Shown one piece after another: positions 1 through 64,000 of a stretch of DNA of 64,000 bases. The notes beneath the pieces were generated by a model. That model ran no database searches. It was given only the letters and a program-made list of their open reading frames with translations, and had not been told where the DNA came from. The DNA comes from Rufibacter radiotolerans (GTDB taxonomy: Bacteria; Bacteroidota; Bacteroidia; Cytophagales; Hymenobacteraceae): NCBI RefSeq assembly GCF_001078055.1, contig NZ_CP010777.1:1510408-1574407 (forward strand), in the 5' to 3' direction. Position 1 is the first letter of the stretch, and every line of letters starts with the position of its first letter. Made by a program: the position numbers and the translations under genes.

Positions 1-1
1 A

Positions 2-244
2 CAGGAGCTGTTACCACGCCAGATGTTTGAGATTGCCATCCAGGCCGCCATCGGGCAAAAGATCATCGCCCGTGAAACCGTGAAAGCTTTGCGTAAAAAC
101 GTATTGGCCAAATGCTACGGTGGTGACATTTCCCGTAAACGGAAGCTCCTGGAAAAGCAGAAGAAAGGTAAGAAACGTATGCGCCAGGTAGGTAACGTGG
201 AGATTCCGCAAGAAGCCTTCTTAGCCGTTTTGAAGCTAGATTGA
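2..244 (+). CDS. lepA: Translation elongation factor 4 (LepA), C-terminal end only
   Basis: The window opens inside this gene; only about the last 80 codons are present. LepA is a ribosome-associated GTPase that back-translocates or remodels stalled ribosomes. The visible part is the LepA-specific C-terminal domain: a stretch reading [19 protein letters not shown], then [18 protein letters not shown], then the [19 protein letters not shown] tail that ends almost every bacterial LepA. The GTPase domain lies upstream of the window. A strong hairpin terminator follows 20 bases after the stop, so the gene ends its transcription unit. Confidence 0.95.
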
Positions 245-263
245 TATATTCTTCCAATGACAC

Positions 264-298
264 AAAAAAGCCCCAGCTTAATAGGTTGGGGCTTTTTT
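264..298 (+). terminator. Intrinsic terminator after lepA
   Basis: Arms AAAAAAGCCCCA and TGGGGCTTTTTT pair perfectly around an 11-base loop and end in a run of six T. It serves the lepA transcript and, because of the A-run on the left, could work in both directions. Confidence 0.9.
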
Positions 299-331
299 GT
301 TATATTTAAAATGTAATCCTCTTCTCTGGTA

Positions 332-805
332 ATGCTCAAAGAAAAGCTAAAACTAGCTGCCTGGCTTTTAAATTCTATTGTCCTCCTGCTGACTTTGGTA
401 GTTGGTACATTAGCTTTTATACTAATGACAGATAAAGAGGCATTATTGGATCAAGAAAAAGAAGGGTGTGCCACAATAAATGAGGAACCTCTGGTTTGTT
501 TTAACATACCCGAAGAGGTGACAAAAAATGAAACTGGCAGAGCCCTTTACCAAACTAATTGCACCCCATGCCACGATTTCTATTCAACTGTTGTAGGCCC
601 ACCATTAGCAGGTATTCAAAATCGTCATTCCATTAAGTGGATTCATGCTTTTATAAGAAATTCAGCTGAAATGATAGACAGAAAGGATTCTGCAGCGGTA
701 TCCGTTTATCAGCTTTATGCTAAACAACAAATGCCAGCTTTTGCTTTTTCACAAGCTGAATTGGATTCCCTCTATGATTACGTAGCAGCCCAGCCCATTC
801 AATAA
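332..805 (+). CDS. Membrane-anchored class I c-type cytochrome
   Basis: 157 residues. A hydrophobic segment at about residues 10-32, without a clear signal cleavage site, should anchor the protein in the cytoplasmic membrane with the rest in the periplasm. The single covalent haem motif CTPCH is at residues 77-81, inside the usual cytochrome c fold (GRALYQTNCTPCH start; a methionine in QQMPAF is the likely sixth ligand near the C-terminus). It probably passes electrons in respiration; the partner cannot be told from the neighbours, since lepA upstream is separated by a terminator and carbonic anhydrase downstream is convergent. Base composition is more AT-rich than that of the flanking genes. 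Confidence 0.85.
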   Translation: MLKEKLKLAAWLLNSIVLLLTLVVGTLAFILMTDKEALLDQEKEGCATINEEPLVCFNIPEEVTKNETGRALYQTNCTPCHDFYSTVVGPPLAGIQNRHSIKWIHAFIRNSAEMIDRKDSAAVSVYQLYAKQQMPAFAFSQAELDSLYDYVAAQPIQ

Positions 806-965
806 CTACTAAAAGAGAATTGAAATTTAGGCGTTAATGGTTTTTAAACTGTTTTTATGTAAAAGAGCCCTAAACACCCAGTTCTAGGATTCTTCATTCC
901 TACATCATTCTAGATATACTTTATTGGTAAGCCGTTTAAGCGCTTCATCTAAAGCGCGTCATATT

Positions 966-996
966 GGTTCACAAGATCCTTCCAGGATGACGAAAA
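966..996. repeat. Partial copy of a TCATCC-type intergenic repeat
   Basis: Contains GATCCTTCCAGGATGAC, the same end sequence found in the longer elements at 30031-30126 and 59579-59743. Only one end is recognisable here, so it looks like a degenerate or solo copy. Confidence 0.5.
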
Positions 997-1016
997 GGGA
1001 GTAGGGTACCCTGGAA

Positions 1017-1655
1017 CTAGCTATTAGTGAGATTGTAAATATCCTTGATTTCCTCCAAAATCTGCCTGAAGTTGATTTCCAGATCTATGATTTTGCCGGT
1101 ATGGAGGTCAAATACCCAACCGTGTACCTCGGGGTAGCCAGTAGCTTGGTAACTCAATTGCATAGCGGCAGTTTTAATAACATTTGTGCATTGTTCTACC
1201 ACATTCAACTCTACCAAGCGCTCATAGCGGCGTTCCTGGTCTGTAATGGCATTCAATTCATTTTTGTGATGCCGATACACATCTCTAATGTTCCTGAGCC
1301 ACGGGTTTAATATACCCATGTCTTTGGGTTGCATGGCAGCCTTTACACCCCCGCAGTTGTAATGCCCGCAGACAATGATGTGTTTCACCTTTAGGTATTT
1401 AATAGCATAGTTCAGCACCGACATCACGTTCAGGTCCACGTTGTTGACCAGGTTGGCCACGTTGCGGTGCACAAAGGCCTCGCCAGGCCCTAAACCCATC
1501 ACTTCCTCGGCGGTTACCCGGCTGTCTGAGCAGCCAATATACAGGTATTCAGGGTTTTGCTCTTTGGCCAATTGGCTGAAAAAGTCTTTGTTACTGCCGG
1601 TTTTCTCCGCAATCCATTTACGGTTATTCTCAAATATCTCTTCGTATGAGGGCAT
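1017..1655 (-). CDS. Beta-class carbonic anhydrase
   Basis: 212 residues, the normal length for bacterial beta-carbonic anhydrases of the Can/CynT type. It interconverts CO2 and bicarbonate in the cytoplasm, supplying bicarbonate to carboxylases. The zinc ligands are visible: Cys42 in CSDSRV, His98 and Cys101 in GHYNCGG; Asp44 and Arg46 form the catalytic dyad. The start ATG follows an AT-rich stretch with no obvious ribosome binding site, as is normal in this phylum. It is a single-gene unit divergent from folD. Confidence 0.95.
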   Translation of the reverse strand: MPSYEEIFENNRKWIAEKTGSNKDFFSQLAKEQNPEYLYIGCSDSRVTAEEVMGLGPGEAFVHRNVANLVNNVDLNVMSVLNYAIKYLKVKHIIVCGHYNCGGVKAAMQPKDMGILNPWLRNIRDVYRHHKNELNAITDQERRYERLVELNVVEQCTNVIKTAAMQLSYQATGYPEVHGWVFDLHTGKIIDLEINFRQILEEIKDIYNLTNS

Positions 1656-1882
1656 AGCTCTTGAATAATTGATTTTTCGGTTCGTGGTAAAAGTAATAAT
1701 TAGTACTGAAATCCGCCGCTTGGGTTTTGACGGAGGTAACCCAATGCCAGGCCAAGCGGCTTTCCCTTCCTTCTACCGTTCACCTATTTAACAGGATTCT
1801 TCTTCTACTAGGGTATACCTAGGAAACGTCGCTGTTAGTTTAAATAACTAAAAAAAGAGCTGGCACTTTCCGTAAGGCCTTG

Positions 1883-1890
1883 TACTTTTG
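1883..1890 (+). promoter_or_regulatory. Candidate -7 promoter box for folD
   Basis: TACTTTTG fits the Bacteroidota -7 consensus TAnnTTTG and lies about 33 bases before the folD ATG. No good -33 TTTG is at the expected distance. The box overlaps an in-frame TTG that might otherwise be taken as the folD start, which argues for the ATG at 1924. Confidence 0.5.
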
Positions 1891-1923
1891 GGCCTTCGTA
1901 TCACTTCTTCATTTCCAGTACCT

Positions 1924-2805
1924 ATGATTCTGTTAGACGGAAAGAAAACCTCCGAAGCCATTCAAAGTGAAATTGCCGCCGAAGTAGCCCAAATAAAAGC
2001 CGAAGGAGGGAAAGCCCCCCACCTAGCTGCCATCCTGGTGGGCAACGACGGCGGGTCCATGACCTATGTGAACAACAAAGTACTGGCCTGTGAGCGCGTG
2101 GGCTTTGAGTCTACCCTCATTCATTATGACACTGAGGTAACCGAAGAAGAACTGTTAGCGAAGATCAAAGAGATTAACCAGGATGATACTGTTGACGGCC
2201 TGATTGTCCAGTTACCCCTTCCCAAGCACATCAACGCCAACCGGGTGCTGGAGGTAATGGACTATAAAAAAGACGTAGACGGGTTCCACCCGGTCAACGT
2301 GGGCCACATGGTAGTGGGCTTGCCATCTTACCTGCCGGCCACGCCCTACGGCATCATGGAACTCCTGGACCGCTATAAGATTGAGACCAAAGGCAAGCAT
2401 TGCGTAGTGGTAGGCCGAAGTAACATTGTAGGTCTGCCCGTGAGCATCCTTATGAGCAAGTGCACCTTCCCCGGCGATGCCACCGTTACCATCTGCCACC
2501 GCCACACCGTAGACCTGGCCTCCCACACCCGCCAGGCAGATATCCTGATTGTAGCCGTGGGCCAGCCCCTAATGATCAAGGCAGATATGGTGAAGGAAGG
2601 AGCCGTGGTCATTGACGTAGGCACCACCCGTGTGCCAGACGCCACCCGTGAAAGAGGCTGGCGCCTGCGCGGGGATGTGGACTTTGACAATGTGGCCTCC
2701 AAATGCAGCTACATTACCCCGGTTCCCGGCGGCGTAGGTCCCCTCACCATCTCCATGTTACTGAAGAACACCCTTCGGGCCGCTAAGAAAGAAGTACACG
2801 CGTAA
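1924..2805 (+). CDS. folD: Bifunctional methylenetetrahydrofolate dehydrogenase / cyclohydrolase FolD
   Basis: 293 residues from the ATG at 1924. A longer frame from a TTG at 1888 would run through the promoter box, and family members start at MILLDGK-type sequences, so I use the ATG. FolD oxidises 5,10-methylene-THF to 5,10-methenyl-THF with NADP and hydrolyses it to 10-formyl-THF for purine synthesis. Visible signatures are the [14 protein letters not shown] segment with the catalytic lysine, QLPLPKHIN, the nucleotide-binding [16 protein letters not shown], and the C-terminal PGGVGPLT. Monocistronic; ends in an unusually long perfect hairpin. Confidence 0.97.
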
Positions 2806-2863
2806 CCCACTTATAAAAGAAAAGCCGCTCTGTTTTAGAGCGGCTTTTCTTTTATAAGTGGGT
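2805..2863 (+). terminator. Very long perfect hairpin terminator of folD
   Basis: Two 26-base arms (2805-2830 and 2838-2863) are perfectly complementary around the loop TGTTTTA. The core is AAAAGCCGCTC/GAGCGGCTTTT with a TTTTCTTTTA tract on the 3' side. The stem starts on the last base of the folD stop codon. Confidence 0.9.
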
Positions 2864-2930
2864 AGTTGTTGGTTGTTAGTGTTTAGTTGTTAGGGGAAGT
2901 TTTGAAGGAATATCAGTCTTCAGTATTTTA

Positions 2931-2968
2931 CGTTTTGGGCCTGTTTTCTGAAAAACGGCCTCAAAACG
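2931..2968. repeat. GTTTT palindrome, copy 1
   Basis: CGTTTTGGGCCTGTTTTC, a short centre, then the near-complement ending TCAAAACG. Imperfect member of the interspersed palindrome family described in the findings. Confidence 0.75.
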
Positions 2969-3071
2969 CAATAACGTGGTTCCTTCTCCCTCAGGGAGAA
3001 GGGTAGGATGAGGGGAATTGCTCCCAACTGAAAAGAAAGAATTCCTCAGAAGAACCGGGGCATATATTCAG

Positions 3072-3144
3072 GTAGGGGCAATCCCTTGTGGTTGCCCTTC
3101 ACGTATGCTACCGTATTAGGGCAACCACAAGGGATTGCCCCTAC
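3072..3144. repeat. 27-bp inverted repeat
   Basis: Arms 3072-3098 and 3118-3144 are perfectly complementary (core GGGGCAATCCCTTGTGG), separated by 19 bases. The stretch 2864-3405 holds this element, other short repeats and no credible gene. Confidence 0.9.
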
Positions 3145-3252
3145 ATCAAATTCCAAATTTTGTTACCCTTTCCTGCACAGCACTTGCTTAGAAGACCTCG
3201 TAGCGTACGCAGCTCCTGCGAGCGTCTGGGCCAATAACCCTCAATGCATCTT

Positions 3253-3294
3253 CTCCTGTGTAAACACCCCCTTCGCCCCCTCAAGGGGGGAGTC
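3253..3294 (+). repeat. CTCCTGTGTA...GAGTC intergenic repeat
   Basis: Starts CTCCTGTGTAAACACCCC and ends CCCTCAAGGGGGGAGTC. A second copy lies in the opposite orientation at 12857-12902. Confidence 0.6.
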
Positions 3295-3316
3295 ACTTTG
3301 TAGCAAGCGGTAATTG

Positions 3317-3355
3317 CGTTTTAAGCCTGTATTCTGGAAAATAACTCCAAAACAG
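3317..3355. repeat. GTTTT palindrome, degenerate copy
   Basis: CGTTTTAAGCCTGTATTC with a poorly matching right half ending in CCAAAACAG. Outer boxes are kept, inner pairing is decayed. Confidence 0.5.
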
Positions 3356-3405
3356 AAAACCTCCTTTATCCATCCTCCTAATCACTAACACCCAATCACT
3401 AACAA

Positions 3406-4725
3406 CTACATCGTCCCTACCTTATGCTTTTGTCTGAGCAGCAGGGCCAGTGAGGCGTAGTCGTTGGGGAGTTCCGTTACTTGTTTGGTTTTACCCATAA
3501 AAGCCTGGAGCTGCGCGGGTAACTCAATTTCCTCGCCCAGCACTTCTTCCATGCTTTCCTTGAATTTGGCAGGGTGGGCGGTTTCCAGGAAAATGCCTTG
3601 GGTGCCTAGTTTTGGGAGTTCCTGTTTCAGGCCCAGGTAACCAATGGCGCCGTGGGGATCTAGCGAATAGCCTTTAGTTTGGTAAAGGTGTCTGATGGCG
3701 TGTTTAATGGCCTCGTCATCGGCCCAGAACCCTTTCACTACCTGTTGCAGGTCTTCTAATTCCTGGCTGAACAGTTCCAGTATGCGGGGGAAGTTGTTGG
3801 GGTTGCCCACGTCCATGGCGTTAGCGATGGTCGACACCGATGGCGCAGGGCGGTATACACCGTTGGCTAGGTAATCAGGGACTATTTTATTGAGGTTGGT
3901 AGTAGCCAGGAAATACGTGACCGGCAGGCCCATGCGGTAGGCCAGCAAGCCCGCCGCCAGATTCCCGAAGTTGCCGCTGGGCACGGCAATGGTCAGATCC
4001 TGACCTTCGGGGTTCAGCTTTTTCCACTGGCCCCAAGCATGGAAGTAATACACCATTTGCGGCAGCCAGCGGGCCACATTGATGGAGTTCGCCGAAGACA
4101 AATTCATTTCCTGGTTCAATTCCTCGTCTGAGAAAGCCTGCTTGACTAGGGCCTGGCAGTCATCAAAGGTTCCTTCTACGCCCACGGCACTAATGTTCTG
4201 CCCCAGCGTGGCAAACTGCATTTCTTGAATGGCGCTTACGCCGTCTACCGGGTATAGCACCACCACGTCAATGTTTTCCAGGCCCAAAAAGCCATTGGCC
4301 ACGGCGCTTCCGGTATCCCCGGAGGTAGCCACCAGCACCGTGATCGGCTGGTCTGGTTCCGCGAAGGCCTGCAGGCACCGTGACATGAAACGGGCGCCCA
4401 CGTCTTTGAAGGCGCAGGTGGGGCCATGGAACAACTCCAGCGCATACACGCCTTCCTCCACGGCCACCAGCGGAATAGGGAACGTGAAGACCTCCGCGCA
4501 GATTTTCTTTAGGTTTTCCTCTGGAATATCCGGGGCCACAAAGGCCTTCAAAACCTCAACCGCAATGTCGTGCAGCGAAAGGAAGGGGAGTTGAGCAAAA
4601 AAGGAGGCGGGTAGGGCAGGGATTTCCTTCGGAAAGAAAAGGCCTTTGTCTTTGGGGAGGCCCTTGATCACGACTTCTTTGAAGCTTAGTTCTTTGGACT
4701 GGCCGTTGGTGCTGTAGTAGTTCAT
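3406..4725 (-). CDS. thrC: Threonine synthase
   Basis: 439 residues, full length. A PLP enzyme that turns O-phosphohomoserine into threonine, the last step of the pathway. The PLP-binding lysine is Lys107 in CAFKDVGARF; the phosphate-binding loop appears as SGDTGSAVANGF and the second glycine-rich loop as VPSGNFGNLAAG. N-terminal MNYYSTNGQSKELSF is typical of the E. coli ThrC type. Its ATG overlaps the thrB stop by four bases (ATGA), so the two are translationally coupled. Last gene of the thr operon. Confidence 0.97.
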   Translation of the reverse strand: MNYYSTNGQSKELSFKEVVIKGLPKDKGLFFPKEIPALPASFFAQLPFLSLHDIAVEVLKAFVAPDIPEENLKKICAEVFTFPIPLVAVEEGVYALELFHGPTCAFKDVGARFMSRCLQAFAEPDQPITVLVATSGDTGSAVANGFLGLENIDVVVLYPVDGVSAIQEMQFATLGQNISAVGVEGTFDDCQALVKQAFSDEELNQEMNLSSANSINVARWLPQMVYYFHAWGQWKKLNPEGQDLTIAVPSGNFGNLAAGLLAYRMGLPVTYFLATTNLNKIVPDYLANGVYRPAPSVSTIANAMDVGNPNNFPRILELFSQELEDLQQVVKGFWADDEAIKHAIRHLYQTKGYSLDPHGAIGYLGLKQELPKLGTQGIFLETAHPAKFKESMEEVLGEEIELPAQLQAFMGKTKQVTELPNDYASLALLLRQKHKVGTM

Positions 4726-5684
4726 GCCTGCGCGGGTTGTAAGAGAGATTGTTCCACTAACCGAACCCCTTGGTCGGGTACTTGAGATACGTAGGTTTTG
4801 GTGTCTATGCCGCTGTGGGCGTACACTTTTTCCATGGCCTCCTGCACCGCCTGGGCCTGGGCCAAGGTAGCCGACAAGGCGAAAATAGAGGGCCCAGAGC
4901 CAGAGATACCGGCGCCCAGGGCCCCAGCGGCCAGCGCGGCGGCTTTCACCTGGTGGAATAGCGGGATAAGAATGGAGCGCTCGGGTTCAAAGATCTCGTC
5001 ATGCAGGCTGCGGCCCAGCAAAGCGTAATCTTTCATTAACAGCCCCGCCATAAACCCGGCAAGGTTACCCCACTGGGTAATGCCTTTCTTTAACGGAATC
5101 TCCTGCTTAAGAATGCTTCGAGAAAGAGACGTTTTCAACTCAATCTGGGGGTAGAGAATAGTGCAATACAGGTCCAAAGGCACGCCCAACGGAACCACAT
5201 CCAGCGGGGAATAGTCCCGCACCAGCACAAAACCACCCAGCAGAGAAGGGGCCACATTGTCGGCGTGGGCCGAGCCGGAGGCTTTTTTCTCGCCTTCCAT
5301 GGCGTACAGCACCAGTGCCTGGGTAGTAAAGGGCTTTCCCAGCAGTTCATTTACCGCAAAGGCCGCCGCTGCCGAACTGGCCGCGCTGCTGCCCAGGCCA
5401 CTGCCCACCGGCATTCCTTTGTGCAGCTGCATTTCCAGGCCATGGGTGATATGGAGGTCAGTGAGCATTTTGTGGGCCACCACGCCAATTACGTTCTCCG
5501 TGGGGTCACTGGAAAGCCCGTCAATGCCATGGATGGCAGTAATGGTAATGCCTGGTTGTTCTGTTTTACGGGCCCATACCTCATCGCCGGGCTGGTCCAG
5601 GGCAAAGCCCAGGACGTCAAAGCCGCAACAGACATTGGCCACGGTGGCCGGGGCGTAGGCTTTGATAAATTCGTTGTTTTGCAT
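4722..5684 (-). CDS. thrB: Homoserine kinase (GHMP family)
   Basis: 320 residues. Phosphorylates homoserine with ATP to give the threonine synthase substrate. The GHMP ATP-binding loop PVGSGLGSSAASSAAA is clear, as are the N-terminal APATVANVCCGFDVLGFAL and the C-terminal glycine-rich GAGISGSGPSIFAL motif. Middle gene of the aspartate kinase-thrB-thrC operon, with a gap of about 120 bases upstream and a four-base overlap downstream. Confidence 0.97.
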   Translation of the reverse strand: MQNNEFIKAYAPATVANVCCGFDVLGFALDQPGDEVWARKTEQPGITITAIHGIDGLSSDPTENVIGVVAHKMLTDLHITHGLEMQLHKGMPVGSGLGSSAASSAAAAFAVNELLGKPFTTQALVLYAMEGEKKASGSAHADNVAPSLLGGFVLVRDYSPLDVVPLGVPLDLYCTILYPQIELKTSLSRSILKQEIPLKKGITQWGNLAGFMAGLLMKDYALLGRSLHDEIFEPERSILIPLFHQVKAAALAAGALGAGISGSGPSIFALSATLAQAQAVQEAMEKVYAHSGIDTKTYVSQVPDQGVRLVEQSLLQPAQA

Positions 5685-5802
5685 GGTAGAAGGTGCTGGT
5701 AGCTGGCGCTGGATTTAAGCTTTTGGGCCAAGCCAATGCTTTGTTTTATGGTTTGAATAGAAACTTAACCTTAGATTAATTGATAGCCTAAAATTCAATA
5801 GG

Positions 5803-7209
5803 TTATGCAAATGCTTCTTCCGTTTCTTTTACCGGTAAAAAGAACCGGTCATGAAGCAGGTTCACGGCACGGTGCGCGTCCTGGGTGCTGAGTACCACGG
5901 AGATGATCCGTTCGGTAGCTCCCTGAGCAATAGCCCTGATATTGATCTCATTATCGCCTAAAAGGGAGAAGGCTTTGCCGGCTATACCGGGCTGTTTGAT
6001 CATGCCGTTGCCCACTAGGGCCACAATGCTCATAGGCGTTTCCAAACTCACGGGGTTCAGGAGTCCCTGGGCCATGTCGTCGGCAAATTCCTGACTTATG
6101 GCCTGTACGGCTTTCTGGCCATCGGCTTCGGCTAAGCCCAGGGTAATGCTCTGCTCTGAGGAGGACTGCGTGATAAAGTAGATGTTGATGTTCTCGGTGG
6201 CCACTGCTTTGAACAGGCGCATGGCCACGCCCGGTACGCCCACCATGCCGCTGCCACTCACGGTGAGTACCGCCATATGGTCTATGCAGGAAATTCCTTT
6301 CACGTGCTGCGCGCTAGGGGCTGGGGTTGCGGAGATCAAGGTGCCCTTGTGGCTGGGGTTGAAGGTGTTTTTCAATACCAAGGGAATTTTGGCCGCGACC
6401 AGTGGGGCAATGGTAGGGGGGTACAAGACCTTCGCCCCGAAATACGCCAGCTCCATGGCTTCCTCGTAGCTGAGCTCTTCAATGGAATAGGCGGCCGCGG
6501 CTTTGCGGGGATCGGTGGTGTACATTCCGTCTACGTCTGACCAGATCTCCAGCAGGTCTGCCTGCATAGCCGCGGCATAAAGCGAGGCGGTATAGTCAGA
6601 GCCGCCCCGGCCCAGCACGGTAGTCTTGCCTTCCGCGGAGCGTGAGATAAATCCCGGAGCCACCATTAATGAAGCTTCCGGCAATTGGTTCTGCATGCGG
6701 CGGTAGGTTTCCTTCAGGTTGACTTTGGCATTCAGGAAATTGGCATCGGTTTGGATGTACTCGCGGCTGTCCAGCAACACATTGGGCAGGCCGTGGTGCT
6801 GCAGGGCCACCGAGACCAGCGCTGAGGAAAGCAACTCGCCGTAGGCCATCACACGGGCCCTGGTGCTGTCACTGAGCTCATCCAGCAGGTAAACGCCTTT
6901 GGTCACGTCCTCCAACTCGCGCAGAATCAATTTGATCTTGCCCTTTATCTCAATCTGCTGGCTCATGGGCACCAATTCCTCAATGGCCTGCATGTGCTTG
7001 GTTTCCAGGGTCTGGATCACCTCCTGGTATGCGGGGTCATGCGCAGAAGCTTTTTGGTACAGCGTAATGAGCAGGTCGGTCACTTTAGACATCGCTGATA
7101 CAACCACTATTTTTCTCTCTGAGGCGTCTTTGGCCCCCACAATGGAAATTAACTGACGGATGGCTTCCGCGTTCGCCACGGAGGTGCCTCCAAATTTTAA
7201 TACCAGCAT
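5803..7209 (-). CDS. Monofunctional aspartate kinase of the thr operon
   Basis: 468 residues. Catalyses the first step of the aspartate pathway (Asp to aspartyl phosphate). The kinase signature KFGGTSVANAEAI is at the N-terminus, then GRGGSDYTAS, then two ACT repeats from about residue 310 (VSGSGMVGVPGVAMRLF and VGNGMIKQPGIAGKAF), the usual site of feedback inhibition. The sequence resembles the kinase half of bifunctional ThrA and ends about where the homoserine dehydrogenase half would begin; no such domain follows. The operon is preceded by a Thr/Ile leader peptide at 7303-7428. Symbol left blank because thrA and lysC conventions differ. Confidence 0.93.
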   Translation of the reverse strand: MLVLKFGGTSVANAEAIRQLISIVGAKDASERKIVVVSAMSKVTDLLITLYQKASAHDPAYQEVIQTLETKHMQAIEELVPMSQQIEIKGKIKLILRELEDVTKGVYLLDELSDSTRARVMAYGELLSSALVSVALQHHGLPNVLLDSREYIQTDANFLNAKVNLKETYRRMQNQLPEASLMVAPGFISRSAEGKTTVLGRGGSDYTASLYAAAMQADLLEIWSDVDGMYTTDPRKAAAAYSIEELSYEEAMELAYFGAKVLYPPTIAPLVAAKIPLVLKNTFNPSHKGTLISATPAPSAQHVKGISCIDHMAVLTVSGSGMVGVPGVAMRLFKAVATENINIYFITQSSSEQSITLGLAEADGQKAVQAISQEFADDMAQGLLNPVSLETPMSIVALVGNGMIKQPGIAGKAFSLLGDNEINIRAIAQGATERIISVVLSTQDAHRAVNLLHDRFFLPVKETEEAFA

Positions 7210-7302
7210 AACAGATGGTGCTTTTGAATGATTGGAAAGGAAGGGTGCCCACAGGGGCTTAGATAGCCACCAAGGCTATACAGGACAGGACGATATGTGT
7301 AG

Positions 7303-7428
7303 CTATACCCCCGCAGGGGTAATAGTAATAATGGTACCCGTAAAGGAAATACCAAACCCAACGCAAACGCCAGCCTGACCCGTGATAACGGACCGGAAAG
7401 AAGAGGCTATGTGGCAGATTTGTCTCAT
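7303..7428 (-). CDS. Candidate thr leader peptide
   Basis: A 41-codon frame whose last twelve codons read TGTIITITPAGV before TAG: four Thr and three Ile codons in eight positions (residues 30-37). This resembles the Thr/Ile run of the enterobacterial thrL leader and sits 93 bases before the aspartate kinase start. Just after the stop, ATAGCC/GGCTAT forms a hairpin (7263-7279), and the stop region (ATAGC at 7302-7306) can compete for the same GCTAT. I do not see a strong U-tract terminator, so the mechanism is less clear than for phe and trp. The start ATG is the only in-frame one; no ribosome binding site is visible. Confidence 0.6.
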   Translation of the reverse strand: MRQICHIASSFRSVITGQAGVCVGFGISFTGTIITITPAGV

Positions 7429-7548
7429 TGGCGCCGGCAATATCTGAAAATAATTTAATGAAAGTGAAATAAAAATGTGAAAATTTTATAGACTAACGGT
7501 TGTTATTGCTAGTTTGGAAGTCATAAGGCAAATCTGTTCAGTATCTGT

Positions 7549-7556
7549 TACCTTTG
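7549..7556 (+). promoter_or_regulatory. Candidate -7 promoter box for queE
   Basis: TACCTTTG matches TAnnTTTG. No convincing -33 box is at the usual distance. It would give a 5' untranslated region of about 150 bases. Confidence 0.35.
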
Positions 7557-7571
7557 TACCCACAGATTTCT

Positions 7572-7637
7572 GCCCGTTGCTGCGGTTTGTTCCCATTTGG
7601 TTAAGATTTGGGGTACGGGGCAAACTAATAAGCGGGC
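7572..7637 (+). other. Possible folded 5' leader of queE
   Basis: Nested complementary segments: GCCCG (7572-7576) with CGGGC (7633-7637), GTTTG (7585-7589) with CAAAC (7621-7625), CCC (7592-7594) with GGG (7617-7619). I do not recognise a preQ1 riboswitch consensus, so this may be chance. Confidence 0.25.
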
Positions 7638-7665
7638 GGGGCTGTTACCTTATATAGCATTAAAC

Positions 7666-7705
7666 CTGTTTTGGGGCCGTTTTTCAGAAAACAGGCCTAA
7701 AACAG
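7666..7705. repeat. GTTTT palindrome, copy before queE
   Basis: CTGTTTTGGGGCCGTTTTTC, then GAAAACAGGCCTAAAACAG. Outer boxes pair; the inner stem has mismatches. Lies within 13 bases of the queE start. Confidence 0.7.
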
Positions 7706-7717
7706 AAAGAGGAGACG

Positions 7718-8377
7718 TTGATTTTGGAAGAGACCTTAGATAGAAAGATTGCCTCTGTACATACGGTGCCCAAAGACGGGACCAAATTGCCCCTCATGGA
7801 GCATTTTTACACCATTCAGGGCGAAGGCTACCACACCGGCAAAGCGGCCTATTTTATCAGGCTGGGCGGCTGTGACATTGGCTGTCACTGGTGTGACGTG
7901 AAAGAGTCCTGGGACGCCAACCTGCACCCGCTCACCGATACCGACTGGATTGTGCAGCAGGCCGAGCAGTACCCCGGTAAAGCTGTGGTGGTGACCGGCG
8001 GTGAGCCGCTGCTGTATAATCTGGAGTACCTCACGTCTCAACTGCAGATGCGGGGCATCCAAACGTTTATAGAAACCTCTGGCGCCTACCCTTTAAGTGG
8101 TTCCTGGGATTGGATCTGTCTTTCTCCCAAGAAATTCAAAGGACCGCACCCCAGTGTGCAGCCCCACGCCGGCGAGTTGAAGGTGATCGTTTTCAATAAA
8201 TCTGACTTTGCCTGGGCCGAAGAACACGCCGCGCAGGTAGGGCCAGACACCCGTCTGTACCTGCAGCCGGAGTGGAGCAAAGCCGACATAATGATGCCCC
8301 TGATTGTGGAGTATGTAAAAGAAAACCCTAAATGGAGGGTTTCGTTACAGACCCATAAGTTCCTGAATATTCCGTAA
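7718..8377 (+). CDS. queE: 7-carboxy-7-deazaguanine synthase QueE
   Basis: 219 residues. A radical-SAM enzyme of queuosine/preQ0 biosynthesis that contracts 6-carboxy-tetrahydropterin to 7-carboxy-7-deazaguanine. The unusual CX3CX2C cluster motif is visible as CDIGCHWC, after FYTIQGEGYHTGKAAYFIR; VVTGGEPLLY is the SAM-binding GGE motif. The start is uncertain: an in-frame TTG at 7718 sits behind AGAGGAG, a rare good ribosome binding site here; TTG 7724 is an alternative, and the first ATG (7796) falls inside the conserved region. The next gene starts nine bases after the stop, so they are probably co-transcribed. Confidence 0.9.
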   Translation: MILEETLDRKIASVHTVPKDGTKLPLMEHFYTIQGEGYHTGKAAYFIRLGGCDIGCHWCDVKESWDANLHPLTDTDWIVQQAEQYPGKAVVVTGGEPLLYNLEYLTSQLQMRGIQTFIETSGAYPLSGSWDWICLSPKKFKGPHPSVQPHAGELKVIVFNKSDFAWAEEHAAQVGPDTRLYLQPEWSKADIMMPLIVEYVKENPKWRVSLQTHKFLNIP

Positions 8378-8385
8378 TTACGCCC

Positions 8386-10314
8386 ATGTACCTTTCCCCT
8401 CGTTTCTTGCTAATCCTTCTGTTTTTGGTTGGACTTTCTGCCCAAAGCTATGCCCAAACGGCAAAGGGTGGCACTTCTAACAGCAAAGCCCAGAAAGCAT
8501 TTGAAGAGGGCAACAAGCTGGTGCAGGCGCGCAATTTCCCAAAGGCACTGCTGGCTTATGAAGAGGCCGTAAAACGGGATTCTACCTATGGAGAGGCTTA
8601 CTTGCAAGCCGCTGGTCTGTACCGGGTTATGCAGAAGCCCGAGGAGTCTTACCAATTTTACCGCCGAGGCCTTGCACTGCTTCCAGAGCAGCCCAAGCTA
8701 GCCAATGACTATTTTACCTACGCAGACCTGGCCTTCGCCCGGGGACAATACCAGGAGGCCGGTACCTATTATGAGAAATTCATTAAGCTAGGCCGCAAGA
8801 ATACCAAACAGGCCGCCCATGCACAGCGGCAAGTAAAGAATGTGGCCTTTGCCCAAAAAGCCATCAAAGAGCCTGTGGCCTTCAAGCCTCAATCGCTAGG
8901 CGAGGTGGTCAATAAAATGGGGCTGCAATACTCACCCGTACTCACCACCGACCAACAGGCACTCCTGTTCACCGCCCGCCAGGGGAGCGGTGAATTAGAT
9001 GACGAGGACCTGTACCTGGCCTACCGCAAAAACGGGCAATGGCAGGAACCGGTCTCTATCTCCAAGAACATCAATACCGAACTAAACGAAGGAGCAGCCT
9101 CTCTGTCCGGCGACGGGCGTACCTTGGTTTTTACCACCTGTAACCGGCAGGACTCTTACGGTTCCTGTGACCTCTACATTAGTTACCGCGAAGGAGACGA
9201 GTGGAGCACGCCTAAGAACATGGGCCGCACCGTCAACTCCACCTCCTGGGATTCCCAGCCCAGCCTGTCGGCAGATGGCCGTACCATTTATTTTGCCTCT
9301 AACCGCCCGGGCGGCCAGGGTGGCGATGACCTGTGGGTGACCAAACTGAAAGACGATGGTTCCTGGGGAGCGCCTGTGAACCTGGGCAACAAGATCAATA
9401 CCCCGGGCCGTGAGAACTCACCTTTTCTGCACGCCAGCGGCAACACGCTCTATTACGCCACCGATGGCCTGCAAGGCATGGGCGGCTTGGACCTGTTCAA
9501 AGTAAGCCGCGAAAAAGGCGGTTGGGGCACCCCGTTGAACCTGGGTTACCCTCTGAACACCCACCGCGACGAAAGCTCCATTTTCATTTCCCCGGATAAC
9601 AAAACCGGCTACTACTCCGGCGGGCAATCGGCGGGGGCCGGAAAGGCTGAAGTGGCTCTGCTACAATTTGAAGTTCCTGACGTCTGGAAGGGCAAAACCA
9701 TCAGTACCTTCGCCCAGGGCAAGGTTTTTGATGCCGTTTCCAAAAAGCCCCTCAAGGCCACCGTGCAGGTATATGACCTGGATTCTACGGGCGTGATTTC
9801 CCAGCAGGTAAGCTCAGATGGCAGCTCGGGGGAATACACCATTGTGCTGAACCAGAAGCAGCGGTACGCGTTGTTTGTGACAGCCCCCGGCCACGTGCTG
9901 GAAAGCCGCCACATTTCGGCTACCTCCACCTCGGCGCCCCTGGCCCTAGACTTTTACCTACAGCCGGTGAACAAAGGAGCCAAGGCTGTGTTGAGCAATA
10001 TTTTCTTTGATACCGGCAAAGCCGAACTTCGGTCTGAGTCCCGCACCGAGCTGGACAAGTTGTTTCAGTTTCTGCGGGCCAACCCTAAGATAAAGGTGGA
10101 GATTGCGGGCCACACCGACAACGTGGGCCAGGCGGCCGCCAACCAGAAACTCTCAGAGGCTCGCGCGAAGGCGGTGGTGGCCTACCTGGTGTCTAAAGGT
10201 GCGCCGGCCACGCTGTTCCAGGCCAAGGGCTATGGCCAGACTCAGCCAGCTGCGCCCAATACCTCAGAAGAAAACCGCCAACTGAACCGCAGGATAGAAC
10301 TCAGGATTTTGTAG
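8386..10314 (+). CDS. PorE-like protein: TPR, beta-propeller, CRD and OmpA domains
   Basis: 642 residues with a signal peptide (cleavage near AQSYAQ). Domain order: TPR-like helices at about 30-150, PD40/WD40-like propeller blades at about 175-430 (repeated LSADGRTIYFASNRPGG-type strands), a carboxypeptidase-regulatory-like domain at about 440-530, and a C-terminal OmpA peptidoglycan-binding domain at about 535-642 (FFDTGKAELR, EIAGHTDNVG, LSEARAKAV, NRRIEL). This architecture is that of PorE, a periplasmic type IX secretion component of Porphyromonas; other Bacteroidota OmpA/propeller proteins share it, so the T9SS role is inference. A terminator follows. Confidence 0.8.
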   Translation: MYLSPRFLLILLFLVGLSAQSYAQTAKGGTSNSKAQKAFEEGNKLVQARNFPKALLAYEEAVKRDSTYGEAYLQAAGLYRVMQKPEESYQFYRRGLALLPEQPKLANDYFTYADLAFARGQYQEAGTYYEKFIKLGRKNTKQAAHAQRQVKNVAFAQKAIKEPVAFKPQSLGEVVNKMGLQYSPVLTTDQQALLFTARQGSGELDDEDLYLAYRKNGQWQEPVSISKNINTELNEGAASLSGDGRTLVFTTCNRQDSYGSCDLYISYREGDEWSTPKNMGRTVNSTSWDSQPSLSADGRTIYFASNRPGGQGGDDLWVTKLKDDGSWGAPVNLGNKINTPGRENSPFLHASGNTLYYATDGLQGMGGLDLFKVSREKGGWGTPLNLGYPLNTHRDESSIFISPDNKTGYYSGGQSAGAGKAEVALLQFEVPDVWKGKTISTFAQGKVFDAVSKKPLKATVQVYDLDSTGVISQQVSSDGSSGEYTIVLNQKQRYALFVTAPGHVLESRHISATSTSAPLALDFYLQPVNKGAKAVLSNIFFDTGKAELRSESRTELDKLFQFLRANPKIKVEIAGHTDNVGQAAANQKLSEARAKAVVAYLVSKGAPATLFQAKGYGQTQPAAPNTSEENRQLNRRIELRIL

Positions 10315-10407
10315 AGATTTTTTTCCGTCAGGTGAAAACTTTCTCTGCCCGTTGGGGTTTAATAAGTAGGTTTAGAGTATTAGTTTACTAGTTTGTTTAA
10401 TGTGAGC

Positions 10408-10448
10408 CAGAAAGGCGGCCGGGCTATCCCGACCGCCTTTCTGTTTTT
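10408..10448 (+). terminator. Intrinsic terminator after the OmpA-family gene
   Basis: Arms of 16 bases (CAGAAAGGCGGCCGGG and CCCGACCGCCTTTCTG, one mismatch) around a CTAT loop, then TTTTT. Sits between convergent genes. The stretch just after it (about 10449-10481) contains a decayed half GTTTT palindrome. Confidence 0.9.
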
Positions 10449-10519
10449 AGCATGTTTTTGCTAAAACGGCGCCAAACCAGGAGTAGGGCTGATGAATTGA
10501 AATGCCCCTTTCTGCAAGG

Positions 10520-11482
10520 TTATGGGTTCTGCCGGTTGAGAAAGGCTTCTTCCTGCTGTTCTATCTCTACCAAGGCGGGGTCTTTGGGTTGAGCCAGGGC
10601 GGTCTGCATGTCCTGGGCCTCAATCTGGCGGTTCACCTCACGGGCTTTTTGTACCAGGGTTTGAAAGATACGCCGTTGTTTGCGGCGCTGGGGCAGGAAC
10701 TCCGGGTGCCACTGCACGCCCAGCATGAATTCCCGGGTTTGGTGCTCAATTGACTGCACTACCCCGTTCTTCTCCCAGGCAACTATTTCTAAATCTTTCC
10801 CGGGTTTCTGCACAGCCTGGTGGTGCAGGGCGTTTACCTTCATTTTCTTGCAACCAATAATCTGGGCCAGTTTACTGTCGGGCTTTATCCTGATTTTCTT
10901 AACCGGGAAGATACTGGACGGGTTAGGCTCCTCCAGGTAGAACTCACTGATGTCGGGGTGCAGGGTGCCCCTGAAATAGACGTTCATGAGTTGCGAGCCC
11001 CGGCAAATGCCCAGCACCGGCAGGTTTTTCTTGACGGCTTGGTCAATAAGCTGGAACTCCAGATGGTCTCTACCTTTGTCCAGGGACCACTTGGGGGCTC
11101 CGCTTAGCCATTTTCGGAGGTAGAATAAGGCAGGGAAATAGATCCACCTAATAAAGCGCCAGACTCTTTGAAAATAAGTCATCTTCTGGTTCTGCAAAGT
11201 GCGTTTAAGGTATTCCTGCAGCACGGCGTCCTGCTGGTAAGTTTCGGGGTCTACATCGGCACCGCCGCCCACAATCAGGCCCTGCAACCCATCGGCAGTT
11301 CTGGGGAAGGAGGGCGTGATATGCACAGGCTTTCCGCCGGCCAGCCACACGCCCAGCGCCGTGAACAGCCAGGCCACCTCGCCCCCTTTATCGGGACCGG
11401 TGACGCCAATAGTAGGCCGGCTCTGGTTTATCTTTGCCTTTTGCTCTTTCACGCTAGCCACTGTTCGGTTTCTTTCTCCCAT
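10520..11482 (-). CDS. Class-I glutamine-amidotransferase-like hydrolase (peptidase C26)
   Basis: 320 residues, related to gamma-glutamyl-GABA hydrolase PuuD and gamma-glutamyl hydrolases. These cut gamma-glutamyl amide bonds with a Cys-His-Glu triad. The nucleophile elbow is GICRGSQLMNVYFRG (Cys in CRG); the His-Glu pair is in GVQWHPEF; VGGGADVDPETY is the family's oxyanion region. It begins inside the end of the amidoligase gene: either ATG 11482 (34-base overlap) or GTG 11452 (GTGA overlap). This tight coupling suggests that the two act on the same substrate, one making and one cutting an amide. The substrate is unknown. Confidence 0.85.
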   Translation of the reverse strand: MGERNRTVASVKEQKAKINQSRPTIGVTGPDKGGEVAWLFTALGVWLAGGKPVHITPSFPRTADGLQGLIVGGGADVDPETYQQDAVLQEYLKRTLQNQKMTYFQRVWRFIRWIYFPALFYLRKWLSGAPKWSLDKGRDHLEFQLIDQAVKKNLPVLGICRGSQLMNVYFRGTLHPDISEFYLEEPNPSSIFPVKKIRIKPDSKLAQIIGCKKMKVNALHHQAVQKPGKDLEIVAWEKNGVVQSIEHQTREFMLGVQWHPEFLPQRRKQRRIFQTLVQKAREVNRQIEAQDMQTALAQPKDPALVEIEQQEEAFLNRQNP

Positions 11483-12459
11483 TTTTTCTCAAAGCCCAGA
11501 AGCGTGCTTTCCTTCAGGCGCAGGTAGGCCTCACTCATTTCCCTGATTTTTTCCGGCTGGTTGGCCAGTGCCTCTATTACTACCCAGTTATTCCATTCCT
11601 GGGCCAAAGTCCAGTTGGGGTCAGATACGCAGGAGTTGGGCAACCGGTAATGAAAGGTGTTGCGGGCTTTCAGCTTGCCCAGGTGATGGTATTGATCCAC
11701 CTTTTCTTTTCTCAGGAAACCAAACACCGGGTACAGGTCCAGGGGCCGGTTTCTATCTGGGTTGAAAGCGTGGTAGTCTTCAATAAGTTGATCCAGCGAG
11801 GGTTGGTAAGAGGAGGGAAGCACCAGCGCCGTGTATTCCTCTGGGTAGGGATTAATGAAGGAGGTAAGGTTGAGCCGGGCAAAATCGGTCTGCCCCGCCT
11901 CCAGCAGCCAGGGGTACAACAGTAGAAAGGCCCGCAGGTAGCGGAGAATGGTTTCCGGCTCAGGATCCGGCAATTCAGTGTTAATGTGGGTCCCGAAGGC
12001 ATTGGTCAAAAAGGCCTCGGTGCCTTTGGCATGATGGTCATACAGCGCCTGCCGTAGCTCCTCCAGTTGGTCCAGCTGGTTACAGGGCAGGGGCGGTACC
12101 CCTATCTCATAGGGGATCACGCGTTTAATAACCGCTTCCAGGGCATCATCAATTCGCTCTTCCAGCGTTTCATGGCCTAGCCTGATGTGTTCAATGTCTA
12201 TGTGCAGCTTGTCAAAAACCGCTTTGTATTGCTTTTCGGTAAGTAATTTCAGGTCCATCTCCACACTGAAATCTCCCAGGCGGGTGAAAAGAACCTTGGC
12301 TGAAAACCGGTTTTCTCGCTGTACCCGACCGCCATACAAGTCCTGCACGATCTGAAGGCACTCGTCTATGCCCACATTGGCAAACTCCAGCTCAAAGCCC
12401 ACTTTCCTCAATTTCCCTTCCTGGGTCTTTTCAAGGGGCAAAGATTTAAATGCTTCCAT
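11449..12459 (-). CDS. Putative amidoligase (glutamine synthetase-like fold)
   Basis: 336 residues. Matches the 'putative amidoligase enzyme' family (Amidoligase_2): N-terminal KVGFELEFANVGID with the acidic metal-binding residues of the fold, DFSVEMDLKL, the proline-rich EIGVPPLPCNQL, and NAFGTHINTELPD. Family members are predicted ATP-dependent COOH-NH2 ligases, often encoded beside glutamine-amidotransferase-like hydrolases, as here. It is the first gene of a two-gene minus-strand unit overlapping the C26 hydrolase. No metabolite has been established to my knowledge for this Bacteroidota branch. Confidence 0.8.
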   Translation of the reverse strand: MEAFKSLPLEKTQEGKLRKVGFELEFANVGIDECLQIVQDLYGGRVQRENRFSAKVLFTRLGDFSVEMDLKLLTEKQYKAVFDKLHIDIEHIRLGHETLEERIDDALEAVIKRVIPYEIGVPPLPCNQLDQLEELRQALYDHHAKGTEAFLTNAFGTHINTELPDPEPETILRYLRAFLLLYPWLLEAGQTDFARLNLTSFINPYPEEYTALVLPSSYQPSLDQLIEDYHAFNPDRNRPLDLYPVFGFLRKEKVDQYHHLGKLKARNTFHYRLPNSCVSDPNWTLAQEWNNWVVIEALANQPEKIREMSEAYLRLKESTLLGFEKKWEKETEQWLA

Positions 12460-12646
12460 TCTGTTTTTTTCGCTGGTTTGATTTTACCAACGGGAAAGGG
12501 TAGCAAGCGTTGCATTGGGCTTATTTTAAATAAGATTTGTTTCTGCATTTAAATGGGGGTTAAATGAGCATAGTCTATTCCAGTTATTGCTGGCGTAGTG
12601 TCTGTTCTTGCCAGAGTCCTTATGCTTAAGTTGTTTCATCTTCGCC

Positions 12647-12754
12647 CTCCGAGCGCTCACGGCCGCGTCTTTCCCCCTCGCACTGCCCTTGCGGCCGCTT
12701 TGCCTTCTGCTCTTAGCTAAGGTTCTTCCAAGGCCACAAGCGAGGCGCTCGGAG
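12647..12754. repeat. Inverted repeat with GC-rich ends
   Basis: CTCCGAGCGC at 12647-12656 is complementary to GCGCTCGGAG at 12745-12754, enclosing about 90 bases. The 850-base gap 12460-13306 has no credible gene; it is filled with this and the repeats listed next. Confidence 0.5.
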
Positions 12755-12793
12755 TAAAGACTGGAAATGGGGAACGCGAGGGGAAAATGGAGT

Positions 12794-12839
12794 ATTGCGT
12801 TTTAAGCACGTTTTCAGGAAATCAGGCTCAAAACGCAAT
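12794..12839. repeat. GTTTT palindrome, copy in the ligA-amidoligase gap
   Basis: ATTGCGTTTTAAGCACG left half; right half ends GGCTCAAAACGCAAT. The outer ten bases pair perfectly, the inner stem is partly decayed. Confidence 0.65.
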
Positions 12840-12856
12840 ACCCTCAACTAAGCGCA

Positions 12857-12902
12857 GACTCTCCCCTTGAGGGGAGCGCAGAGGGGTGTCTACACAGGAG
12901 GG
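12857..12902 (-). repeat. CTCCTGTGTA...GAGTC repeat, second copy
   Basis: Read on the minus strand it begins CCTCCTGTGTAGACACCCC and ends CCCCTCAAGGGGAGAGTC, matching 3253-3294 in inverse orientation. Confidence 0.6.
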
Positions 12903-13004
12903 TACATCAGCAGGGTAAATAACTAAAGCCCAAAAGGCACGGAAGTAAATCCGCGCCATAGAAAAGCCAATGGTTCCTTCTTTCTTGCCACTTCAAGGTG
13001 GCGC

Positions 13005-13055
13005 AAAGGGGATTGCAAATCCCCCTTTCGAAACTTCCGGATTGCAAATTCGGAA
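13005..13055. repeat. Two tandem palindromes with the core GATTGCAAAT
   Basis: GGGGATTGCAAATCCCC (13008-13024) and TTCCGGATTGCAAATTCGG (from 13035) are adjacent palindromes sharing a ten-base core. Confidence 0.6.
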
Positions 13056-13231
13056 GAGCGTTCTGTGGTACTTTCTACCACCAAGCTCAATACCCCCGCC
13101 GTTGTTGGTGTTCTAACCAACAATTAAAGCTGCTGCCCTCTTCCTCGTCCCCCTTTGAAGGGGGTAGGGGGATGACCACTTATGCTGATCAATTCCGTTT
13201 ATTGCCCCTTTTTTCCAAAACAGGCCAAAAC

Positions 13232-13275
13232 GCCTCACCCCCAGTACCTTCTCAAGAAGGTGCTGGGGGTGAGGC
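13232..13275. terminator. Hairpin downstream of ligA
   Basis: GCCTCACCCCCAG...ACCTTCT pairs with AGAAGGT...CTGGGGGTGAGGC with one mismatch. On the minus strand it is followed by GTTTTGG, so it may terminate ligA; the weak T-tract leaves this uncertain. Confidence 0.5.
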
Positions 13276-13306
13276 AACTAAAAGGTAAAATCTAAACAGG
13301 AAACCG

Positions 13307-15364
<2,058 letters not shown>

Positions 15365-15383
15365 CTAGTGGTTAGTCTCAAAA

Positions 15384-15437
15384 GCAAAGATAAAGCAGGA
15401 TTTTCTGGATTAAAGTAAATTTTCAGGATTGTAGTAT
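15384..15437. repeat. Left inverted repeat flanking the GxxExxY gene
   Basis: Begins GCAAAGATAAAGCAGGATTT. Its reverse complement matches 15910-15966 over about 50 bases with only a few differences. Confidence 0.8.
15385..15392 (-). promoter_or_regulatory. -7 promoter box for ligA
   Basis: On the minus strand TATCTTTG, an exact TAnnTTTG, 27 bases before the ligA ATG. A weak TTTA sits 18 bases upstream. It lies inside the left inverted repeat. Confidence 0.65.
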
Positions 15438-15498
15438 TGAATACTTAAAATCATAAGGGATTCAGGAAACCCAGTTAAAAGTCCTTCTTCTTGTTGGG

Positions 15499-15855
15499 TT
15501 AGATTTTCTTGTATTGGAGACTTAGGCCGCCAAAGTTGATTAATAAACCTACCGGGACAGCATAGGCCGTTAAATAGTTTTTGGCTTGCACCAGATGCAA
15601 GTCATCTATTGTGCTTAATGCCTTAAGTTCAACTATAATTTTACTATCCACAACAAAATCAGCACGTCTGGTGCCAACAGGTGACCCTTTATAGAATATG
15701 GTTTGTTCTTTCTCTCGCTCAAATGGTAAACCTTCTTTCTCCAGCTCAATAGCTAAACTTCGTTGGTAGATAATTTCCTGAAATCCCGCTCCCAACTCAT
15801 TATGGACGCGCATAGCACATCCTATTATCTGATAAGTCAATTGGTCTAATTCCAT
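15499..15855 (-). CDS. GxxExxY protein
   Basis: 118 residues, normal length for this small family, named for its motif, here GFQEIIY at about residues 24-30. Other family marks are the N-terminal TYQIIGCAMRVHNELG, FYKGSPVGTRRADFVVDSKIIVELKA-type PD-(D/E)XK-like residues (split as RADFVVD and VELKA), and the C-terminal VGLLINFG. Function is unknown; the fold suggests a nuclease relative. It is more AT-rich than ligA and the helicase and sits alone between two inverted copies of a 50-base repeat, which suggests that it moved in as a cassette. Confidence 0.9.
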   Translation of the reverse strand: MELDQLTYQIIGCAMRVHNELGAGFQEIIYQRSLAIELEKEGLPFEREKEQTIFYKGSPVGTRRADFVVDSKIIVELKALSTIDDLHLVQAKNYLTAYAVPVGLLINFGGLSLQYKKI

Positions 15856-15909
15856 ATATCAACATTTTCCAATGAAGGCACTTATACGGGACTGAGGTTA
15901 ATTCATACC

Positions 15910-15966
15910 AATAACCTTATCCAGAAAATAAACCTTAATCCTGAAAATCCTGCTTTATCTTTGCCT
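15910..15966. repeat. Right inverted repeat flanking the GxxExxY gene
   Basis: Ends AATCCTGCTTTATCTTTGC, the reverse complement of the left copy at 15384-15437 apart from a few substitutions. Confidence 0.8.
15956..15963 (+). promoter_or_regulatory. -7 promoter box for the DEAD-box helicase
   Basis: TATCTTTG, exact match to TAnnTTTG, 33 bases before the helicase ATG and inside the right inverted repeat, mirroring the ligA box. Confidence 0.65.
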
Positions 15967-15996
15967 TTCTTATAATTCCCATCAGCTTTGTCTACT

Positions 15997-17142
15997 ATGT
16001 CTTTTGCCCAACTTGGTTTATCGCCTGCCTTAGTAAAGGCCGTTGCCGCTCAGAAATTCCCAACGCCTACCCCGGTGCAAGAAGGGGTAATCCCGGAGGT
16101 GTTGAAGGGCAGAGACGTGTTGGGCATTGCGCAGACGGGCTCGGGGAAAACGGCGGCGTATGCCTTGCCTATCCTGGACAGGATGCAGACCAACCGGGCC
16201 TTCCGGAACCGGTATGTGAAGACCTTGGTGCTGGTACCTACCCGCGAACTAGCCCTGCAGGTGGGTGAAGTATTTCTGGGATTCAGCGCCCATATGCCAA
16301 TCAGCATCAAAACGTTATCAGTGTTTGGGGGCGTGTCTATTAACCCGCAAATGATGAAACTACAGGGCACCGATATCCTGGTAGCCACCCCCGGCCGACT
16401 GCTGGACTTGGTGGAGCAAAAGGCGGTGCACCTATCTGAAGTAGAGACGCTGGTGCTGGACGAGGCCGATAAAATGCTGAACCTGGGCTTTGAGGAAGAG
16501 ATGCGCCAGATCCTGGCATTGTTGCCCAAGAAGCGTCAGAACCTGCTGTTTTCGGCGACGCTGGATAACAAGGTGAATGCCATTCAGGAGACCTTGTTGC
16601 GGGAACCGGTGATCATTGAGATCAAGGAAGAGGAAAGCACGGTTTCCAACCTGATCACAGAAATTGCCTATCTGGTGGACACCGAGCGCAAAGGGCCTTT
16701 CCTTAGGTACCTGATCAAGCATCACCAAATGAAACAGGTATTGGTCTTTGTCTCGGCTACCAAACGCGCCGACCACCTGGTGACCAAACTGGCTACCAAT
16801 GGCATAAAGGCCGTGGCCCTGCACAGCGGCAAAAGCCAGGGCGCCCGAACCGAGGCCCTGGCCCTGTTCAAAAAGGGGAAAGTGCAGGTGTTGGTAGCCA
16901 CCGATCTGGCCGCCCGCGGGATTGACGTACCGGAACTCCCCCATGTGATCAACTATGACCTTCCCCGGTCCTCCAAGGACTACGTGCACCGCATTGGCCG
17001 CACGGGCAGGGCAGAGGCCACTGGAGAGGCCATCACGATTGTTACTCCCGAAGACGCGCACCACTTCAAGATTATCCAGAAACAAACTAAACGCACTATC
17101 ACTACCCAGGAAACCAAAGAGATTGACCTGAAAGGGTTTTAA
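15997..17142 (+). CDS. DEAD-box ATP-dependent RNA helicase (RhlE type)
   Basis: 381 residues from ATG 15997; the TTG nine bases earlier is less likely. Unwinds RNA duplexes in ribosome assembly or mRNA turnover. Motifs in order: Q motif FPTPTPVQ, Walker A AQTGSGKTAA, PTRELALQ, TPGRLLDLV, DEAD (VLDEADKMLNLGF), SAT (LFSATLDN), then helicase C with VLVATDLAARGIDVPELPHV-type residues and HRIGRTGR. It has almost no C-terminal extension, so it is near the minimal core. A palindrome terminator separates it from the convergent SDR gene. Confidence 0.95.
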   Translation: MSFAQLGLSPALVKAVAAQKFPTPTPVQEGVIPEVLKGRDVLGIAQTGSGKTAAYALPILDRMQTNRAFRNRYVKTLVLVPTRELALQVGEVFLGFSAHMPISIKTLSVFGGVSINPQMMKLQGTDILVATPGRLLDLVEQKAVHLSEVETLVLDEADKMLNLGFEEEMRQILALLPKKRQNLLFSATLDNKVNAIQETLLREPVIIEIKEEESTVSNLITEIAYLVDTERKGPFLRYLIKHHQMKQVLVFVSATKRADHLVTKLATNGIKAVALHSGKSQGARTEALALFKKGKVQVLVATDLAARGIDVPELPHVINYDLPRSSKDYVHRIGRTGRAEATGEAITIVTPEDAHHFKIIQKQTKRTITTQETKEIDLKGF

Positions 17143-17169
17143 GCCAGGGTAGAATTTTACTAGAAACAC

Positions 17170-17220
17170 AAAAAGCGTTTTGGGGCTGTTTTCTGAAAAA
17201 CAGCCCCAAAACGCTTTTTT
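17170..17220. terminator. GTTTT palindrome acting as bidirectional terminator
   Basis: 23-base perfect arms (17170-17192 and 17197-17219) around CTGA, with A-runs and T-runs at the outer ends. Lies between the stop codons of the convergent helicase and SDR genes. It is a member of the interspersed palindrome family (GTTTTGGGGCTGTTTT). Confidence 0.85.
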
Positions 17221-17241
17221 GCGTCACCACTTTAGTTGGTC

Positions 17242-17958
17242 TTACGGGTTGGTAGACCAGATGCCGGCGTCTTTGATGAAAACCCGGCGATTAAGTTTGA
17301 GTTGGCAGACCAGGAACTCCGCGAAGTCCTCGGGTTGCATTACTTTCTGGGGGTTCCCGTCGGTGAGTTTCAGTTCCACGGCCAGTTCGGTAGCCACGGT
17401 GCTGGGTGTGAGGGAGGTGACCCTGATGTTGTTTTTCCGGACTTCCTGCATGAGAGACTCCGTCAAGCCAATCAGCCCGAATTTGGAGGCACTGTAGGCG
17501 CTGGTGACGGCGGCCCCGCGTTGCCCGGCGGTAGAGGAAATGTTCACAATGTCGCCGGTACTTTTAGCGATCATGGCCGGTAATACCGCCCGGGTCACGT
17601 AGTAAGGGCCCATCAGGTTTACTTTAATGATTTGCTCCCATTGCTCCGGCTCCAGTTCCAGAAACTTCCCGAAGGTGGCGGTGCCGGCGTTGTTAATAAG
17701 GATATCAATAAAGCCCAGTTCCTGCTGCACATGCTCCACGGCCTCGTTCACGCTCTGCATATTGGTCACGTCTGCCGTCACAATGGAGGTCTCCACGCCT
17801 AATTTTTCAATTTCAGCGGCCACTTTCTCCAGATCGCTTTTGGTTCGGGCCAGCAGCCCCACATTCACCCCCTCATGCGCCAAGGCAATGGCCACGGCCT
17901 TTCCTATTCCTTTGCCGGCTCCTGTAACCAGGGCCGTTTTCCCCTTTAAAGATTCCAT
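17242..17958 (-). CDS. Short-chain dehydrogenase/reductase (3-ketoacyl reductase-like)
   Basis: 238 residues from ATG 17958. NAD(P)-dependent oxidoreductase of the classical SDR type: cofactor loop TGAGKGIG (12-19), NNAG (89-92), Asn113, Ser141/142 and the YSASK catalytic pair (Tyr155, Lys159). Best family resemblance is to FabG-type 3-ketoacyl reductases, but the substrate cannot be read from sequence, and no fatty-acid genes adjoin it. A longer frame from TTG 18009 is rejected because that TTG coincides with the promoter -33 box. Confidence 0.92.
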
Positions 17959-17978
17959 AGTTTTTCTTAAATTCTGAT

Positions 17979-18009
17979 CAAAGTTAAAAGCAGCACCTTT
18001 GATCCCCAA
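17979..18009 (-). promoter_or_regulatory. Promoter of the SDR gene
   Basis: Minus strand: TTG (18009-18007), 20 bases, then TAACTTTG (17986-17979), a good fit to the Bacteroidota TTG/TAnnTTTG pattern, about 20 bases before the ATG. Confidence 0.65.
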
Positions 18010-18167
18010 TTCAAGGGCGGTACCCTATTGGAAACGGTTCTGTTTCTCATAAGGTTAAAAATCAAAATTTTCCTACCTCAAAACTAGGGTCCAGCCTATG
18101 AACTGTTTTGCCATTCATTATAGTCCTACATAGGACTTTTGAAAAAGGGAGGGCTTATGCAACATGA

Positions 18168-18203
18168 GTTTTGGGCCTGTTTTCCCAAAAACAGGCCCAA
18201 AAC
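18168..18203. repeat. GTTTT palindrome between SDR and hydrolase
   Basis: GTTTTGGGCCTGTTTT, centre CCCA, AAAACAGGCCCAAAAC: perfect 16-base arms. Confidence 0.85.
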
Positions 18204-18236
18204 AAGTTTTCAAAGTAGGAAGCTGTCTAGTAAAGG

Positions 18237-18300
18237 AAAAGCAATGACCTCTTTCCCTTACTGCGTAGTCTTCCCTGCAAGGCAAGAGGTCATTGCTTTT
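18237..18300. repeat. 17-bp inverted repeat with 30-base loop
   Basis: AAAAGCAATGACCTCTT (18237-18253) and AAGAGGTCATTGCTTTT (18284-18300) are perfect complements. Not a member of the GTTTT family. The gap 17987-18507 contains this, the palindrome at 18168 and a small AGTCCTA/TAGGACT hairpin at 18121-18137, and no gene. Confidence 0.85.
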
Positions 18301-18507
18301 AGATGATTGATGAGAACGCTAACAAGGGCAGAAAAGGGGTCATTTCTTGTGCTTTCTCTAACAGCTTCTATAATACAGTGGGTGGGCAGATTGGGTAAAC
18401 CCTGAAAAAAAGCCGTTTAATACGATGATTGGAAAGGCAGGTTCGTATATTGCTTCAGGGCAACAGGTTGCTCCCGTGGCTAAACCTCACCTTACTGTGC
18501 TCGGCAA

Positions 18508-19329
18508 ATGAATGTGCTAAAAAGAAATAACGTCACTATTAAAGGGAAAGGCGAGACCCCAATGCTCTTTGCCCACGGTTACGGCTGTGATCAAAATATG
18601 TGGCGCTTCATTACCCCGGCCTTTGAGCAAGACTACAAGATCGTGCTCTTTGACCACGTGGGCTTTGGGCGGGCAGATGCCTCGGGCTATTCCGCGCAGC
18701 GGTATTCTTCTTTGCAGGCTTACGCCGATGACATGCTGGAGATCTGTGCGGAACTCCAGTTGAAAAACGTCATTTTTGTGGGCCACTCAGTAAGTGCCAT
18801 GATTGGCGTGCTGGCTGCTATTAAGGCGCCTGATGTGTTCCAAAAGTTGGTTTTGATTGGTCCTTCGCCCAGGTATATCAATGAAGGTGAGTACCAGGGC
18901 GGGTTCACGCAGGAAAGCATAGATGGGTTGCTGGCTACCCTGGACAGTGACTACCTGGCTTGGTCTACCGTTATGGCGCCTGTGATCATGGGTAACCCTG
19001 CCCGGCCCGAACTGGGGCAGGAACTGGCCCACAGCTTTTGCCGCAGCAACATAGCGGTGGCCAAAGACTTTGCCCGGATCACCTTTCTCTCAGACAACCG
19101 CGAAGACCTTAAAAAGCTTAAAACCGAGGCCCTGATTCTGCAGTGCTCAGAAGACGTGATCGCCCCAGAAGCGGTGGGCCAATACGTGCACCAACAGTTA
19201 CCCAACAGTACCCTGATGGTATTGAACGCCACAGGTCACTGCCCCAACCTAAGTGCGCCGGCAGAGACCATTGCTGCTATCAAAGATTTTCTAGAAGGGG
19301 TTCCTGCCGTGCAAACGGCAGAAGTATAG
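18508..19329 (+). CDS. RsbQ/KAI2-like alpha/beta hydrolase
   Basis: 273 residues. The sequence resembles Bacillus RsbQ and the plant KAI2/D14 group: FAHGYGCDQNMWR near the N-terminus, nucleophile Ser94 in GHSVSAMIG, Asp216 in CSEDVIAP and His244 in TGHCPNLS complete the triad. RsbQ works with the phosphatase RsbP in an energy-stress pathway; here the downstream partner is a small protein with a STAS-like look, 35 bases after the stop. The role in this organism is inference. Monocistronic or two-gene unit. Confidence 0.85.
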   Translation: MNVLKRNNVTIKGKGETPMLFAHGYGCDQNMWRFITPAFEQDYKIVLFDHVGFGRADASGYSAQRYSSLQAYADDMLEICAELQLKNVIFVGHSVSAMIGVLAAIKAPDVFQKLVLIGPSPRYINEGEYQGGFTQESIDGLLATLDSDYLAWSTVMAPVIMGNPARPELGQELAHSFCRSNIAVAKDFARITFLSDNREDLKKLKTEALILQCSEDVIAPEAVGQYVHQQLPNSTLMVLNATGHCPNLSAPAETIAAIKDFLEGVPAVQTAEV

Positions 19330-19364
19330 GCAAGCGGGCTCAAGTAAGGCCCGCAAATGTGAAC

Positions 19365-19781
19365 ATGGAGAAAAAGGAGTTAAAAAAGGCCAACGGCGAT
19401 GTGTATTTTGAATCCGTGAGGATGACAGACAACGCCTATGTCTTTGTGAACTGGGTAGGCATACAATCTTTGGAAACCATGGTGATGGGCTATAACCTGG
19501 TGCTTTCCATGCTTAAGGAGAAAAGTTGCCCCGGCCTTTTGAACAGCAACCGCGAGTTGATTGGGCCCTGGGATGACGCCGTGACCTACCTGGCATATAA
19601 ATGGGCCCCCGCAGCCCATGGACTGGGTCTGCGCAATGTGGCCCACGTGTTATCGCCGGGCATCTTTGGGCAGCGGTCATATGAGAAGTTCAGCCAGTTG
19701 TTAAAAGAGGAAGACTTACACCTCAGGGCCTTTGAAAAACAGGCCCAGGCCGAAGAGTGGCTCCTCCTGCATTTAGTGTAA
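19365..19781 (+). CDS. Conserved small protein, possibly STAS/SpoIIAA-like
   Basis: 138 residues, cytoplasmic, no signal or membrane segment. I do not recognise it firmly. A beta-strand-rich first half (GDVYFESVRMTDNAYVFVNW) and an alternating helix/strand second half (LGLRNVAHVLSPGIFG, then ALRCKS-free LHLRAFEKQAQAEEWLL) resemble SpoIIAA-like STAS domains, in which a final helix ends in 'AEEWL'. It follows the RsbQ-like hydrolase by 35 bases, so it is probably co-transcribed; a signalling role is inferred from that context only. ATG 19365 is chosen because the frame further upstream overlaps the hydrolase. Confidence 0.6.
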   Translation: MEKKELKKANGDVYFESVRMTDNAYVFVNWVGIQSLETMVMGYNLVLSMLKEKSCPGLLNSNRELIGPWDDAVTYLAYKWAPAAHGLGLRNVAHVLSPGIFGQRSYEKFSQLLKEEDLHLRAFEKQAQAEEWLLLHLV

Positions 19782-19818
19782 CGCATTTCCAGAGGGCAGC
19801 CTGAAAAGGCGCTAAGGT

Positions 19819-19869
19819 AAAAAGCTGTTTTAAGCCTGTTTTCAGAAAACAGGCTTAAAACAGCTTTTT
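19819..19869. terminator. GTTTT palindrome acting as bidirectional terminator
   Basis: 25-base perfect arms meeting at a single central base (GCTGTTTTAAGCCTGTTTTC and its complement), with AAAAA and TTTTT outer ends. Lies between convergent stops at 19781 and 19879. Confidence 0.85.
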
Positions 19870-19878
19870 GTCTGTTAC

Positions 19879-20622
19879 TTAATTCTTAACAGATTGGGTG
19901 TTATTCCTTTTAGAGATTAGCTCCAGGCCTTTGGCTTTTTTGCCTGCGCGGGTAGTGAACTGGCATTTGATGAGGCCGTGCTCAAAGGAAAAATACTCCT
20001 CCACGTTATACACGTCCTTCAGGGCCATGCCCATGGCGTCCATCACCACCGCATATTCATAGGTAATCTTAAAGCAGTCAAAGGTGCCGGCCGGGGTTTT
20101 GATCGTTTCCTGGCCCACCACTTTTCTGTTCTGGGCCACCATAGACATTTTGGTGATGCTAGTGTTGGCAGAGCGCACCTGCACACCAAGTCCGCCGTTG
20201 GGCAGTTTCTGGCCCACTTTCATCTGCTGCGGATAGGCAATGTCTACGGGCGTGTAGTCAAAATCTTTGCCGTCAAACGCTTTTAAGGCCTGTTCCCGCA
20301 GCAGGAGCATGGCATCCAGGTACAGGGTGTCATTGGTGCACCTTATCTTAAATTCTTCTGCAGACTGAGAGCGGCTGGTTTTGCCCAGGCGGGTACTTTT
20401 GAAGGTGGTCACGTAGGCGCCGTCTTCCCTTTTTGCCTGTTGGGTTACCTTGTTACTGAGCGTACCTTTGTTGCGGCCCCGTTCCGTTACCTGGTACACA
20501 AATTCGGTTCCCTTGGTAAGGCCCAAAGGCTGCAGGCAATCCTGCGCCCATGACGCCATAGGGGAGAGGAACAAAAGAAAAAACCAGGCAAGGCGCACGC
20601 CTGAATAGTAGGAGTTTTTCAT
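19879..20622 (-). CDS. Secreted TapB-family / DUF3108-like protein
   Basis: 247 residues from ATG 20622, giving a clean signal peptide (MKNSYYSGVRLAWFFLLFLS..., cleavage near ASWAQ). The mature part is beta-rich: LTKGTEFVYQV, then TKMSMVAQNRKVVGQETIKTPAGTFDCFKI, and FSFEHGLIKCQF. The 'T-PAGTF-C-KI' motif is typical of TapB/DUF3108-like periplasmic or surface proteins of unknown function common in Bacteroidota. A longer frame from 20649 would add nine charged residues before the signal peptide and is less likely. Divergent from the small-protein pair at 20787. Confidence 0.7.
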   Translation of the reverse strand: MKNSYYSGVRLAWFFLLFLSPMASWAQDCLQPLGLTKGTEFVYQVTERGRNKGTLSNKVTQQAKREDGAYVTTFKSTRLGKTSRSQSAEEFKIRCTNDTLYLDAMLLLREQALKAFDGKDFDYTPVDIAYPQQMKVGQKLPNGGLGVQVRSANTSITKMSMVAQNRKVVGQETIKTPAGTFDCFKITYEYAVVMDAMGMALKDVYNVEEYFSFEHGLIKCQFTTRAGKKAKGLELISKRNNTQSVKN

Positions 20623-20786
20623 AGAATGTTTCCTGGCCCTAGATGGCAAGGAAGATGGCTGTTATACGTAAAAGCCACTTGAATAGATATATTGTACTTT
20701 TTAGATTTTCACCCGGAAAGATAACGGGTAGCCTTTTCGGCCGTACCTAAAAGGTATGATAGTAGTGTACTTAAAAAATAAAGACG

Positions 20787-20993
20787 ATGGAAAATTCTAC
20801 TCAGATAATAACTAAACTTTCTGAGCTGGCGCAGGTTGTACTAGAAAAGCTGAAGGCCGAGGAGACAGACGTCACCCTTGATTTCCAGGACATGTCTGTG
20901 CAGGGCCCCGGCCCCAACGGGCAACCCGGAAACTGGCGCCTGAACGGGAAACTGACCCTGAAAGCGAAGTCAAAAGGACAGGATAACGCCTAA
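20787..20993 (+). CDS. Unknown small protein, first of a pair
   Basis: 68 residues, hydrophilic. A helix (IITKLSELAQVVLEKLKAEE) leads into a strand-rich tail around a glycine/proline loop (VQGPGPNGQPGNW) ending in lysine-rich KLTLKAKSK. I do not recognise the family. Starts with ATG after AAAAAATAAAGACG and is followed after three bases by the next gene, so the two form an operon. Confidence 0.6.
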   Translation: MENSTQIITKLSELAQVVLEKLKAEETDVTLDFQDMSVQGPGPNGQPGNWRLNGKLTLKAKSKGQDNA

Positions 20994-20996
20994 GCC

Positions 20997-21347
20997 ATGG
21001 GTACTTTTCCATTTGACCTTTCGGCGCAGCTGGTCTTAACGGTGCAAGAAGACCACGTTTTGGTGGTAGCAGAGGAAAATTACGTGATCATTAATTTCCA
21101 GGACCATCTGGCCCTGGAGCGGGTATTGGAGAACTTGCTGCCGGCCTCTTCGGGTAAAAGTAGCGGGGGCCTGGTGCAGAGCCTGGAGAAATCCAAAGAA
21201 CTGAACCAGGTGATCTTAAACCTAGGCCTGGTGGTAGACATTAGGGTGAACAATAAAACGTATATCCAGTTTGGGGTTTCTTCCTCTCCTAAGATTTCGG
21301 CCAACGCCGTTCTGGGGAAAGTGGGCTCCTGGTTCAAGAAAAGCTAG
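20997..21347 (+). CDS. Unknown small protein, second of a pair
   Basis: 116 residues, cytoplasmic by appearance. Beta-rich first half (LVLTVQEDHVLVVAEENYVIINF), a serine/glycine-rich linker (ASSGKSSGG), then a second half with LNLGLVVDIRVNNKTYIQFG and a C-terminal basic/aromatic tail SWFKKS. No family recognised. Tightly linked to the 68-residue gene upstream; the next gene, a COX3-like protein, lies 200 bases away and may be separate. Confidence 0.65.
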   Translation: MGTFPFDLSAQLVLTVQEDHVLVVAEENYVIINFQDHLALERVLENLLPASSGKSSGGLVQSLEKSKELNQVILNLGLVVDIRVNNKTYIQFGVSSSPKISANAVLGKVGSWFKKS

Positions 21348-21547
21348 GGGCGGCATAAGAAGGAGAGGCCAGGAGAAAAACACTAGCCGCGTCTGATATA
21401 ATGAATGCCTCATACAACGTTTGGTACCTGTAAGGCATCTATTATAAAAAACAGAGTTCCCTTCCGTTTTCATTAAGGTGATAGCCAGAGCCATCTGGCC
21501 CCAGAAAGAAGCTGGCGGGGTATAAATAGCAGGAGAAGGAGGAGGTC

Positions 21548-22180
21548 ATGAAGTCAGAGAATCAAAATAAAATAGGGACGGGCAAGTCATCTGGGTTTGA
21601 GCGAATGGAGAAATTACCTCCGCTTAAAATGCTCCTGTATGTGAGCATGGCGGGCATGGGTATTCTCTTCTTTATCTTAACCCTCATGTTTTTAGCCAAA
21701 GCGGGCGCAGATGAAACAGGAACTACCTTTACCTTACCCAGGCTCTTTTCTGTAAGTACGGTTCTGCTGTTGCTAAGCGGATTTTTCATGCAGCACTCTC
21801 CCAGCCATTACGCCCAGGACAATTTACCTGCCCTGCGGCGGGATTTGCTTTGGTCTCTGGTGCTGGGGTTTGCTTTTACCCTGGCCCAGGTAGCGGGTTG
21901 GTATGAAATGGCTGAATCGGGGATTTTCTTTTCAGACAAGGCGGTGGGCAGTTTCCTTTACCTATTGCCTGCGCTGCATCTGTTGCACATTGCCGGTGGG
22001 CTGGCGTTCTCTTCTTACCTCTTTATTAAAGTAAACAAGGCTGCCGCAGACCCCATTAGAACGCTTATCTTCAACCGTGACCCTTACCGTTTAATGCAAC
22101 TGCAGATGCTGCGCAGTTACTGGCATTTTTTGGACGGCATATGGGTCATCCTTTACTTTATCTTCCTCTTTGCGCTCTAG
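21548..22180 (+). CDS. Heme-copper oxidase subunit III-like protein, orphan
   Basis: 210 residues with five predicted membrane segments (about 28-48, 62-80, 100-120, 135-158 and 185-208). COX3 family marks are ALHLLHIAGGLAF and the C-terminal SYWHFLDGIWVILYFIF. Real oxidase subunit III sits in an operon with subunits I, II and IV; none is here, so this is a stand-alone paralogue that may serve an alternative oxidase or nitric oxide reductase. The start ATG follows AGGAGGAGGTC, an unusually good ribosome binding site for this genome. Confidence 0.82.
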   Translation: MKSENQNKIGTGKSSGFERMEKLPPLKMLLYVSMAGMGILFFILTLMFLAKAGADETGTTFTLPRLFSVSTVLLLLSGFFMQHSPSHYAQDNLPALRRDLLWSLVLGFAFTLAQVAGWYEMAESGIFFSDKAVGSFLYLLPALHLLHIAGGLAFSSYLFIKVNKAAADPIRTLIFNRDPYRLMQLQMLRSYWHFLDGIWVILYFIFLFAL

Positions 22181-22186
22181 GATTAA

Positions 22187-22366
22187 TGAGTGATTGAGTG
22201 ATTGAATGAATGAATGGGGAGGTGATAAGAATGGTTTTGCGTTTAAAGGCCTTTTTGGGAAAACACCGCCAAACGGTTAGTAGGGGAATGTAGTGTGCCG
22301 GTTGTGATAAATGGTTGAGAAGTAAATTATCCAAACATTCTCTCAATCACTCAATCTCTCAATCGC
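22187..22366. repeat. Low-complexity ATTGAGTG-type repeats
   Basis: GAGTGATTGAGTGATTGAAT tandem units at about 22187-22214 and complementary CTCAATCACTCAATCTCTCA units at about 22335-22366 flank a decayed GTTTT palindrome (about 22238-22280). The two runs could pair with each other. Confidence 0.5.
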
Positions 22367-23306
22367 AAAAGTGAAGACTGTAGAGGTCAAAGTTACGGTG
22401 ATTGAAAAGGGTGTCAAAGCGGTAGCTGTAGCCCACGCCGGTGGGTTTTTTGCCAAACTGCACGTTCCTGATGTATTTCCGGAGCACTTCATGGAGTTCT
22501 GAATTCAGGAGCAGCTCGCCCCACACCACTACCTGGTCCAGGTCTGGGTTCATTTTTTTCTCCTGAAGCACAAACAGCACATAGTAGATGAAATCCTCTG
22601 AACTGGAGAAGTAGAACGAGTTGCAGAACTCCAGCCTCAGGTTTTGCAGCACCACCAGCGTTACGTAGTTGTTGTCTACATAAATAGAGAGCTGCGGACT
22701 GGCCTTGCGCTCAGACATGTGCAGGAAGCCCTCCATCAACCCCGAGGTCTGGTGCATGAACTCAATGGGGCTGTCTGGGAAATAAGAGGTGAGCCAGGCG
22801 TGCAGCTGCGTAGGTACTGTGAAAACGTTCACCAGTTCCAGGCGCGGGTGCTCATGGTGGAAAACCATCTCCTGCTCTGGCTCTACCACCGCATTTAACC
22901 GCAGGTATTCCTCGCGGGCCCCTACTACAAAAAGCGCTTCGGGGATAAGGGTGAACTGCTGGTTTTTGATGCCTACCCGAATCTGCTGCCATTTGCGTTC
23001 CTGCAACAGTGGGTGGCTTTGGCTCAGGCGCTGTAAAGCGGCAATGGCTCCCTCCACCGAGGCGGGTTTCTCAGATTCATAGTCTTCCAGCGCCACAAAT
23101 TTATTGCGTTGCGCATCTAATACCCCTAACCTGATGCGGTGGGCACCGAAACTGATATACAAATGGGCGCTGGCACTGTGGCTGGGTTCAAAAGCATCGT
23201 CTAAAACGCGTTGCGTCTGTCTGAAAGCCGGCACGGACGTTGTCAAGGGTAGGGAGTCTAATGAGAGATTCACTGCAATATTACTGAAATTATACCTACT
23301 CCCCAT
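22359..23306 (-). CDS. DUF3822 family protein
   Basis: 315 residues. Matches the DUF3822 family, which is confined to Bacteroidota: LYISFGAHRIRLGVLDAQ, LEDYE, an internal LSIYVDNNYVTLVVLQNLRLEFCNSFYFSSSEDFIYYVLF, and VVWGELLLNSELHEVLRKY (quoted here in parts). The fold is thought to be actin/ASKHA-like; function unknown. No signal peptide is evident. Single gene bounded by palindrome repeats. Confidence 0.8.
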   Translation of the reverse strand: MGSRYNFSNIAVNLSLDSLPLTTSVPAFRQTQRVLDDAFEPSHSASAHLYISFGAHRIRLGVLDAQRNKFVALEDYESEKPASVEGAIAALQRLSQSHPLLQERKWQQIRVGIKNQQFTLIPEALFVVGAREEYLRLNAVVEPEQEMVFHHEHPRLELVNVFTVPTQLHAWLTSYFPDSPIEFMHQTSGLMEGFLHMSERKASPQLSIYVDNNYVTLVVLQNLRLEFCNSFYFSSSEDFIYYVLFVLQEKKMNPDLDQVVVWGELLLNSELHEVLRKYIRNVQFGKKPTGVGYSYRFDTLFNHRNFDLYSLHFCD

Positions 23307-23540
23307 GCAGGCCCCGCAGATAGCGCAGAAAACTGCCAGCAGGGTTAGCCGTTAGGATTTGGAAGCCAGAAGGTTAGCCGAAAGTCCATAATAATCAGAA
23401 AAAACAGTGCTGCTATTTGGTCTTCGGTTACCACCGCCATTAGGACCTGTAATACAATACCACTGGTTATTGCGATAAAGCCTGGTTAAGCGCAAAGGTT
23501 ACTTCTAACATTTGGAAAGAGACCAACATATTTCACAAGC

Positions 23541-23578
23541 TGTTTTAAGCCTGTTTTTCAGAAAATGGGCTTAAAACA
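23541..23578. repeat. GTTTT palindrome between DUF3822 and monooxygenase genes
   Basis: TGTTTTAAGCCTGTTTTTC, then GAAAATGGGCTTAAAACA; two inner mismatches. The 298-base gap 23307-23604 holds nothing else I can recognise. Confidence 0.75.
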
Positions 23579-23604
23579 AGAACGTCACCCCAGACCATAA
23601 AGGG

Positions 23605-24741
23605 TTAAAAATCTACTCGATAGACTTTCTCCAGCTGCTTTTCATTGACCCAGGCGGGCAAATGCCGAAGCGCGAAATTACGGGCCTTTATGAAAAGCGG
23701 GTTCTCGGCCTGCGCCACTTCTCCCAGAAACCTGGATTGGCGGGTTATCCATTGGGTACGCGGCTGCCGCCGGGTTTCAAAGCGTTTAGCGGCCAGATTG
23801 AAATCAAAGTCCTTTCCTAATTCATCGGCGAAGACGGCGGCGTCTTCCACGGCCTGGCAGGCACCCTGGCCCATGTTGGGCGTGGTGGCGTGGCCGGCAT
23901 CTCCTAGCAAAAGCAGATTGGGAAACGCGAAATGGTCTAGCGGGGCCAGGTCATACAGGTCATGCCAAAGCAGCTGCTCCGGCTTGGTGTGATGGAACAG
24001 GGTTGGAATAGGGGCGTGGTAGTGGCTAAAATGGCGTTCCAGGTCTTCTACCCGCATAGCTTTCATCTGAGGACTGTTCTGGGGCGCATTAATGCAGGCA
24101 AACCAATAGATCTTGTTATTCTTTAAAGGCGTCCAGCCTACGCGGCCGGCTTTTCCCCAGGTTTCTGAGGCGTAAATGCTTTCCAAGCCCGGGTTGTCCA
24201 TAATGGCCCGCCAGCAAGTGTAGCCGGCATACCTGGGTTTTGACTTCGTTACCAGTTGTTGCCTGATGCTGGAATTGATGCCATCTGCCACCAGCACGTG
24301 GTCAAAGGTGCGGTGGTCACCGTCCTGAAAATGGATAGTGGCCCCGGTAGCGTAAAGGTCAGCGCGGGTGGCTTTTTTATGGGGGTGCAGGGCCGTGGCC
24401 GGGATATGGCGCAGTAACACCTGGTGCAGGTTGGCCCTATGGATCACGAAATTGTCCAGCCCATATTTCTCACTCATGGCCCGGCTATCGGTGCGGTTTA
24501 TGAGGTGGCCCTGGGCATCAAAGATATGGAAGCCATCCAGGCAGTTGCCCTCGGCTATCACTTCCTGGTCTATGCCCAGCCGCTGAAAGCCTTTGATGGC
24601 ATTGGCGGCCAGGGCCAGGCCCGCACCTACGGGCTCAAACCGGGGAGCGGCATCAAAGATTTCAGGTTGCAACCCTAACTTCTGCAGCGCCAGGGCGGTG
24701 CAGAGGCCAGCAATACCACCCCCTATAATGCCTATCTTCAT
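23605..24741 (-). CDS. FAD-dependent aromatic-ring monooxygenase-like protein
   Basis: 378 residues, class A flavoprotein monooxygenase (salicylate hydroxylase/UbiH-like). FAD-binding GxGxxG is at the extreme N-terminus (IGIIGGGIAGLCTALALQ), the DG motif appears as LVADGINSSIRQQL, and the GD motif as LLLGDAGHATTPNMGQGACQ. Such enzymes hydroxylate aromatic or similar substrates using NAD(P)H and oxygen; the substrate is not evident. It follows a ketoacyl-ACP synthase III gene on the same strand by 56 bases, so the two may share a transcript and pathway. Confidence 0.88.
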   Translation of the reverse strand: MKIGIIGGGIAGLCTALALQKLGLQPEIFDAAPRFEPVGAGLALAANAIKGFQRLGIDQEVIAEGNCLDGFHIFDAQGHLINRTDSRAMSEKYGLDNFVIHRANLHQVLLRHIPATALHPHKKATRADLYATGATIHFQDGDHRTFDHVLVADGINSSIRQQLVTKSKPRYAGYTCWRAIMDNPGLESIYASETWGKAGRVGWTPLKNNKIYWFACINAPQNSPQMKAMRVEDLERHFSHYHAPIPTLFHHTKPEQLLWHDLYDLAPLDHFAFPNLLLLGDAGHATTPNMGQGACQAVEDAAVFADELGKDFDFNLAAKRFETRRQPRTQWITRQSRFLGEVAQAENPLFIKARNFALRHLPAWVNEKQLEKVYRVDF

Positions 24742-24797
24742 GACTGATTTACTTGTTAAATGCCCATAGGTAAAAAAGAAACCAAGTTTCCTTTTGG

Positions 24798-25883
24798 TTA
24801 GGGAATTCTATACACCACCGCATTGGCGTTCATGCCAGCGCCAACAGAGGCAAAGATGATGGTGTCTTTATGCTTGAATTTTTGTCCTTCCATTTCGCCC
24901 CTGGCAATTAAGTCATAGAGGATAGGCAAGGTAGCCACGGAATTATTCCCCAAGGTATTTATGGTCATGGGCATAATATCCTGGGGGATGTTTGTTTCTC
25001 CGTAGAGTTTAAAGAGACGCTCCAGCATGGCCTCATCCATCTTCTCGTTGGCCTGGTGAAGAAGTACCTTTTTAACCGAGGAGAGCGGAATATGGGCTTT
25101 GTCCAGGCAGTCTTTGATTAACTGCGGAACGGTTTTCAGGGCGTACTCATAGATCTTGCGGCCGTCCATTTTGATGTAGAGGTCGTCTTGCGGCACGTCT
25201 GGATTGTAGGAAGGAGAAGAGTTAAGCCAGAAGGTCTGGGTAAGGGTATCTGACACGGTCAGGTGCTGCAGAATCCCGTTTTTTGCCTCTCCCGTGCGGG
25301 CCTCCAGCACCACCGCGCCCGCGCCGTCTGAGTAGATCATGCTGTCGCGGTCATGGGCATCTGTCACCCGGGAGAGCGTCTCTGACCCAATGACCAGAAT
25401 TCTTTTAGCATCACCAGACTGCAGGTAATAATGCGCCTGAATTACGCCCTGGAGCCAGCCCGGACACCCGAAAGGCAGATCATAGGCCACGGTATACGGG
25501 TTAGCGATCCTTAGTTTATGTTTGATTCTAGAGGCCAGGGGCGGCATCATGTCTACGCGGCGCGAGTTGGCTTTCACATCCCCAAAGTTGTGGGCCACAA
25601 TAATATAATCCAGGGTTTCCGGGTCAATATCGGCGTTTAGGATGGCCTCCTGGGCCGCTACAAATCCCAGATCTGAGGCTACCATTTCTTCCTGGGCGTA
25701 CCTTCTTTCCTGGATACCGGTAATCTGCTGGAACTTACGGATGATGGTTTCATTGGGGCTGTCCATCTGTTTGCCGGCGGCATCAAAAAAGACGTGGTCC
25801 AGAAAGGCCTCATTTGGAACTACCTGGCTGGGAACGCATCTCCCGGAGCCGGTAATTACAGTGGAATGGGTAAGGGGTGCCAT
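24798..25883 (-). CDS. 3-oxoacyl-ACP synthase III family protein (FabH-like)
   Basis: 361 residues, longer than housekeeping FabH (about 320-330). Thiolase-fold condensing enzyme that joins an acyl-CoA to malonyl-ACP. The catalytic triad is visible: Cys140 in PFGCPGWLQG, His276 in LLHQANEK and Asn313 in NTLGNNSVAT. The neighbouring monooxygenase hints at a specialised acyl product rather than bulk fatty-acid initiation, but that is inference. Confidence 0.88.
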   Translation of the reverse strand: MAPLTHSTVITGSGRCVPSQVVPNEAFLDHVFFDAAGKQMDSPNETIIRKFQQITGIQERRYAQEEMVASDLGFVAAQEAILNADIDPETLDYIIVAHNFGDVKANSRRVDMMPPLASRIKHKLRIANPYTVAYDLPFGCPGWLQGVIQAHYYLQSGDAKRILVIGSETLSRVTDAHDRDSMIYSDGAGAVVLEARTGEAKNGILQHLTVSDTLTQTFWLNSSPSYNPDVPQDDLYIKMDGRKIYEYALKTVPQLIKDCLDKAHIPLSSVKKVLLHQANEKMDEAMLERLFKLYGETNIPQDIMPMTINTLGNNSVATLPILYDLIARGEMEGQKFKHKDTIIFASVGAGMNANAVVYRIP

Positions 25884-26222
25884 AAAGGGTGTGATAGATT
25901 ATTGGTAAAGGGAGCAGGGAACCGGTAGGGAGTAAACCCTGGGGCAAAAAGAAAGGCTTGTTATTTTAGAGCCTTTCAGGCAGGCCTTTTTTAAGGGCAG
26001 CCTTTCCTGCGTCCGGAGCGGTAAGGTGCAGAACAAAATCTAAAAATAAAAGGGAAGCCGAAAGGAAAACAGCAGGAAAGGCCTTAAAAACTATTTAATA
26101 CACCTATTCCGGGACTGGTAAGGGGAAGATCAGAGAAGTTTTGGGAATACAAGGGAAATAAGATTCTCTACAGCAGGGCACATCAACTGCTGTAAAATTC
26201 CTTGCAGAAGAAGGGAGGCTTT

Positions 26223-26348
26223 TTAGTCAAACAGCAGTTTGGCGCCGCCCACAAAAATAAAGATCCAAACCAGGCCCTTGATCAAAAAGAACAGGAACCC
26301 TGCCAGCCCAAACCTCTTTACAACGTTTTTCCAGTTTATCTTTTTCAT
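26223..26348 (-). CDS. Small single-span membrane protein
   Basis: 41 codons: MKKINWKNVVKRFG, then a hydrophobic run (LAGFLFFLIKGLVWIFIFVG, about residues 15-34), ending AKLLFD. A basic N-terminus followed by one long hydrophobic segment gives an inner-membrane anchor with the N-terminus inside. I recall similar 40-residue proteins in Cytophagales but no function. The rest of the gap 25884-26642 shows no other gene. Confidence 0.6.
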   Translation of the reverse strand: MKKINWKNVVKRFGLAGFLFFLIKGLVWIFIFVGGAKLLFD

Positions 26349-26402
26349 TTCCAAAAAGAAATACTTTCAGTAGCCACCCATGGTCGCCTTTTGCTAAGTT
26401 CG

Positions 26403-26440
26403 GGTTTTAGGCGTGATTTTCAAAAAACAGGCCCAAAACA
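26403..26440. repeat. GTTTT palindrome, partly decayed
   Basis: GGTTTTAGGCGTGATTTTC, then AAAAACAGGCCCAAAACA; outer boxes kept, inner stem mismatched. Confidence 0.55.
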
Positions 26441-26642
26441 AATCAGCCTCTGGCCGCTACTTATCCTTATACAAGCAAGGAACTAGGGGAATTGCCAGGC
26501 TATGAAGGCTAATTCTCTAAAGTTTCTACTGCCTTTCGACAGGCATGGTTGGTGCCCGCTTTATTTTTTTTCTTCCGGCTTTTTGCCGGTTCTTCAGTAA
26601 CCGGTTCACCCGCCAGATAATTCCGGTGATGGGGTAGATCAG

Positions 26643-26990
26643 CTACAAAAGTCCGGCGGCCTTCAGGTCTTTTTTGGATAATTTGGCCTTGACCAATTCA
26701 TAAGACTGCCTGAGGTATTTCTCCAAATCAGGCTGGGAAATTGGGTGGCCTTCCTGCAGCAATACCCAATGGTATCGGGCCACGTAAGGGGCGGGCACAA
26801 TGCCGGGCAACGCGACAAGCTCCTCAAACTCCTCGGGCGTCACTTTCATAGAAAAGGTGAACGGCGGTTCCAGGCTGGCCACGCTGAACATCTTGCCCCC
26901 AATTGAAAAACAAAGATCATGCTCCCATTTCACGTCTTCTGTGACGGCAGGCAAAGACAGGCAAAAGGCGCGTAGGGTTTCCAGGTTCAT
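26643..26990 (-). CDS. MmcQ/YjbR family protein
   Basis: 115 residues, usual length. Recognised by the N-terminal LRAFCLSLPAVTEDVKWEHDLCFSIGGKMF, the FSMKVTPEEFEEL segment and the C-terminal LRQSYELVKAKLSKK. The family has a double-wing DNA-binding-like fold but no settled biochemical role. Single gene flanked by palindromes. Confidence 0.88.
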   Translation of the reverse strand: MNLETLRAFCLSLPAVTEDVKWEHDLCFSIGGKMFSVASLEPPFTFSMKVTPEEFEELVALPGIVPAPYVARYHWVLLQEGHPISQPDLEKYLRQSYELVKAKLSKKDLKAAGLL

Positions 26991-27024
26991 AGATAAAAGG
27001 CTAAAAGGATGCCAAAGGTATCAT

Positions 27025-27063
27025 TGTTTGGCCTTGTTTTAGCCAAAACGCCCCAAAAACAGA
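27025..27063. repeat. GTTTT palindrome, degenerate
   Basis: TGTTTGGCCTTGTTTTAGCC, then AAAACGCCCCAAAAACA between the MmcQ and channel genes. Confidence 0.5.
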
Positions 27064-27065
27064 AA

Positions 27066-27893
27066 CTACTTGAGTTGGCTGCCCAGCCTGTGGCCGCAGT
27101 TGCTGCAAAAATTGGCTTTCACCTCTACAGGTTGGCCACAGTGCAGGCAAACCAACTGCGGCGAAATGGGTACCTCTGGATGTTTTATCTTGGAGAGTTC
27201 CACCGTGACAATGCCAGTGGGCACCGCAATAATAGCATAGCCCAATAACATAACCACCGAGGAAATCATCTGGCCCAAAGAAGTTTGCGGGGTAATATCG
27301 CCGTAGCCCACGGTGGTAACCGTGACAATGGCCCAGTAGATACTCTGCGGAATACTGGTAAAGCCGTGCTCTTCGCCCTCCACCACATAGATTAACGTGC
27401 CCACCAGCAACACAAGCGTGCAGACCGCCAAGATAAAGACCGTTATTTTTTGGAAACTGGCAAGCAGGGCGGCCTTGATCACCTCTGCGTTGCTGACAAA
27501 ACTGGTGAGTTTTAGAATACGGAACACCCGCAGCAGGCGCAGCACCCTTATAGTCATAAAGAACCTTATGCCCGGGCTGAGAATGGCCAGGTAAAAAGGC
27601 ATGAAAGATAAAAAATCTATGATGCCGTAAAAGCTGAAGATGTATTTAAGCGGCCGGGGATGGCTGTAGATCCGGAGGAAGTATTCCATGGTAAAGGCCA
27701 GGGTGAAGATCCATTCCAGGCCCTGAAAATAGGCCAGGTAGTGTTTCCTGTACTCAGGGACGCTTTCCAGGCACACCACCAGGGTAGAGAGCAGAATCAC
27801 CCAAAGCAGCACAATATCAAATCTTCTACCGGCTTTGGTTTGGGTGCCGTAGATCACTTCATGAACTTGTCTTCTCAGGGTATTCCTTCTCAT
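27066..27893 (-). CDS. Voltage-gated potassium channel with C-terminal zinc ribbon
   Basis: 275 residues, inner membrane. Six transmembrane segments (S1 about 27-44 to S6 about 208-230), an arginine-bearing S4 (RVLRLLRVFRILKL, about 116-129) and the selectivity filter TVGYGD at 194-199 of the pore loop. The C-terminal cytoplasmic tail carries two CxxC pairs (Cys249/252 and Cys263/266: CLHCGQ...CSNCGHRL), a zinc-ribbon-like knuckle unusual among six-span bacterial channels. It may tune gating or tetramerisation; this is inference. Confidence 0.9.
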   Translation of the reverse strand: MRRNTLRRQVHEVIYGTQTKAGRRFDIVLLWVILLSTLVVCLESVPEYRKHYLAYFQGLEWIFTLAFTMEYFLRIYSHPRPLKYIFSFYGIIDFLSFMPFYLAILSPGIRFFMTIRVLRLLRVFRILKLTSFVSNAEVIKAALLASFQKITVFILAVCTLVLLVGTLIYVVEGEEHGFTSIPQSIYWAIVTVTTVGYGDITPQTSLGQMISSVVMLLGYAIIAVPTGIVTVELSKIKHPEVPISPQLVCLHCGQPVEVKANFCSNCGHRLGSQLK

Positions 27894-27917
27894 AGAACTT
27901 TGGTTCTGCTCCTTTTA

Positions 27918-27957
27918 CTGTTTCTGGCCTGTTTTGTTGAAAACGCCTCCAAAATGC
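27918..27957. repeat. GTTTT palindrome, degenerate, upstream of channel gene
   Basis: CTGTTTCTGGCCTGTTTTG, then AAAACGCCTCCAAAATG. Confidence 0.5.
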
Positions 27958-28074
27958 AAATCTAAGTAAGCAGGCGCAGGCTTTCGCCATTTCCGGAGGA
28001 GAGAGAACCCTGTAAAAGTGGTCCTGCCCCAGAACACTTTCCCAAAGGAGGCAACGTTTTGAAAGCCGAATCCC

Positions 28075-28082
28075 TATCTTTG
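28075..28082 (+). promoter_or_regulatory. Candidate -7 promoter box of the glycosidase gene
   Basis: TATCTTTG, exact TAnnTTTG, 50 bases before the ATG at 28132. A TTTG at 28058 is closer than the usual -33 spacing. Confidence 0.45.
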
Positions 28083-28131
28083 TCTTCTTTGCCAATTGCC
28101 TCTCTGCCAGGCATTTTATTCTTTTGGTTCT

Positions 28132-29973
28132 ATGCCCAGGTTTTTACTGTTTCTGCTTTCTTTCTGCCTTCTGATTTCCATTTTCCCGGCCGCTGCCCAG
28201 GAGCTTCCTAACCGCGAGTTCAGGGGAGTGTGGGTAGCCACCGTCGCTAACTTAGACTGGCCGGTGCAGGGCGCCTCGCCCGAAAAACAGAAGGCCGCCT
28301 TGCGCGACATGCTGGACAAGATCAAGGAAGCCAACCTGAATGCAGTATTCTTTCAGGTGAGAACCGAGTGCGACGCCTTTTACCGGTCCAGCAAAGAGCC
28401 CTGGTCCAGGTTTCTGACCGGCACCCAGGGCAAAGACCCCGGCTTTGACCCACTGGCCCTGGCTATAGAAGAGGCCCACGCCCGCGGGCTGGAACTGCAT
28501 GCCTGGTTTAACCCGTACCGCGTCAATACGGTCAATACCCCCGGCACCTACCATGCCCAGCACATCTCCAAAACCAAGCCCGAGTGGCTCCTCACCTTTG
28601 CCAACGGCAAGAAGATACTGAACCCGGGCCTGCCCGAGGTGCGCCAGTACATTGCCTCCATTATCAGGGAAGTGGCGCAGAACTACGCCATTGACGGGGT
28701 GCATTTTGATGATTACTTTTATCCCTACCCAGAAGGTACCTTTACGGGAATCTCCTCTGAAGACGCCCAGACGTTTACGGACCATGGCACTGGTTTTCCG
28801 GAGGTGAAAGACTGGCGCCGTTATAACGTGAACGAGACCATGCGGTTGGTTCATACTGCCTTACAAGAAGTTCGGCCAGAGGCCAGGTTTGGGGTGAGCC
28901 CCTTCGGGATCTGGAAAAACGGCGAGCCGGCCGGCATTACCGGTATGGATTCCTACAACGCCATTTACGCTGATCCCCTCCATTGGCTGGAGCAGAAATA
29001 CGTGGATTACCTTACCCCGCAGTTGTACTGGGCCATTGGCGGCAAGCAGGATTACCGCAAGCTGCTGTATTGGTGGTCAGACAAAGCCTTTGAGGCCAAC
29101 CGCCACCTGTATGCCGGGCACATGGTGCAGAAGAATTATACTATAGAAGAACTGCCTCATCAGATAGAGATTACCCGCTCCAACCGCGAGCGGCATGCCT
29201 TGGGCAGCGTAGTATTCAGGGCCTCCAACATCACCAACAACACGCTGCATACCGGCACCTCGTTTAAATCTGCCACCTTCCGGTTTCCGGCGGCCCCCCC
29301 GGCCATGGCCTGGAAAACCGGCAAAGAACCTTCCGCGCCCCAGGGCCTTACTGTGACCCTGAACGAGCAAACCGGAAATTACGAGGTTTCCTGGACCCGG
29401 AGCCCAGCCAACACCCATTCCTTTAAGCGCTATCTACTTTACACGGCCAATAACATGCCTGCCACCGGTGCTTTAACGCCAGATGGGGCAGTACGAGCCT
29501 TTACTACTCAGGAAAAAGTAACCATTGCCGCTTCCGATGTGCCGTCGCCCACTTCTTTCTGGGCCGTGACGGAGCTCAGCCCGGGCAACCAGGAAAGCCC
29601 GCTAAGCAACGTAGTGATCCTTGGAGGAACTATGCCGGTATTGGCAGAAAATAGCCAGAAGCCAGTCCTCACCGTGGAAGAGTTAGCGAAAGAGAACCCT
29701 CCTGGGGCCGGACCTACATCCATTACCTCTGCGGGACCTTTTACTACCAGCACTAAAAACCTCCTGGTCGCTATTGAGCTTAAGAAAAAGTCGGGCGTCA
29801 AGGCCGAGCTTCATACCCTGGATCGGAAAAAGAAGACCAGAGTATTCAAAGAGAAATACAAACCCGGTAAACACACCTTGGCAATTCCCAGAGGCAAGTT
29901 CAAGCCGGGTACCTATTTATTGGTGCTAGAATATGGGGACGAAAGAACCGTGCGGAAAGTGGTTTTCAATTAA
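28132..29973 (+). CDS. Family 10-like glycosyl hydrolase (DUF187/GHL10), secreted
   Basis: 613 residues from ATG 28132, which gives a clean signal peptide (MPRFLLFLLSFCLLISIFP..., cleavage near AAAQ). N-terminal half is a TIM-barrel of the GHL10 family: REFRGVWVATVANLDWP, AVFFQVRTECDAFY, HAWFNPYRVN, IDGVHFDDYFYPYP, YLTPQLYWAIGG. The acidic pair in HFDDYF is the likely catalytic area. A fibronectin-III-like region follows (about 405-500) and a beta-rich C-terminal region. Related to YngK and other cell-envelope glycosidases; the substrate is unknown but probably peptidoglycan or exopolysaccharide. Confidence 0.88.
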   Translation: MPRFLLFLLSFCLLISIFPAAAQELPNREFRGVWVATVANLDWPVQGASPEKQKAALRDMLDKIKEANLNAVFFQVRTECDAFYRSSKEPWSRFLTGTQGKDPGFDPLALAIEEAHARGLELHAWFNPYRVNTVNTPGTYHAQHISKTKPEWLLTFANGKKILNPGLPEVRQYIASIIREVAQNYAIDGVHFDDYFYPYPEGTFTGISSEDAQTFTDHGTGFPEVKDWRRYNVNETMRLVHTALQEVRPEARFGVSPFGIWKNGEPAGITGMDSYNAIYADPLHWLEQKYVDYLTPQLYWAIGGKQDYRKLLYWWSDKAFEANRHLYAGHMVQKNYTIEELPHQIEITRSNRERHALGSVVFRASNITNNTLHTGTSFKSATFRFPAAPPAMAWKTGKEPSAPQGLTVTLNEQTGNYEVSWTRSPANTHSFKRYLLYTANNMPATGALTPDGAVRAFTTQEKVTIAASDVPSPTSFWAVTELSPGNQESPLSNVVILGGTMPVLAENSQKPVLTVEELAKENPPGAGPTSITSAGPFTTSTKNLLVAIELKKKSGVKAELHTLDRKKKTRVFKEKYKPGKHTLAIPRGKFKPGTYLLVLEYGDERTVRKVVFN

Positions 29974-30030
29974 GGAACACCCAGTTATTTAAAGGAAGTA
30001 GGTCCTAAACATAAATACCTGCCATTTTTC

Positions 30031-30126
30031 CTTTGTCCTCCTGGAAGGATCTCAGTGGCAAGCGGCAGAAGCGGCTAAACAAAGCTTTTCTAGTTCGGCC
30101 ACAAGGTCCTGTCAGGATGACAAAAT
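30031..30126. repeat. MITE-like TCATCC element
   Basis: About 95 bases with related inverted ends (TTTGTCCTCCTGGAAGGATC and GTCCTGTCAGGATGACAAAA) and the internal TTTTCTAGTTCGGCC also present at 59579-59743. No coding capacity. Confidence 0.6.
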
Positions 30127-30167
30127 GGATAGGTTAGCTTTTGCTGCTTCTTACTTCATGCATAAAT

Positions 30168-30209
30168 TCTGTTTTGGGGCTGTTTTACGTAAAACAGCCC
30201 CAAAACAGA
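30168..30209. repeat. GTTTT palindrome, perfect 42-bp copy
   Basis: Fully self-complementary: TCTGTTTTGGGGCTGTTTTA on the left, its exact complement on the right, centre ACGT. Lies between convergent genes and could terminate either. Confidence 0.95.
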
Positions 30210-30216
30210 GACCTGT

Positions 30217-30714
30217 CTATTTCACTATCCGCTTCTCCATTCTCAGTGTCTTTTCCCACTCGCTGCTTTCTGCCACTTCTTTGATGACCAGGTTCCTTTT
30301 AACCAACAACTGGGTCATATACTTTTTCAAAAACAACCCATCTGCCAGTTTACCTAGATACCAGAAAGGGGAAGTATAATCAAAACGATCTTTCATCAAA
30401 GTGCTTCGTTCGCCCAAGGCTTTAAAGGCGTGCTCATGCCGAAAGCGCTGGAAGGCCCCGGTCACCATTTCATCCACGAAGAATACAGGGTGCTCCATTT
30501 CTGTGATTAAGGTTTGAAGTTGCTGGCGGATTCCAAAATGGGTAGCCTGCCACGTCACGGTTTCCCCTAAATCAATTAGTCCTGCTACTACTCCTTTCAC
30601 TGCCCGTTCTTTGGTGTGCTGCGTGGAGACTTGATGAAGGTCTATGCTCCTTGCCAAATCAAAACATACCTCTATAGGAGCCTGGATAATGGTTTGAAGG
30701 TGGATTTCGGGCAT
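30217..30714 (-). CDS. SRPBCC-family (cell division inhibitor-like) protein
   Basis: 165 residues, cytoplasmic. START/Bet v 1-like ligand-binding fold: N-terminal IHLQTIIQAPIEVCFDLARSID, LGETVTWQATHFG, HPVFFVDEMVTGAFQRFRHEH, and WYLGKLADGLFLKKYM. Close to the group annotated as 'SRPBCC family' or, in some genomes, YfcH N-terminal-like cell division inhibitor. Ligand unknown. Single gene between two palindromes. Confidence 0.8.
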   Translation of the reverse strand: MPEIHLQTIIQAPIEVCFDLARSIDLHQVSTQHTKERAVKGVVAGLIDLGETVTWQATHFGIRQQLQTLITEMEHPVFFVDEMVTGAFQRFRHEHAFKALGERSTLMKDRFDYTSPFWYLGKLADGLFLKKYMTQLLVKRNLVIKEVAESSEWEKTLRMEKRIVK

Positions 30715-30741
30715 AGCCTACATTCAGAAAAAGAAGAGTTT

Positions 30742-30781
30742 CTGTTTAGGGCCCGTTTTAAGGAAAACGGGCCCTAAACAG
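30742..30781. repeat. GTTTT-family palindrome, GGGCCC variant
   Basis: CTGTTTAGGGCCCGTTTT, centre AAGG, AAAACGGGCCCTAAACAG: perfect 18-base arms with inner bases that differ from the standard copy on both sides. Confidence 0.9.
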
Positions 30782-30784
30782 GAA

Positions 30785-33727
30785 TTACTTTAGCGCATTA
30801 AACAAGACCTCAATGGGGTGCAGGGCTTTTCGGCCGGTTCCGTCATGGATCTGGTGGCGGCAACTGGTGCCGGGCGCGGCAATGATAACCTCAGCGGGTT
30901 GCTGGCGTACGGTGGGGAAGAGGACCAGTTCGCCCACCTGCATAGAGACCTCATAATGCTCTTCTTCATAGCCAAAAGACCCGGCCATGCCGCAGCACCC
31001 CGACGGGATAGCCTCTACCTTGTAATTGGCGGGAAGGGTGAGCATTTGTTGGGTATAGATCACCGACGAAAGGGCTTTCTGGTGGCAGTGGCCATGCAGT
31101 TTTACTAGGCGGCTTTCCTCTTTGAAGAGGCTCTTGTCAATGCGTTTGTTCAGGATCTCGCGGGCAATGAACTCATCAAACTGAAGGCAGTGTACCGAAA
31201 GAGATTTCGCGTCCTCCTCCTGGTCTGCCTCTACCAGATCCAGGTACTCATCCCGGAACGTGAGAATGCAGGAAGGCTCAATGCCCACCAACGGAACCTC
31301 TCCAGTAACCAGGTCTTTAAGGGCGGCCACGTTGTGCTGTGCCAACTTCTTGGCTTCCCGCAGCAGGCCTTTGGAGAGGTAGGTGCGGCCGCTTTCCTCA
31401 TGCTCCGGAATCAAAACCTCATAGCCCAGTCTCTCCAGCAGCAGGACTGCCTTTATGCCAATATCAGTGTCATTATAATTGGTGAACTCATCACAGAACA
31501 GGTACACTTTTTTGGGGAAGGTCTTTTGCTGCTGGGCCAGTTCCTGCCGGTGCTTTTTATACCAGGCCCGGAGCGTGGTGCTGTGCAATAACGGAATGGA
31601 CCGTTTGGCCGCAAAGCCCATCGCTTTCTTGGCAATCCCGGCCGTGAAGGTATTCTTGAAAATAAAGTTATAGGCCCAGGGAGTGAGAGAGGCCAGCTGA
31701 TTGGCTTTGGTGAAGTTGCCCACCAGCCGCGTCCGGAAAGGTACCCCGTTGGCGTCATAGTACTGTTGCAGGAATTCGGCTTTTAGTTTGGCCACGTCTA
31801 CGTTAGAGGGGCACTCAGACTTACATCCTTTGCAGCTCAGGCAAAGGTCCATGGCCTCCTTAATCTCGTGGTGGTCAAAGCGGTTGGCCTTGGGAGAGCG
31901 GGTCAGAAACTCGCGCATCACGTTGGCCCGGCCGCGCGTGGTGTCTTTCTCGTTACGGGTCACCATGTAGCTGGGGCACATGGTACCGCCCGTGAGCTGG
32001 GTTTTGCGGCAATCGCCGGAGCCGTTGCAGAGTTCGGCGGCCCTGAGCACGCCGCCCTGTTCCTTGAATTTGAAGACCGTGTCAAACTCAGGGGTTTCCT
32101 GGCCGGGCTCGTAGCGCAGGAAGGTGTCCATGGCGGGCGTGTTCACAATCTTACCCGGGTTGAAGATGTTGCCGGGGTCCCAGACCCGTTTCACTTCCTC
32201 CAGCAGGCGGTAATTCTCCTCCCCAATCATGTACGGGATAAACTCCCCGCGCAAGCGCCCGTCGCCGTGCTCGCCGCTTAATGAGCCACGATACTTCTTG
32301 ACTAGGTGCGCGATCTCCGTGGCAATGGTCCTGAAAAGTTTATTTCCTTCCTGGGTCTTCAGGTTGATGATAGGGCGAAGGTGCAGTTCCCCGGACCCCG
32401 CGTGGGCGTAGTGCACGCAGTAGAGGTCGTACTGCTCTAGGGTCAGGTTGAATTCCCTGATGAACTCGGGCAGGTCCTCCACGTCTACGGCGGTGTCTTC
32501 AATCACGGCCACGGGCTTGGCGTCACCGGGGATGTTGGAAAGCAGGCCCAGTCCCGCCTTGCGGAGGGTCCAGACTTTTTTGGTATTGGGGCCCAGCACC
32601 AGAGGGTAGTGGTAACCCAATTGGTTTTTCTCCAGGTCTTGCACCAGGGCGCGGGCGCGTTCTTCAATGGCAGCCTGGCTGTGGTCTGCCAGTTCCACCA
32701 CCAAAATGGCGCCGGGGTCTCCCTGCACAAAGAACCGGTTCTGGCTTTGCTCAATGTTGGTTTTGGTACACTCCAGCACGTAATGGTCCATGAGCTCGCT
32801 GGCCGTGGGGTTATGCCTTAGCGCCACCAGATTGGCCCGCAACGACTCGTCTACCGTCTGGCAATGGATACACAGCAACCCAATCTCCTTAGGCGGCAAT
32901 GGGTTCACATGCAGAGTAATCTCCGTAAGAAATGCCAGCGTACCCTCAGACCCTGCTATAAGTTTGCAGAAGTTAAATTCTTCTTTGCCGGGCGTAAACG
33001 GCTCGGTCTCCAAAAGCAAGTCTATGGCATAACCCGTATTGCGCCGATGGATGCTGGGCTTTGGGAACTCGCGCCGGATGTTTTCCTGCGTGCGTTCATG
33101 CGACAGCATGGCTTTGGTGGCCTGATACAGCCGCGTCTCCAGCGGACCCGAGGTGTGCTCGCCCCGGCACTTGGCCTCAAACTCAGAAGCGGATAGAGCG
33201 GAGAATTCGGCCTCTGAGCCGTCACTTAAAATAGCTTTCACGGCCAGCAGGTGCTCGCGGGCGCTTCCGTACACAATGGAGTTAGACCCGCAGGAGTTGT
33301 TGCCCACCATGCCGCCAATCATGGCGCGGTTGGCCGTAGACGTCTCCGGCCCGAAGTACAGGCCATAGGGTTTCAGGAACAGATTCAGTTCATCCCTGAT
33401 CACGCCTGGCTGCACCCGCACCCATCCTTCCTCAGGGTTTACTTCCAGAATTTTGGTGAAGTTGCGGGAAACGTCTACCACAATGCCGCTGCCCACCACC
33501 TGGCCTGCCAAAGAAGTGCCGGCGGTTCTAGGGATAAGGGAGGTGCCTTCTAGGCGGGCAAACGAGATAAGGGTTTTAATGTCCTGCACATGGGCCGGGA
33601 AAGCCACTGCCAGCGGCATCTCGCGGTACGCCGATGCATCTGTGGCGTAAAGCGTACGCATGGTGCTGTCAAAATAGAACTCTCCGTCCAGTTTCTGGGC
33701 GAGGTACTGAAGTTTCTCTGCGTTCAT
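30785..33727 (-). CDS. FAD-linked oxidase fused to an Fe-S/CCG oxidoreductase
   Basis: 980 residues from ATG 33727 (MNAEKLQYLAQ). Domains in order: PCMH-type FAD-binding domain (about 40-270, IPRTAGTSLAGQVVGSGIVV and MIGGMVGNNSCGSNS), FAD-oxidase C-terminal domain (about 270-530, YAHAGSGELHLRP), [4Fe-4S] ferredoxin-like domain (about 570-640, CLSCKGCKSECPSNVD), then a CCG heterodisulfide-reductase-like domain (GCCGMAGSFGYE near residue 900). This D-lactate/glycolate dehydrogenase-type fusion oxidises a 2-hydroxy acid and passes electrons to the quinone pool at the inner membrane. Substrate not determinable. The frame extends 58 residues further upstream without a typical start. Confidence 0.92.
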   Translation of the reverse strand: MNAEKLQYLAQKLDGEFYFDSTMRTLYATDASAYREMPLAVAFPAHVQDIKTLISFARLEGTSLIPRTAGTSLAGQVVGSGIVVDVSRNFTKILEVNPEEGWVRVQPGVIRDELNLFLKPYGLYFGPETSTANRAMIGGMVGNNSCGSNSIVYGSAREHLLAVKAILSDGSEAEFSALSASEFEAKCRGEHTSGPLETRLYQATKAMLSHERTQENIRREFPKPSIHRRNTGYAIDLLLETEPFTPGKEEFNFCKLIAGSEGTLAFLTEITLHVNPLPPKEIGLLCIHCQTVDESLRANLVALRHNPTASELMDHYVLECTKTNIEQSQNRFFVQGDPGAILVVELADHSQAAIEERARALVQDLEKNQLGYHYPLVLGPNTKKVWTLRKAGLGLLSNIPGDAKPVAVIEDTAVDVEDLPEFIREFNLTLEQYDLYCVHYAHAGSGELHLRPIINLKTQEGNKLFRTIATEIAHLVKKYRGSLSGEHGDGRLRGEFIPYMIGEENYRLLEEVKRVWDPGNIFNPGKIVNTPAMDTFLRYEPGQETPEFDTVFKFKEQGGVLRAAELCNGSGDCRKTQLTGGTMCPSYMVTRNEKDTTRGRANVMREFLTRSPKANRFDHHEIKEAMDLCLSCKGCKSECPSNVDVAKLKAEFLQQYYDANGVPFRTRLVGNFTKANQLASLTPWAYNFIFKNTFTAGIAKKAMGFAAKRSIPLLHSTTLRAWYKKHRQELAQQQKTFPKKVYLFCDEFTNYNDTDIGIKAVLLLERLGYEVLIPEHEESGRTYLSKGLLREAKKLAQHNVAALKDLVTGEVPLVGIEPSCILTFRDEYLDLVEADQEEDAKSLSVHCLQFDEFIAREILNKRIDKSLFKEESRLVKLHGHCHQKALSSVIYTQQMLTLPANYKVEAIPSGCCGMAGSFGYEEEHYEVSMQVGELVLFPTVRQQPAEVIIAAPGTSCRHQIHDGTGRKALHPIEVLFNALK

Positions 33728-33962
33728 TGGCGTACCGGAAGTTACAGATGGCCTTGCAGGCGTCAGTTTCTTCTGGATAAAAGTAATGTGAAAGAAAGAA
33801 ACGGAAGCGGTGCATTCTGCTGCCTTAGAAAGTAACGCTGAAGCCCTGGCTATTCTCGATTCTTCAAGTTGGCAATGTAAGGAGTGAGGGGGTAAAGTCA
33901 AAAACAGTTTTCAGTAGTTTTACTATTTCTGAGCTGGGAACAGGCGGTTCAGGTACCCCCTA

Positions 33963-34005
33963 AAACAGTTTGGGCCTCTTTTCTTAAAAAGAGGCCCAAA
34001 ACAGG
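33963..34005. repeat. GTTTT-family palindrome, CTTTT variant
   Basis: AACAGTTTGGGCCTCTTTTC, centre, then GAGGCCCAAAACAGG. The inner T-to-C change (CTCTTTT) is matched by GAG on the right arm. Confidence 0.85.
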
Positions 34006-34026
34006 AATTACTTCTGTCAATAGATT

Positions 34027-36933
34027 TTAGTGCTGACCGCCTCTGCGGTACATGCCTCCACCTGGGTAGTTATTTGTGGGGGCCGCAGGGCCACCAAACA
34101 TACGCAGGTTGTAGTTGAAGCTCAACATGAAGTAGCGTTGTAACACGGTGGTTTGCACGTCTTCAATATAAGAGTCAGTTACGGTACGGTTCACGCTGGT
34201 GTTCTGACCCAACAGGTCAAAGCCGGAAAGCCTGATTTCCGCCTGGCGGTCTTTCATGAATTTATAGCCAATGCTGCCGTTCCAAAGCAAGAAGTTAGGG
34301 TCTAGCTGCTCAGACAAACCGCCGTTGTACTGGTGGTTCAGGTCTGAGGTAAGGGTAAGGCCTTTCCAAAGAATCCAGTTCAACCGGAACGTGCTGCTCT
34401 GGTTGTAGTAATCATTGTTCTGGGTGGTCAGGTAAGAGTACTTCACTTCATTGTAGTTCCCGTTAGTGGAGATCAGGAAGTCAAAGTTTTCACTGATGTT
34501 ACTGCTCAGTACCAGGCCGGCACCCAATCCGGTGGTCTTGTTGTCATTGGACACCTCTCGGTAATTAGTTCTGGAGTCACTGTACAAGGCCGGGTTGTTG
34601 GTAAGGTTGGCGCTCAGGTTCAGGTTGATATTAGACTTGATGAAGGTAAGCGGCAAACCGTAGTTAAGGAAGGAGCGCAAGGTGTACTGTCCGTCCAAGT
34701 TCACCGGGCGGGACAATTGACGACCTCTGGCCAGTAATATATTTCCTGGCAAGGTAATGTCTTCGCGGTCTGCCCGGGTGGTGCTGCGGCCAATATAATC
34801 CTGGGCGCCACCAGCACTTATGTAGGCGAAGAAAGACGAGGAACGGCCGGGGTTAGCAGAAGAATACCGCACGCTCACGTTGTGCGAAAAGCTCTGGCCC
34901 AGGTTAGGGTTCCCCTGCGTCAGCACAGATGGGTTAGACACGTCAATGGCACTCTGCAGCTGATCTACGCTAGGGGTCTGTGAACGGCCCATGTAGAACA
35001 GGCGCACGTTGCGGTCCTGGTTGAAGTTATACCGCACCATGGCAAAGGGAAGGAAGTTATGGTACGTTCTGGAAGTATCAATGGCAGTAGGGTAGAGCTG
35101 ATCGGTTTTAAGGTTCAGCCACTGGTAGCGGCCATTCAGCATTACCTGGAAATCTTTGGTATTGTAGCGCCAGCCACCGCCAAACTCCTGGGTAAGGGTG
35201 CGGTTGTCTACTGTGCTGGACTGCTGCGTCAATAAACTGTCATAGGCCCCAAAGCGCTCGCGGTAAAAGAAGGTGCGGCGGTCTCCGTCTGAGTTGGTCA
35301 GGTTGGTGTTGTAGGTCAGCTGCAGCTGAGTGTTTTGAGAAAGAGGCTCGGTGTAGTTCACGCTTGCGCCGGCGCTGTAACCGTTGTTGTCCAAGTGAGA
35401 GGTCTGGTTGGCCAGGGAGTCATCACCCTCGTTCTCCAGGCTTTTCAGGTACCGCAGGCTCTGCAGGTTGTCTCCTTTGTTCAGGTTGTAGCCATTGGAA
35501 ACGTCTACGCTCACGGTGCGGCCCCGCTTGGCAAAGCTATGGCGCCACAGAATGCTGTTGTTGAAGTTAACCCCGGTTAGATCTGAGTTGAAGATGTTGT
35601 CAAAGTTATTGATGAAGTCACTGCCCTGGAGCAGGCGGGATTCAGTGAAACTGCTGCCGTCATTCTGCTGAATGCTCAGGCGGGGCCTGATGATAAAGGA
35701 GTTGGCAGAGTCCAGGTTATAGGTGATTCTAAGGTTTAACCGGTGGTTCATGTTCTTGGCGTCTGAGTTCCCCAGTTCCCGAAGGGTCTGGGAGGTGGGA
35801 GAATTCAAGCCAAACTGCCGGATGGAGGAGTAGTTGTAATCATTGTCTGTGTGGTTGAAAAAGTAGCTGCCTTGCACGTCTACTTTCTTGCCCCATTTGT
35901 CCAGGTAGTTCAAGCCAATGGCATTGGTTTTGGCAATACCGTTGTTGGTGTTCACCAGGAAGTCACCGGTACTGTTACCGCCGCCCCAGCTTCCGCCACC
36001 GCCGCCTCTGGAACCACCGCCGCCCATGCTTCCGCCTCTGGAACCGCCGCCACCGCCCCGGCTGGAGGCACTGGCTACACCCACCAGGTCATCAGAGGAA
36101 AAGTTCTGCTCATTTACGTTGTTGCTCATTCCTACAATAGAGATGCGCTGGTCGCCTTCAAATTTGTTGAGGTTGCCGCTCACCCGGTAGCGTCCGTTTG
36201 AACCGGCCCCCGCGCTGAACCGCCCGAATTTGCCGGTTCTGAACTCCGGTTTGGTAATGATGTTGATGGTTTTTTGCTCGTTGCCGTCACTAAAGCCGGT
36301 GAACTGAGACTGGTCGCTCTGGCGGTCAAACACCTGTATTTTGGAGATCACCTCGGCTGGCAGGTTTTTCAGAACGGCATTGGGGTCTTCGCCGAAAAAC
36401 TCTTTCCCGTCTACCAGTACTCGTTGCACCCGCTCTCCCTGGGCCTGCACCTGTCCGTTCTGGATGGTGATACCCGGCATTTTCTGGATCAGGTTCTCGG
36501 CGTTGGCGTCTTTGTTTACTTTAAAAGCGGCCGCGTTCATTTCTGAGGTGTCAGCCTTGGTGATAACCGTGGAGGCCCTTCCTATTACCTGCACCTCTTT
36601 TAAGGCAGTGGCGCCCTGACCCAAGGTAAGCGTTCCCAATTGGATTGGAGCCCCGGTAGTGGTAATTGACCTGTAAAGATCTGAGAAACCCAGGTAGCTT
36701 ATTTTTAAGATAAACCGTCCGTTTCTAACCCCGGAAAACTCAAACCGGCCGTCGGCGTCGGTGGCTGCGCCCCGGTACACGCTGGAGTCCTGCGCATTGA
36801 GCATAGCCACGGTAGCCCCAATAAGGGGAGCCCCGGCCCCAACGGCCTGTCCTTTTACGGAAGAAGATGTCTGGCTAAAACTGAGATGGGATACTACAAG
36901 AAATAGAAATACTAGTAAAGAAGCTTTTTTCAT
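34027..36933 (-). CDS. Outer-membrane beta-barrel receptor (TonB-dependent-like)
   Basis: 968 residues with signal peptide (MKKASLLVFLFLVVSHLSFSQ). A carboxypeptidase-regulatory-like domain (about 24-105), a plug domain (about 115-230, ending NIITKPEF), then an OMP_b-brl_3-type barrel to the C-terminus (LSFNYNLRMF). Such proteins are TonB-dependent-like, but no SusD partner is present, so the ligand is unknown. Residues 292-320 form a glycine/serine/arginine-rich insert (RGGGGGSRGG type) encoded at 35974-36060, in what should be an early extracellular loop. The C-terminus RRGGQH is also unusual. Single gene. Confidence 0.9.
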   Translation of the reverse strand: MKKASLLVFLFLVVSHLSFSQTSSSVKGQAVGAGAPLIGATVAMLNAQDSSVYRGAATDADGRFEFSGVRNGRFILKISYLGFSDLYRSITTTGAPIQLGTLTLGQGATALKEVQVIGRASTVITKADTSEMNAAAFKVNKDANAENLIQKMPGITIQNGQVQAQGERVQRVLVDGKEFFGEDPNAVLKNLPAEVISKIQVFDRQSDQSQFTGFSDGNEQKTINIITKPEFRTGKFGRFSAGAGSNGRYRVSGNLNKFEGDQRISIVGMSNNVNEQNFSSDDLVGVASASSRGGGGGSRGGSMGGGGSRGGGGGSWGGGNSTGDFLVNTNNGIAKTNAIGLNYLDKWGKKVDVQGSYFFNHTDNDYNYSSIRQFGLNSPTSQTLRELGNSDAKNMNHRLNLRITYNLDSANSFIIRPRLSIQQNDGSSFTESRLLQGSDFINNFDNIFNSDLTGVNFNNSILWRHSFAKRGRTVSVDVSNGYNLNKGDNLQSLRYLKSLENEGDDSLANQTSHLDNNGYSAGASVNYTEPLSQNTQLQLTYNTNLTNSDGDRRTFFYRERFGAYDSLLTQQSSTVDNRTLTQEFGGGWRYNTKDFQVMLNGRYQWLNLKTDQLYPTAIDTSRTYHNFLPFAMVRYNFNQDRNVRLFYMGRSQTPSVDQLQSAIDVSNPSVLTQGNPNLGQSFSHNVSVRYSSANPGRSSSFFAYISAGGAQDYIGRSTTRADREDITLPGNILLARGRQLSRPVNLDGQYTLRSFLNYGLPLTFIKSNINLNLSANLTNNPALYSDSRTNYREVSNDNKTTGLGAGLVLSSNISENFDFLISTNGNYNEVKYSYLTTQNNDYYNQSSTFRLNWILWKGLTLTSDLNHQYNGGLSEQLDPNFLLWNGSIGYKFMKDRQAEIRLSGFDLLGQNTSVNRTVTDSYIEDVQTTVLQRYFMLSFNYNLRMFGGPAAPTNNYPGGGMYRRGGQH

Positions 36934-37102
36934 TACAAAAATGGTTTTGCTTTAGACCGCGGTCCCCCGGAAAGGTTTAATGGAAAAAATCTGTTAATTA
37001 TTGGAATGGTAAAACTAACCCGCAAAACCGGCTTCTATGTAGCTACAGAAGAGTTTTAACATGATAAATATTTTTTGGAACCGCTTTCCCTTTCTAACCT
37101 CC

Positions 37103-38095
37103 TTATTTAAGGAAGGCCAGGAATGGTTCTAAAAACCGGTTATAGGCTTCAATGTGGGGTAGGTGCCCCACGTTTTCTAGCTCCACCAATTTGGCCTGCG
37201 GAATCTTTTTGGCGGCTTCTTTCCCCAAGACCGGGTAATTACCCAGTTTATCTTTCACCTGGGCTGGAGCATTGGCTTTGCCTAAAGCCGTGCGGTCCCG
37301 CTGGCCAATGATCAGGAGCGTGGGCATCTTGAGCTGGTCAAATTCATAGACCACGGGCTGGGTAAACACCATGTCATAGGTAAGGGCGGCGTTCCAGGCA
37401 ATTTTGGGGTAATCAGAACCAATGGTCCAGCCAGCCAGCAGGTCAGCCCATTTATCGTATTCCGGTTTCCATTGGCCGCCGTAGTAGTTTTCCAACTGAT
37501 ACTTTTTGATACCCGCCTGGGTCTGCTTGAGTTCATTGGCGTATACTTGCTCAATGGATTGGTAGGGCACCCACCGTTTCCAGTCTTCCAGACCGATGGG
37601 GTTCTCCAGGATCAGTTTCTGGGTAAACTCTGGGTACATCAAGGCAAAGCGCGTGGCCAGCATGCCGCCCATGGAATGCCCCAACACGGCCGCCGAGGTC
37701 ACGCCCAGACTATCGAGCAAGCCTTTGGTGTTCTGGGCTAGCATCTGGAAGGAGTATTGGATGTTCTGCGGCTTAGAGGACTTGCCAAAGCCTATCTGGT
37801 CTGGGATAATCACCCGGTACCCGTTTTTGGCCAGGTCCTTGGCGGTTTGTTCCCAATAGGCGCCATTAAAATTCTTGCCATGGAGGAGCACCACCGTTTT
37901 CCCGTTGGGCTTCTGCGGCGTCACCTCCATATAAGCCATCTTGAATTCCTGCCGCTGCACGTTGACCAAATGAAATTTAACCGGAAAAGGGTAGGAGTAA
38001 GTTGTTAGCTCCGCATCTAAAGGCTTCAACTGAGCCTGCGTACCGAAGGACCCAAACACTAACAAGATTGAAAGGAGAACAAATCTAACAGACAT
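37103..38095 (-). CDS. Secreted alpha/beta hydrolase
   Basis: 330 residues with a signal peptide (cleavage near GTQAQ). Nucleophile Ser in GHSMGGMLATRFAL, oxyanion HGKNFNGAYWE, RVIIPDQIGFGKSSKP, an aspartate in IGQRDRTALGK and the final histidine in VGHLPHIEAYNRF. Family resemblance is to periplasmic or surface hydrolases of the epoxide hydrolase/haloperoxidase-like group; substrate unknown. Single gene. Confidence 0.88.
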   Translation of the reverse strand: MSVRFVLLSILLVFGSFGTQAQLKPLDAELTTYSYPFPVKFHLVNVQRQEFKMAYMEVTPQKPNGKTVVLLHGKNFNGAYWEQTAKDLAKNGYRVIIPDQIGFGKSSKPQNIQYSFQMLAQNTKGLLDSLGVTSAAVLGHSMGGMLATRFALMYPEFTQKLILENPIGLEDWKRWVPYQSIEQVYANELKQTQAGIKKYQLENYYGGQWKPEYDKWADLLAGWTIGSDYPKIAWNAALTYDMVFTQPVVYEFDQLKMPTLLIIGQRDRTALGKANAPAQVKDKLGNYPVLGKEAAKKIPQAKLVELENVGHLPHIEAYNRFLEPFLAFLK

Positions 38096-38140
38096 AAAGG
38101 CAACAGATTGGTATGAATGAAACTAGACGGACCCGTAATT

Positions 38141-38177
38141 GTTTTAAGCCTGTTTTACGGAAAACGGCCCCAAAATG
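38141..38177. repeat. GTTTT palindrome, imperfect
   Basis: GTTTTAAGCCTGTTTTACGG, then AAAACGGCCCCAAAATG; several inner mismatches. The 327-base gap 38096-38422 holds this, the perfect copy at 38285 and the terminator at 38371. Confidence 0.7.
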
Positions 38178-38284
38178 GGGAAAGAATTGAAAAGCGAAGG
38201 CAGGGCATCATCTTATGGGGCCAACGCTTATAGAAACACAGGACTTAACCCTAAAACCTGCAGAAAATTCCCAGGCCAGGCTTT

Positions 38285-38326
38285 CCTGTTTTAAGCCTGT
38301 TTTCGCGAAAACAGGCTTAAAACAGG
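38285..38326. repeat. GTTTT palindrome, perfect 42-bp copy
   Basis: CCTGTTTTAAGCCTGTTTTC, centre GC, and the exact complement; fully self-complementary. Confidence 0.95.
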
Positions 38327-38370
38327 TTTCTACTGACAGATGCTTCAGGGACTGAAAAGGAGAGGGGCAA

Positions 38371-38404
38371 TAAAAAAAGCCCCGGCTATGGTAGCCGGGG
38401 CTTT
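38371..38404 (-). terminator. Intrinsic terminator of the phe operon
   Basis: Minus strand AAAGCCCCGGC, loop TACCATA, GCCGGGGCTTTTTTTA: 11-base perfect stem and seven T. Lies 19 bases after the DAHPS/chorismate mutase stop. Confidence 0.92.
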
Positions 38405-38422
38405 CGCTTTAAACAAAGAAAT

Positions 38423-39538
38423 TTATTTGAGGTTGGTCACCAATTTGGATTCTACCGCCGCGGCCGCCTGCACGTGCAGGGAGTGCTGGTGGATTTCCTG
38501 GAAGATCGCTTTTACGAAATCTTCGGTGAGGCCTTCCCGAAGGGCCAGTTGCATGCGCTGTTCCATTACCTGTTCCCAACGTCCGGTCTGCAGCAGGTTG
38601 ATCTTGTTTTCCTTTTTCAGGATACCAATCTCCTTGGCAACCGCCGACCGTCTGGCCAGCACGTTGATCAATTCATTATCCAAGTAGTCAATCAAGTTGC
38701 GGAGCTCGCTCAGTTCTTCCTCATTGGCGGTGGCCGTAGAAGAAACGCGCTCCACAATCAGAGAGGCTAGGAGTTGTTTCAGGCCTTCAGGGGTTACTTG
38801 CTGCGCGGCGTCGCTGAGGGCTACGTCTGGGTTGCAGTGGGTTTCAATCATGAGTCCATCTACCTGCAGGTTCAAGGCTTCCTGGCTGATCTGCTGCAAC
38901 AGGGAACGCTTACCGGCAATGTGGCTTGGGTCACAGATCAAGGGTACCTCGGGCAGCAATTTCTTGAACTCATAGGCCATGTTCCACTTAGGGTGGTTTC
39001 TGTAAGGGCGGCTGTCAAAGGAAGAGAAGCCCCTGTGAATGGCGGCTAAATCCGTGATGCCGGCGCGGTTCAGGCGCTCCAGGGCGCCCAACCAGAGCTG
39101 CAGGTCTGGGTTAACCGGGTTTTTTACCAAAACCGGTACGTCTACGCCTTCCAGGGCATCGGCAATCTCCTGTACAGAGAAGGGGTTTACAGTGGTACGG
39201 GCCCCAACCCATAATATATCCACACCTTGTTTCAGGGCATCATTCACGTGTTCCCCGGTGGCTACCTCGCAGGCGGTAAGCATACCGGTTTCCTCTTTCA
39301 CTCTTTTCAGCCATTTCAGGCCTACTTTTCCAATGCCTTCAAAAGCGCCTGGCCGGGTACGGGGCTTCCAGATACCCGCCCGGAAGATGGTGACTTCGGG
39401 CACGGACTGCAGCCCACGGGCGGTTTCCAACATTTGTTCTTCACTCTCGGCGCTGCAGGGGCCTGCTATGATAAGCGGCTGTCCGTCAGCACGTTTAAAG
39501 ATGGTGTTGTCAGACAGGTTCAGATGTTTTGTGGTCAT
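38423..39538 (-). CDS. DAHP synthase fused to chorismate mutase (AroQ type)
   Basis: 371 residues. N-terminal class I KDPG-aldolase-type DAHP synthase (about 15-270: IIAGPCSAESEEQ, FRAGIWKPRTRPGAFEG, LVKNPVNPDLQLW, DPSHIAGKR), which condenses PEP and erythrose 4-phosphate. C-terminal AroQ chorismate mutase (about 280-371: LRNLIDYLDNELINVLARR). In relatives of this fusion the mutase domain also mediates feedback. Starts four bases inside the aminotransferase gene (ATGA overlap), so it is coupled to it. Third and last gene of the phe operon. Confidence 0.95.
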   Translation of the reverse strand: MTTKHLNLSDNTIFKRADGQPLIIAGPCSAESEEQMLETARGLQSVPEVTIFRAGIWKPRTRPGAFEGIGKVGLKWLKRVKEETGMLTACEVATGEHVNDALKQGVDILWVGARTTVNPFSVQEIADALEGVDVPVLVKNPVNPDLQLWLGALERLNRAGITDLAAIHRGFSSFDSRPYRNHPKWNMAYEFKKLLPEVPLICDPSHIAGKRSLLQQISQEALNLQVDGLMIETHCNPDVALSDAAQQVTPEGLKQLLASLIVERVSSTATANEEELSELRNLIDYLDNELINVLARRSAVAKEIGILKKENKINLLQTGRWEQVMEQRMQLALREGLTEDFVKAIFQEIHQHSLHVQAAAAVESKLVTNLK

Positions 39539-40725
39539 AAAGGTAAGGTGGCCTGCGCCGATAAATGTTTGGTAATTCGTTTAGTAGCTTCTTCTATGGT
39601 GTTTTCCGGTAAGCAAAGCGACACCCGCAAATAGCGCTCGCCCTGCGTCCCGAAGACTTTGCCAGGGGTTAGGAAAACCCCGGCTTCATATAGTACCTCG
39701 TCTAAAAAGGCCTCTACGTCTTTCACGGCATCTGGCACCCGGGCCCACACAAACATGCCCACGGCTTCTTTTTGGTAGGAACACTGCAGCAGGTCAAGCA
39801 GTTCATATACCTTGCTGCGGCGCTTGGCATACACCTCGTTTCGTGCCTCGTGCCAGGCATCTGAGTTGGAAAGCGCCTGTATGGCGGCGTGCTGCACCGG
39901 CTGGAACATACCAGAATCCAGGTTGCTCTTTACCCGCAGCACGCACTGCAGGTAATCCTGGCGGCCCAACACCATGCCCACGCGCCAACCAGCCATGTTA
40001 TGCGATTTGCTCAGGGAATTGAACTCCAGGCAGCATTCTTTGGCTTGGGGCAGGGAAAGCAGACTTAATGGCTTTTCATTGGGCAGCACCAGGCTGTAGG
40101 GGTTGTCATTCGCCAGTAGGAACTTGTGCTTCAGGGCCAGGTCCACCAGACTTTGCAGGGCCTCTGCGGTAGCCTCCGCGCCGGTAGGCATGTGGGGATA
40201 GTTGATCCACATCAGTTTCACATCTCCAGCCTCTAGCAGCTGCTCCAGTTCCTTCAAGTCGGGTAACCATCCGTTTTCTTCTTTTAAAGTGTAGAAGATG
40301 GGTTCTGCGCCCACCAGGCGGGCCGTGGCGGCGTAGGCGGGGTAGCCGGGGTTAGGGACCAACACTTTGTCGCCGGGGTTCAGAAATGCCATGGACACAT
40401 GGAAGATTCCTTCCTTGGAGCCCATGAGCGGTAAAATCTCCTGTTCCGGGTCCAGGTCTACGGCGTAGGTGCGTTGGTACCACTTGGCAATGGCCTGGCG
40501 CAAAGGGGCAATGGAGTTGTACGGCTGATAGCCGTGTACACCCGGACTCATGCTGTTTCTCACCAGGGCACTGATGGTATCTTCAGAGGGAGACATGTCG
40601 GGGTCGCCAATGCCCAGGTTGATGATGTTACGGCCCTGGGCGTTAAGAGCCCGGACCTCGGCCAGTTTGCGGGAGAAGTAATACTCCTGCACCTGTTGCA
40701 GCCGGTTAGCAGAGGATATAATCAT
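39535..40725 (-). CDS. Class I/II aminotransferase, probably aromatic
   Basis: 396 residues, fold-type I PLP enzyme. PLP lysine in FNSLSKSHNMAGWRVGM; LGIGDPDMSPSEDTISAL at the N-terminus, MGSKEGIFHVSMAFLNPGDKVLVPNPGYPAY (quoted in parts: GSKEGI, NPGYPAY) and the C-terminal RYLRVSLCLPENTIEEA. Wedged between prephenate dehydratase and DAHPS/chorismate mutase with ATGA overlaps on both sides, it most likely transaminates phenylpyruvate and 4-hydroxyphenylpyruvate. The subfamily also includes LL-diaminopimelate and aspartate aminotransferase types. Confidence 0.9.
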   Translation of the reverse strand: MIISSANRLQQVQEYYFSRKLAEVRALNAQGRNIINLGIGDPDMSPSEDTISALVRNSMSPGVHGYQPYNSIAPLRQAIAKWYQRTYAVDLDPEQEILPLMGSKEGIFHVSMAFLNPGDKVLVPNPGYPAYAATARLVGAEPIFYTLKEENGWLPDLKELEQLLEAGDVKLMWINYPHMPTGAEATAEALQSLVDLALKHKFLLANDNPYSLVLPNEKPLSLLSLPQAKECCLEFNSLSKSHNMAGWRVGMVLGRQDYLQCVLRVKSNLDSGMFQPVQHAAIQALSNSDAWHEARNEVYAKRRSKVYELLDLLQCSYQKEAVGMFVWARVPDAVKDVEAFLDEVLYEAGVFLTPGKVFGTQGERYLRVSLCLPENTIEEATKRITKHLSAQATLPL

Positions 40726-41615
40726 ATCAGTTCAGGTTGGGCTTGAAGAATCTCTGACAGGCAACCCGCCAGGCGCTCCTGCGGAAGGGGAGACTCTGCC
40801 TTAGGGTAAAGGCCCAGCACCGTAAGTTTAGGGGAAACGGTCTGGAGCGCGGCCAAGGCTTGAGTGATACAGGCGGCCTGGTCTCCTTCCAGTTCCACTA
40901 CCCAGGCGGCAGGCTGGCCCGGGTTAAGGGCCGGCAAAGACTGGAGCATAGTCAGTTCCAGCTGGCAGTTTTCTACTTTTTCCAGTATGTTCTCCAGGGA
41001 GAATTTCACCACCGGGTAAGGAAGCAGTAAGGTCACTTTGTTGGCCACTTTGGAAGGCTGCTGGCGGCTGAGCACTACAAATCGGGTGTAGTTCTCTACG
41101 TCATTGGCCACGTTGTCATGGAGCACCTCTATGCCATACAGTTCGGCGGCTTTGCGGCTGGCAATGGCGGCTACGCCTTTGATCTGGCCTTCTTTGATCA
41201 TGCGGGCCGTGTCTGCTGTATCTGCCGTTTCTTTAGTGTTGACCCCAGACAGGCTCTTTAGGTAATCACAGCACTGTAATAAGGCAATAGGGTGAGACCA
41301 GATCTGGGTGATGTCCTCTAGTTTCTGCCCAGGTAAGGCCATTAACGTCTGATCCAGCAACAGCCAGCGCTCAGCGGTAATGGAGAGCCCGTGCTGGGCC
41401 ATCAGCCGGTAGTTGGGCAGCAAAGGCCCGGCCAGCGAGTTCTGTACCGCCATGACGGCATAGTCTACCAGGCCTGATTCCAGGGTCTGGCAAAGCTCCG
41501 GAAATGAGTCACAGGGCAGGGTGCTGATGGCAGCGCCTGCAAACAGTTCTTTGGCGACAGTTTCATGGAAAGAGGCGGGGCCTCCCTGGATGGCGATTTT
41601 TAAGGCTCTGTTCAT
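40722..41615 (-). CDS. pheA: Prephenate dehydratase
   Basis: 297 residues. Converts prephenate to phenylpyruvate. The catalytic TRF motif is in VENYTRFVVLSR; the N-terminal IAIQGGPASFHETVAKELF and the DYAVMAVQNSLAG segment are characteristic. A C-terminal ACT domain (about 200-280) should bind phenylalanine. First gene of the operon; its ATG is five bases after the U-run of a terminator that follows a Phe/Tyr-rich leader peptide. Confidence 0.95.
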   Translation of the reverse strand: MNRALKIAIQGGPASFHETVAKELFAGAAISTLPCDSFPELCQTLESGLVDYAVMAVQNSLAGPLLPNYRLMAQHGLSITAERWLLLDQTLMALPGQKLEDITQIWSHPIALLQCCDYLKSLSGVNTKETADTADTARMIKEGQIKGVAAIASRKAAELYGIEVLHDNVANDVENYTRFVVLSRQQPSKVANKVTLLLPYPVVKFSLENILEKVENCQLELTMLQSLPALNPGQPAAWVVELEGDQAACITQALAALQTVSPKLTVLGLYPKAESPLPQERLAGCLSEILQAQPELI

Positions 41616-41619
41616 AACG

Positions 41620-41645
41620 AAAAAAGCCCCGCTTTTGGCGGGGCT
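41620..41645 (-). terminator. Attenuator terminator before pheA
   Basis: Minus strand AGCCCCGC, loop CAAAA, GCGGGGCT, then TTTTT, ending five bases before the pheA ATG. The competing stem uses CGGGGCTC inside the leader reading frame (plus-strand 41690-41697), an exact complement of GAGCCCCG at 41639-41646, the 5' arm of the terminator. Confidence 0.92.
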
Positions 41646-41680
41646 CTGAGGTTGGCTTATTTGTTTTTTAACGCAAAGTC

Positions 41681-41749
41681 TTACCTGTTGAGCCCCGGCT
41701 GAGGTCCAAAAAAGTAAAAACCATAAAAGTAAGAATTGCGCTGAATCAT
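41681..41749 (-). CDS. phe/tyr operon leader peptide
   Basis: A 22-residue peptide starting MIQRNS; then YFYGFYFF, seven aromatic residues in eight positions, then GPQPGLNR and TAA. An in-frame ATG nine codons earlier (41776) overlaps the promoter -7 box and is less likely to be used. Ribosome stalling at the Phe/Tyr run would free CGGGGCTC further along the frame to pair with the terminator's 5' arm and permit readthrough into pheA; a ribosome that reaches the stop codon would cover it and allow termination. Confidence 0.88.
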   Translation of the reverse strand: MIQRNSYFYGFYFFGPQPGLNR

Positions 41750-41769
41750 TGTCTTGCTGTAAGGATGCT

Positions 41770-41801
41770 CAAACATACGACCCCGTTTTTTTACATCCAA
41801 A
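41770..41801 (-). promoter_or_regulatory. Promoter of the phe operon
   Basis: Minus strand TTTG (41801-41798), 20 bases, then TATGTTTG (41777-41770): a full match to the Bacteroidota TTTG/TAnnTTTG pattern. Transcription should begin near 41765. Confidence 0.75.
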
Positions 41802-41919
41802 CAAACCCTAAATATTTTTTAATAATTCTTAATAAAACGCTTGTTAGTTTGAGAAAATTGAATTATATGCAAACAGTAGTTAGGTCTTAAATTGAATATA
41901 GCACTAGCTGAAAAGGCAT

Positions 41920-41951
41920 AAAAAAAAGCTGCACCAACCGGTGCAGCTTTT
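41920..41951 (-). terminator. Intrinsic terminator of the metalloprotease gene
   Basis: Minus strand AAAAGCTGCACC, loop, GGTGCAGCTTTTTTTT: 12-base stem and a run of eight T, 20 bases after the stop at 41972. Confidence 0.92.
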
Positions 41952-41971
41952 CACTAGAGTTGCTTTAAGGC

Positions 41972-44554
41972 TTAGAGCGCGTTCTGGTTTCTGTAGTTCA
42001 GGGTCTCCGTAATACGCTCAGATAAGTCCATTAAATGGTAGTTGCTCAACGCATCTGACTGTGAGGCTAAAGAGCCTTTGATCATATTGTTGATGTTTCT
42101 CAACTCGGCTTTAGCCACAGAAATCACATCACTGTTTTTCAGGTCCATGGTAGGAGTGGAGCTTCCGCCGCGGCCAGTTGGCGCAGCAGAAGAAGTAGGG
42201 GCTGGGGCTGGTTTCACCAGACTGATCAGTTGCTCTACGTAGATCTTCTGCAGGTTTCTGCGGTACACATCAATGGCCTGGTTGCTTTTCACTTCTTTGA
42301 AGATAGAGCCGTTCATGTCCGTGAAGAAATCGGTTACCTTGTAGGCTTTGCTACCGTCCATGGCTTCTGCCGCGATTAGCTTGGTCAGGGTGTTGTTGCT
42401 GATCAGGCGGTCCACCACGTTTTCCTGGCTTCTGGAGATTAACAACATTGGGTTGCTGCCCGTGTTGTTGAGCACTGTTGGGTTCAGGAGCCAGGTAGGA
42501 GTCGTGAACAGGTTCTTGTCTAAGAACGCCATGGCCTCTTTTTGGGTAGCGGCCGGGGTGCGCTCATATACATGGCCATCCTGCTCAACGGTTTTAGGGT
42601 TCTCATACACCCCGCCAATGTTCTTGGCCACGTGCCCCATGTACCGGTTGTATTGGGTAGACACCTGGCCATACATGTTTCGCAGGTTGTCATATCCTTC
42701 GTTAGACTCTTTGGTCCACTCTGGAAGCTTAACGATAATGCGCTGCAGGTTCTTGATGCCGTACTCGCTGGCTTTCATGGAGTTGTCCCCTAAGTCCTCA
42801 TTCTGGGAATGCGGGTCATCTGGGTTGGTCTCCGTCCCGAACCAGTTGCGGCGGTTCTTCAGCTTCTCCATGGTGAGCTTGTTGAGGGTCTCTACCTCAT
42901 CAAACGCGTTCTTGGCGTTAGGAAGTAGCTTGTAGCCCCACTCAATGGCCCATAGGTCATAGTCGCCAATTCTTGGGTAGATGCCTTTAGGGGTGATATT
43001 GTCTTCTGGCTGGGCCACGTAGTTAAAGCGGGCGTAGTCCATGATAGACGGGGTGTGGCCGTTTGCTTCCACCCATTTCTTGTTGCGCAGGTTTTCAACC
43101 GGCACGGTTGAGCTGGAACCGTAGTTGTGACGCAGACCTAAAGTGTGGCCCACTTCGTGCGAAGACACAAACCGGATCAAATCACCCATCAGCTCATCGC
43201 TGAACTCCATTTTACGGGCTCTTGGGTCAATGGCCGCGGCCTGCACAAAATACCAGTCATGCACCAGTTTCATCACGTTGTGGTACCAGTTGATGTGGCT
43301 TTCCATGATCTCGCCGCTGCGGGGGTCAGAAATGCTGGGTCCGCTGGCATTGGAGATCTCTGATGGCTTGTAGACGATAGCCGAGTGACGGGCATCATCC
43401 AGGCTCCAGTCTGGGTTCTCTTTAGGAGAAGGGGCCATCTTACCGATTACGGCATTTTTGAAACCGGCTTTCTCAAAAGCTTTCTGCCAGTCATTTACAC
43501 CGGCAATCAGGTAAGGCACCCACTTTTTAGGAGTGGCGGGGTCAATATAAAAAATGATAGGCTTCTGCGGCTCTACCAGTTCACCGCGCTTGTACTTGGC
43601 CATGTCCTGGGCCTTAGGCTCCAGTCTCCAGCGCTTCACCATCTCAATTTCCTTCACACCCTGTGGGTTGGCGTCAAAGTCGGTGTAGCCTACGGTAAAG
43701 TAACCTACCCGTGGGTCAAAAAAGCGGGGCTGCATGGGTACTTTAGGAAGCACCACCATAGAGGTGTTCAACTCAATGGTAGAGGAACCGTTCAGGTTGC
43801 TTCCGCCGGCGCCGCCGGAAGAAGGGGCGGTGCTACCGAAGCCCGTGGTGGGCGGCGTCAACACATAGGTCTTCACGGTGGTCACTTCCACGTTGGTAGG
43901 GAAGCTGCGCACGTTCTCTATATAGCTTCTGTCCGGCACAAAATTGCCTAACCTGATTCTGGATTTGGCCGTGGCCGAGCTGAAAGAGAAAATCTCGTTT
44001 TCGCCGTTGATATAGTCGGTGATGTCAATCACGCTGCCTTTTTTGTCCGGGGAGTAGGCGGCCACGTTAAACGCCGCCACAATGGCCTGGATGTTAGATC
44101 GTTGTACCGCCTGGTACATAGACTTGGTGCTGTCTGGGCTGTAGGTGCTGTAAGAAACCTTGCGCAGGAATATGCGGTTGTTAGGCCCTTTCTCAAATTT
44201 CACGATAGAGGAACCCACCTGGTCTCCGGCGTAGCCAGAGGCGGCGCGTACTTCGGCGCCTGCCTTAGAGATACGGTTCACCACCAGAATCTCGCGGCCT
44301 AAAACGGCATCGTCAATCTCAAAGTAGTATTTATCCTCTACTTTGTGGGTCTTGAAAAGGCCGTCTTTAGAAATAGCCTTCGCGGTAATAACATCGGCGT
44401 AGGGTTTAGGCTGGGCTTTTTGGGTGGCAGACCCCTGCATGCCAGAGGCACCGGCTACCCGGCGGGTAGAATCTGCCGCCTGTGGCCTCGTCTGGGCCAT
44501 TGCTACGCTTGCCAGGGAGGTGCAAAGCCCCAGGGTAAGTAAAAAGTTTTTCAT
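41972..44554 (-). CDS. Secreted zinc metalloprotease (DUF5117/DUF5118 type)
   Basis: 860 residues with signal peptide (cleavage near SVAMAQ). Zinc site in SSHEVGHTLGLRHNYGSS (HExxHxxGxxH, about residue 470), the metzincin signature. Flanking family regions include FEIDDAVLGREILVVNRISK before and APSIMDYARFNYVAQPED-like residues (SIMDYARFNYVAQPED) after the site, which gives the Met-turn. The Bacteroidota family is annotated 'zinc-dependent metalloprotease' and is exported; the substrate is unknown. A threonine/proline-rich stretch near residue 790 (PAPAPTSSAAPTGRGG) is a linker before the C-terminal helices. Confidence 0.92.
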   Translation of the reverse strand: MKNFLLTLGLCTSLASVAMAQTRPQAADSTRRVAGASGMQGSATQKAQPKPYADVITAKAISKDGLFKTHKVEDKYYFEIDDAVLGREILVVNRISKAGAEVRAASGYAGDQVGSSIVKFEKGPNNRIFLRKVSYSTYSPDSTKSMYQAVQRSNIQAIVAAFNVAAYSPDKKGSVIDITDYINGENEIFSFSSATAKSRIRLGNFVPDRSYIENVRSFPTNVEVTTVKTYVLTPPTTGFGSTAPSSGGAGGSNLNGSSTIELNTSMVVLPKVPMQPRFFDPRVGYFTVGYTDFDANPQGVKEIEMVKRWRLEPKAQDMAKYKRGELVEPQKPIIFYIDPATPKKWVPYLIAGVNDWQKAFEKAGFKNAVIGKMAPSPKENPDWSLDDARHSAIVYKPSEISNASGPSISDPRSGEIMESHINWYHNVMKLVHDWYFVQAAAIDPRARKMEFSDELMGDLIRFVSSHEVGHTLGLRHNYGSSSTVPVENLRNKKWVEANGHTPSIMDYARFNYVAQPEDNITPKGIYPRIGDYDLWAIEWGYKLLPNAKNAFDEVETLNKLTMEKLKNRRNWFGTETNPDDPHSQNEDLGDNSMKASEYGIKNLQRIIVKLPEWTKESNEGYDNLRNMYGQVSTQYNRYMGHVAKNIGGVYENPKTVEQDGHVYERTPAATQKEAMAFLDKNLFTTPTWLLNPTVLNNTGSNPMLLISRSQENVVDRLISNNTLTKLIAAEAMDGSKAYKVTDFFTDMNGSIFKEVKSNQAIDVYRRNLQKIYVEQLISLVKPAPAPTSSAAPTGRGGSSTPTMDLKNSDVISVAKAELRNINNMIKGSLASQSDALSNYHLMDLSERITETLNYRNQNAL

Positions 44555-44783
44555 TGTGGTTGTTCGGTTGTTTGTAGTAAAAGAGTATGGGATAATCAGA
44601 TAAAGTACTAGCCAGTAAAAGACCTTAGATGAAGCAGACGGCCTTTAGTTTAAGTGAAATTTAAAAAAGGTGAATTTTCTTTGGGTAAGGAAGAAATAAC
44701 AGAGTAAAAGTACTGGCCGGGGGCTGGCAAATATTGGGTAAATTAAGTGTAATTCTGACAAAATGCTAAAGAAGGAAGGATAA

Positions 44784-45419
44784 TCATTTTGTCTTTTGTA
44801 CCTGCATATCTGCCAAGAGGTCGCGCAAACGGCTAAAAGTGATAGTTGGGCCGGTCGCCACGGTGGCATTTACCATCCAGGCTGGCACAGAACCGCCGGG
44901 GTTCACACTGAAAGTGTACTCCACCTTCATCCTATCTTTAGAAACCGGTACAATCTCCCATACGGCCAAGGAATAAGGAATTCTGACCAGGTTCTTCTTC
45001 TGGGGAAGGTAGGTGGGCAGCCCGGTCACTTCTACGCGCACCGTTTTATTCTTAGCTGCCGGCAGCACCCTCGTCTCCGCAATCATGTCGCGGTCGGTGA
45101 GGGGCCAGGGCATATCTGCCTCAGTATAATAGATTATAGTATTGAGGTCTTTCTGCTTAAGAAGGACGGTTTTCCGGTTGAGGTACACCCAGTCTGAGTG
45201 GTGCTCCACGTTCTTCAGCACCTTTACCAACTGGGCAGGGGTACCGGGTAACTCACAAACCACTCTAATCTGTTTAATGGGCAGCTCAGGCGTTTTTCGG
45301 GTGTAGACCGCAATTCCGTCCTGGTTTTTTTCCAGTTCCCATTTCCCCTGTGCCCATAAAGGAGGTAGGGAAAGGAAGCCAAAAAATAGAGCTAAAGCGA
45401 AGAGGGAAAAACGTAACAT
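44784..45419 (-). CDS. Exported START/SRPBCC lipid-binding protein
   Basis: 211 residues, N-terminal signal peptide (MLRFSLFALALFFGFLSLPP, cleavage near LWAQ). START-like fold: GKWELEKNQDGIAVYTRKTP, LVKVLKNVEHHSDWVYLN, YYTEADMPWPLTDRDMIAE, VEYTFSVNPGGSVPAWMVN. The 'PWPLTDRD' and 'NPGGSVPAW' motifs are typical of StAR-related domains of periplasmic proteins in Bacteroidota and Gammaproteobacteria. Ligand unknown, presumably a lipid. Single gene. Confidence 0.85.
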   Translation of the reverse strand: MLRFSLFALALFFGFLSLPPLWAQGKWELEKNQDGIAVYTRKTPELPIKQIRVVCELPGTPAQLVKVLKNVEHHSDWVYLNRKTVLLKQKDLNTIIYYTEADMPWPLTDRDMIAETRVLPAAKNKTVRVEVTGLPTYLPQKKNLVRIPYSLAVWEIVPVSKDRMKVEYTFSVNPGGSVPAWMVNATVATGPTITFSRLRDLLADMQVQKTK

Positions 45420-45544
45420 TGGTTGGGGTGAAAAGCCTTTGGGGTCCTAACAAATATCTCGCCGGAAAGGTTGAATGAAAGAGGGGAGGAAGGGGGAAAA
45501 GCCAGCAAAAGCAATAGAATAGGCGTTCGCCGGGGAAAAAAATA

Positions 45545-45990
45545 AAATCAGTAAGCCTGTAAGCCGGGTTTTGTCCTTTGCCTTGCGGCAAATGGCTTAT
45601 CATTTATCTAGACCCGCCCTCACGGAGGGGCTCCATCAACCTACCCACTGACATCGGACGAGCAGCCCTTAGCCTTACCCTTAGGCAAGACGCTGTCAGC
45701 CTATTTGGTCTTTCAACTCCTGAGGTTTACCCAGCCGGTCTGGTCGCCCAGCCGCTGGTGCGCTCTTACCGCACCTTTTCACCCTTACCCCTTTTTAATT
45801 AAGAATTTAGAATTAAGAATGACTCGTAATTCCCCATTCCTAATTAAAAGAGGGCGGTTATTTTCTGTGGCACTGGCTGTCACCTGACCGTCTCCCGTCA
45901 AGTGCCTTCCCGTTAGGAAGCAGGATGCTCTGCGTTGCCCGGACTTTCCTCCCCGCCCGAAGGCGCAGCGATAAGCCGGCTTACTGATTT
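45545..45990 (-). ncRNA. rnpB: RNase P RNA, bacterial class A
   Basis: The catalytic RNA of RNase P, which trims tRNA 5' ends. P1 is a perfect 13-base stem between 45978-45990 (5' end) and 45545-45557 (3' end). The universal GAGGAAAGTCCGGGC is on the minus strand at about 45937-45953, ACAGAAA at about 45862-45868, and the GGTAAGGGTGAAAAGGTGCG and AGACCAAATAGGCTGACAGC segments are present. About 446 bases, longer than usual; the extra length is an AT-rich arm at 45791-45850, probably P12. A U-rich tract follows P1 at the 3' end. Confidence 0.95.
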
Positions 45991-46036
45991 CCCCCAAAGA
46001 TACGCTTTTCTGCCCAGAATAGGGAATGGAGGCCTT

Positions 46037-46076
46037 CTGTTTTGAGCCTGTTTTCCGGAAAACGGGCCCAAAACAG
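46037..46076. repeat. GTTTT palindrome after rnpB
   Basis: CTGTTTTGAGCCTGTTTTCC, then GGAAAACGGGCCCAAAACAG; inner stem has two mismatches. Confidence 0.85.
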
Positions 46077-46256
46077 GTTTTCCCAATAAAATGGCTTTAA
46101 GACGTAGACGATAATAAAGGACCTCCTCCGTTTTATTCCTGCTATCTTGTAAGAACCTGAAAATAACAGGCTGAGAAACAGGGAAAGCCGTATTATTAAG
46201 TAGGTTTCTAGCCTGTCTTAACGTATTGCAAGTGCCACATACATAATATAAAGGTA

Positions 46257-48140
46257 ATGGCAGAAAAAGAAGAAATCCTTATCTCCCCTGATGGGCATGT
46301 CACCACAGAGGAGTTGGTCAAATTGGTTAACCAGATTGAATTACTGTTGCAGGAGGCGGCGGCGTTGGAAGAGGTGTATGCCCCCCAAATAAGAAAGGTG
46401 CACCCGGCATTTTCCAAAAGCGCCAAGAACTTGCTCCACTATCTTTCCCTGCGCAAGCATGACATTAGGCATCTGCAGATGCAACTATCCAGCCTGGGGC
46501 TTTCCTCATTGGGCCGGGCCGAGAGTCATGTGTTAGCCAATTTAACATCGGTCTTTAACCAGTTGCAACTGCTGCTGGCTCATCTGGAGAACGGCAACCC
46601 CCAGGTACTGCCTTTTGTGCCGGTGGAATCTAAGCTCAAACCAAACATTGAGGCGCTGCTGGGTGAAAAACCACATGGCCGGGAAGACCGGATCATGGTC
46701 ACTTTCTCCACCGACCTGGCTAAGAACTACGAGCTGGTACGCGACATGATCAAGGAAGGCATGAATTGTGCCCGCATCAACTGTGCCCATGATGACAAAA
46801 AAGTGTGGGGCAAAATGGTCAAGCAGATCAAGAAGGCCGAAAAAGAGCTGGACCAGAAATGCATTATCCTGTTTGACCTAATGGGCCCTAAGCTGCGTAC
46901 CGGGCCTCTAATGCCTGGCCCCGAGGTCATTCCCATTCACCCCATCATTGATGAAGTAGGGCAGATTCTCTCGCCTGCAAAAGTGTGGCTGGCCCCTGCC
47001 CACGTGGCGCCCCCCATGCCGGTAGATGCTACTCTGGTGGTCTCCTCAGACTGGCTGGCGGAGGTGAACAAAGGAGATGAGATAAGGTTCCTGGATACCC
47101 GCCGGCGCAAGAGAAGTTTTATAGTGATGCAGAAAAGGGGCGGAGGCGTAATCGGGCACATCTTTAAATCGGCTTACCTGACCACGGGCACCGAACTGCG
47201 GGTGGGGGATAAAGACCTGCTGGAGTACATTGAAGTTTTGAAGGGCGTGCCACCGCTTGTGATTCCGTTATTGCTGCGCGAAGGACAGGAACTGATCCTG
47301 CATAAAGAGAACATCCCCGGGGAACCCGCCGTCTTTGACAAGAAAGGAACCGTGCTGCAACCAGCGCATATTTCCTGCACCCTGCCCGAGGTGTTCTCCC
47401 GGGTAAAAGCAGGGGAGCCTATTCTTTTTGACGATGGGGAAATTGAAGGCGTGATTGAGGAAGTGAACACGGAGTTCCTAAGGGTAAGGATTACATCTGC
47501 CGATGAGGCTGGCAGTAAGCTGAGGCCTGACAAGGGCATTAACCTGCCGGAAAGTGACCTGGCCCTGGACCATTTAACCGAAAAGGACAAGGAAGACCTG
47601 TCTTATGTGGTGAAGCACGCCGATATTGTGAACCTGTCTTTCGTGAGTCACCCTGAGATGGTGGAAGAACTGCAGCAGGCCCTGGCCAGTCACAAGGCAA
47701 ATCATATAGGCATTATGCTCAAAATAGAAACCAAAGCGGCCTTCAGTAACCTGCCTCATTTGTTGCTCACTTTAATGCGCACGCACCCGGTAGGCGTGAT
47801 GATTGCCCGCGGCGACCTGGCCGTGGAACTGGGCTGGAAGCGCCTGGCCGAGGTGCAGGAGGAAATCCTCTGGATTGCCGAGGCCGCGCATCTGCCCGTG
47901 GTATGGGCGACCCAGGTGCTGGAAAAGCTCACCAAGAAAGGCCGCCCGTCCCGCGCCGAAATCACCGATGCCGCCATGGCCCAGCGCGCCGACTGCGTGA
48001 TGCTGAACAAAGGCCCGTTCATCCTGAAATCCATTGCCATGCTGGACGATATCATGCGCCGCATGCAGGAACACCAATACAAAAAAACCGCCCTGCTGCG
48101 CATGCTGCACGTGTCTGAGATTGACGGGCAATTGAAATAA
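46257..48140 (+). CDS. Atypical pyruvate kinase-like protein
   Basis: 627 residues. A helical N-terminal extension of about 130 residues precedes a pyruvate kinase barrel: MVTFSTDLAKNYELVRDMI, MNCARINCAHDD, IILFDLMGPKLRTG, LSFVSHPEMVEEL, MLKIETKAAFSNLPHL, GVMIARGDLAVELGWKRL and VVWATQVLEKLTKKGRPSRAEITDAAMA (quoted in parts). Canonical kinases have CTIGPAS at the start and LSGETA near the end; here these are VTFSTDLA and MLNKGPF, and the C-terminal allosteric domain is missing. It may be a divergent pyruvate kinase or a related PEP/oxaloacetate enzyme. The reaction is not certain. Confidence 0.82.
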   Translation: MAEKEEILISPDGHVTTEELVKLVNQIELLLQEAAALEEVYAPQIRKVHPAFSKSAKNLLHYLSLRKHDIRHLQMQLSSLGLSSLGRAESHVLANLTSVFNQLQLLLAHLENGNPQVLPFVPVESKLKPNIEALLGEKPHGREDRIMVTFSTDLAKNYELVRDMIKEGMNCARINCAHDDKKVWGKMVKQIKKAEKELDQKCIILFDLMGPKLRTGPLMPGPEVIPIHPIIDEVGQILSPAKVWLAPAHVAPPMPVDATLVVSSDWLAEVNKGDEIRFLDTRRRKRSFIVMQKRGGGVIGHIFKSAYLTTGTELRVGDKDLLEYIEVLKGVPPLVIPLLLREGQELILHKENIPGEPAVFDKKGTVLQPAHISCTLPEVFSRVKAGEPILFDDGEIEGVIEEVNTEFLRVRITSADEAGSKLRPDKGINLPESDLALDHLTEKDKEDLSYVVKHADIVNLSFVSHPEMVEELQQALASHKANHIGIMLKIETKAAFSNLPHLLLTLMRTHPVGVMIARGDLAVELGWKRLAEVQEEILWIAEAAHLPVVWATQVLEKLTKKGRPSRAEITDAAMAQRADCVMLNKGPFILKSIAMLDDIMRRMQEHQYKKTALLRMLHVSEIDGQLK

Positions 48141-48181
48141 TGGTTGATTGCTAGTTGTTGGTTGTTTTTCTAAAGAAGAAT

Positions 48182-48224
48182 AAACGGAAGAGCCGCTTAG
48201 GAAACTAAGCGGCTCTTCCGTTTT
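48182..48224 (+). terminator. Intrinsic terminator after the pyruvate kinase gene
   Basis: Perfect 19-base arms (AAACGGAAGAGCCGCTTAG and complement) capped by a GAAA tetraloop and ending TTTTA. Followed by AACAATTAACAATT tandem units (about 48270-48306) and a decayed GTTTT palindrome (about 48222-48257). Confidence 0.9.
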
Positions 48225-48304
48225 AAAGGTGTTTTAAGGAAAATAGCCTTAGAACGCTTTGTAGCTTACTTAACAATTAACAATTAACAATCAGCAATTA
48301 ACAA

Positions 48305-49264
48305 TTACTTCAACTGCACCCTGGTGGCGCCGTAGCCGAACTTCTCTTTGCGCGCATCTTCATAGAACTTGATGTGCGGGTTGCGGCTCAATACCTTCTG
48401 GATCTCCTTTTTCAGGACGCCGTTGCCGGTGCCATGTATGAAGATGATCTCGTGCATGTTAGCGGCCAGGGCCCGATCCAGGTTATCCTGGAAAACACTC
48501 AGCTGCTGGCGCAGGATCTCTGAGTTGCTCATAAGTTTGGGGTCCTCGTTGGGCAGGATCTTCTCAATGTGCAGGTCCACCTCGTGGTTAGGCACCGCCA
48601 CTTTTAGGTTCTCGCCGGCGCCGGCAGATTCCGTTAACTGCTCCTGAATCATATCTGGGTTCACCAAGGTTGGTTTGGAATCCAGTTGGAAAACATAGCC
48701 TTCTTTCTGCAGAACAGGAGCGGTTTTCTTGCTTTTGTAAAACGAAGACGCCTTGAACTTGAGCTTACGGGTAACCGGCTCCAGGATAGCGTTAGACCCC
48801 GGTTTATGCTGCAGGTACTGCACCACCAAATCGGGCCACTTTTCAAAGTCGTTCAGGTGCAGGTGCGCCACCGGCTTGGTTTTCTTGGGCACGAGCTTGT
48901 CGTTGTTTTGGGCCTTGTAGCCTTTGTCGGTTTCCTCGCCGTAGGTGAACAGCAAGTCAAACTCTGAGTTGTTCACGATGTGCACCGCCAGTAACTCGTC
49001 GGTTTGGTGCACCAGGGCAATGTAAATGCCGGCCACCGCGGTGGAAGGCACCACTGGCGGGGCGGCCTTTTTAGGGGCCTCGGGGGCGGGTACGTTCCGG
49101 AACATCTCGCCTTCCTCGGCGGCAATCACCACCACCTCGCGGCGCATGACCGGAATGGTGAAGTCATTGTCAATGGCAACCTCTACCAGGTTGTTATCCA
49201 GAAAGCGGGTAATGATTCCTTCTTCTTTGCCGTGCATTAACCGCACGCGGTCTCCTATATTCAT
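48305..49264 (-). CDS. Smr-domain protein with N-terminal DUF2027
   Basis: 319 residues, cytoplasmic. N-terminal short SH3-like strand set (IGDRVRLMHGKEEGIITRFLDNNLVEV), a middle DUF2027 region, and a C-terminal Smr domain (about 235-319: VDLHIEKILPNEDP, EIIFIHGTGNGVLKKEIQKVL, YGATRVQL). Smr domains are small nucleases or nucleic-acid-binding domains first seen at the end of MutS2; the DUF2027-Smr pairing is common in Bacteroidota. Role probably in RNA or DNA processing (inference). Single gene. Confidence 0.9.
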   Translation of the reverse strand: MNIGDRVRLMHGKEEGIITRFLDNNLVEVAIDNDFTIPVMRREVVVIAAEEGEMFRNVPAPEAPKKAAPPVVPSTAVAGIYIALVHQTDELLAVHIVNNSEFDLLFTYGEETDKGYKAQNNDKLVPKKTKPVAHLHLNDFEKWPDLVVQYLQHKPGSNAILEPVTRKLKFKASSFYKSKKTAPVLQKEGYVFQLDSKPTLVNPDMIQEQLTESAGAGENLKVAVPNHEVDLHIEKILPNEDPKLMSNSEILRQQLSVFQDNLDRALAANMHEIIFIHGTGNGVLKKEIQKVLSRNPHIKFYEDARKEKFGYGATRVQLK

Positions 49265-49352
49265 GATGGTTTTGGTCTGATTTAGGGAAAACAGGCTTAA
49301 AACGCCCAGTCCTCCACAAAGATACGCAAAAGGAAGGGGAGGGGCCGATTTT

Positions 49353-49391
49353 CTGTTTTAGGCCAGTTTTCTGGAAAACGGGCCTAAAACA
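49353..49391. repeat. GTTTT palindrome
   Basis: CTGTTTTAGGCCAGTTTTC, then GGAAAACGGGCCTAAAACA. A half copy (GGGAAAACAGGCTTAAAACG) precedes it at about 49285-49303. Confidence 0.75.
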
Positions 49392-49456
49392 AACGTTAAT
49401 ATACAACCACCCCTGCGCAATGGCGTTTTCATAAGAAAGACTAACCCGCTCATAAC

Positions 49457-50125
49457 ATGGAACTTGTACCAGATATCGTGGCTCCTGCTCCCTGGCAACT
49501 GGAGGGAAGCGGCGTGATCTGGTATTACCCGATCACCAAGGCCTTTAACCAGAAGTACGGGTTCCTGGCAGGGTATCAGGCGGCCTCCTACGTGGCGGGT
49601 TTTGGGGCGGTCATGTATGTAGACTACACGTCTTCTGGGGTGGGGCCCTACCAGGAGCTGCTTTATATTCCGGGGCTGTTCAAAATGAACGGAAAGCTTA
49701 CCTTCACCATCTCCAAAATCTACGTGTCTACCTATGACAGTGTCTGGAACGGGCGGGAAAACTGGGGCATCTTAAAGGAGAGAGCCATCTTTAATACCCA
49801 GCCCAACAAAACCGGCGGGCTAGACATTGGCGTGAGCCGCGAAGGGCAAACCTTTTTTGAGGCGCAGGTGCAGCCCAAAGGACCCAAAGTTCCGCTGTAT
49901 TCCTGGTTGTTTTCCTGGTTCAGGGTCATGCAACTGAAAGGAACTGAGCTGCTTTTAACCAAACCTACCCTGCAAGGGCATGCGCAATGGGCCTCCAGTA
50001 AAACGCAGTCTGCGGACCCGCGGCTTTTCCCGCCGGTGCAGCAACTAAAGCCTTTAATGACCCTGTACATTCCAGATTTCAAGATGGTATTCCCGAAGGC
50101 ACAGGCGCTGCCTTATAAACCCTAA
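49457..50125 (+). CDS. Acetoacetate decarboxylase-fold protein
   Basis: 222 residues, cytoplasmic. The acetoacetate decarboxylase superfamily is suggested by WQLEGSGVIWYYPI near the start, SSGVGPYQELLYIPG (the GPY-E motif) and TYDSVWNGRENWGILKERA, where true decarboxylases have the catalytic lysine in a GxPK context; here it reads GILKE, so the lysine is present but the context differs. Function unknown; decarboxylase activity should not be assumed. Divergent partners: Smr gene upstream, DUF2279 gene convergent downstream with only five bases between stops. Confidence 0.7.
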   Translation: MELVPDIVAPAPWQLEGSGVIWYYPITKAFNQKYGFLAGYQAASYVAGFGAVMYVDYTSSGVGPYQELLYIPGLFKMNGKLTFTISKIYVSTYDSVWNGRENWGILKERAIFNTQPNKTGGLDIGVSREGQTFFEAQVQPKGPKVPLYSWLFSWFRVMQLKGTELLLTKPTLQGHAQWASSKTQSADPRLFPPVQQLKPLMTLYIPDFKMVFPKAQALPYKP

Positions 50126-50130
50126 TACTT

Positions 50131-51078
50131 TTAATAATACAGGGCATGCGCCCGGAAGCCTTTCCTTATGCTGTATTCCAAAGCCGGCGCCGGAAACTTG
50201 AAGATAGACAGGACATAAAAGGCGCTTCTCAGGAATTTGCTGCGGGTGGGAATAGCCTGCCAGTTCAAATCCACGCTCAGGTAATACTGCCGGTACGCTG
50301 ATAGCCCGATGGCGCGGTTGGCGTCCGCGTAATTGAAAACCATCTCTTCGGCCCCCAAGCCCACGGCCGGGTTCAGCCACTTTGGCCACTTGCTCTCTGT
50401 AGACAGGAATTTGGCCAGGTCCACGCTTAGCCAGTAGGTTTGCCCGTTGTAGTCTTTCAGGAATTCCTCAGAGGGGCCTTTGCCCAACACGTTGGGCCGG
50501 AGCGGGGCGTAGCGGGTGCGGTGAAAGGAGAACTTTGGCTGTACCCTGATCTCGCCCCAGGCCAACTGCTGCGCAATCACGCCCAGGGAACCCGCTGCAT
50601 TGGCGGCGATGTCAGTGAGCGAGGCCCCGTAGTCGGGGGAGCGGCCATCAAAATATTCAATGGGGGTCTGCAGCAGGAATCCCAGCGCCCCGCCGTACCA
50701 GATGGCTTTTTTTTCGGGCACTCCCGCTTTGCGGAGCATATCTACGCCCAGGCGGCTTTCATGAAAGGAACCCCAGAAGTGCCCCACCTTGTCCATCTGT
50801 TTCCATTCACCGGCATCGTTAAACCAATGGAACCGGGTCTGGGGTTTGTCCTGGTACCAGGCTTCATTAAGTAGAAGCAGTCCGCCGGCGTATAGGGTAG
50901 TGCCACCCGCCGCCAGCCAAGGTAGCCGCCGGGAAAACCGGTTCACGGTGTCTATGGGGGCGCCGGAAAGGGTGTCCAGGGTATAGGTAGACTGCGCCCG
51001 CGCCTCCTGTAAAGGAAGGCCCAGCCCTGAAAGCATAACAAGGAGAAAGGTTAGAAAACGGAATGAGTGGGTTTGCAC
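50131..51078 (-). CDS. DUF2279 / YfiM-like membrane-associated protein
   Basis: 315 residues with a signal peptide (cleavage near EARAQ). Family marks: LPWLAAGGTTLYAGGLLLLNEAWYQDKPQTRFHWFNDAGEWKQMDKVGHFWGSF (quoted in parts: NEAWY, DKVGHFWGSF), PEKKAIWYGGALGFLLQTPIEYFDG and DIAANAAGSLGVIAQQ. The DKxGH and GxxxG motifs resemble VanZ/YfiM-type membrane proteins. Found widely in Bacteroidota, function unknown. Divergent from the trp operon. Confidence 0.8.
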   Translation of the reverse strand: MQTHSFRFLTFLLVMLSGLGLPLQEARAQSTYTLDTLSGAPIDTVNRFSRRLPWLAAGGTTLYAGGLLLLNEAWYQDKPQTRFHWFNDAGEWKQMDKVGHFWGSFHESRLGVDMLRKAGVPEKKAIWYGGALGFLLQTPIEYFDGRSPDYGASLTDIAANAAGSLGVIAQQLAWGEIRVQPKFSFHRTRYAPLRPNVLGKGPSEEFLKDYNGQTYWLSVDLAKFLSTESKWPKWLNPAVGLGAEEMVFNYADANRAIGLSAYRQYYLSVDLNWQAIPTRSKFLRSAFYVLSIFKFPAPALEYSIRKGFRAHALYY

Positions 51079-51148
51079 GGTTTAAAAGTACAGAATCCTT
51101 CTTAGAATGTTTCTTTCAAGCAAACGGCAGATTTTTTGAAGGATTTTC

Positions 51149-51178
51149 TTGCTATTGAAAAACCAGCCGGTATATTTG
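51149..51178 (+). promoter_or_regulatory. Promoter of the trp operon
   Basis: TTG (51149-51151), 19 bases, TATATTTG (51171-51178): a full Bacteroidota promoter. The predicted start near 51183-51185 coincides with the first leader ATG, so that frame would be nearly leaderless. Confidence 0.8.
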
Positions 51179-51182
51179 CAAC

Positions 51183-51236
51183 ATGAACATGACCCAAATT
51201 CTGCACAACGCCTGGTGGCACGCACGTCAAATCTGA
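51183..51236 (+). CDS. First trp leader peptide
   Basis: 17 residues, MNMTQILHNAWWHARQI, with a tandem Trp pair at residues 11-12. The Trp codons lie in the loop of a hairpin formed by TTCTGCACA (51199-51207) and TGTGCAGAA (51253-51261). Translation may start at the second ATG (51189), as the first is at the transcription start. Confidence 0.65.
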   Translation: MNMTQILHNAWWHARQI

Positions 51237-51340
51237 TGGGTGAACCGCTTGCTGTGCAGAAATGCAATATAGAACAAGGCTCGGATTCACCCGGGCCTTT
51301 GGTGTTTCTAAGGGGGTACAAATTCAAAACAAAAGAAAAA

Positions 51341-51400
51341 ATGAAATCAGGACAGAAGAACGCAATGCAGTGTTGGTGGCACCAATCGGAAGATTCGTGA
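51341..51400 (+). CDS. Second trp leader peptide
   Basis: 19 residues, MKSGQKNAMQCWWHQSEDS, with tandem Trp codons at 12-13, preceded by an A-rich initiation region. Its TGA stop (51398-51400) is the first three bases of the antiterminator arm, the geometry expected for ribosome-controlled attenuation. Confidence 0.85.
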   Translation: MKSGQKNAMQCWWHQSEDS

Positions 51401-51456
51401 ACAGCAGGCTATTGCCTATTCTAAACTTGCCCATATCCAAAAAGGCTTGCTGTTCA
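51398..51456 (+). promoter_or_regulatory. trp antiterminator stem
   Basis: TGAACAGCAGGCT (51398-51410) pairs with GGCTTGCTGTTCA (51444-51456): 13 pairs, two of them G-U. This excludes the terminator, because its right arm is the terminator's left arm. GCTTGCTGT at 51247-51255 can instead pair with ACAGCAGGC (51401-51409), giving an upstream competitor. Confidence 0.85.
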
Positions 51457-51478
51457 TATAAAACGGCAAGCCTTTTTT
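51439..51478 (+). terminator. trp attenuator terminator
   Basis: AAAAGGCTTGC and GCAAGCCTTTT pair perfectly around a 15-base loop, ending in six T directly before the trpE start. Confidence 0.93.
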
Positions 51479-51479
51479 A

Positions 51480-52901
51480 ATGCACTTTATGAAAACCTAC
51501 ACCTTACAAACGCAATACCGCCACCTGCTGGCAGACACCGTTACCCCGGTGGGCATTTACCTGCAGCTACGCGATAAATACCAGAATTGCCTGCTGCTGG
51601 AAAGCTCAGACTACCACGGGCATGAAAACAGCTTTAGCTATATCTGCTGCGAGCCTATTGCCGAGTTCCGGTTGAAAGACAGCGTGCTGCGTCAGTCATT
51701 CCCGGACGGCAGCGTGGAGGAGCAGACCCTGACCACCAAGCGCGACGCGGTAGATATTCTGCAGGCCTACTGCGGCCGGTTCAAGTCTGAGGCCCAGCCT
51801 TTCGGATTTATCCAGAACGGGTTGTTTGGCTACATGTCTTTTGAGGCGGTGCAGTACTATGAGCAAGTAGAGCTGCAGGAAAAGGAGACGGCTCACCCCG
51901 AGATGCCCGAGATTCTGTATCAAGCCTTCCGGTATGTAATTGCCATTGACCACTTCAAAAACCAACTCTATATTTTTGAGCATTTTCTGGAAAATCAGCC
52001 CCAAAACGACGGCCTGAACGAACTGGAGAATCTGATCAGAAACAAGAACTTCCCCATGTTCCAGTTCACACTGTCAGGCGAGGAAACCACCAACCAGACG
52101 GATGAGGAGTTCCTGAGGGTCATCGAGGAAGGAAAGCGCCACTGCCACTTGGGCAATGTGTTCCAGATCGTGCTTTCCCGGCGGTTTTCGCAGTCGTTCC
52201 AAGGCGATGAGTTCAATGTGTACCGGGCCCTGCGTTCCATCAACCCCTCGCCATACCTGTTTTACTTTGACTACGGCAACTTCAAGATCTTCGGGTCATC
52301 GCCGGAGGCGCAGCTACTCATCAAGAATGACACGGCCAGCATTTTCCCTATTGCCGGCACCTTCAAGCGCACAGGCAATGACGCCGCCGATGCCGAGCTG
52401 GCCCAGAAATTGTATGATGACCCCAAAGAGAACGCCGAGCACGTGATGCTGGTAGACCTGGCTCGCAATGACCTAAGCCGCCACGGTGATGAGGTGAAAG
52501 TGGAGGTGTTCAAGGAGGTGCAGTACTATTCCCACGTGATTCACCTGGTGTCTAAAGTGACGGCCCGGTTGCCCAAAGCAAGTGGTTCTTTACAAATGGT
52601 GGCAGATACCTTTCCGGCGGGTACGCTCTCAGGGGCGCCCAAGCACCGGGCCTTGACGCTCATAGACAGCCTGGAACCCACAGGCCGCGGGTATTACGGC
52701 GGTTGCATTGGCTACCTGGGCTTTGGCGGCGACTTCAACCACGCCATCATGATCCGGTCATTCCTGAGCGTGAAAAACAAGTTGTATTACCAGGCCGGGG
52801 CGGGGGTAGTGGCCAAGTCAGATACCCGCTCAGAACTGAACGAGGTGCACCACAAACTGGCTGCCCTGCGCAAGGCCCTTGAGCGGGCTACCACAATTTA
52901 G
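51480..52901 (+). CDS. trpE: Anthranilate synthase component I
   Basis: 473 residues (ATG 51480, or ATG 51489 three codons later). Makes anthranilate from chorismate with ammonia from TrpG. The Trp feedback site LLESS is in NCLLLESSDYHGHENSF; the chorismate-binding C-terminal domain shows VFQIVLSRRFSQ, GSSPEAQLLI, PIAGTFKR, LVDLARNDLSRHG, TFPAGTLSGAPKHRAL and the C-terminal GAGVVAKSDTRSE. First gene of the trp operon, under control of the attenuator immediately upstream. Confidence 0.97.
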   Translation: MHFMKTYTLQTQYRHLLADTVTPVGIYLQLRDKYQNCLLLESSDYHGHENSFSYICCEPIAEFRLKDSVLRQSFPDGSVEEQTLTTKRDAVDILQAYCGRFKSEAQPFGFIQNGLFGYMSFEAVQYYEQVELQEKETAHPEMPEILYQAFRYVIAIDHFKNQLYIFEHFLENQPQNDGLNELENLIRNKNFPMFQFTLSGEETTNQTDEEFLRVIEEGKRHCHLGNVFQIVLSRRFSQSFQGDEFNVYRALRSINPSPYLFYFDYGNFKIFGSSPEAQLLIKNDTASIFPIAGTFKRTGNDAADAELAQKLYDDPKENAEHVMLVDLARNDLSRHGDEVKVEVFKEVQYYSHVIHLVSKVTARLPKASGSLQMVADTFPAGTLSGAPKHRALTLIDSLEPTGRGYYGGCIGYLGFGGDFNHAIMIRSFLSVKNKLYYQAGAGVVAKSDTRSELNEVHHKLAALRKALERATTI

Positions 52902-52919
52902 TGATAAAATGATTTATTT

Positions 52920-52959
52920 CTGTTTTTGGTGTGTTATGAGAAAAACAGCCCCAAAACAG
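52920..52959. repeat. GTTTT palindrome inside the trp operon
   Basis: CTGTTTTTGGTGTGTTATG, then GAAAAACAGCCCCAAAACAG. Decayed inner stem. It lies between trpE and trpG, so it cannot be an efficient terminator in this direction. Confidence 0.7.
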
Positions 52960-52999
52960 CTAACCAAGCCAGACTAACAACAGACAAACCCTTTTTGAC

Positions 53000-53623
53000 A
53001 TGAAGATCTTAGTCTTAGATAATTACGATTCTTTTACCTACAACCTGGTGCAGCTGCTCCGGGAACTGGGGTACGGAGACCAGGTGGAAGTGCACCGCAA
53101 CGACCAGATATCTTTGGACGCGGTAGACCAGTTTGACGTGATTCTGTTGTCGCCGGGGCCGGGCGTGCCCAGTGAGGCGGGTATCATGCCTGAACTCTTA
53201 AAGCGGTATGCCCCAACCAAGCGCATTATGGGGGTGTGCCTGGGCCACCAGGCTATTGCCGAGGCCTTTGGGGCGGAGCTTTCCAACATGACCGAAGTAC
53301 TGCACGGAATTGCCTCTACCATGCGGGTAGTAGACAACGAGGACCCTATGTTCAAGCAACTGCCCAACACGTTCAAAGTAGCCCGTTACCACTCTTGGAC
53401 GGTAGTGCCCAAGTCTGTTCCGGCCACGCTGCAGGTGACGGCGGTAGACGAGAGAGGGGCGGTGCTCGCCATTCGGCATAAGAAATATGACGTGTGCGGC
53501 GTGCAGTTCCACCCAGAGTCCATTCTCACAGATTACGGCAAAGACATGCTCCAGAACTGGTTGCAAAACCCTGTAAAACGGGTAAATAAATGGACTTCTT
53601 ACGCCGCTTCCATCACCCTATGA
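53000..53623 (+). CDS. trpG: Anthranilate synthase component II (glutamine amidotransferase)
   Basis: 207 residues. Supplies ammonia to TrpE. Class I glutamine amidotransferase triad: Cys in MGVCLGHQAIAEAFG, His and Glu in QFHPESILT; N-terminal LVLDNYDSFTYNLVQLL and LLSPGPGVPSEAG are standard. The final part runs about ten residues past the usual end into the trpD start; stop TGA and trpD ATG overlap (ATGA). Confidence 0.97.
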   Translation: MKILVLDNYDSFTYNLVQLLRELGYGDQVEVHRNDQISLDAVDQFDVILLSPGPGVPSEAGIMPELLKRYAPTKRIMGVCLGHQAIAEAFGAELSNMTEVLHGIASTMRVVDNEDPMFKQLPNTFKVARYHSWTVVPKSVPATLQVTAVDERGAVLAIRHKKYDVCGVQFHPESILTDYGKDMLQNWLQNPVKRVNKWTSYAASITL

Positions 53624-54636
53624 AACAGATACTTCAGCAACTAATTGAACATAAGACCCTGTCTAAGGAAGTCGCCCGCGAGGTGCTCCTGAACATGACC
53701 CAGGGCCAATGCAACCCCAGCCAGATGGCGGCGTTTATGACCGTTTACCTCATGCGCAACATTACCGTGCAGGAGTTGGAGGGGTTCAGGGAAGCCATGC
53801 TGGAACTCTGCCTGCTGCCAGACCTGGGCACCGACCAGGTGATTGACCTCTGCGGCACCGGCGGCGACGGCAAAGACACCTTCAATATCTCTACCCTGTC
53901 TTCTTTTGTAGTGGCCGGGGCCGGGTATAAAGTGGCCAAGCACGGCAACAACGGGGTTTCTTCCATCTGCGGATCTTCCAATGTGATGGCGCACCTAGGC
54001 TATGAATTCACAGATGACAGCGCGGTTCTGCGGGCGCAATTAGAGCAGACAAACCTCTGCTTTATGCACGCGCCGCTGTTTCACCCGGCCATGAAAGAAG
54101 TAGCCCCTATTAGAAAGGAATTGGGCGTAAAGACCTTCTTCAACATGCTGGGCCCTATGATCAATCCGGCCAAGCCGCATTTCCAGTTGGTGGGGGTGTT
54201 TAGTCTGGAGCTGCTGCGTTTGTACACCTATCTGTACCAACAGACGGGCAAGCGTTTTGTGCTGCTCCATGCCCTGGATGGCTATGATGAAATCTCCTTA
54301 ACAGGTGCCTTTAAATTGGTGACCCCGCAAGGAGAAAAGATCCTTCAACCCTCAGACCTGGGGCTGCCTACCTATCAGGCCAGTGACTTAGCCGGTGGCG
54401 ATACCGTGGAAGACGCGGCCGCTATTTTCATGCAGGTTCTGGAAGGGCGGGGGACTGCGGCCCAACAGGATGCCGTGGTGGCCAATGCCGGCCTGGGCAT
54501 TTTCTGTGCCGATGAGCGGATCACCTTACCCGAGGCCTTGCAGAAAGCGCGGCACACCTTAACTAATGGTTTAGCGCTCAAAACGTTCCAGGATTTACTG
54601 GCCACCCAAAAAACATTAACGCCGGAAAACGCTTAG
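53620..54636 (+). CDS. trpD: Anthranilate phosphoribosyltransferase
   Basis: 338 residues from ATG 53620, in an ATGA overlap with trpG. Transfers phosphoribose from PRPP to anthranilate. Visible: DLCGTGGDGKDTFNISTLSS (PRPP site), KHGNNGVSSICGSSNV, HPAMKEVAPIRKELGVKTFFNMLGP (quoted in part: LGVKTFFNMLGPM). A longer in-frame start at 53590 inside trpG is less likely. Stand-alone, not fused to TrpG. Confidence 0.97.
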   Translation: MKQILQQLIEHKTLSKEVAREVLLNMTQGQCNPSQMAAFMTVYLMRNITVQELEGFREAMLELCLLPDLGTDQVIDLCGTGGDGKDTFNISTLSSFVVAGAGYKVAKHGNNGVSSICGSSNVMAHLGYEFTDDSAVLRAQLEQTNLCFMHAPLFHPAMKEVAPIRKELGVKTFFNMLGPMINPAKPHFQLVGVFSLELLRLYTYLYQQTGKRFVLLHALDGYDEISLTGAFKLVTPQGEKILQPSDLGLPTYQASDLAGGDTVEDAAAIFMQVLEGRGTAAQQDAVVANAGLGIFCADERITLPEALQKARHTLTNGLALKTFQDLLATQKTLTPENA

Positions 54637-54687
54637 CACTTTAACCTTTGCTTCTTTTTCCTTGACCATTTCTTTACGCCTTACCCT

Positions 54688-55503
54688 ATGTCATCCACTA
54701 TTCTAGACCAGATTGTTGCCCATAAACGCCAGGAAGTAGCAGACCGCAAAAATCTGGTGCCCACGGCCCTATTGGAGCGAAGCCTGTATTTTACCTCGCA
54801 GCCGGTGTCGCTTCGCAAGTACGTGCAGCGCCCCGACCTGAATGGGATCATTGCCGAATACAAGCGCAAGTCGCCTTCTAAGGGGATGTTGAATGCCTAC
54901 GCCCCGGTAGAGCGCACTACCATCGGGTATATGCAGGCGGGGGCCTCGGCGCTGTCGGTGCTCACAGATACTGCCTTCTTTGGCGGCAAAAGCGAAGACC
55001 TGACCACGGCTCGTAAATTCAATTTCTGCCCCATCCTGCGCAAAGACTTCGTGGTGGAGGAATACCAGATCCTGGAGGCCAAGTCCATCGGCGCCGATGC
55101 CATTTTGTTGATCGCGGCTATTTTGACCAAGGAGGAAGTAGAGCGACTGGCCCAGTTTGCCCATTCCCTGCAACTGGAGGTGCTTCTGGAGGTACACAAC
55201 CGTGAAGAGCTGGAGCGCACGCTTACCCCCCACGTAGACCTGGTGGGCGTGAACAACCGCAACCTGCATGATTTCTCGGTGAGTATTGACATATCCAAAG
55301 AATTGGCTAGCTTCATTCCTGATGAATTTGTGAAAATATCAGAGAGTGGCTTAAGCGAGGCTTCCTCTATTATGGAGCTGAGACAGTACGGTTATGAAGG
55401 ATTTTTAATGGGTGAAACCTTTATGAAGCAAACCAGGCCGGAAAAAGCCTGCGCCGCTTTTATTGACGAACTCAAAAAGCTTAGGCAAGGACAGCCGGTT
55501 TAA
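54688..55503 (+). CDS. trpC: Indole-3-glycerol phosphate synthase
   Basis: 271 residues. Closes the indole ring from CdRP. TIM-barrel motifs EYKRKSPSKG with the substrate lysine, ILRKDFVVEEYQILEAKSIGADAILLI (in part: RKDFVVEEYQ), LVGVNNRNLHDFSVSID and SESGLSEASSI. Separate from trpF, unlike the enterobacterial fusion. Follows trpD by 51 bases. Confidence 0.97.
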   Translation: MSSTILDQIVAHKRQEVADRKNLVPTALLERSLYFTSQPVSLRKYVQRPDLNGIIAEYKRKSPSKGMLNAYAPVERTTIGYMQAGASALSVLTDTAFFGGKSEDLTTARKFNFCPILRKDFVVEEYQILEAKSIGADAILLIAAILTKEEVERLAQFAHSLQLEVLLEVHNREELERTLTPHVDLVGVNNRNLHDFSVSIDISKELASFIPDEFVKISESGLSEASSIMELRQYGYEGFLMGETFMKQTRPEKACAAFIDELKKLRQGQPV

Positions 55504-55515
55504 CAAACTGAGATA

Positions 55516-55523
55516 TAATTTTG
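55516..55523 (+). promoter_or_regulatory. Possible internal promoter box between trpC and trpF
   Basis: TAATTTTG fits TAnnTTTG just after the trpC stop; the 222-base gap here is the largest inside the operon. No clear -33 element. Confidence 0.3.
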
Positions 55524-55590
55524 TATTCTTGTACTATTATGGGGATAAAGGCAAACGGGGAATTTGCCAGGTTATCTTTTTAGTACAACC

Positions 55591-55628
55591 CGTTTTAGGG
55601 CCGTTTTTCTGAAAACAGCCTCAAAACA
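55591..55628. repeat. GTTTT palindrome inside the trp operon (trpC-trpF)
   Basis: CGTTTTAGGGCCGTTTTTC, then GAAAACAGCCTCAAAACA; inner stem imperfect. Confidence 0.7.
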
Positions 55629-55726
55629 CCAACCATACTTATACTACCAGCTGCTGGGTTTACCTAACCTGTATCTTCCGCAACTGCACCAGACCGACTA
55701 ACAGACAAACTTCAATTAAACATAGA

Positions 55727-56362
55727 ATGCCAAACAGAAACCTTAGAATAAAGGTATGCGGCATGAAGTACACAGAGAACATAGAAGACCTCTTGTTGCT
55801 TCAGCCAGATTATGTGGGCTTTATTTTCTACGAAAAGTCCCCCCGTTTCATTACCACCCAGTGGGCCGTTTTTTCCTCCATTTTCAAGCAAGGCACCAGC
55901 AAGGTGGGCGTGTTTGTAGATGAAGAGGTAGAAGTGGTATTGCAGAAAGTAACCGACCTGGGCCTGGAGATGGTACAATTGCACGGCCATGAAACGCCCC
56001 AGATCTGCCATGAGCTTAAAGATTCTGGCCTCACCGTCATGAAAGCCTTTAGGGTAGGCGAAGGCTTTGATTTTAGCCAACTGGAAGAGTACGTGCAGTG
56101 TTGCGACTTTTTCCTGTTTGATGCCAGCGGTGCCAACCCCGGCGGAAACGGCCATCGGTTCAACTGGAATCTGCTGCAAGGCTATGAGTACCAGGTTCCT
56201 TTTTTCCTAAGCGGGGGCATAGACCTGGAACACCTGGACGAGATCAAAGCCTTGCGGTTGCCACAACTGTACGGCGTAGACCTGAACAGCAAATTTGAGA
56301 TTCAGCCGGGCCTGAAAGACGTGAAAAGGGTGCAGGAGTTTATTCAGAAGTTAAGGGCGTAG
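55727..56362 (+). CDS. trpF: Phosphoribosylanthranilate isomerase
   Basis: 211 residues. Isomerises PRA to CdRP before TrpC. N-terminal IKVCGMKYTENI holds the catalytic cysteine, LQLHGHETP-like VQLHGHETPQIC, a catalytic aspartate region FLFDASG and C-terminal GVDLNSKFEIQPGLKDVKRV are typical. Monofunctional. Base composition slightly more AT-rich at the start than in trpB. Confidence 0.96.
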   Translation: MPNRNLRIKVCGMKYTENIEDLLLLQPDYVGFIFYEKSPRFITTQWAVFSSIFKQGTSKVGVFVDEEVEVVLQKVTDLGLEMVQLHGHETPQICHELKDSGLTVMKAFRVGEGFDFSQLEEYVQCCDFFLFDASGANPGGNGHRFNWNLLQGYEYQVPFFLSGGIDLEHLDEIKALRLPQLYGVDLNSKFEIQPGLKDVKRVQEFIQKLRA

Positions 56363-56430
56363 CAATTTGACAAGACTTCTACTAGCAAAAGGCCAGCATT
56401 AGGCGGCCACACAATCTTAAAGCAAAAACT

Positions 56431-57627
56431 ATGGAATACGGAGTAAATGAGCGTGGCTATTACGGCCAATTTGGGGGAGCCTTTATCCCCGAGATGCTCT
56501 ACCCCAACGTTGAAGAACTGCGGGAAAAGTATTTGACCATTATTCAGGAAGAAGGGTTTCAGGAGGAGATGCAGGACTTGCTGCGCGATTACGTGGGCAG
56601 ACCTACGCCCCTGTACCTGGCCAAACGCCTGTCTGAAAAATACAACACCAAAATCTACCTCAAGCGCGAGGACCTGAACCATACCGGGGCCCATAAGATC
56701 AACAACACCGTGGGGCAGATCCTGCTGGCCAAACGGCTGGGCAAAACCCGCATCATTGCGGAGACCGGGGCTGGTCAGCACGGCGTGGCCACGGCCACCG
56801 TTTGCGCCCTCGCCGGGCTGGAGTGCATTGTGTACATGGGCAAGATTGATACCGAGCGCCAACGCCCCAACGTGGAGAAAATGCGTTTGTTAGGCGCTAC
56901 GGTGGTACCTGTGACTTCCGGTAGCCAAACCCTGAAAGACGCCACCAACGAGGCCATCCGGGACTGGATCAACCACCCCGAAGATACCCATTACATCATT
57001 GGCTCTGTGGTAGGGCCGCACCCGTACCCAGACATGGTGGCCCGTTTCCAGAGCGTGATCTCTGAGGAAATAAGAAAGCAGTTAATGGAGAAAGAAGGCC
57101 GCGAGTTACCAGATTACGTGGTGGCCTGCGTGGGCGGTGGCTCTAACGCCGCCGGTGCTTTCTACCATTTCCTGGATGAACCCAGCGTGCAGTTGGTAGC
57201 CGTGGAAGCCGCCGGTTTAGGCGTGAACTCGGGGCACTCTGCGGCCACGTCTATTCTGGGTAAAACCGGGATTATCCATGGAAGCAAGACCTTGCTCATG
57301 CAAACCGAGGACGGACAGATCACGGAGCCGTATTCCATTTCGGCGGGCTTAGATTACCCTGGCGTAGGGCCGCAGCACGCGCATTTGGCCCAGACCGGGC
57401 GTGCCCGCTTTATCGCCATTACAGACGCTGAGGCCATGGAAGCCCTGAAGGAACTCAGTCGCCTGGAAGGCATTATTCCCGCCATTGAAACCTCGCACGC
57501 CCTGGCTGCCTTGAAAGAACTGAACGCCGGCCCAGATAAAGTGGTGGTGATCAACCTTTCGGGCCGCGGCGACAAAGACCTCAATACCATTCTTACTTAT
57601 TTTGAACAACAAGATGGCCAACAATAG
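56431..57627 (+). CDS. trpB: Tryptophan synthase beta subunit
   Basis: 398 residues. PLP enzyme joining indole and serine. PLP lysine in [40 protein letters not shown] and C-terminal [15 protein letters not shown] confirm the TrpB1 type. Ends 14 bases inside the trpA reading frame start. Confidence 0.98.
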
Positions 57628-58390
57628 ACTTACCCGGCTGTTCCAGGAGAAAAAAGGCAACCTGCTTAACGTTTACTTCACCGCCGGCTTCCCGAAGTTA
57701 GAAGACACGGTTACTATTTTAGAAGAATTGGAGGCCTCAGGCGCAGACCTGGTGGAGATCGGTATGCCTTTCTCAGATCCTTTAGCCGATGGGCCCACCA
57801 TTCAGGCCAGCAACCAGGTGGCCCTGGAAAATGGCATGTCAGTGAAGAAACTGTTCCAGCAACTAGCCGGCGTGCGGGAAAAGGTAACGGTGCCTATCAT
57901 TTTGATGGGCTATCTGAACCCGGTGCTCCAGTATGGGTTTGAGCGCTTTTGCGAGGAGGCAGCCCGCGTAGGGGTAGACGGCCTTATTCTACCCGACCTT
58001 CCGTTTGCGGAGTATGAAGAGGAATACAAGCCTGTATTAGAAAAGTATGGCCTGAGCCTTATTTTCCTGATTACGCCGCAGACCGCAGAAAACCGCATCC
58101 GGCAGATTGACGCCCTTACAGATTCCTTTATCTACATGGTGTCCAGCGCCAGCACCACGGGCGGTGCCGTACAGACCGGCGATGCCCAGCAGGCCTATTT
58201 TTCCAAAGTAAGAGGCATGGGCCTGAAGAACCCCTTGCTGATTGGCTTCGGGATAGGGGACAAGCCTTCCTTTGAACTGGCCTGTCAGTCGGCTAACGGG
58301 GCTATTATTGGAAGTGCCTTTATCAAAGCGCTGCAGCAGCCCGGCGAACTACGGGAAAACGTGCGGGGCTTCTTGCAGTCCATCAAATAA
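57614..58390 (+). CDS. trpA: Tryptophan synthase alpha subunit
   Basis: 258 residues from ATG 57614, overlapping trpB by 14 bases; a TTG four codons earlier is less likely. Cleaves indole-3-glycerol phosphate and channels indole to TrpB. Catalytic Glu in [16 protein letters not shown] and Asp in [15 protein letters not shown]; phosphate loop [10 protein letters not shown]. Followed after nine bases by the DAHP synthase gene. Confidence 0.97.
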
Positions 58391-58399
58391 ACCAGAACC

Positions 58400-59413
58400 A
58401 TGCTTATTCAATTACAACCCAACATAGGGGCAGCGGAAAAAGAGGCGATCATCAACAAGGCCAACGCCCTCAAATATAAAACCACCGAGGTGATTACCCA
58501 GGCCGGCCATTACCTGGTAGGCACCGGCAAAGCCGAATTTGACGTGCGCGCCATCGGGCATTTGCCCGGCATCAAAGACATTCACATAGTCTCAGATGAC
58601 TACCGGTTGGTGTCCCGTAAATGGAAAGTGAACCCCACGGTGATTGACTTCGGGGATGGTCTGCAGATAAAGGAAGGCGAACTGGCGCTTATGGCCGGCC
58701 CTTGCTCTATTGAAAGCGAAGAACAGATTGAGAAAACCATCCAGCACTTGGTGTCACAGAACGTGCGCTTTATGCGGGGCGGGGTTTTCAAGCCGCGCAG
58801 CTCGCCTTATTCTTTCAGGGGCATGGGCCTGGAAGGCTTGAAAATGTTCTATGACTTGTGCCGTCAGGCCGGGATAAAAGTAGTCACTGAGGTAATGCAG
58901 GTATCGCAGATTGCGCCCATGGAACCATACACCGATATTTTTCAGGTAGGGGCAAGAAACACCCAGAACTTCAACCTCCTGGATGAACTGGGCAAGGTAG
59001 ACAAACCCGTGCTATTGAAACGCGGTATCTCCGGCACCATTGATGAACTGCTGTACTCCGCTGAATACATTTTCTCCGGGGGCAATGAAAAGCTCATGCT
59101 CTGCGAGCGTGGGATCCGCACCTATGAAACGGCCAGCCGTAACACCTTAGACCTTAACGCCATTCCCATTCTCAAGGAAAAGACGCACCTACCCGTGATC
59201 GTGGACCCATCGCACGGCATAGGCATACGCGAGTACGTGGAGCCCATGGCCCTGGCCGCCATCATGGCCGGTGCCGACGGAATCATATACGAAACCCATG
59301 AAAAGCCCGAAGAAGCTGCTTCAGACGGCGCCCAGACCCTAAGCTTCACAGAATCTGAACGCATGATCAGGAAGATGCGGAAGGTGTTTGAACTTCGGAA
59401 AGAGTTGGTGTAG
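58400..59413 (+). CDS. aroF: DAHP synthase (Thermotoga/Bacillus type) at the end of the trp operon
   Basis: 337 residues. An N-terminal ferredoxin-like regulatory domain of about 65 residues (MLIQLQPNIGAAEKEAIINK) precedes the class I-beta catalytic barrel (MAGPCSIESEEQ, FMRGGVFKPRSSPYSFRG, VLLKRGISGTIDE, VDPSHGIG). Feeds the common aromatic pathway. Nine bases after trpA, so it is regulated with the trp genes by tryptophan, while the fused DAHPS/chorismate mutase at 38423 falls under the Phe/Tyr leader. Confidence 0.96.
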   Translation: MLIQLQPNIGAAEKEAIINKANALKYKTTEVITQAGHYLVGTGKAEFDVRAIGHLPGIKDIHIVSDDYRLVSRKWKVNPTVIDFGDGLQIKEGELALMAGPCSIESEEQIEKTIQHLVSQNVRFMRGGVFKPRSSPYSFRGMGLEGLKMFYDLCRQAGIKVVTEVMQVSQIAPMEPYTDIFQVGARNTQNFNLLDELGKVDKPVLLKRGISGTIDELLYSAEYIFSGGNEKLMLCERGIRTYETASRNTLDLNAIPILKEKTHLPVIVDPSHGIGIREYVEPMALAAIMAGADGIIYETHEKPEEAASDGAQTLSFTESERMIRKMRKVFELRKELV

Positions 59414-59441
59414 AATTTATAGAGCAGAGCAGCTTGTTCAC

Positions 59442-59577
59442 GCTGTCTCCGCCTTCTTTGTTTAAGGCGTTTGTTCTGGCTCTGGTATTCCTGTCTCTGC
59501 CTTCTCCGGTTTTGGCTTTAACTTTGACTCTTTCTTTTTCAGACTCTTCCTTGTTTTTTCTATCCCTGCCTTCTCCA
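59442..59577 (+). repeat. Three spaced CTGTCTCTGCCTTCT direct repeats
   Basis: CTGTCTCCGCCTTCTTTG, CTGTCTCTGCCTTCTCCGG and CTATCCCTGCCTTCTCCA at about 59442, 59491 and 59560. The gap 59414-59875 holds these and the MITE-like element, and no gene. Confidence 0.45.
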
Positions 59578-59578
59578 A

Positions 59579-59743
59579 TTTGTCATCCTGAAAGGATCTT
59601 GGTGGCAAACGGTAATGACAGTTGAGTAAACGCCTTGAATAGGAAAAGCCTCAGAAGATGGTACGAAAGAATACTTCTAGGCTATTGGAATGAACCATTG
59701 CTTTTCTAGTTCGCCCAAAAGATCCTTCCAGATGACAAAGGGG
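59579..59743. repeat. MITE-like TCATCC element, long copy
   Basis: TTTGTCATCCTGAAAGGATC at one end and GATCCTTCCAGATGACAAAG at the other form terminal inverted repeats; internal TTTTCTAGTTCG shared with 30031-30126. No coding capacity. Confidence 0.65.
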
Positions 59744-59876
59744 GGAGATTTGACAAAATAGGAGCAGAAAATTCTAGATTCTAAGGCGAAGTTTATTCCT
59801 TACTTTGCCAAAATGATTCAACAAATAAGCTTAGCTCAAAAAAAAATCCTGAGTAAAAATTTGCATTCTTAAAAGG

Positions 59877-59884
59877 TATTTTTG
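59877..59884 (+). promoter_or_regulatory. Candidate -7 box of the structured-leader gene
   Basis: TATTTTTG fits TAnnTTTG and lies just before the folded leader. The upstream TTTG (59860) is closer than usual. Confidence 0.45.
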
Positions 59885-59910
59885 ATATTCGTCTCAGTTA
59901 TGAAAACATG

Positions 59911-59981
59911 CACCCAAATTCTAATGATTGTCAATCTGAAACCGTACGCAGAGCGTACCGGAGCGGGGACAATATTGGGTG
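59911..59981 (+). promoter_or_regulatory. Folded leader RNA domain upstream of the gene at 60058
   Basis: Three nested stems: CACCCAA (59911-59917) with TTGGGTG (59975-59981), ATTGTC (59927-59932) with GACAAT (59968-59973), GTACGC (59944-59949) with GCGTAC (59953-59958). CCGGAGC (59958-59964) can pair with GCTCCGG (60030-60036) of the terminator. A 29-codon frame, MKTCTQILMIV..., spans 59900-59989. No known riboswitch recognised. Confidence 0.55.
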
Positions 59982-60024
59982 AAAATTGATTGAGATAAAC
60001 AAGAAATTAAGAACCTACTATACA

Positions 60025-60057
60025 GCTTGGCTCCGGAAACGGGGCCAGGCTTTTTTT
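60025..60057 (+). terminator. Terminator directly before the ATG at 60058
   Basis: GCTTGGCTCCG, GAAA tetraloop, CGGGGCCAGGC, then seven T: an 11-pair stem with two G-U pairs. The U-run touches the ATG, as in the pheA attenuator. Confidence 0.85.
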
Positions 60058-60825
60058 ATGCCTACTGCCATGTATCAGCAACCTTATCACCTGTACTCTA
60101 TCCAGCAACAACAGACCTGGAACATCTTGTACACCAAACGGTCAGAAGCTCTTTCTGCCGTGGTTTCTGCGCCCTTTTGGGCGGGGGTCAATGCGCTGGA
60201 GCTAAAGGCTTATTTCATTCCTGATTTCCAGAAACTCAATTTCCATTTACGCGAGCAGAAAAGCGAATGGGAGGTAGTAGCGGTAGAAGAACCCTTACGG
60301 CCCCGCCAGGTGCTGGCCAAATGGGCGAAACAGAAATTTCCCGCGGTTACCTCTTTGCGCCTGCACCCAGACGCCGATCTGCGCCTACAAGGCAATAAAG
60401 ACCTGTTCCAGGATGTGTTCAGCCAATTGCCGTGGTTGTTGCAACCTGAGGTAGCCAACTTTATGGAGCGAATTGGGCAACTGTCTTTGCACTACAAAGA
60501 CCCAGCCGCTACGGAGTTGCTTTGGCGCCTGGCCCAGCATGTGTTGGGCAACGGCTTGCTGCGCGACCAGGACGGAAAGGTGACCTTATTTGGCGCCTAC
60601 CTGCTTTCCAATGCTCCGGAAGGGGAGGCTGCTCTTAAAAGAGAGAATGCCTGGCAACCGGCTGTTCTGGAAGAAATCTTAGGTCAACCCTACAAGTTTG
60701 GGGAAACTGACAGGTATTTCGTGTTGGAAAGCCTTTCTGATCTGGACTCCCTGGCTACTCAGCTTGAGAAAGATGGATTACCATTGGTGGAAATTTCTAC
60801 TCAGTTGCAGCTAATAGCTGGGTAA
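60058..60825 (+). CDS. Uncharacterised protein behind an attenuator-like leader
   Basis: 255 residues from ATG 60058; the frame is open up to TTG 59986, but that would translate through the terminator hairpin. I do not recognise a family. No signal peptide or membrane segment. Aromatic- and glutamine-rich N-terminus (YQQPYHLYSIQQQQTW), a central basic segment with LRPRQVLAKWAKQKFP, a long helical region (about 130-200) and LLWRLAQHVLGNGLLRDQDG. Ends TQLQLIAG. It follows the trp operon and its leader shares a sequence block with the trp leader, which hints at amino-acid-linked control. Confidence 0.65.
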   Translation: MPTAMYQQPYHLYSIQQQQTWNILYTKRSEALSAVVSAPFWAGVNALELKAYFIPDFQKLNFHLREQKSEWEVVAVEEPLRPRQVLAKWAKQKFPAVTSLRLHPDADLRLQGNKDLFQDVFSQLPWLLQPEVANFMERIGQLSLHYKDPAATELLWRLAQHVLGNGLLRDQDGKVTLFGAYLLSNAPEGEAALKRENAWQPAVLEEILGQPYKFGETDRYFVLESLSDLDSLATQLEKDGLPLVEISTQLQLIAG

Positions 60826-60834
60826 TTTCTTTTT

Positions 60835-60876
60835 CCTGTTTTGGGCCTGTTTTCTGGAAAACAGGCCCAAAACAGG
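60835..60876. repeat. GTTTT palindrome, near-perfect 42-bp copy
   Basis: CCTGTTTTGGGCCTGTTTTC, centre TG, GAAAACAGGCCCAAAACAGG: perfect 20-base arms. Confidence 0.9.
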
Positions 60877-60960
60877 GGAGGGGTTTATAGCTTTAACGAC
60901 TAGTATAAACAACGGCGCAGGCCGTCAGCCGAGGTGACCTTTATGCCTTGTTGGGTGGAG

Positions 60961-61377
60961 TTACTTTTTATTCTTAAACATATAGCTGAATCTCAAAGAG
61001 CTACTATCAAGTAATGCCTCACCCAAAGCTACACTTTCAAACTTTAAATCTCGATCTATTGGGTCTGAATTGTTATTTGATGGAAATGAATAATGTATAA
61101 AGATTTTTTTACCAGTTATGCTATCAATTGTCGGCAAATAATCATCGCCTCTTAATCCAATCTCTTCAATGAGCATGTTTGAAGTATTGCATACTTTCAA
61201 ATTAATTGTACTCCCAAACGCTCCTTGTTCAACCTTTGTAAGCTTAATGATATTCGCGGAGGATTTTAATTCTTGTATTAATACTTCATTATAATCTAGG
61301 CAATTACAATCTCGTATATCAGAGCATCCAAGGAGTGCTGAACTAAACAATAATATAATTAAGTTTTTAAAGCTCAT
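60961..61377 (-). CDS. Small AT-rich lipoprotein of unknown function
   Basis: 138 residues. N-terminal MSFKNLIILLFSSALLGCS has a lipobox (LLGC), so it should be lipidated and exported. The mature part begins with a cysteine-rich DIRDCNCLDYNE and is otherwise beta-like; I do not recognise it. The gene and its surroundings (about 60960-61560) are clearly more AT-rich than the neighbours, which suggests recent acquisition. Confidence 0.6.
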   Translation of the reverse strand: MSFKNLIILLFSSALLGCSDIRDCNCLDYNEVLIQELKSSANIIKLTKVEQGAFGSTINLKVCNTSNMLIEEIGLRGDDYLPTIDSITGKKIFIHYSFPSNNNSDPIDRDLKFESVALGEALLDSSSLRFSYMFKNKK

Positions 61378-61590
61378 GAAGGCATTTCTTTTTTATTAAT
61401 TACACTCAATTACCTACTAAGCAAAGTTGTTCGGTTTATTTGCATTATGTACGAAGGTTAAATCTATCTCTCATTGCTTTACCTATGCCAAGCTTTGCGT
61501 CCAGAGCTATTTACCGTTCAAGATAGAGCTTTTAAATCCAGGGATAAATAGAAGCCTCAGGCAATTTGTGACCAATTCTCTTAAAATCAT

Positions 61591-61640
61591 AATTCCCGTT
61601 TCGGGGCTGTTTTTTATTAAACAGCCCCGAAACGGGAATT
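61591..61640. repeat. GTTTC-variant palindrome with 22-base arms
   Basis: AATTCCCGTTTCGGGGCTGT and complement around a six-base loop; the outer box reads GTTTC, matched by GAAAC on the other side. Lies at the 3' end of the GDSL esterase gene. Confidence 0.9.
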
Positions 61641-61660
61641 CACTAAAAACCGCTTTAGTT

Positions 61661-62344
61661 TTACAGCACAGGCTGCAGAACCTTCCAAACATTATTAGCC
61701 AAAATCTTTTGACCCTCGGCGGTAGGGTGCACGCCGTCCTGTTGGTTTAGAGTGCGTACTCCGCCCACGCCGTCCAGCAGGAAGGGGACCAGCGCCATGT
61801 TGTTTTCCTCGGCCAGTTGCCGAAAGATAGTCCTGAACTCGCTGGCGTATTTGCCACCCATGCTGGGGGGGACTTCCATGCCGGCCATTATTAACACCGC
61901 CTCTGGGTATTTGGCTTTCACCTTGTCAATGATGGCCTGCAGGTTTTTCTTGGTTTCTGCGGGTGAGATGCCTCGCAATCCGTCGTTAGCGCCCAGTTCC
62001 AGCACAAACACGTCTATCTTCTGGCGCAGCAACCAATCAATACGATTCTTTCCACCCGCCGAGGTCTCGCCGCTCAGGCCGGCGTTGATGGCTTTGTAAG
62101 GCAGGTTAAGGCTATCTATTTTCTTTTGAATGAGCGAAGGGAAAGATTCAGACGCATCCAGACCATAACCAGCCGTGAGGCTATTGCCAAAAAAGAGGAT
62201 TGTTTTCATAGTAGGGGCAGCGTTTGCGGTTGTTTCTTCTGAAGGGCCAGCCTGTTCCTTGCCCTTTGATTCCTCCTTGCCTGAGCAACCAGCCAAAAGC
62301 CAGCCAAGAAGCAGCAAGAAGTACAATAGGTTTGTTTTATACAT
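61661..62344 (-). CDS. GDSL/SGNH arylesterase, lipoprotein (TesA-like)
   Basis: 227 residues with lipobox LLAGCSG, so it is exported and lipid-anchored; E. coli TesA has a plain signal peptide instead. SGNH blocks: FFGNSLTAGYGLDA (Ser), a Gly in GLSGETSAGGKNR, ELGANDGLRG (Asn) and DGVHPTAEGQK (Asp-His). Family members hydrolyse acyl esters and thioesters. Divergent from the ABC transporter genes, the same neighbourhood as E. coli tesA-ybbA-ybbP. Confidence 0.92.
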   Translation of the reverse strand: MYKTNLLYFLLLLGWLLAGCSGKEESKGKEQAGPSEETTANAAPTMKTILFFGNSLTAGYGLDASESFPSLIQKKIDSLNLPYKAINAGLSGETSAGGKNRIDWLLRQKIDVFVLELGANDGLRGISPAETKKNLQAIIDKVKAKYPEAVLIMAGMEVPPSMGGKYASEFRTIFRQLAEENNMALVPFLLDGVGGVRTLNQQDGVHPTAEGQKILANNVWKVLQPVL

Positions 62345-62491
62345 GGTAATTAGGTTTCCTGTTGGTACAAAGAACGTACATATAACTCATTTTGAGCGTT
62401 AGAGGTTTAAACAATGTATTTAGCGGTTGGTTATGTAACTTTCCGCGGGCGTTTACGCCATTTGCTCTTCTATTACCTTTAACCAACGCTT

Positions 62492-63181
62492 GTGACACCT
62501 ATTCTTCATATACAGGACCTCACCAAAACCTACCAAAGCACCGGCCAGACCCTCACGGTGCTGGACCATATCAATTTCTCTATTACGGAAGGCTCCACCG
62601 TAGCCATTGTGGGGCCGTCTGGGAGCGGAAAAACCACGTTGCTGGGCTTATGCGCGGGCTTAGACAGTTCCACTTCCGGCTTGGTAGAACTGAACGGAAT
62701 CAGGTTAGACACGCTCAATGAAGATGCTCGGGCGCAGGTTAGAAACCAATATGTGGGCTTTATCTTCCAGAATTTCCAGTTGCTGCCCACGCTCACGGCC
62801 CTGGAGAACGTGATGGTGCCGCTGGAACTGAGAGGGGAGAAACACATCAAGCCCCGCGCCCTGGAACTGCTGGACAAAGTAGGGTTGTCTGACCGGTCTC
62901 ACCACTACCCGGCGCAGTTGTCGGGCGGCGAACAGCAGCGCGTGTCTTTGGCCCGGGCCTTCTCCAACCGACCAAAAATCCTCTTCGCCGATGAACCCAC
63001 GGGCAACCTGGACACCGAGACCAGCGAGAAGGTAGTCAAACTCATCTTCGACCTGAACCGCGAGGCCGGCACTACCCTGGTGCTGGTTACCCATGATGTA
63101 GATCTGGCCGCCAAAACCCAACGCATTCTCAAGGTAAAAGGGGGTAAGCTAATTTCTGATGAACCCACGGGCGTGGCTTGA
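62492..63181 (+). CDS. ABC transporter ATP-binding protein (YbbA-like)
   Basis: 229 residues with a GTG start. Walker A GPSGSGKTT, Q-loop FQNFQLLPTLTALENVM, signature LSGGEQQR, Walker B ILFADEPTGNLD and the H-loop VTHDVDLA. LolD/MacB-type ATPase that pairs with FtsX-like permeases. The permease follows after about 100 bases, separated by a palindrome. The divergent TesA-like gene supports the YbbA assignment. Confidence 0.93.
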   Translation: MTPILHIQDLTKTYQSTGQTLTVLDHINFSITEGSTVAIVGPSGSGKTTLLGLCAGLDSSTSGLVELNGIRLDTLNEDARAQVRNQYVGFIFQNFQLLPTLTALENVMVPLELRGEKHIKPRALELLDKVGLSDRSHHYPAQLSGGEQQRVSLARAFSNRPKILFADEPTGNLDTETSEKVVKLIFDLNREAGTTLVLVTHDVDLAAKTQRILKVKGGKLISDEPTGVA

Positions 63182-63201
63182 GAGGTAAAGGATCATCACT
63201 C

Positions 63202-63239
63202 CTTTTGAGCCTTTTTTCCTAAAAACAGGCTCAAAACGG
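63202..63239. repeat. GTTTT palindrome between ABC ATPase and permease
   Basis: CTTTTGAGCCTTTTTTCC, then AAAAACAGGCTCAAAACGG; partly decayed. It lies inside a presumed operon. Confidence 0.7.
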
Positions 63240-63284
63240 AAATGGCAGTTCTTCCAGTAATAACAGCACCTTAGCATATAAAAA

Positions 63285-64000
63285 ATGAATAAACTGAACC
63301 TGCCCTGGTTAATGAAAATGGCGTGGCGCGATAGCCGACAGAATAGGTCCCGATTGCTCTTGTTCGTGTCTTCCATTATTCTGGGCATAGCAGCATTGGT
63401 GGCTATTTTCTCCTTCGGGTATAACCTGCGGGCAGACATAGACGGCCAGGCCAAGGAATTAATTGGCGCAGATCTGGTCATCAGCAGCAACCGTCCGGTC
63501 GACCCCAAAATGTTGCCCTTACTGGATTCCCTGGGCACGCGCCGGTCGCAGGAGCGGAGTTTCGCTTCCATGATCTTGTTTCCCAGAAGCCTGGGCACCC
63601 GGCTGGTGCAGGTGCGGGCCCTGCAGGGCGAATTTCCGTATTACGGAAGCTTGGAAACTACGTCCGTAGCGTCAGCGCAAAGTTTCAGGGAAGGGCGGCA
63701 GGCCTTGGTAGATAAAACCCTTATGCTGCAGTTTAATGCCCGCGTGGGAGATTCCATTAAGGTAGGCGAGCTTACCTTTCAGATTGCCGGCATTCTGAAT
63801 AAGGCCCCCGGTCAGACCGGTATCTCTGCCACGGTGGCCCCGGCGGTGTATATTCCCCTGCAATACCTCTCCCAAACCGGATTGGAGCAGAAAGGCAGCC
63901 GTATCAACTATCTGTTTTACTACAAATATGACAACCAGGTCAACGTAAAAAAGCTGGTAGAGAAGTTGGAGCCTAGGCTGGAGAAGGAATCTTTGAACAC
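63285..64000 (+). CDS. ABC transporter permease, FtsX-like (YbbP-like), 5' part
   Basis: First 238 codons; the gene runs off the window. MNKLNLPWLMKMAWRDSRQNRSRLLLFVSS, then a membrane segment (about 28-50, SSIILGIAALVAIFSFG) and a large periplasmic MacB-like domain (VGDSIKVGELTFQIAGIL, GISATVAPAVYIPL). The 'WRDSRQNRSRLLLF' start is the YbbP type. Partner of the ATPase just upstream. Start ATG follows an A-rich stretch. Confidence 0.9.
   Translation, partial: MNKLNLPWLMKMAWRDSRQNRSRLLLFVSSIILGIAALVAIFSFGYNLRADIDGQAKELIGADLVISSNRPVDPKMLPLLDSLGTRRSQERSFASMILFPRSLGTRLVQVRALQGEFPYYGSLETTSVASAQSFREGRQALVDKTLMLQFNARVGDSIKVGELTFQIAGILNKAPGQTGISATVAPAVYIPLQYLSQTGLEQKGSRINYLFYYKYDNQVNVKKLVEKLEPRLEKESLN

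Follow-up and report, generated by a model that had tools for sequence, protein, structure and literature searches.

How transcription of a trp operon may be governed by a leader that encodes two short peptides with adjacent Trp codons is the question raised by the locus analysed here. Amino-acid attenuators are textbook single switches. The window (the whole stretch of DNA that was analysed, 64,000 nucleotides of the Rufibacter radiotolerans contig NZ_CP010777.1) contains trpE (51489-52901, plus strand), the first gene of the trp operon, with an alternative ATG start at 51480. TrpE is 89% identical to the protein of Rufibacter sp. SYSU D00344 and 88% identical to that of R. latericius, and its N-terminal identity falls to 73% among 15 genomes of the genus. 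Judging by their translations, the frames downstream of trpE are presumably trpG, trpD, trpC, trpF, trpB, trpA and a DAHP synthase gene. The last of these, a frame at 58400-59413 that we take from its reading to be DAHP synthase-like, lies immediately 3' of trpA, suggesting that entry into the aromatic pathway may also be under control of the trp leader. Elsewhere in the window, the minus strand at 45544-45987 carries a bacterial RNase P RNA of class A (267 bits).

The leader of trpE and its promoter

A preliminary description of this DNA had placed two short frames with Trp-Trp pairs ahead of trpE, at 51183 (ORF1) and 51341 (ORF2), and both were indeed found there, between a Bacteroidota-type promoter and trpE. 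When the leader was dinucleotide-shuffled 5000 times, two or more such frames arose in just one shuffle, and the folding energy of the leader (z = -4.7) was equalled in none of 100 shuffles. When 15 genus genomes were aligned, every one showed the two ORFs, the two Trp-Trp pairs and the two downstream hairpins; the loss of the pairs from close relatives, which had been named as counter-evidence, was not seen in any of the 15.

The promoter (51149-51178, plus strand) consists of a TTG at 51149-51151, a spacer of 19 nt and the -7 box TATATTTG at 51171-51178, and all 15 genus genomes retain the pattern TTG-N19/20-TAnnTTTG-CANY-ATG. The -7 box of Flavobacterium psychrophilum occupies positions -12 to -5 (PMC9723704). 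When this geometry is applied, the predicted +1 falls on 51183, the A of the ORF1 ATG, and the same coincidence holds throughout the 15 genomes, which makes it probable that ORF1 is leaderless and translated as such. Both units of the leader described below are probably carried by one transcript, since no TAnnTTTG box lies between the first terminator (T1) and the Trp codons of ORF2 in any genome of the set. The same absence speaks against two alternative promoters, each serving one attenuator and giving transcripts with one or both units; this arrangement appears extremely unlikely, even if unit 2 by itself looks like the lone unit found in related genera.

The position of the start codon seems to be a more general feature. 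Among 75 trp leader units from other Bacteroidota (loci L003-L080), 38 have their ATG 0-9 nt behind the predicted start, where about 0.4 would be expected by chance from the density of boxes in upstream DNA. To our knowledge, Bacteroidota do not rely on Shine-Dalgarno sequences. As a prediction from promoter geometry, these spacings suggest that trp leader peptides with little or no 5' UTR are common in the phylum, and that Bacteroidota often translate them from such leaderless or near-leaderless transcripts. Only about 3.7% of the 5' UTRs of B. thetaiotaomicron are shorter than 10 nt (PMC7366714).

Architecture of the two units

ORF1 (51183-51236, plus strand) encodes the 17-residue peptide MNMTQILHNAWWHARQI, with its Trp codons at 51213-51218, and its length differs among relatives solely by one in-frame codon. 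The second half of the frame, Trp codons included, pairs with the stretch around and behind the ORF1 stop codon to form the pause hairpin P1 (51199-51261, plus strand). P1 folds in all 15 genomes and is supported by covariation, with 12 double-change cells against 3.7 in shuffles and none of 500 shuffles reaching as high a value; the hairpin is also folded by divergent relatives. According to the folding, P1 would sequester both the Trp codons and the 5' arm of the antiterminator AT1 in ribosome-free RNA. AT1 (51238-51292, plus strand) joins GGGTGAACCG at 51238-51247 to CGGATTCACCC at 51282-51292, and 98% of its cells are paired across the 15 genomes, with almost no variation. It shares strands with the terminator T1 (51276-51309, plus strand), which comprises a core stem of 51276-51284 with 51291-51299 and the interrupted U tract TTTGGTGTTTCT at 51298-51309. 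In masked folding, AT1 formed when the RNA through 51229 was masked and T1 was still incomplete. With the complete T1 present, the lowest-energy fold was T1 and not AT1, even for a ribosome on the Trp pair, so that antitermination depends on AT1 forming first.

Unit 2 follows an A-rich region. ORF2 (51341-51400, plus strand) encodes the 19-residue peptide MKSGQKNAMQCWWHQSEDS, with Trp codons at 51374-51379; its frame and Trp pair are retained in all 15 genus genomes, one of which (L086) has an in-frame indel. In two others (L087 and L089), a one-base deletion behind the Trp codons shifts the frame and yields WWW, and the resulting longer peptide crosses the arm of the antiterminator AT2, as the single leader peptides of Pontibacter do. 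In the single-sequence fold of the window, the Trp codons and the 5' arm of AT2 lie within a hairpin, P2 (51362-51414, plus strand); the consensus fold of P2 in the genus is weak, and the hairpin is weakly supported beyond the window sequence. As the preliminary description had proposed, an antiterminator begins on the ORF2 stop codon and is followed by a terminator with six T before trpE. These are AT2 (51398-51457, plus strand), in which 51398-51410 pairs with 51445-51457, and T2 (51440-51479, plus strand), in which 51440-51455 pairs with 51463-51478 ahead of TTTTTT. AT1, AT2 and T1 are so uniform across the genus that covariation cannot test them there.

The two terminators differ in strength. 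On a score of the d'Aubenton-Carafa type, T2 reaches 16.8 in the window and 16.8 to 36.6 in the genus and is strong, the median for single-unit terminators of relatives being 33.5, while T1 is borderline, with -2.6 in the window and -13.4 to +11.3 over the 15 genus genomes. The low score of T1 is due to the interruption of its U tract (UUUGGYGUUU), and the first gate may thus terminate little. In DNA, the tail TTTGGYGTTT at 51298-51309 is invariant in the 15 genomes. Its GGYG extends the T1 stem (CCAAAGG/CCUUUGG) in L084, L088, L091, L092 and L094, but not in the window; in L094 the tail lengthens the stem to 15 bp, whereas it is unpaired in the window. Pairing of the conserved GGYG with ORF1 codons was considered and discarded, as a by-eye check found it not to be conserved.

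An interrupted U tract in 15/15 genomes and a low score, next to a strong T2, would be in keeping with a leader in which only unit 2 terminates and unit 1 is a duplicate that has decayed or taken on a new role, with a hairpin that pauses RNA polymerase for ribosome synchrony or tunes RNA stability. This is, however, difficult to reconcile with the conservation of unit 1. The spacer and the beginning of ORF2 are less conserved than ORF1, its Trp pair, P1, AT1 or the T1 hairpin (mean pairwise identity is 95% for the T1 hairpin vs 41% for the adjoining spacer), and AT1 and T1 retain their mutually exclusive layout. Simple decay is disfavoured because it would not conserve these parts, and we regard termination by unit 2 alone as unlikely.

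The preliminary description had assigned ORF1 another role. It had noticed the segment GCTTGCTGT at 51247-51255 and tied it to a hairpin over the first Trp pair, which proved right, the segment being the 3' side of P1. It had also proposed that GCTTGCTGT captures the 5' arm of AT2, in which case ORF1 would free or hide the captor, and two peptides would tune one terminator. The window does contain the 9-nt complementarity, of which 91% of cells pair across the genus, but 165 of 500 shuffles covary as well as the real alignment and an inner G-C pair is broken in 5 of the 15 genomes. Moreover, the conservation of GCTTGCTGT is accounted for by its place in P1, which covaries, and ORF1 owns the AT1/T1 pair, which had been missed. 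This cross-talk between the units is accordingly very improbable. What survives of the two-tier sensing suggested earlier is a Trp-Trp attenuator with two peptides, found genus-wide, and not its wiring through GCTTGCTGT; because ORF1 has its own antiterminator and terminator, a two-tier behaviour is likelier to come from two serial attenuators. ORF1 is the head of a complete attenuator (P1, AT1 and T1), not an accessory sensor for the second.

A probable pair of gates in series and its known counterparts

Both units are present and conserved, and the structures available to them vary with the state of the ribosome. In masked folding, the pause hairpin and the terminator appeared in both units with no ribosome, the antiterminator in both with a ribosome on the Trp pair before the terminator was complete, and the terminator in both with a ribosome at the stop codon. 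Each unit also shows hallmarks of a trp attenuator, namely a short Trp-Trp ORF upstream of a trp gene, a mutually exclusive antiterminator and terminator, and a hairpin hiding the antiterminator arm, which is weaker in the case of P2. The doubled trp attenuator is real and conserved, and its mechanism would be classical ribosome-mediated attenuation, doubled in series. In our judgement, the leader probably works as two complete ribosome-mediated trp attenuators in series, both sensing charged tRNA-Trp.

The mechanism envisaged for each unit is well supported by the modelled structures. In ribosome-free RNA, the hairpin over the Trp codons would hide the antiterminator arm and the terminator would form. 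When tRNA-Trp is scarce, a ribosome stalled on the Trp pair would open the hairpin, the antiterminator would form and transcription would go on; with ample Trp, a ribosome at the stop codon would cover the antiterminator arm, leading to the terminator. Transcription of trpE would require passage of both gates. At the first, a probably leaderless peptide precedes a weak, conserved terminator; at the second, an internally initiated peptide is followed by a strong one. From the sequence we infer the translation of the peptides, ribosome stalling, termination, the transcription start and the serial effect. As to the purpose of the doubling and of the weak first gate, we suggest tentatively that the leader could be a two-stage Trp sensor of non-equivalent gates. 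A leaky gate with a leaderless peptide would tie transcription and translation together from the first nucleotide onward, to be followed by a tight, internally initiated gate; the two together might make the response to Trp steeper or wider than a single gate can, or gate 1 might also report translation initiation. The frequency with which trp leader peptides of Bacteroidota are predicted to be leaderless, or nearly so, forms part of this proposal.

Whether the leader belongs to the Bacteroid-trp RNA motif of Rfam had been left as a question, and no match to that model (RF01692) was found in its own genome, the leader not being listed even at E 10. Membership of Trp_leader (RF00513) was likewise rejected (15.7 bits vs a threshold of 41, E 2.8), and matches of the leader to miRNA, Thr_leader and U4 families were sub-threshold. 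The Bacteroid-trp leader, described by Weinberg et al. 2010 (PMC2864571), is nevertheless similar in occurring in Bacteroidota upstream of trp genes and in having a terminator behind a WW(W) leader peptide. Eight of the 20 relatives' loci scanned passed the RF01692 threshold and have the same layout, but all eight are flavobacterial and none belongs to Cytophagales; furthermore, the relatives' loci have one unit, whereas the Rufibacter leader has two. The leader resembles the Bacteroid-trp family in the way it would work, without reaching its cut-off. With E. coli trpL (RF00513) it shares a Trp-Trp peptide, a pause hairpin, an antiterminator and a terminator, between which the position of the ribosome decides, although the sequence match is insignificant and E. 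coli has a single unit. The leaderless trpL of Sinorhizobium meliloti, whose transcript starts at the ATG of the leader peptide (PMC7298713), offers a parallel to ORF1, but is a single unit with its own attenuator in another phylum.

In the literature searched, mainly open-licence, we found no report of two serial leader-peptide attenuators that respond to one and the same amino acid, the mgtCBR leader of Salmonella being the sole comparable case. Tandem T-boxes set two whole sensing units, with their terminators, one behind the other ahead of a single operon. Two full sensor-terminator units in series also occur in tandem riboswitches, e.g., that of Bacillus clausii metE (cited in PMC3641672). 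Tandem riboswitches and T-boxes differ from the Rufibacter leader in binding the metabolite or tRNA directly, without ribosome stalling. In the mgtCBR leader, two short ORFs each affect transcription into the operon, but the signals are ATP and proline (PMC3641672), whereas in Rufibacter both ORFs carry Trp codons and each has a terminator. Adjacent Trp codons are the only repeated codon run in either ORF1 or ORF2, unlike what would be expected of peptides reading different signals. The authors of the mgtCBR study termed their tandem a singular example (PMC3641672).

Distribution and origin of the tandem

A covariance model of single units (R1) was built from 55 sequences. Two of its matches lie in the window, one at 51207-51308 with 58.5 bits and one at 51365-51483 with 77.0 bits, both window units being part of the training set, the remainder of which was mostly single units. 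The tandem pair was found in 15 of 16 genus genomes, that is, in all 15 having trpE; in the sixteenth (G011), which lacks trpE, the best match covers part of the protein at 31% identity. Across Bacteroidota loci, trpE has single units of this design upstream. Among the matches listed for 204 family genomes, the pair was confined to the genus, and one sister genus contributed about 50 genomes with one strong match each. The 390 order genomes included at least one further tandem, in G438 (L109:374-623), where the ATG of the second unit lies directly behind the first U tract. A third case was found in a Flammeovirgaceae MAG (L018:2608-2949). In both of these loci the two units are complete and both terminators are strong. 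Every other genome with a match among the 395 class genomes had one, among the matches listed. These tandem counts are lower bounds, since the filters were strict and matches were listed only in part. With regard to the generality of the double peptide, about which the preliminary description had asked, it therefore extends throughout the genus and is rare elsewhere.

Several other candidates were dismissed. In G299, G346 and G412 the two matches lie on different contigs, as do the two listed for G357, and these four genomes possibly have another trp locus served by a separate attenuator. G430 and G378 showed one Trp-Trp leader ORF apiece in the regions examined.

The contribution of a second gate to dynamic range, steepness and noise can be tested directly, given an unequal natural pair throughout the genus, sister genera with single units, and further pairs that occur separately within the order. 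A tree of the short unit sequences gave no indication of whether unit 1 or unit 2 is ancestral. All first units nonetheless grouped in one clade (0.997) and all second units in another (0.977), indicating that the duplication predates the radiation of the genus.

Follow-up and report, generated by a model that had tools for sequence, protein, structure and literature searches.

A conserved terminator leader with a nearly leaderless short reading frame upstream of a phenylalanine hydroxylase-like gene in Rufibacter: a candidate variant of leader-peptide attenuators

Attenuators of amino-acid operons, such as those of the E. coli trp, his and pheA type, are the described systems with which the leader treated here has to be compared, and in Bacteroidetes there is also Bacteroid-trp RNA, a tryptophan leader registered in Rfam. 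For Flavobacterium, leader-peptide attenuation is reported 5′ of amino-acid operons, along with leaders that are structured but match nothing in Rfam, for example that of pheA (PMC9723704). As far as Rfam and open-access papers are concerned, we found no description of an attenuator that belongs to a hydroxylase gene, nor of one from this order, and an earlier account may exist elsewhere. The leader described here lies in a stretch of 64,000 nucleotides from Rufibacter radiotolerans, which is called the window below. It is about 160 nt long, and its parts follow in the order of a Bacteroidetes-type promoter, an upstream open reading frame (uORF) of 29 codons, an intrinsic terminator, and the gene for a phenylalanine hydroxylase-like protein, pPAH (Table 1). 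The best explanation of this arrangement is that the leader is related to tyrosine leader-peptide attenuators and that its cue has been changed.

Table 1. Features of the pPAH leader and the adjoining genes; position 1 is the first letter of the window.
Feature	Position	Strand	Remarks
DAHP synthase gene	58400-59413	+	Closes the trp cluster; neighbour conserved on the 5′ side
Promoter	TTG, 59861-59863; -7 box GATATTCG, 59884-59891	+	20-nt spacer; from 16-species alignment and spacing table of relatives
uORF, 29 codons	59900-59989	+	MKTCTQILMIVNLKPYAERTGAGTILGEN, then stop; open at 29-32 codons in 16/16 species
P1	59911-59917 with 59975-59981	+	[A/G]CCC pairs with GGG[C/U] in the conserved core
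P2	59927-59932 (AUUGUC) with 59968-59973 (GACAAU)	+	From folding and alignment
P3 hairpin	59942-59949 with 59953-59961	+	One C (59958 or 59959) is bulged out; relatives show compensatory changes
Strand A, CCGGAGCGGGG	59958-59968	+	Belongs to P3 in the terminated fold; its partner in the competing fold is the terminator 5′ arm
Second antiterminator helix	59973-59980 (UAUUGGGU) with 60013-60022	+	Extends A:B
Strand B, GCTTGGCTCCGG	60025-60036	+	Terminator 5′ arm; can pair with either A or the 3′ arm
Intrinsic terminator	60024-60057	+	12-pair stem, GAAA loop, seven T at 60051-60057
pPAH gene	60070-60825	+	Encodes a phenylalanine 4-hydroxylase-like protein that has lost the iron ligands; 251 aa if counted from the conserved ATG

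The predicted promoter of the leader follows from the Bacteroidetes consensus TAnnTTTG (PMC9723704). In relatives, the -7 box reads TATATT[A/C]G, with TTG 20 nt 5′ and an ATG 8 nt 3′ of it. A sequence-only reading that preceded this analysis had pointed to a box TATTTTTG at 59877, and the alignment and the spacing table replace it with the overlapping GATATTCG. Therefore, the transcript would start at about 59896-59900. The region from 59889 to 60060 folds at -55.9 kcal/mol (z = -5.55, a value reached by 0 of 200 shuffles), and folding from 59897, that is, of the likely transcript, still gives -49.7 (z = -4.57); thus the claim of a folded leader holds well beyond chance. Three nested stems had been proposed as well, of which the inner ones are kept in the 16 species, while the outermost lies mostly outside the transcript and is not conserved. 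As a part of the switch this outer stem (5′ arm 59892-59899) was rejected, since it overlaps the promoter and start region.

For the likely transcript two mutually exclusive folds are predicted, and this is what an attenuator needs. Both prediction and conservation point to an antiterminator that takes up the 5′ arm of the terminator, and the terminator itself stands between promoter and gene, so that the attenuator layout proposed from the sequence is borne out. If folding is carried out with the 3′ arm omitted, as though the polymerase had just passed strand B, the antiterminator is the minimum free energy structure in most species; if the 3′ arm is included, the terminator appears in 16 of 16 full-length minimum free energy structures. 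The terminator hairpin with its loop and U run had been recognized correctly, except that its stem has one pair more than the 11 counted at that time. As had been stated, CCGGAGC (59958-59964) and GCTCCGG (60030-60036) are exact complements; their pairing extends through the genus, in some species by way of two-sided changes.

How well are the two folds conserved? In the 16-species alignment, 89.4% of the cells pair in the structure of P1-P3 plus terminator against 24.6-43.7% in slid versions, and 85.5% in the competing A:B structure against 28.5-55.0%, counts that lean towards the chosen structures, for RNAalifold on the raw alignment gave the terminator alone and the figures for P1-P3 and A:B come from counting pairs in structures named beforehand. 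Changes on both sides of a pair are found mainly in P3, in four pairs of this helix. The complementarity of A and B is equalled by no more than 10 of 200 shuffles in 14 of the 16 leaders; on the alignment, the shuffle controls of A:B are modest. Two A:B pairs, at alignment columns 68:151 and 72:147, are changed on both sides, and the terminator pair 147:162 is mismatched in five species, the A:B pair on the same strand-B base being kept in all 16. Would a plain constitutive terminator, which insulates pPAH from the trp/DAHP-synthase transcript and regulates nothing, be enough to explain the locus? A strong intrinsic terminator 3′ of the trp-DAHP synthase cluster is what such an insulator would look like. 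However, it stands between pPAH's own conserved promoter and pPAH, and the competing antiterminator is kept genus-wide and in the sister leaders described below, both of which make this explanation quite improbable.

The leader was found in all 16 Rufibacter species examined, always 5′ of the same gene. Homologues devoid of the stems, which had been named as a finding that would speak against the proposal, were looked for among these, and every homologue in the genus has retained both the terminator and the inner stems. A covariance model of the 5′ half of the leader, R1, detects one element per genome in the 16 genus members, and no convincing match at other genes of 204 genomes of the family and 390 of the order, as far as fast filters, which may miss distant forms, can tell; weak matches at L050 and L051 were discarded as false positives in coding sequence. 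Rfam 15 gives no match to the leader at gathering or relaxed thresholds, which agrees with the first impression that it resembles no known riboswitch, and matches to mir-1303 and SpF11 (E 0.5-3) were taken as chance.

A riboswitch nevertheless has to be weighed. P1-P3 would then be an aptamer, for example for Phe, Tyr or pterin, a bound ligand would favour the terminator by keeping strand A within P3, and the uORF would be incidental. Such an RNA would suit the conservation of P1-P3 in 16 of 16 species with two-sided changes in P3, the wobble bases that are invariant in the genus, for example in GTC at codon 11, the lack of codon bias in the uORF, and the single element per genome beside a gene related to aromatic amino acids. 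It does not suit the absence of any Rfam match or of a convincing copy 5′ of other genes in the family and order genomes searched, and it gives no reason for an ATG locked to the promoter and a frame open in all the species. Moreover, the sister leaders of the neighbouring paralogue have the layout in common and not the core. Neither these leaders nor the R1 search, within the reach of its filters, revealed a core conserved beyond the switch pairing across genes or genera, and we regard a riboswitch as unlikely.

Is the uORF translated? Its ATG is placed 7-8 nt after the -7 box in the genus leaders, and its stop comes 5-13 nt beyond the 3′ arm of P1 in 16 of 16 species, including the frame-shifted ones; in three species the C-terminal part is in another frame (+1 in L012, +2 in L014 and L015). 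Counted by parsimony, changes at the first, second and third codon positions number 42, 47 and 65, the third being highest (permutation P = 0.03), and on unpaired columns alone this excess drops to P = 0.10. Close uORF pairs, which are not independent of each other, show 121 synonymous differences where 59 are expected. Pairing of the RNA can account for much of the conservation of the uORF. The evidence for its translation, drawn from sequence comparison, is moderate.

The uORF has no run of any residue, in accordance with the earlier remark that it is free of amino-acid bias, and in the uORF class of pPAH leaders no single amino acid is enriched, so that no trigger by codon starvation is visible. 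A run of regulatory codons for the relevant amino acid is absent from the leader class of the window and occurs in the sister Tyr class only; because of this, the pPAH leader is filed as a variant and not as a classical leader-peptide attenuator. Trp codons were rejected as the cue, as codons 6-16 contain no Trp and a downstream TGG is absent from several species, and so were Phe codons, Phe being not constant in the uORF. Asn is the one residue found in codons 6-16 of 36 of 36 non-Tyr uORFs, in about one copy and with no rationale. It might also be imagined that a protein of the TRAP kind, or another RNA, acts on the attenuator by binding the P1-P3 region. The two-fold layout would serve any effector that chooses between folds, but no repeated binding motif is seen in the leader, no candidate regulator adjoins it, and the promoter-locked uORF would be left unexplained. 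We consider such an effector improbable.

Upstream regions of hydroxylase-type genes were then surveyed in the family and in some other families of the order. Nearly every such gene sampled in the family has a comparable leader with a short uORF, and several genes in other families do not. These sister leaders form two classes: uORFs with Tyr runs, which precede canonical hydroxylases, and uORFs without any aromatic run, which precede the PAH1 gene adjoining DAHP synthase and the pPAH of the window, their length and position being similar to those of the Tyr class. The R. radiotolerans genome itself has a Tyr leader, MTFSNNAYYYYYRDSPFRNRMRVFDLN (MTFSNNAYYYYYRDSP...), 5′ of its own canonical hydroxylase (L031; G000:C1, upstream of 3301055, minus strand); its uORF contains five consecutive Tyr codons and a near-perfect 12-nt complement to the terminator. 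Other Tyr runs are NYYYYR (L032 and L033), YYYYYP (L017-L018), and RYYAYAYYAP in genomes with two adjacent hydroxylases in the order DAHPS-PAH1-PAH2. In genus g3 of the family (L118-L121 and L123-L127), a stretch very rich in Tyr and Ser codons, such as YSYCLSVYSYYSYYYRYY, and a terminator lie before hydroxylase genes. Rfam gave no match to the 12 sister loci tested.

It is to be noted that the layout is kept where the sequence is not. In nearly all the leaders the ATG of the uORF is 4-8 nt past the -7 box, so that the uORF is nearly leaderless, and in most sister leaders, different as their sequences are, strand A starts after about 45-61 nt of the uORF. The competing pairing recurs in most of them, for example as GGAGTCGGGC/GCCCGACTCC and CCGTTTCGGAAT/GTTCCGAAACGG, and in the PAH1 class the A:B antiterminator is the RNAalifold consensus; indels 5′ of strand A in this class are multiples of three. 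The two classes of genes are also distinguished by the enzymes: genes with Tyr leaders encode the iron ligands His-His-Glu in 35 of 35 sampled cases, and in the PAH1 class Gln stands at the position of the ligand Glu in 21 genes, while 8 have retained Glu, a count that omits L136 and L137 as wrong-strand readings. The 21 genes (L085-L101, L026, L068, L079 and L081) have Gln within FTVQFGL or FAVQFGL. A FastTree tree of hydroxylases groups the paralogue of the window with the non-Tyr class at a support of only 0.33, and this grouping is not claimed.

A ligand-sensing RNA and a leader peptide had been held equally likely at the start. The balance now tilts to attenuation coupled to translation, because all 16 species have an open uORF with a promoter-locked start and its third positions vary most, with the weakening on unpaired columns given above, and because of the Tyr leader peptides of the sister genes and the indels of multiples of three before the competing strand in the sister non-Tyr class. 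We thus consider it probable, with reservations, that ribosomes on the nearly leaderless uORF control the leader as a transcription attenuator. It would work as follows. RNA polymerase would start at the predicted site, and a ribosome would be loaded on the uORF very near the 5′ end of the RNA. If this ribosome lags while it reads the first half of the uORF, it would hold P1, P2 and P3 open, and strand A would be free to pair with strand B as it emerges; the antiterminator would then block the hairpin, and pPAH would be transcribed. If translation continues without delay or does not begin at all, P1-P3 would form or strand A would be covered, and strand B would pair with the 3′ arm to stop transcription at the T run. 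In the Tyr leaders of canonical hydroxylases, the runs of Tyr codons would be the stall site; these codons are absent from the pPAH branch, and hence the cue would have changed. The competing pairings are predicted folds, conserved in the alignment as the promoter-locked uORF is, and together with the sister Tyr leaders they are what we infer from that the uORF is translated, that the position of the ribosome picks the fold, and that control runs in this direction.

Leader-peptide attenuation is probably native to this genome, since leader frames with Trp-Trp are present at the trp operon in the same window. Before trpE, the frames MNMTQILHNAWWHARQI (51183-51236), which starts 4 nt after TATATTTG, and MQCWWHQSEDS (51365-51400) can be read, the coordinates being taken from the sequence, and terminator-like hairpins lie near them at 51276-51299 and about 51442-51475. 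The region looks like a tandem Trp attenuator and has no Rfam match.

The controlled gene had been regarded as unknown and as starting at 60058. It belongs to a known family, and its start is probably the conserved ATG at 60070 (MYQQ...), as judged from the 16-species alignment. pPAH matches Biopterin_H of Pfam (PF00351; 42.1 bits, cut-off 22.7) and, below the equivalog cut-offs, phenylalanine 4-monooxygenase of NCBIfam, and aligns with the phenylalanine hydroxylase of C. violaceum (PDB 1ltu/3tk2) over residues 7-229 with E of about 3e-18. All 16 species of the genus have the gene, and the set of 2-His-1-Glu (His-His-Glu) iron ligands is complete in the pPAH of 0 of the 16; therefore, to judge from its residues, pPAH is probably not an iron-dependent hydroxylase. 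The gene follows that of DAHP synthase wherever the fetched flank reaches, with a canonical hydroxylase between them in two species. Two repeats were seen nearby. A perfect 20-nt inverted repeat at 60835-60876, directly 3′ of the pPAH gene, is probably its terminator, and the gap between DAHP synthase and the leader contains an imperfect one (59572-59746) with arms of 21-23 nt that are 76-78% complementary; a similar sequence lies upstream in L015, and this may be a small mobile or REP-like element.

What can such a leader on such a gene mean? On phenylalanine hydroxylase, a Tyr leader would make a simple feedback loop, as the enzyme converts Phe into Tyr and a shortage of Tyr-tRNA would turn its gene on. 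The pPAH leader would be a natural variant of it, in which the switch is kept and the sensing codons are absent, on a paralogue without the iron site. It is possible, and put forward here tentatively, that the degenerate paralogue and its leader changed together: a Tyr attenuator would have been rewired to a cue other than codon starvation, in that the nascent peptide or the RNA senses an aromatic metabolite, and the pseudoenzyme would now serve aromatic amino-acid metabolism in a new way, by regulation or by binding. This pairing of leader and paralogue lets one ask how attenuators change their cue, and what a conserved hydroxylase pseudoenzyme does.

Compared with known systems, the pPAH leader is like Bacteroid-trp RNA in being a probable Bacteroidetes attenuator with a putative leader peptide, and differs from it in its gene, in having no Rfam match, and in the lack of constant Trp codons. 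With the attenuators of the E. coli trp, his and pheA type it shares a short uORF, an RNA predicted to form terminator or antiterminator, a gene linked to amino acids and a length of about 160 nt; unlike them, it has no run of regulatory codons, its uORF is near the 5′ end of the transcript, and a hydroxylase-like pseudoenzyme takes the place of a biosynthetic operon. The protein is like the C. violaceum enzyme in the alignment over residues 7-229, and has lost the His-His-Glu set. Finally, the Tyr leaders of canonical hydroxylases agree with the pPAH leader in the length of a nearly leaderless uORF, in the position of strand A, in strand B and in the gene family; they have several Tyr codons before strand A and an intact iron site in the enzyme, whereas a run of this kind is absent from the pPAH leader, and the paralogue behind it has lost the site.
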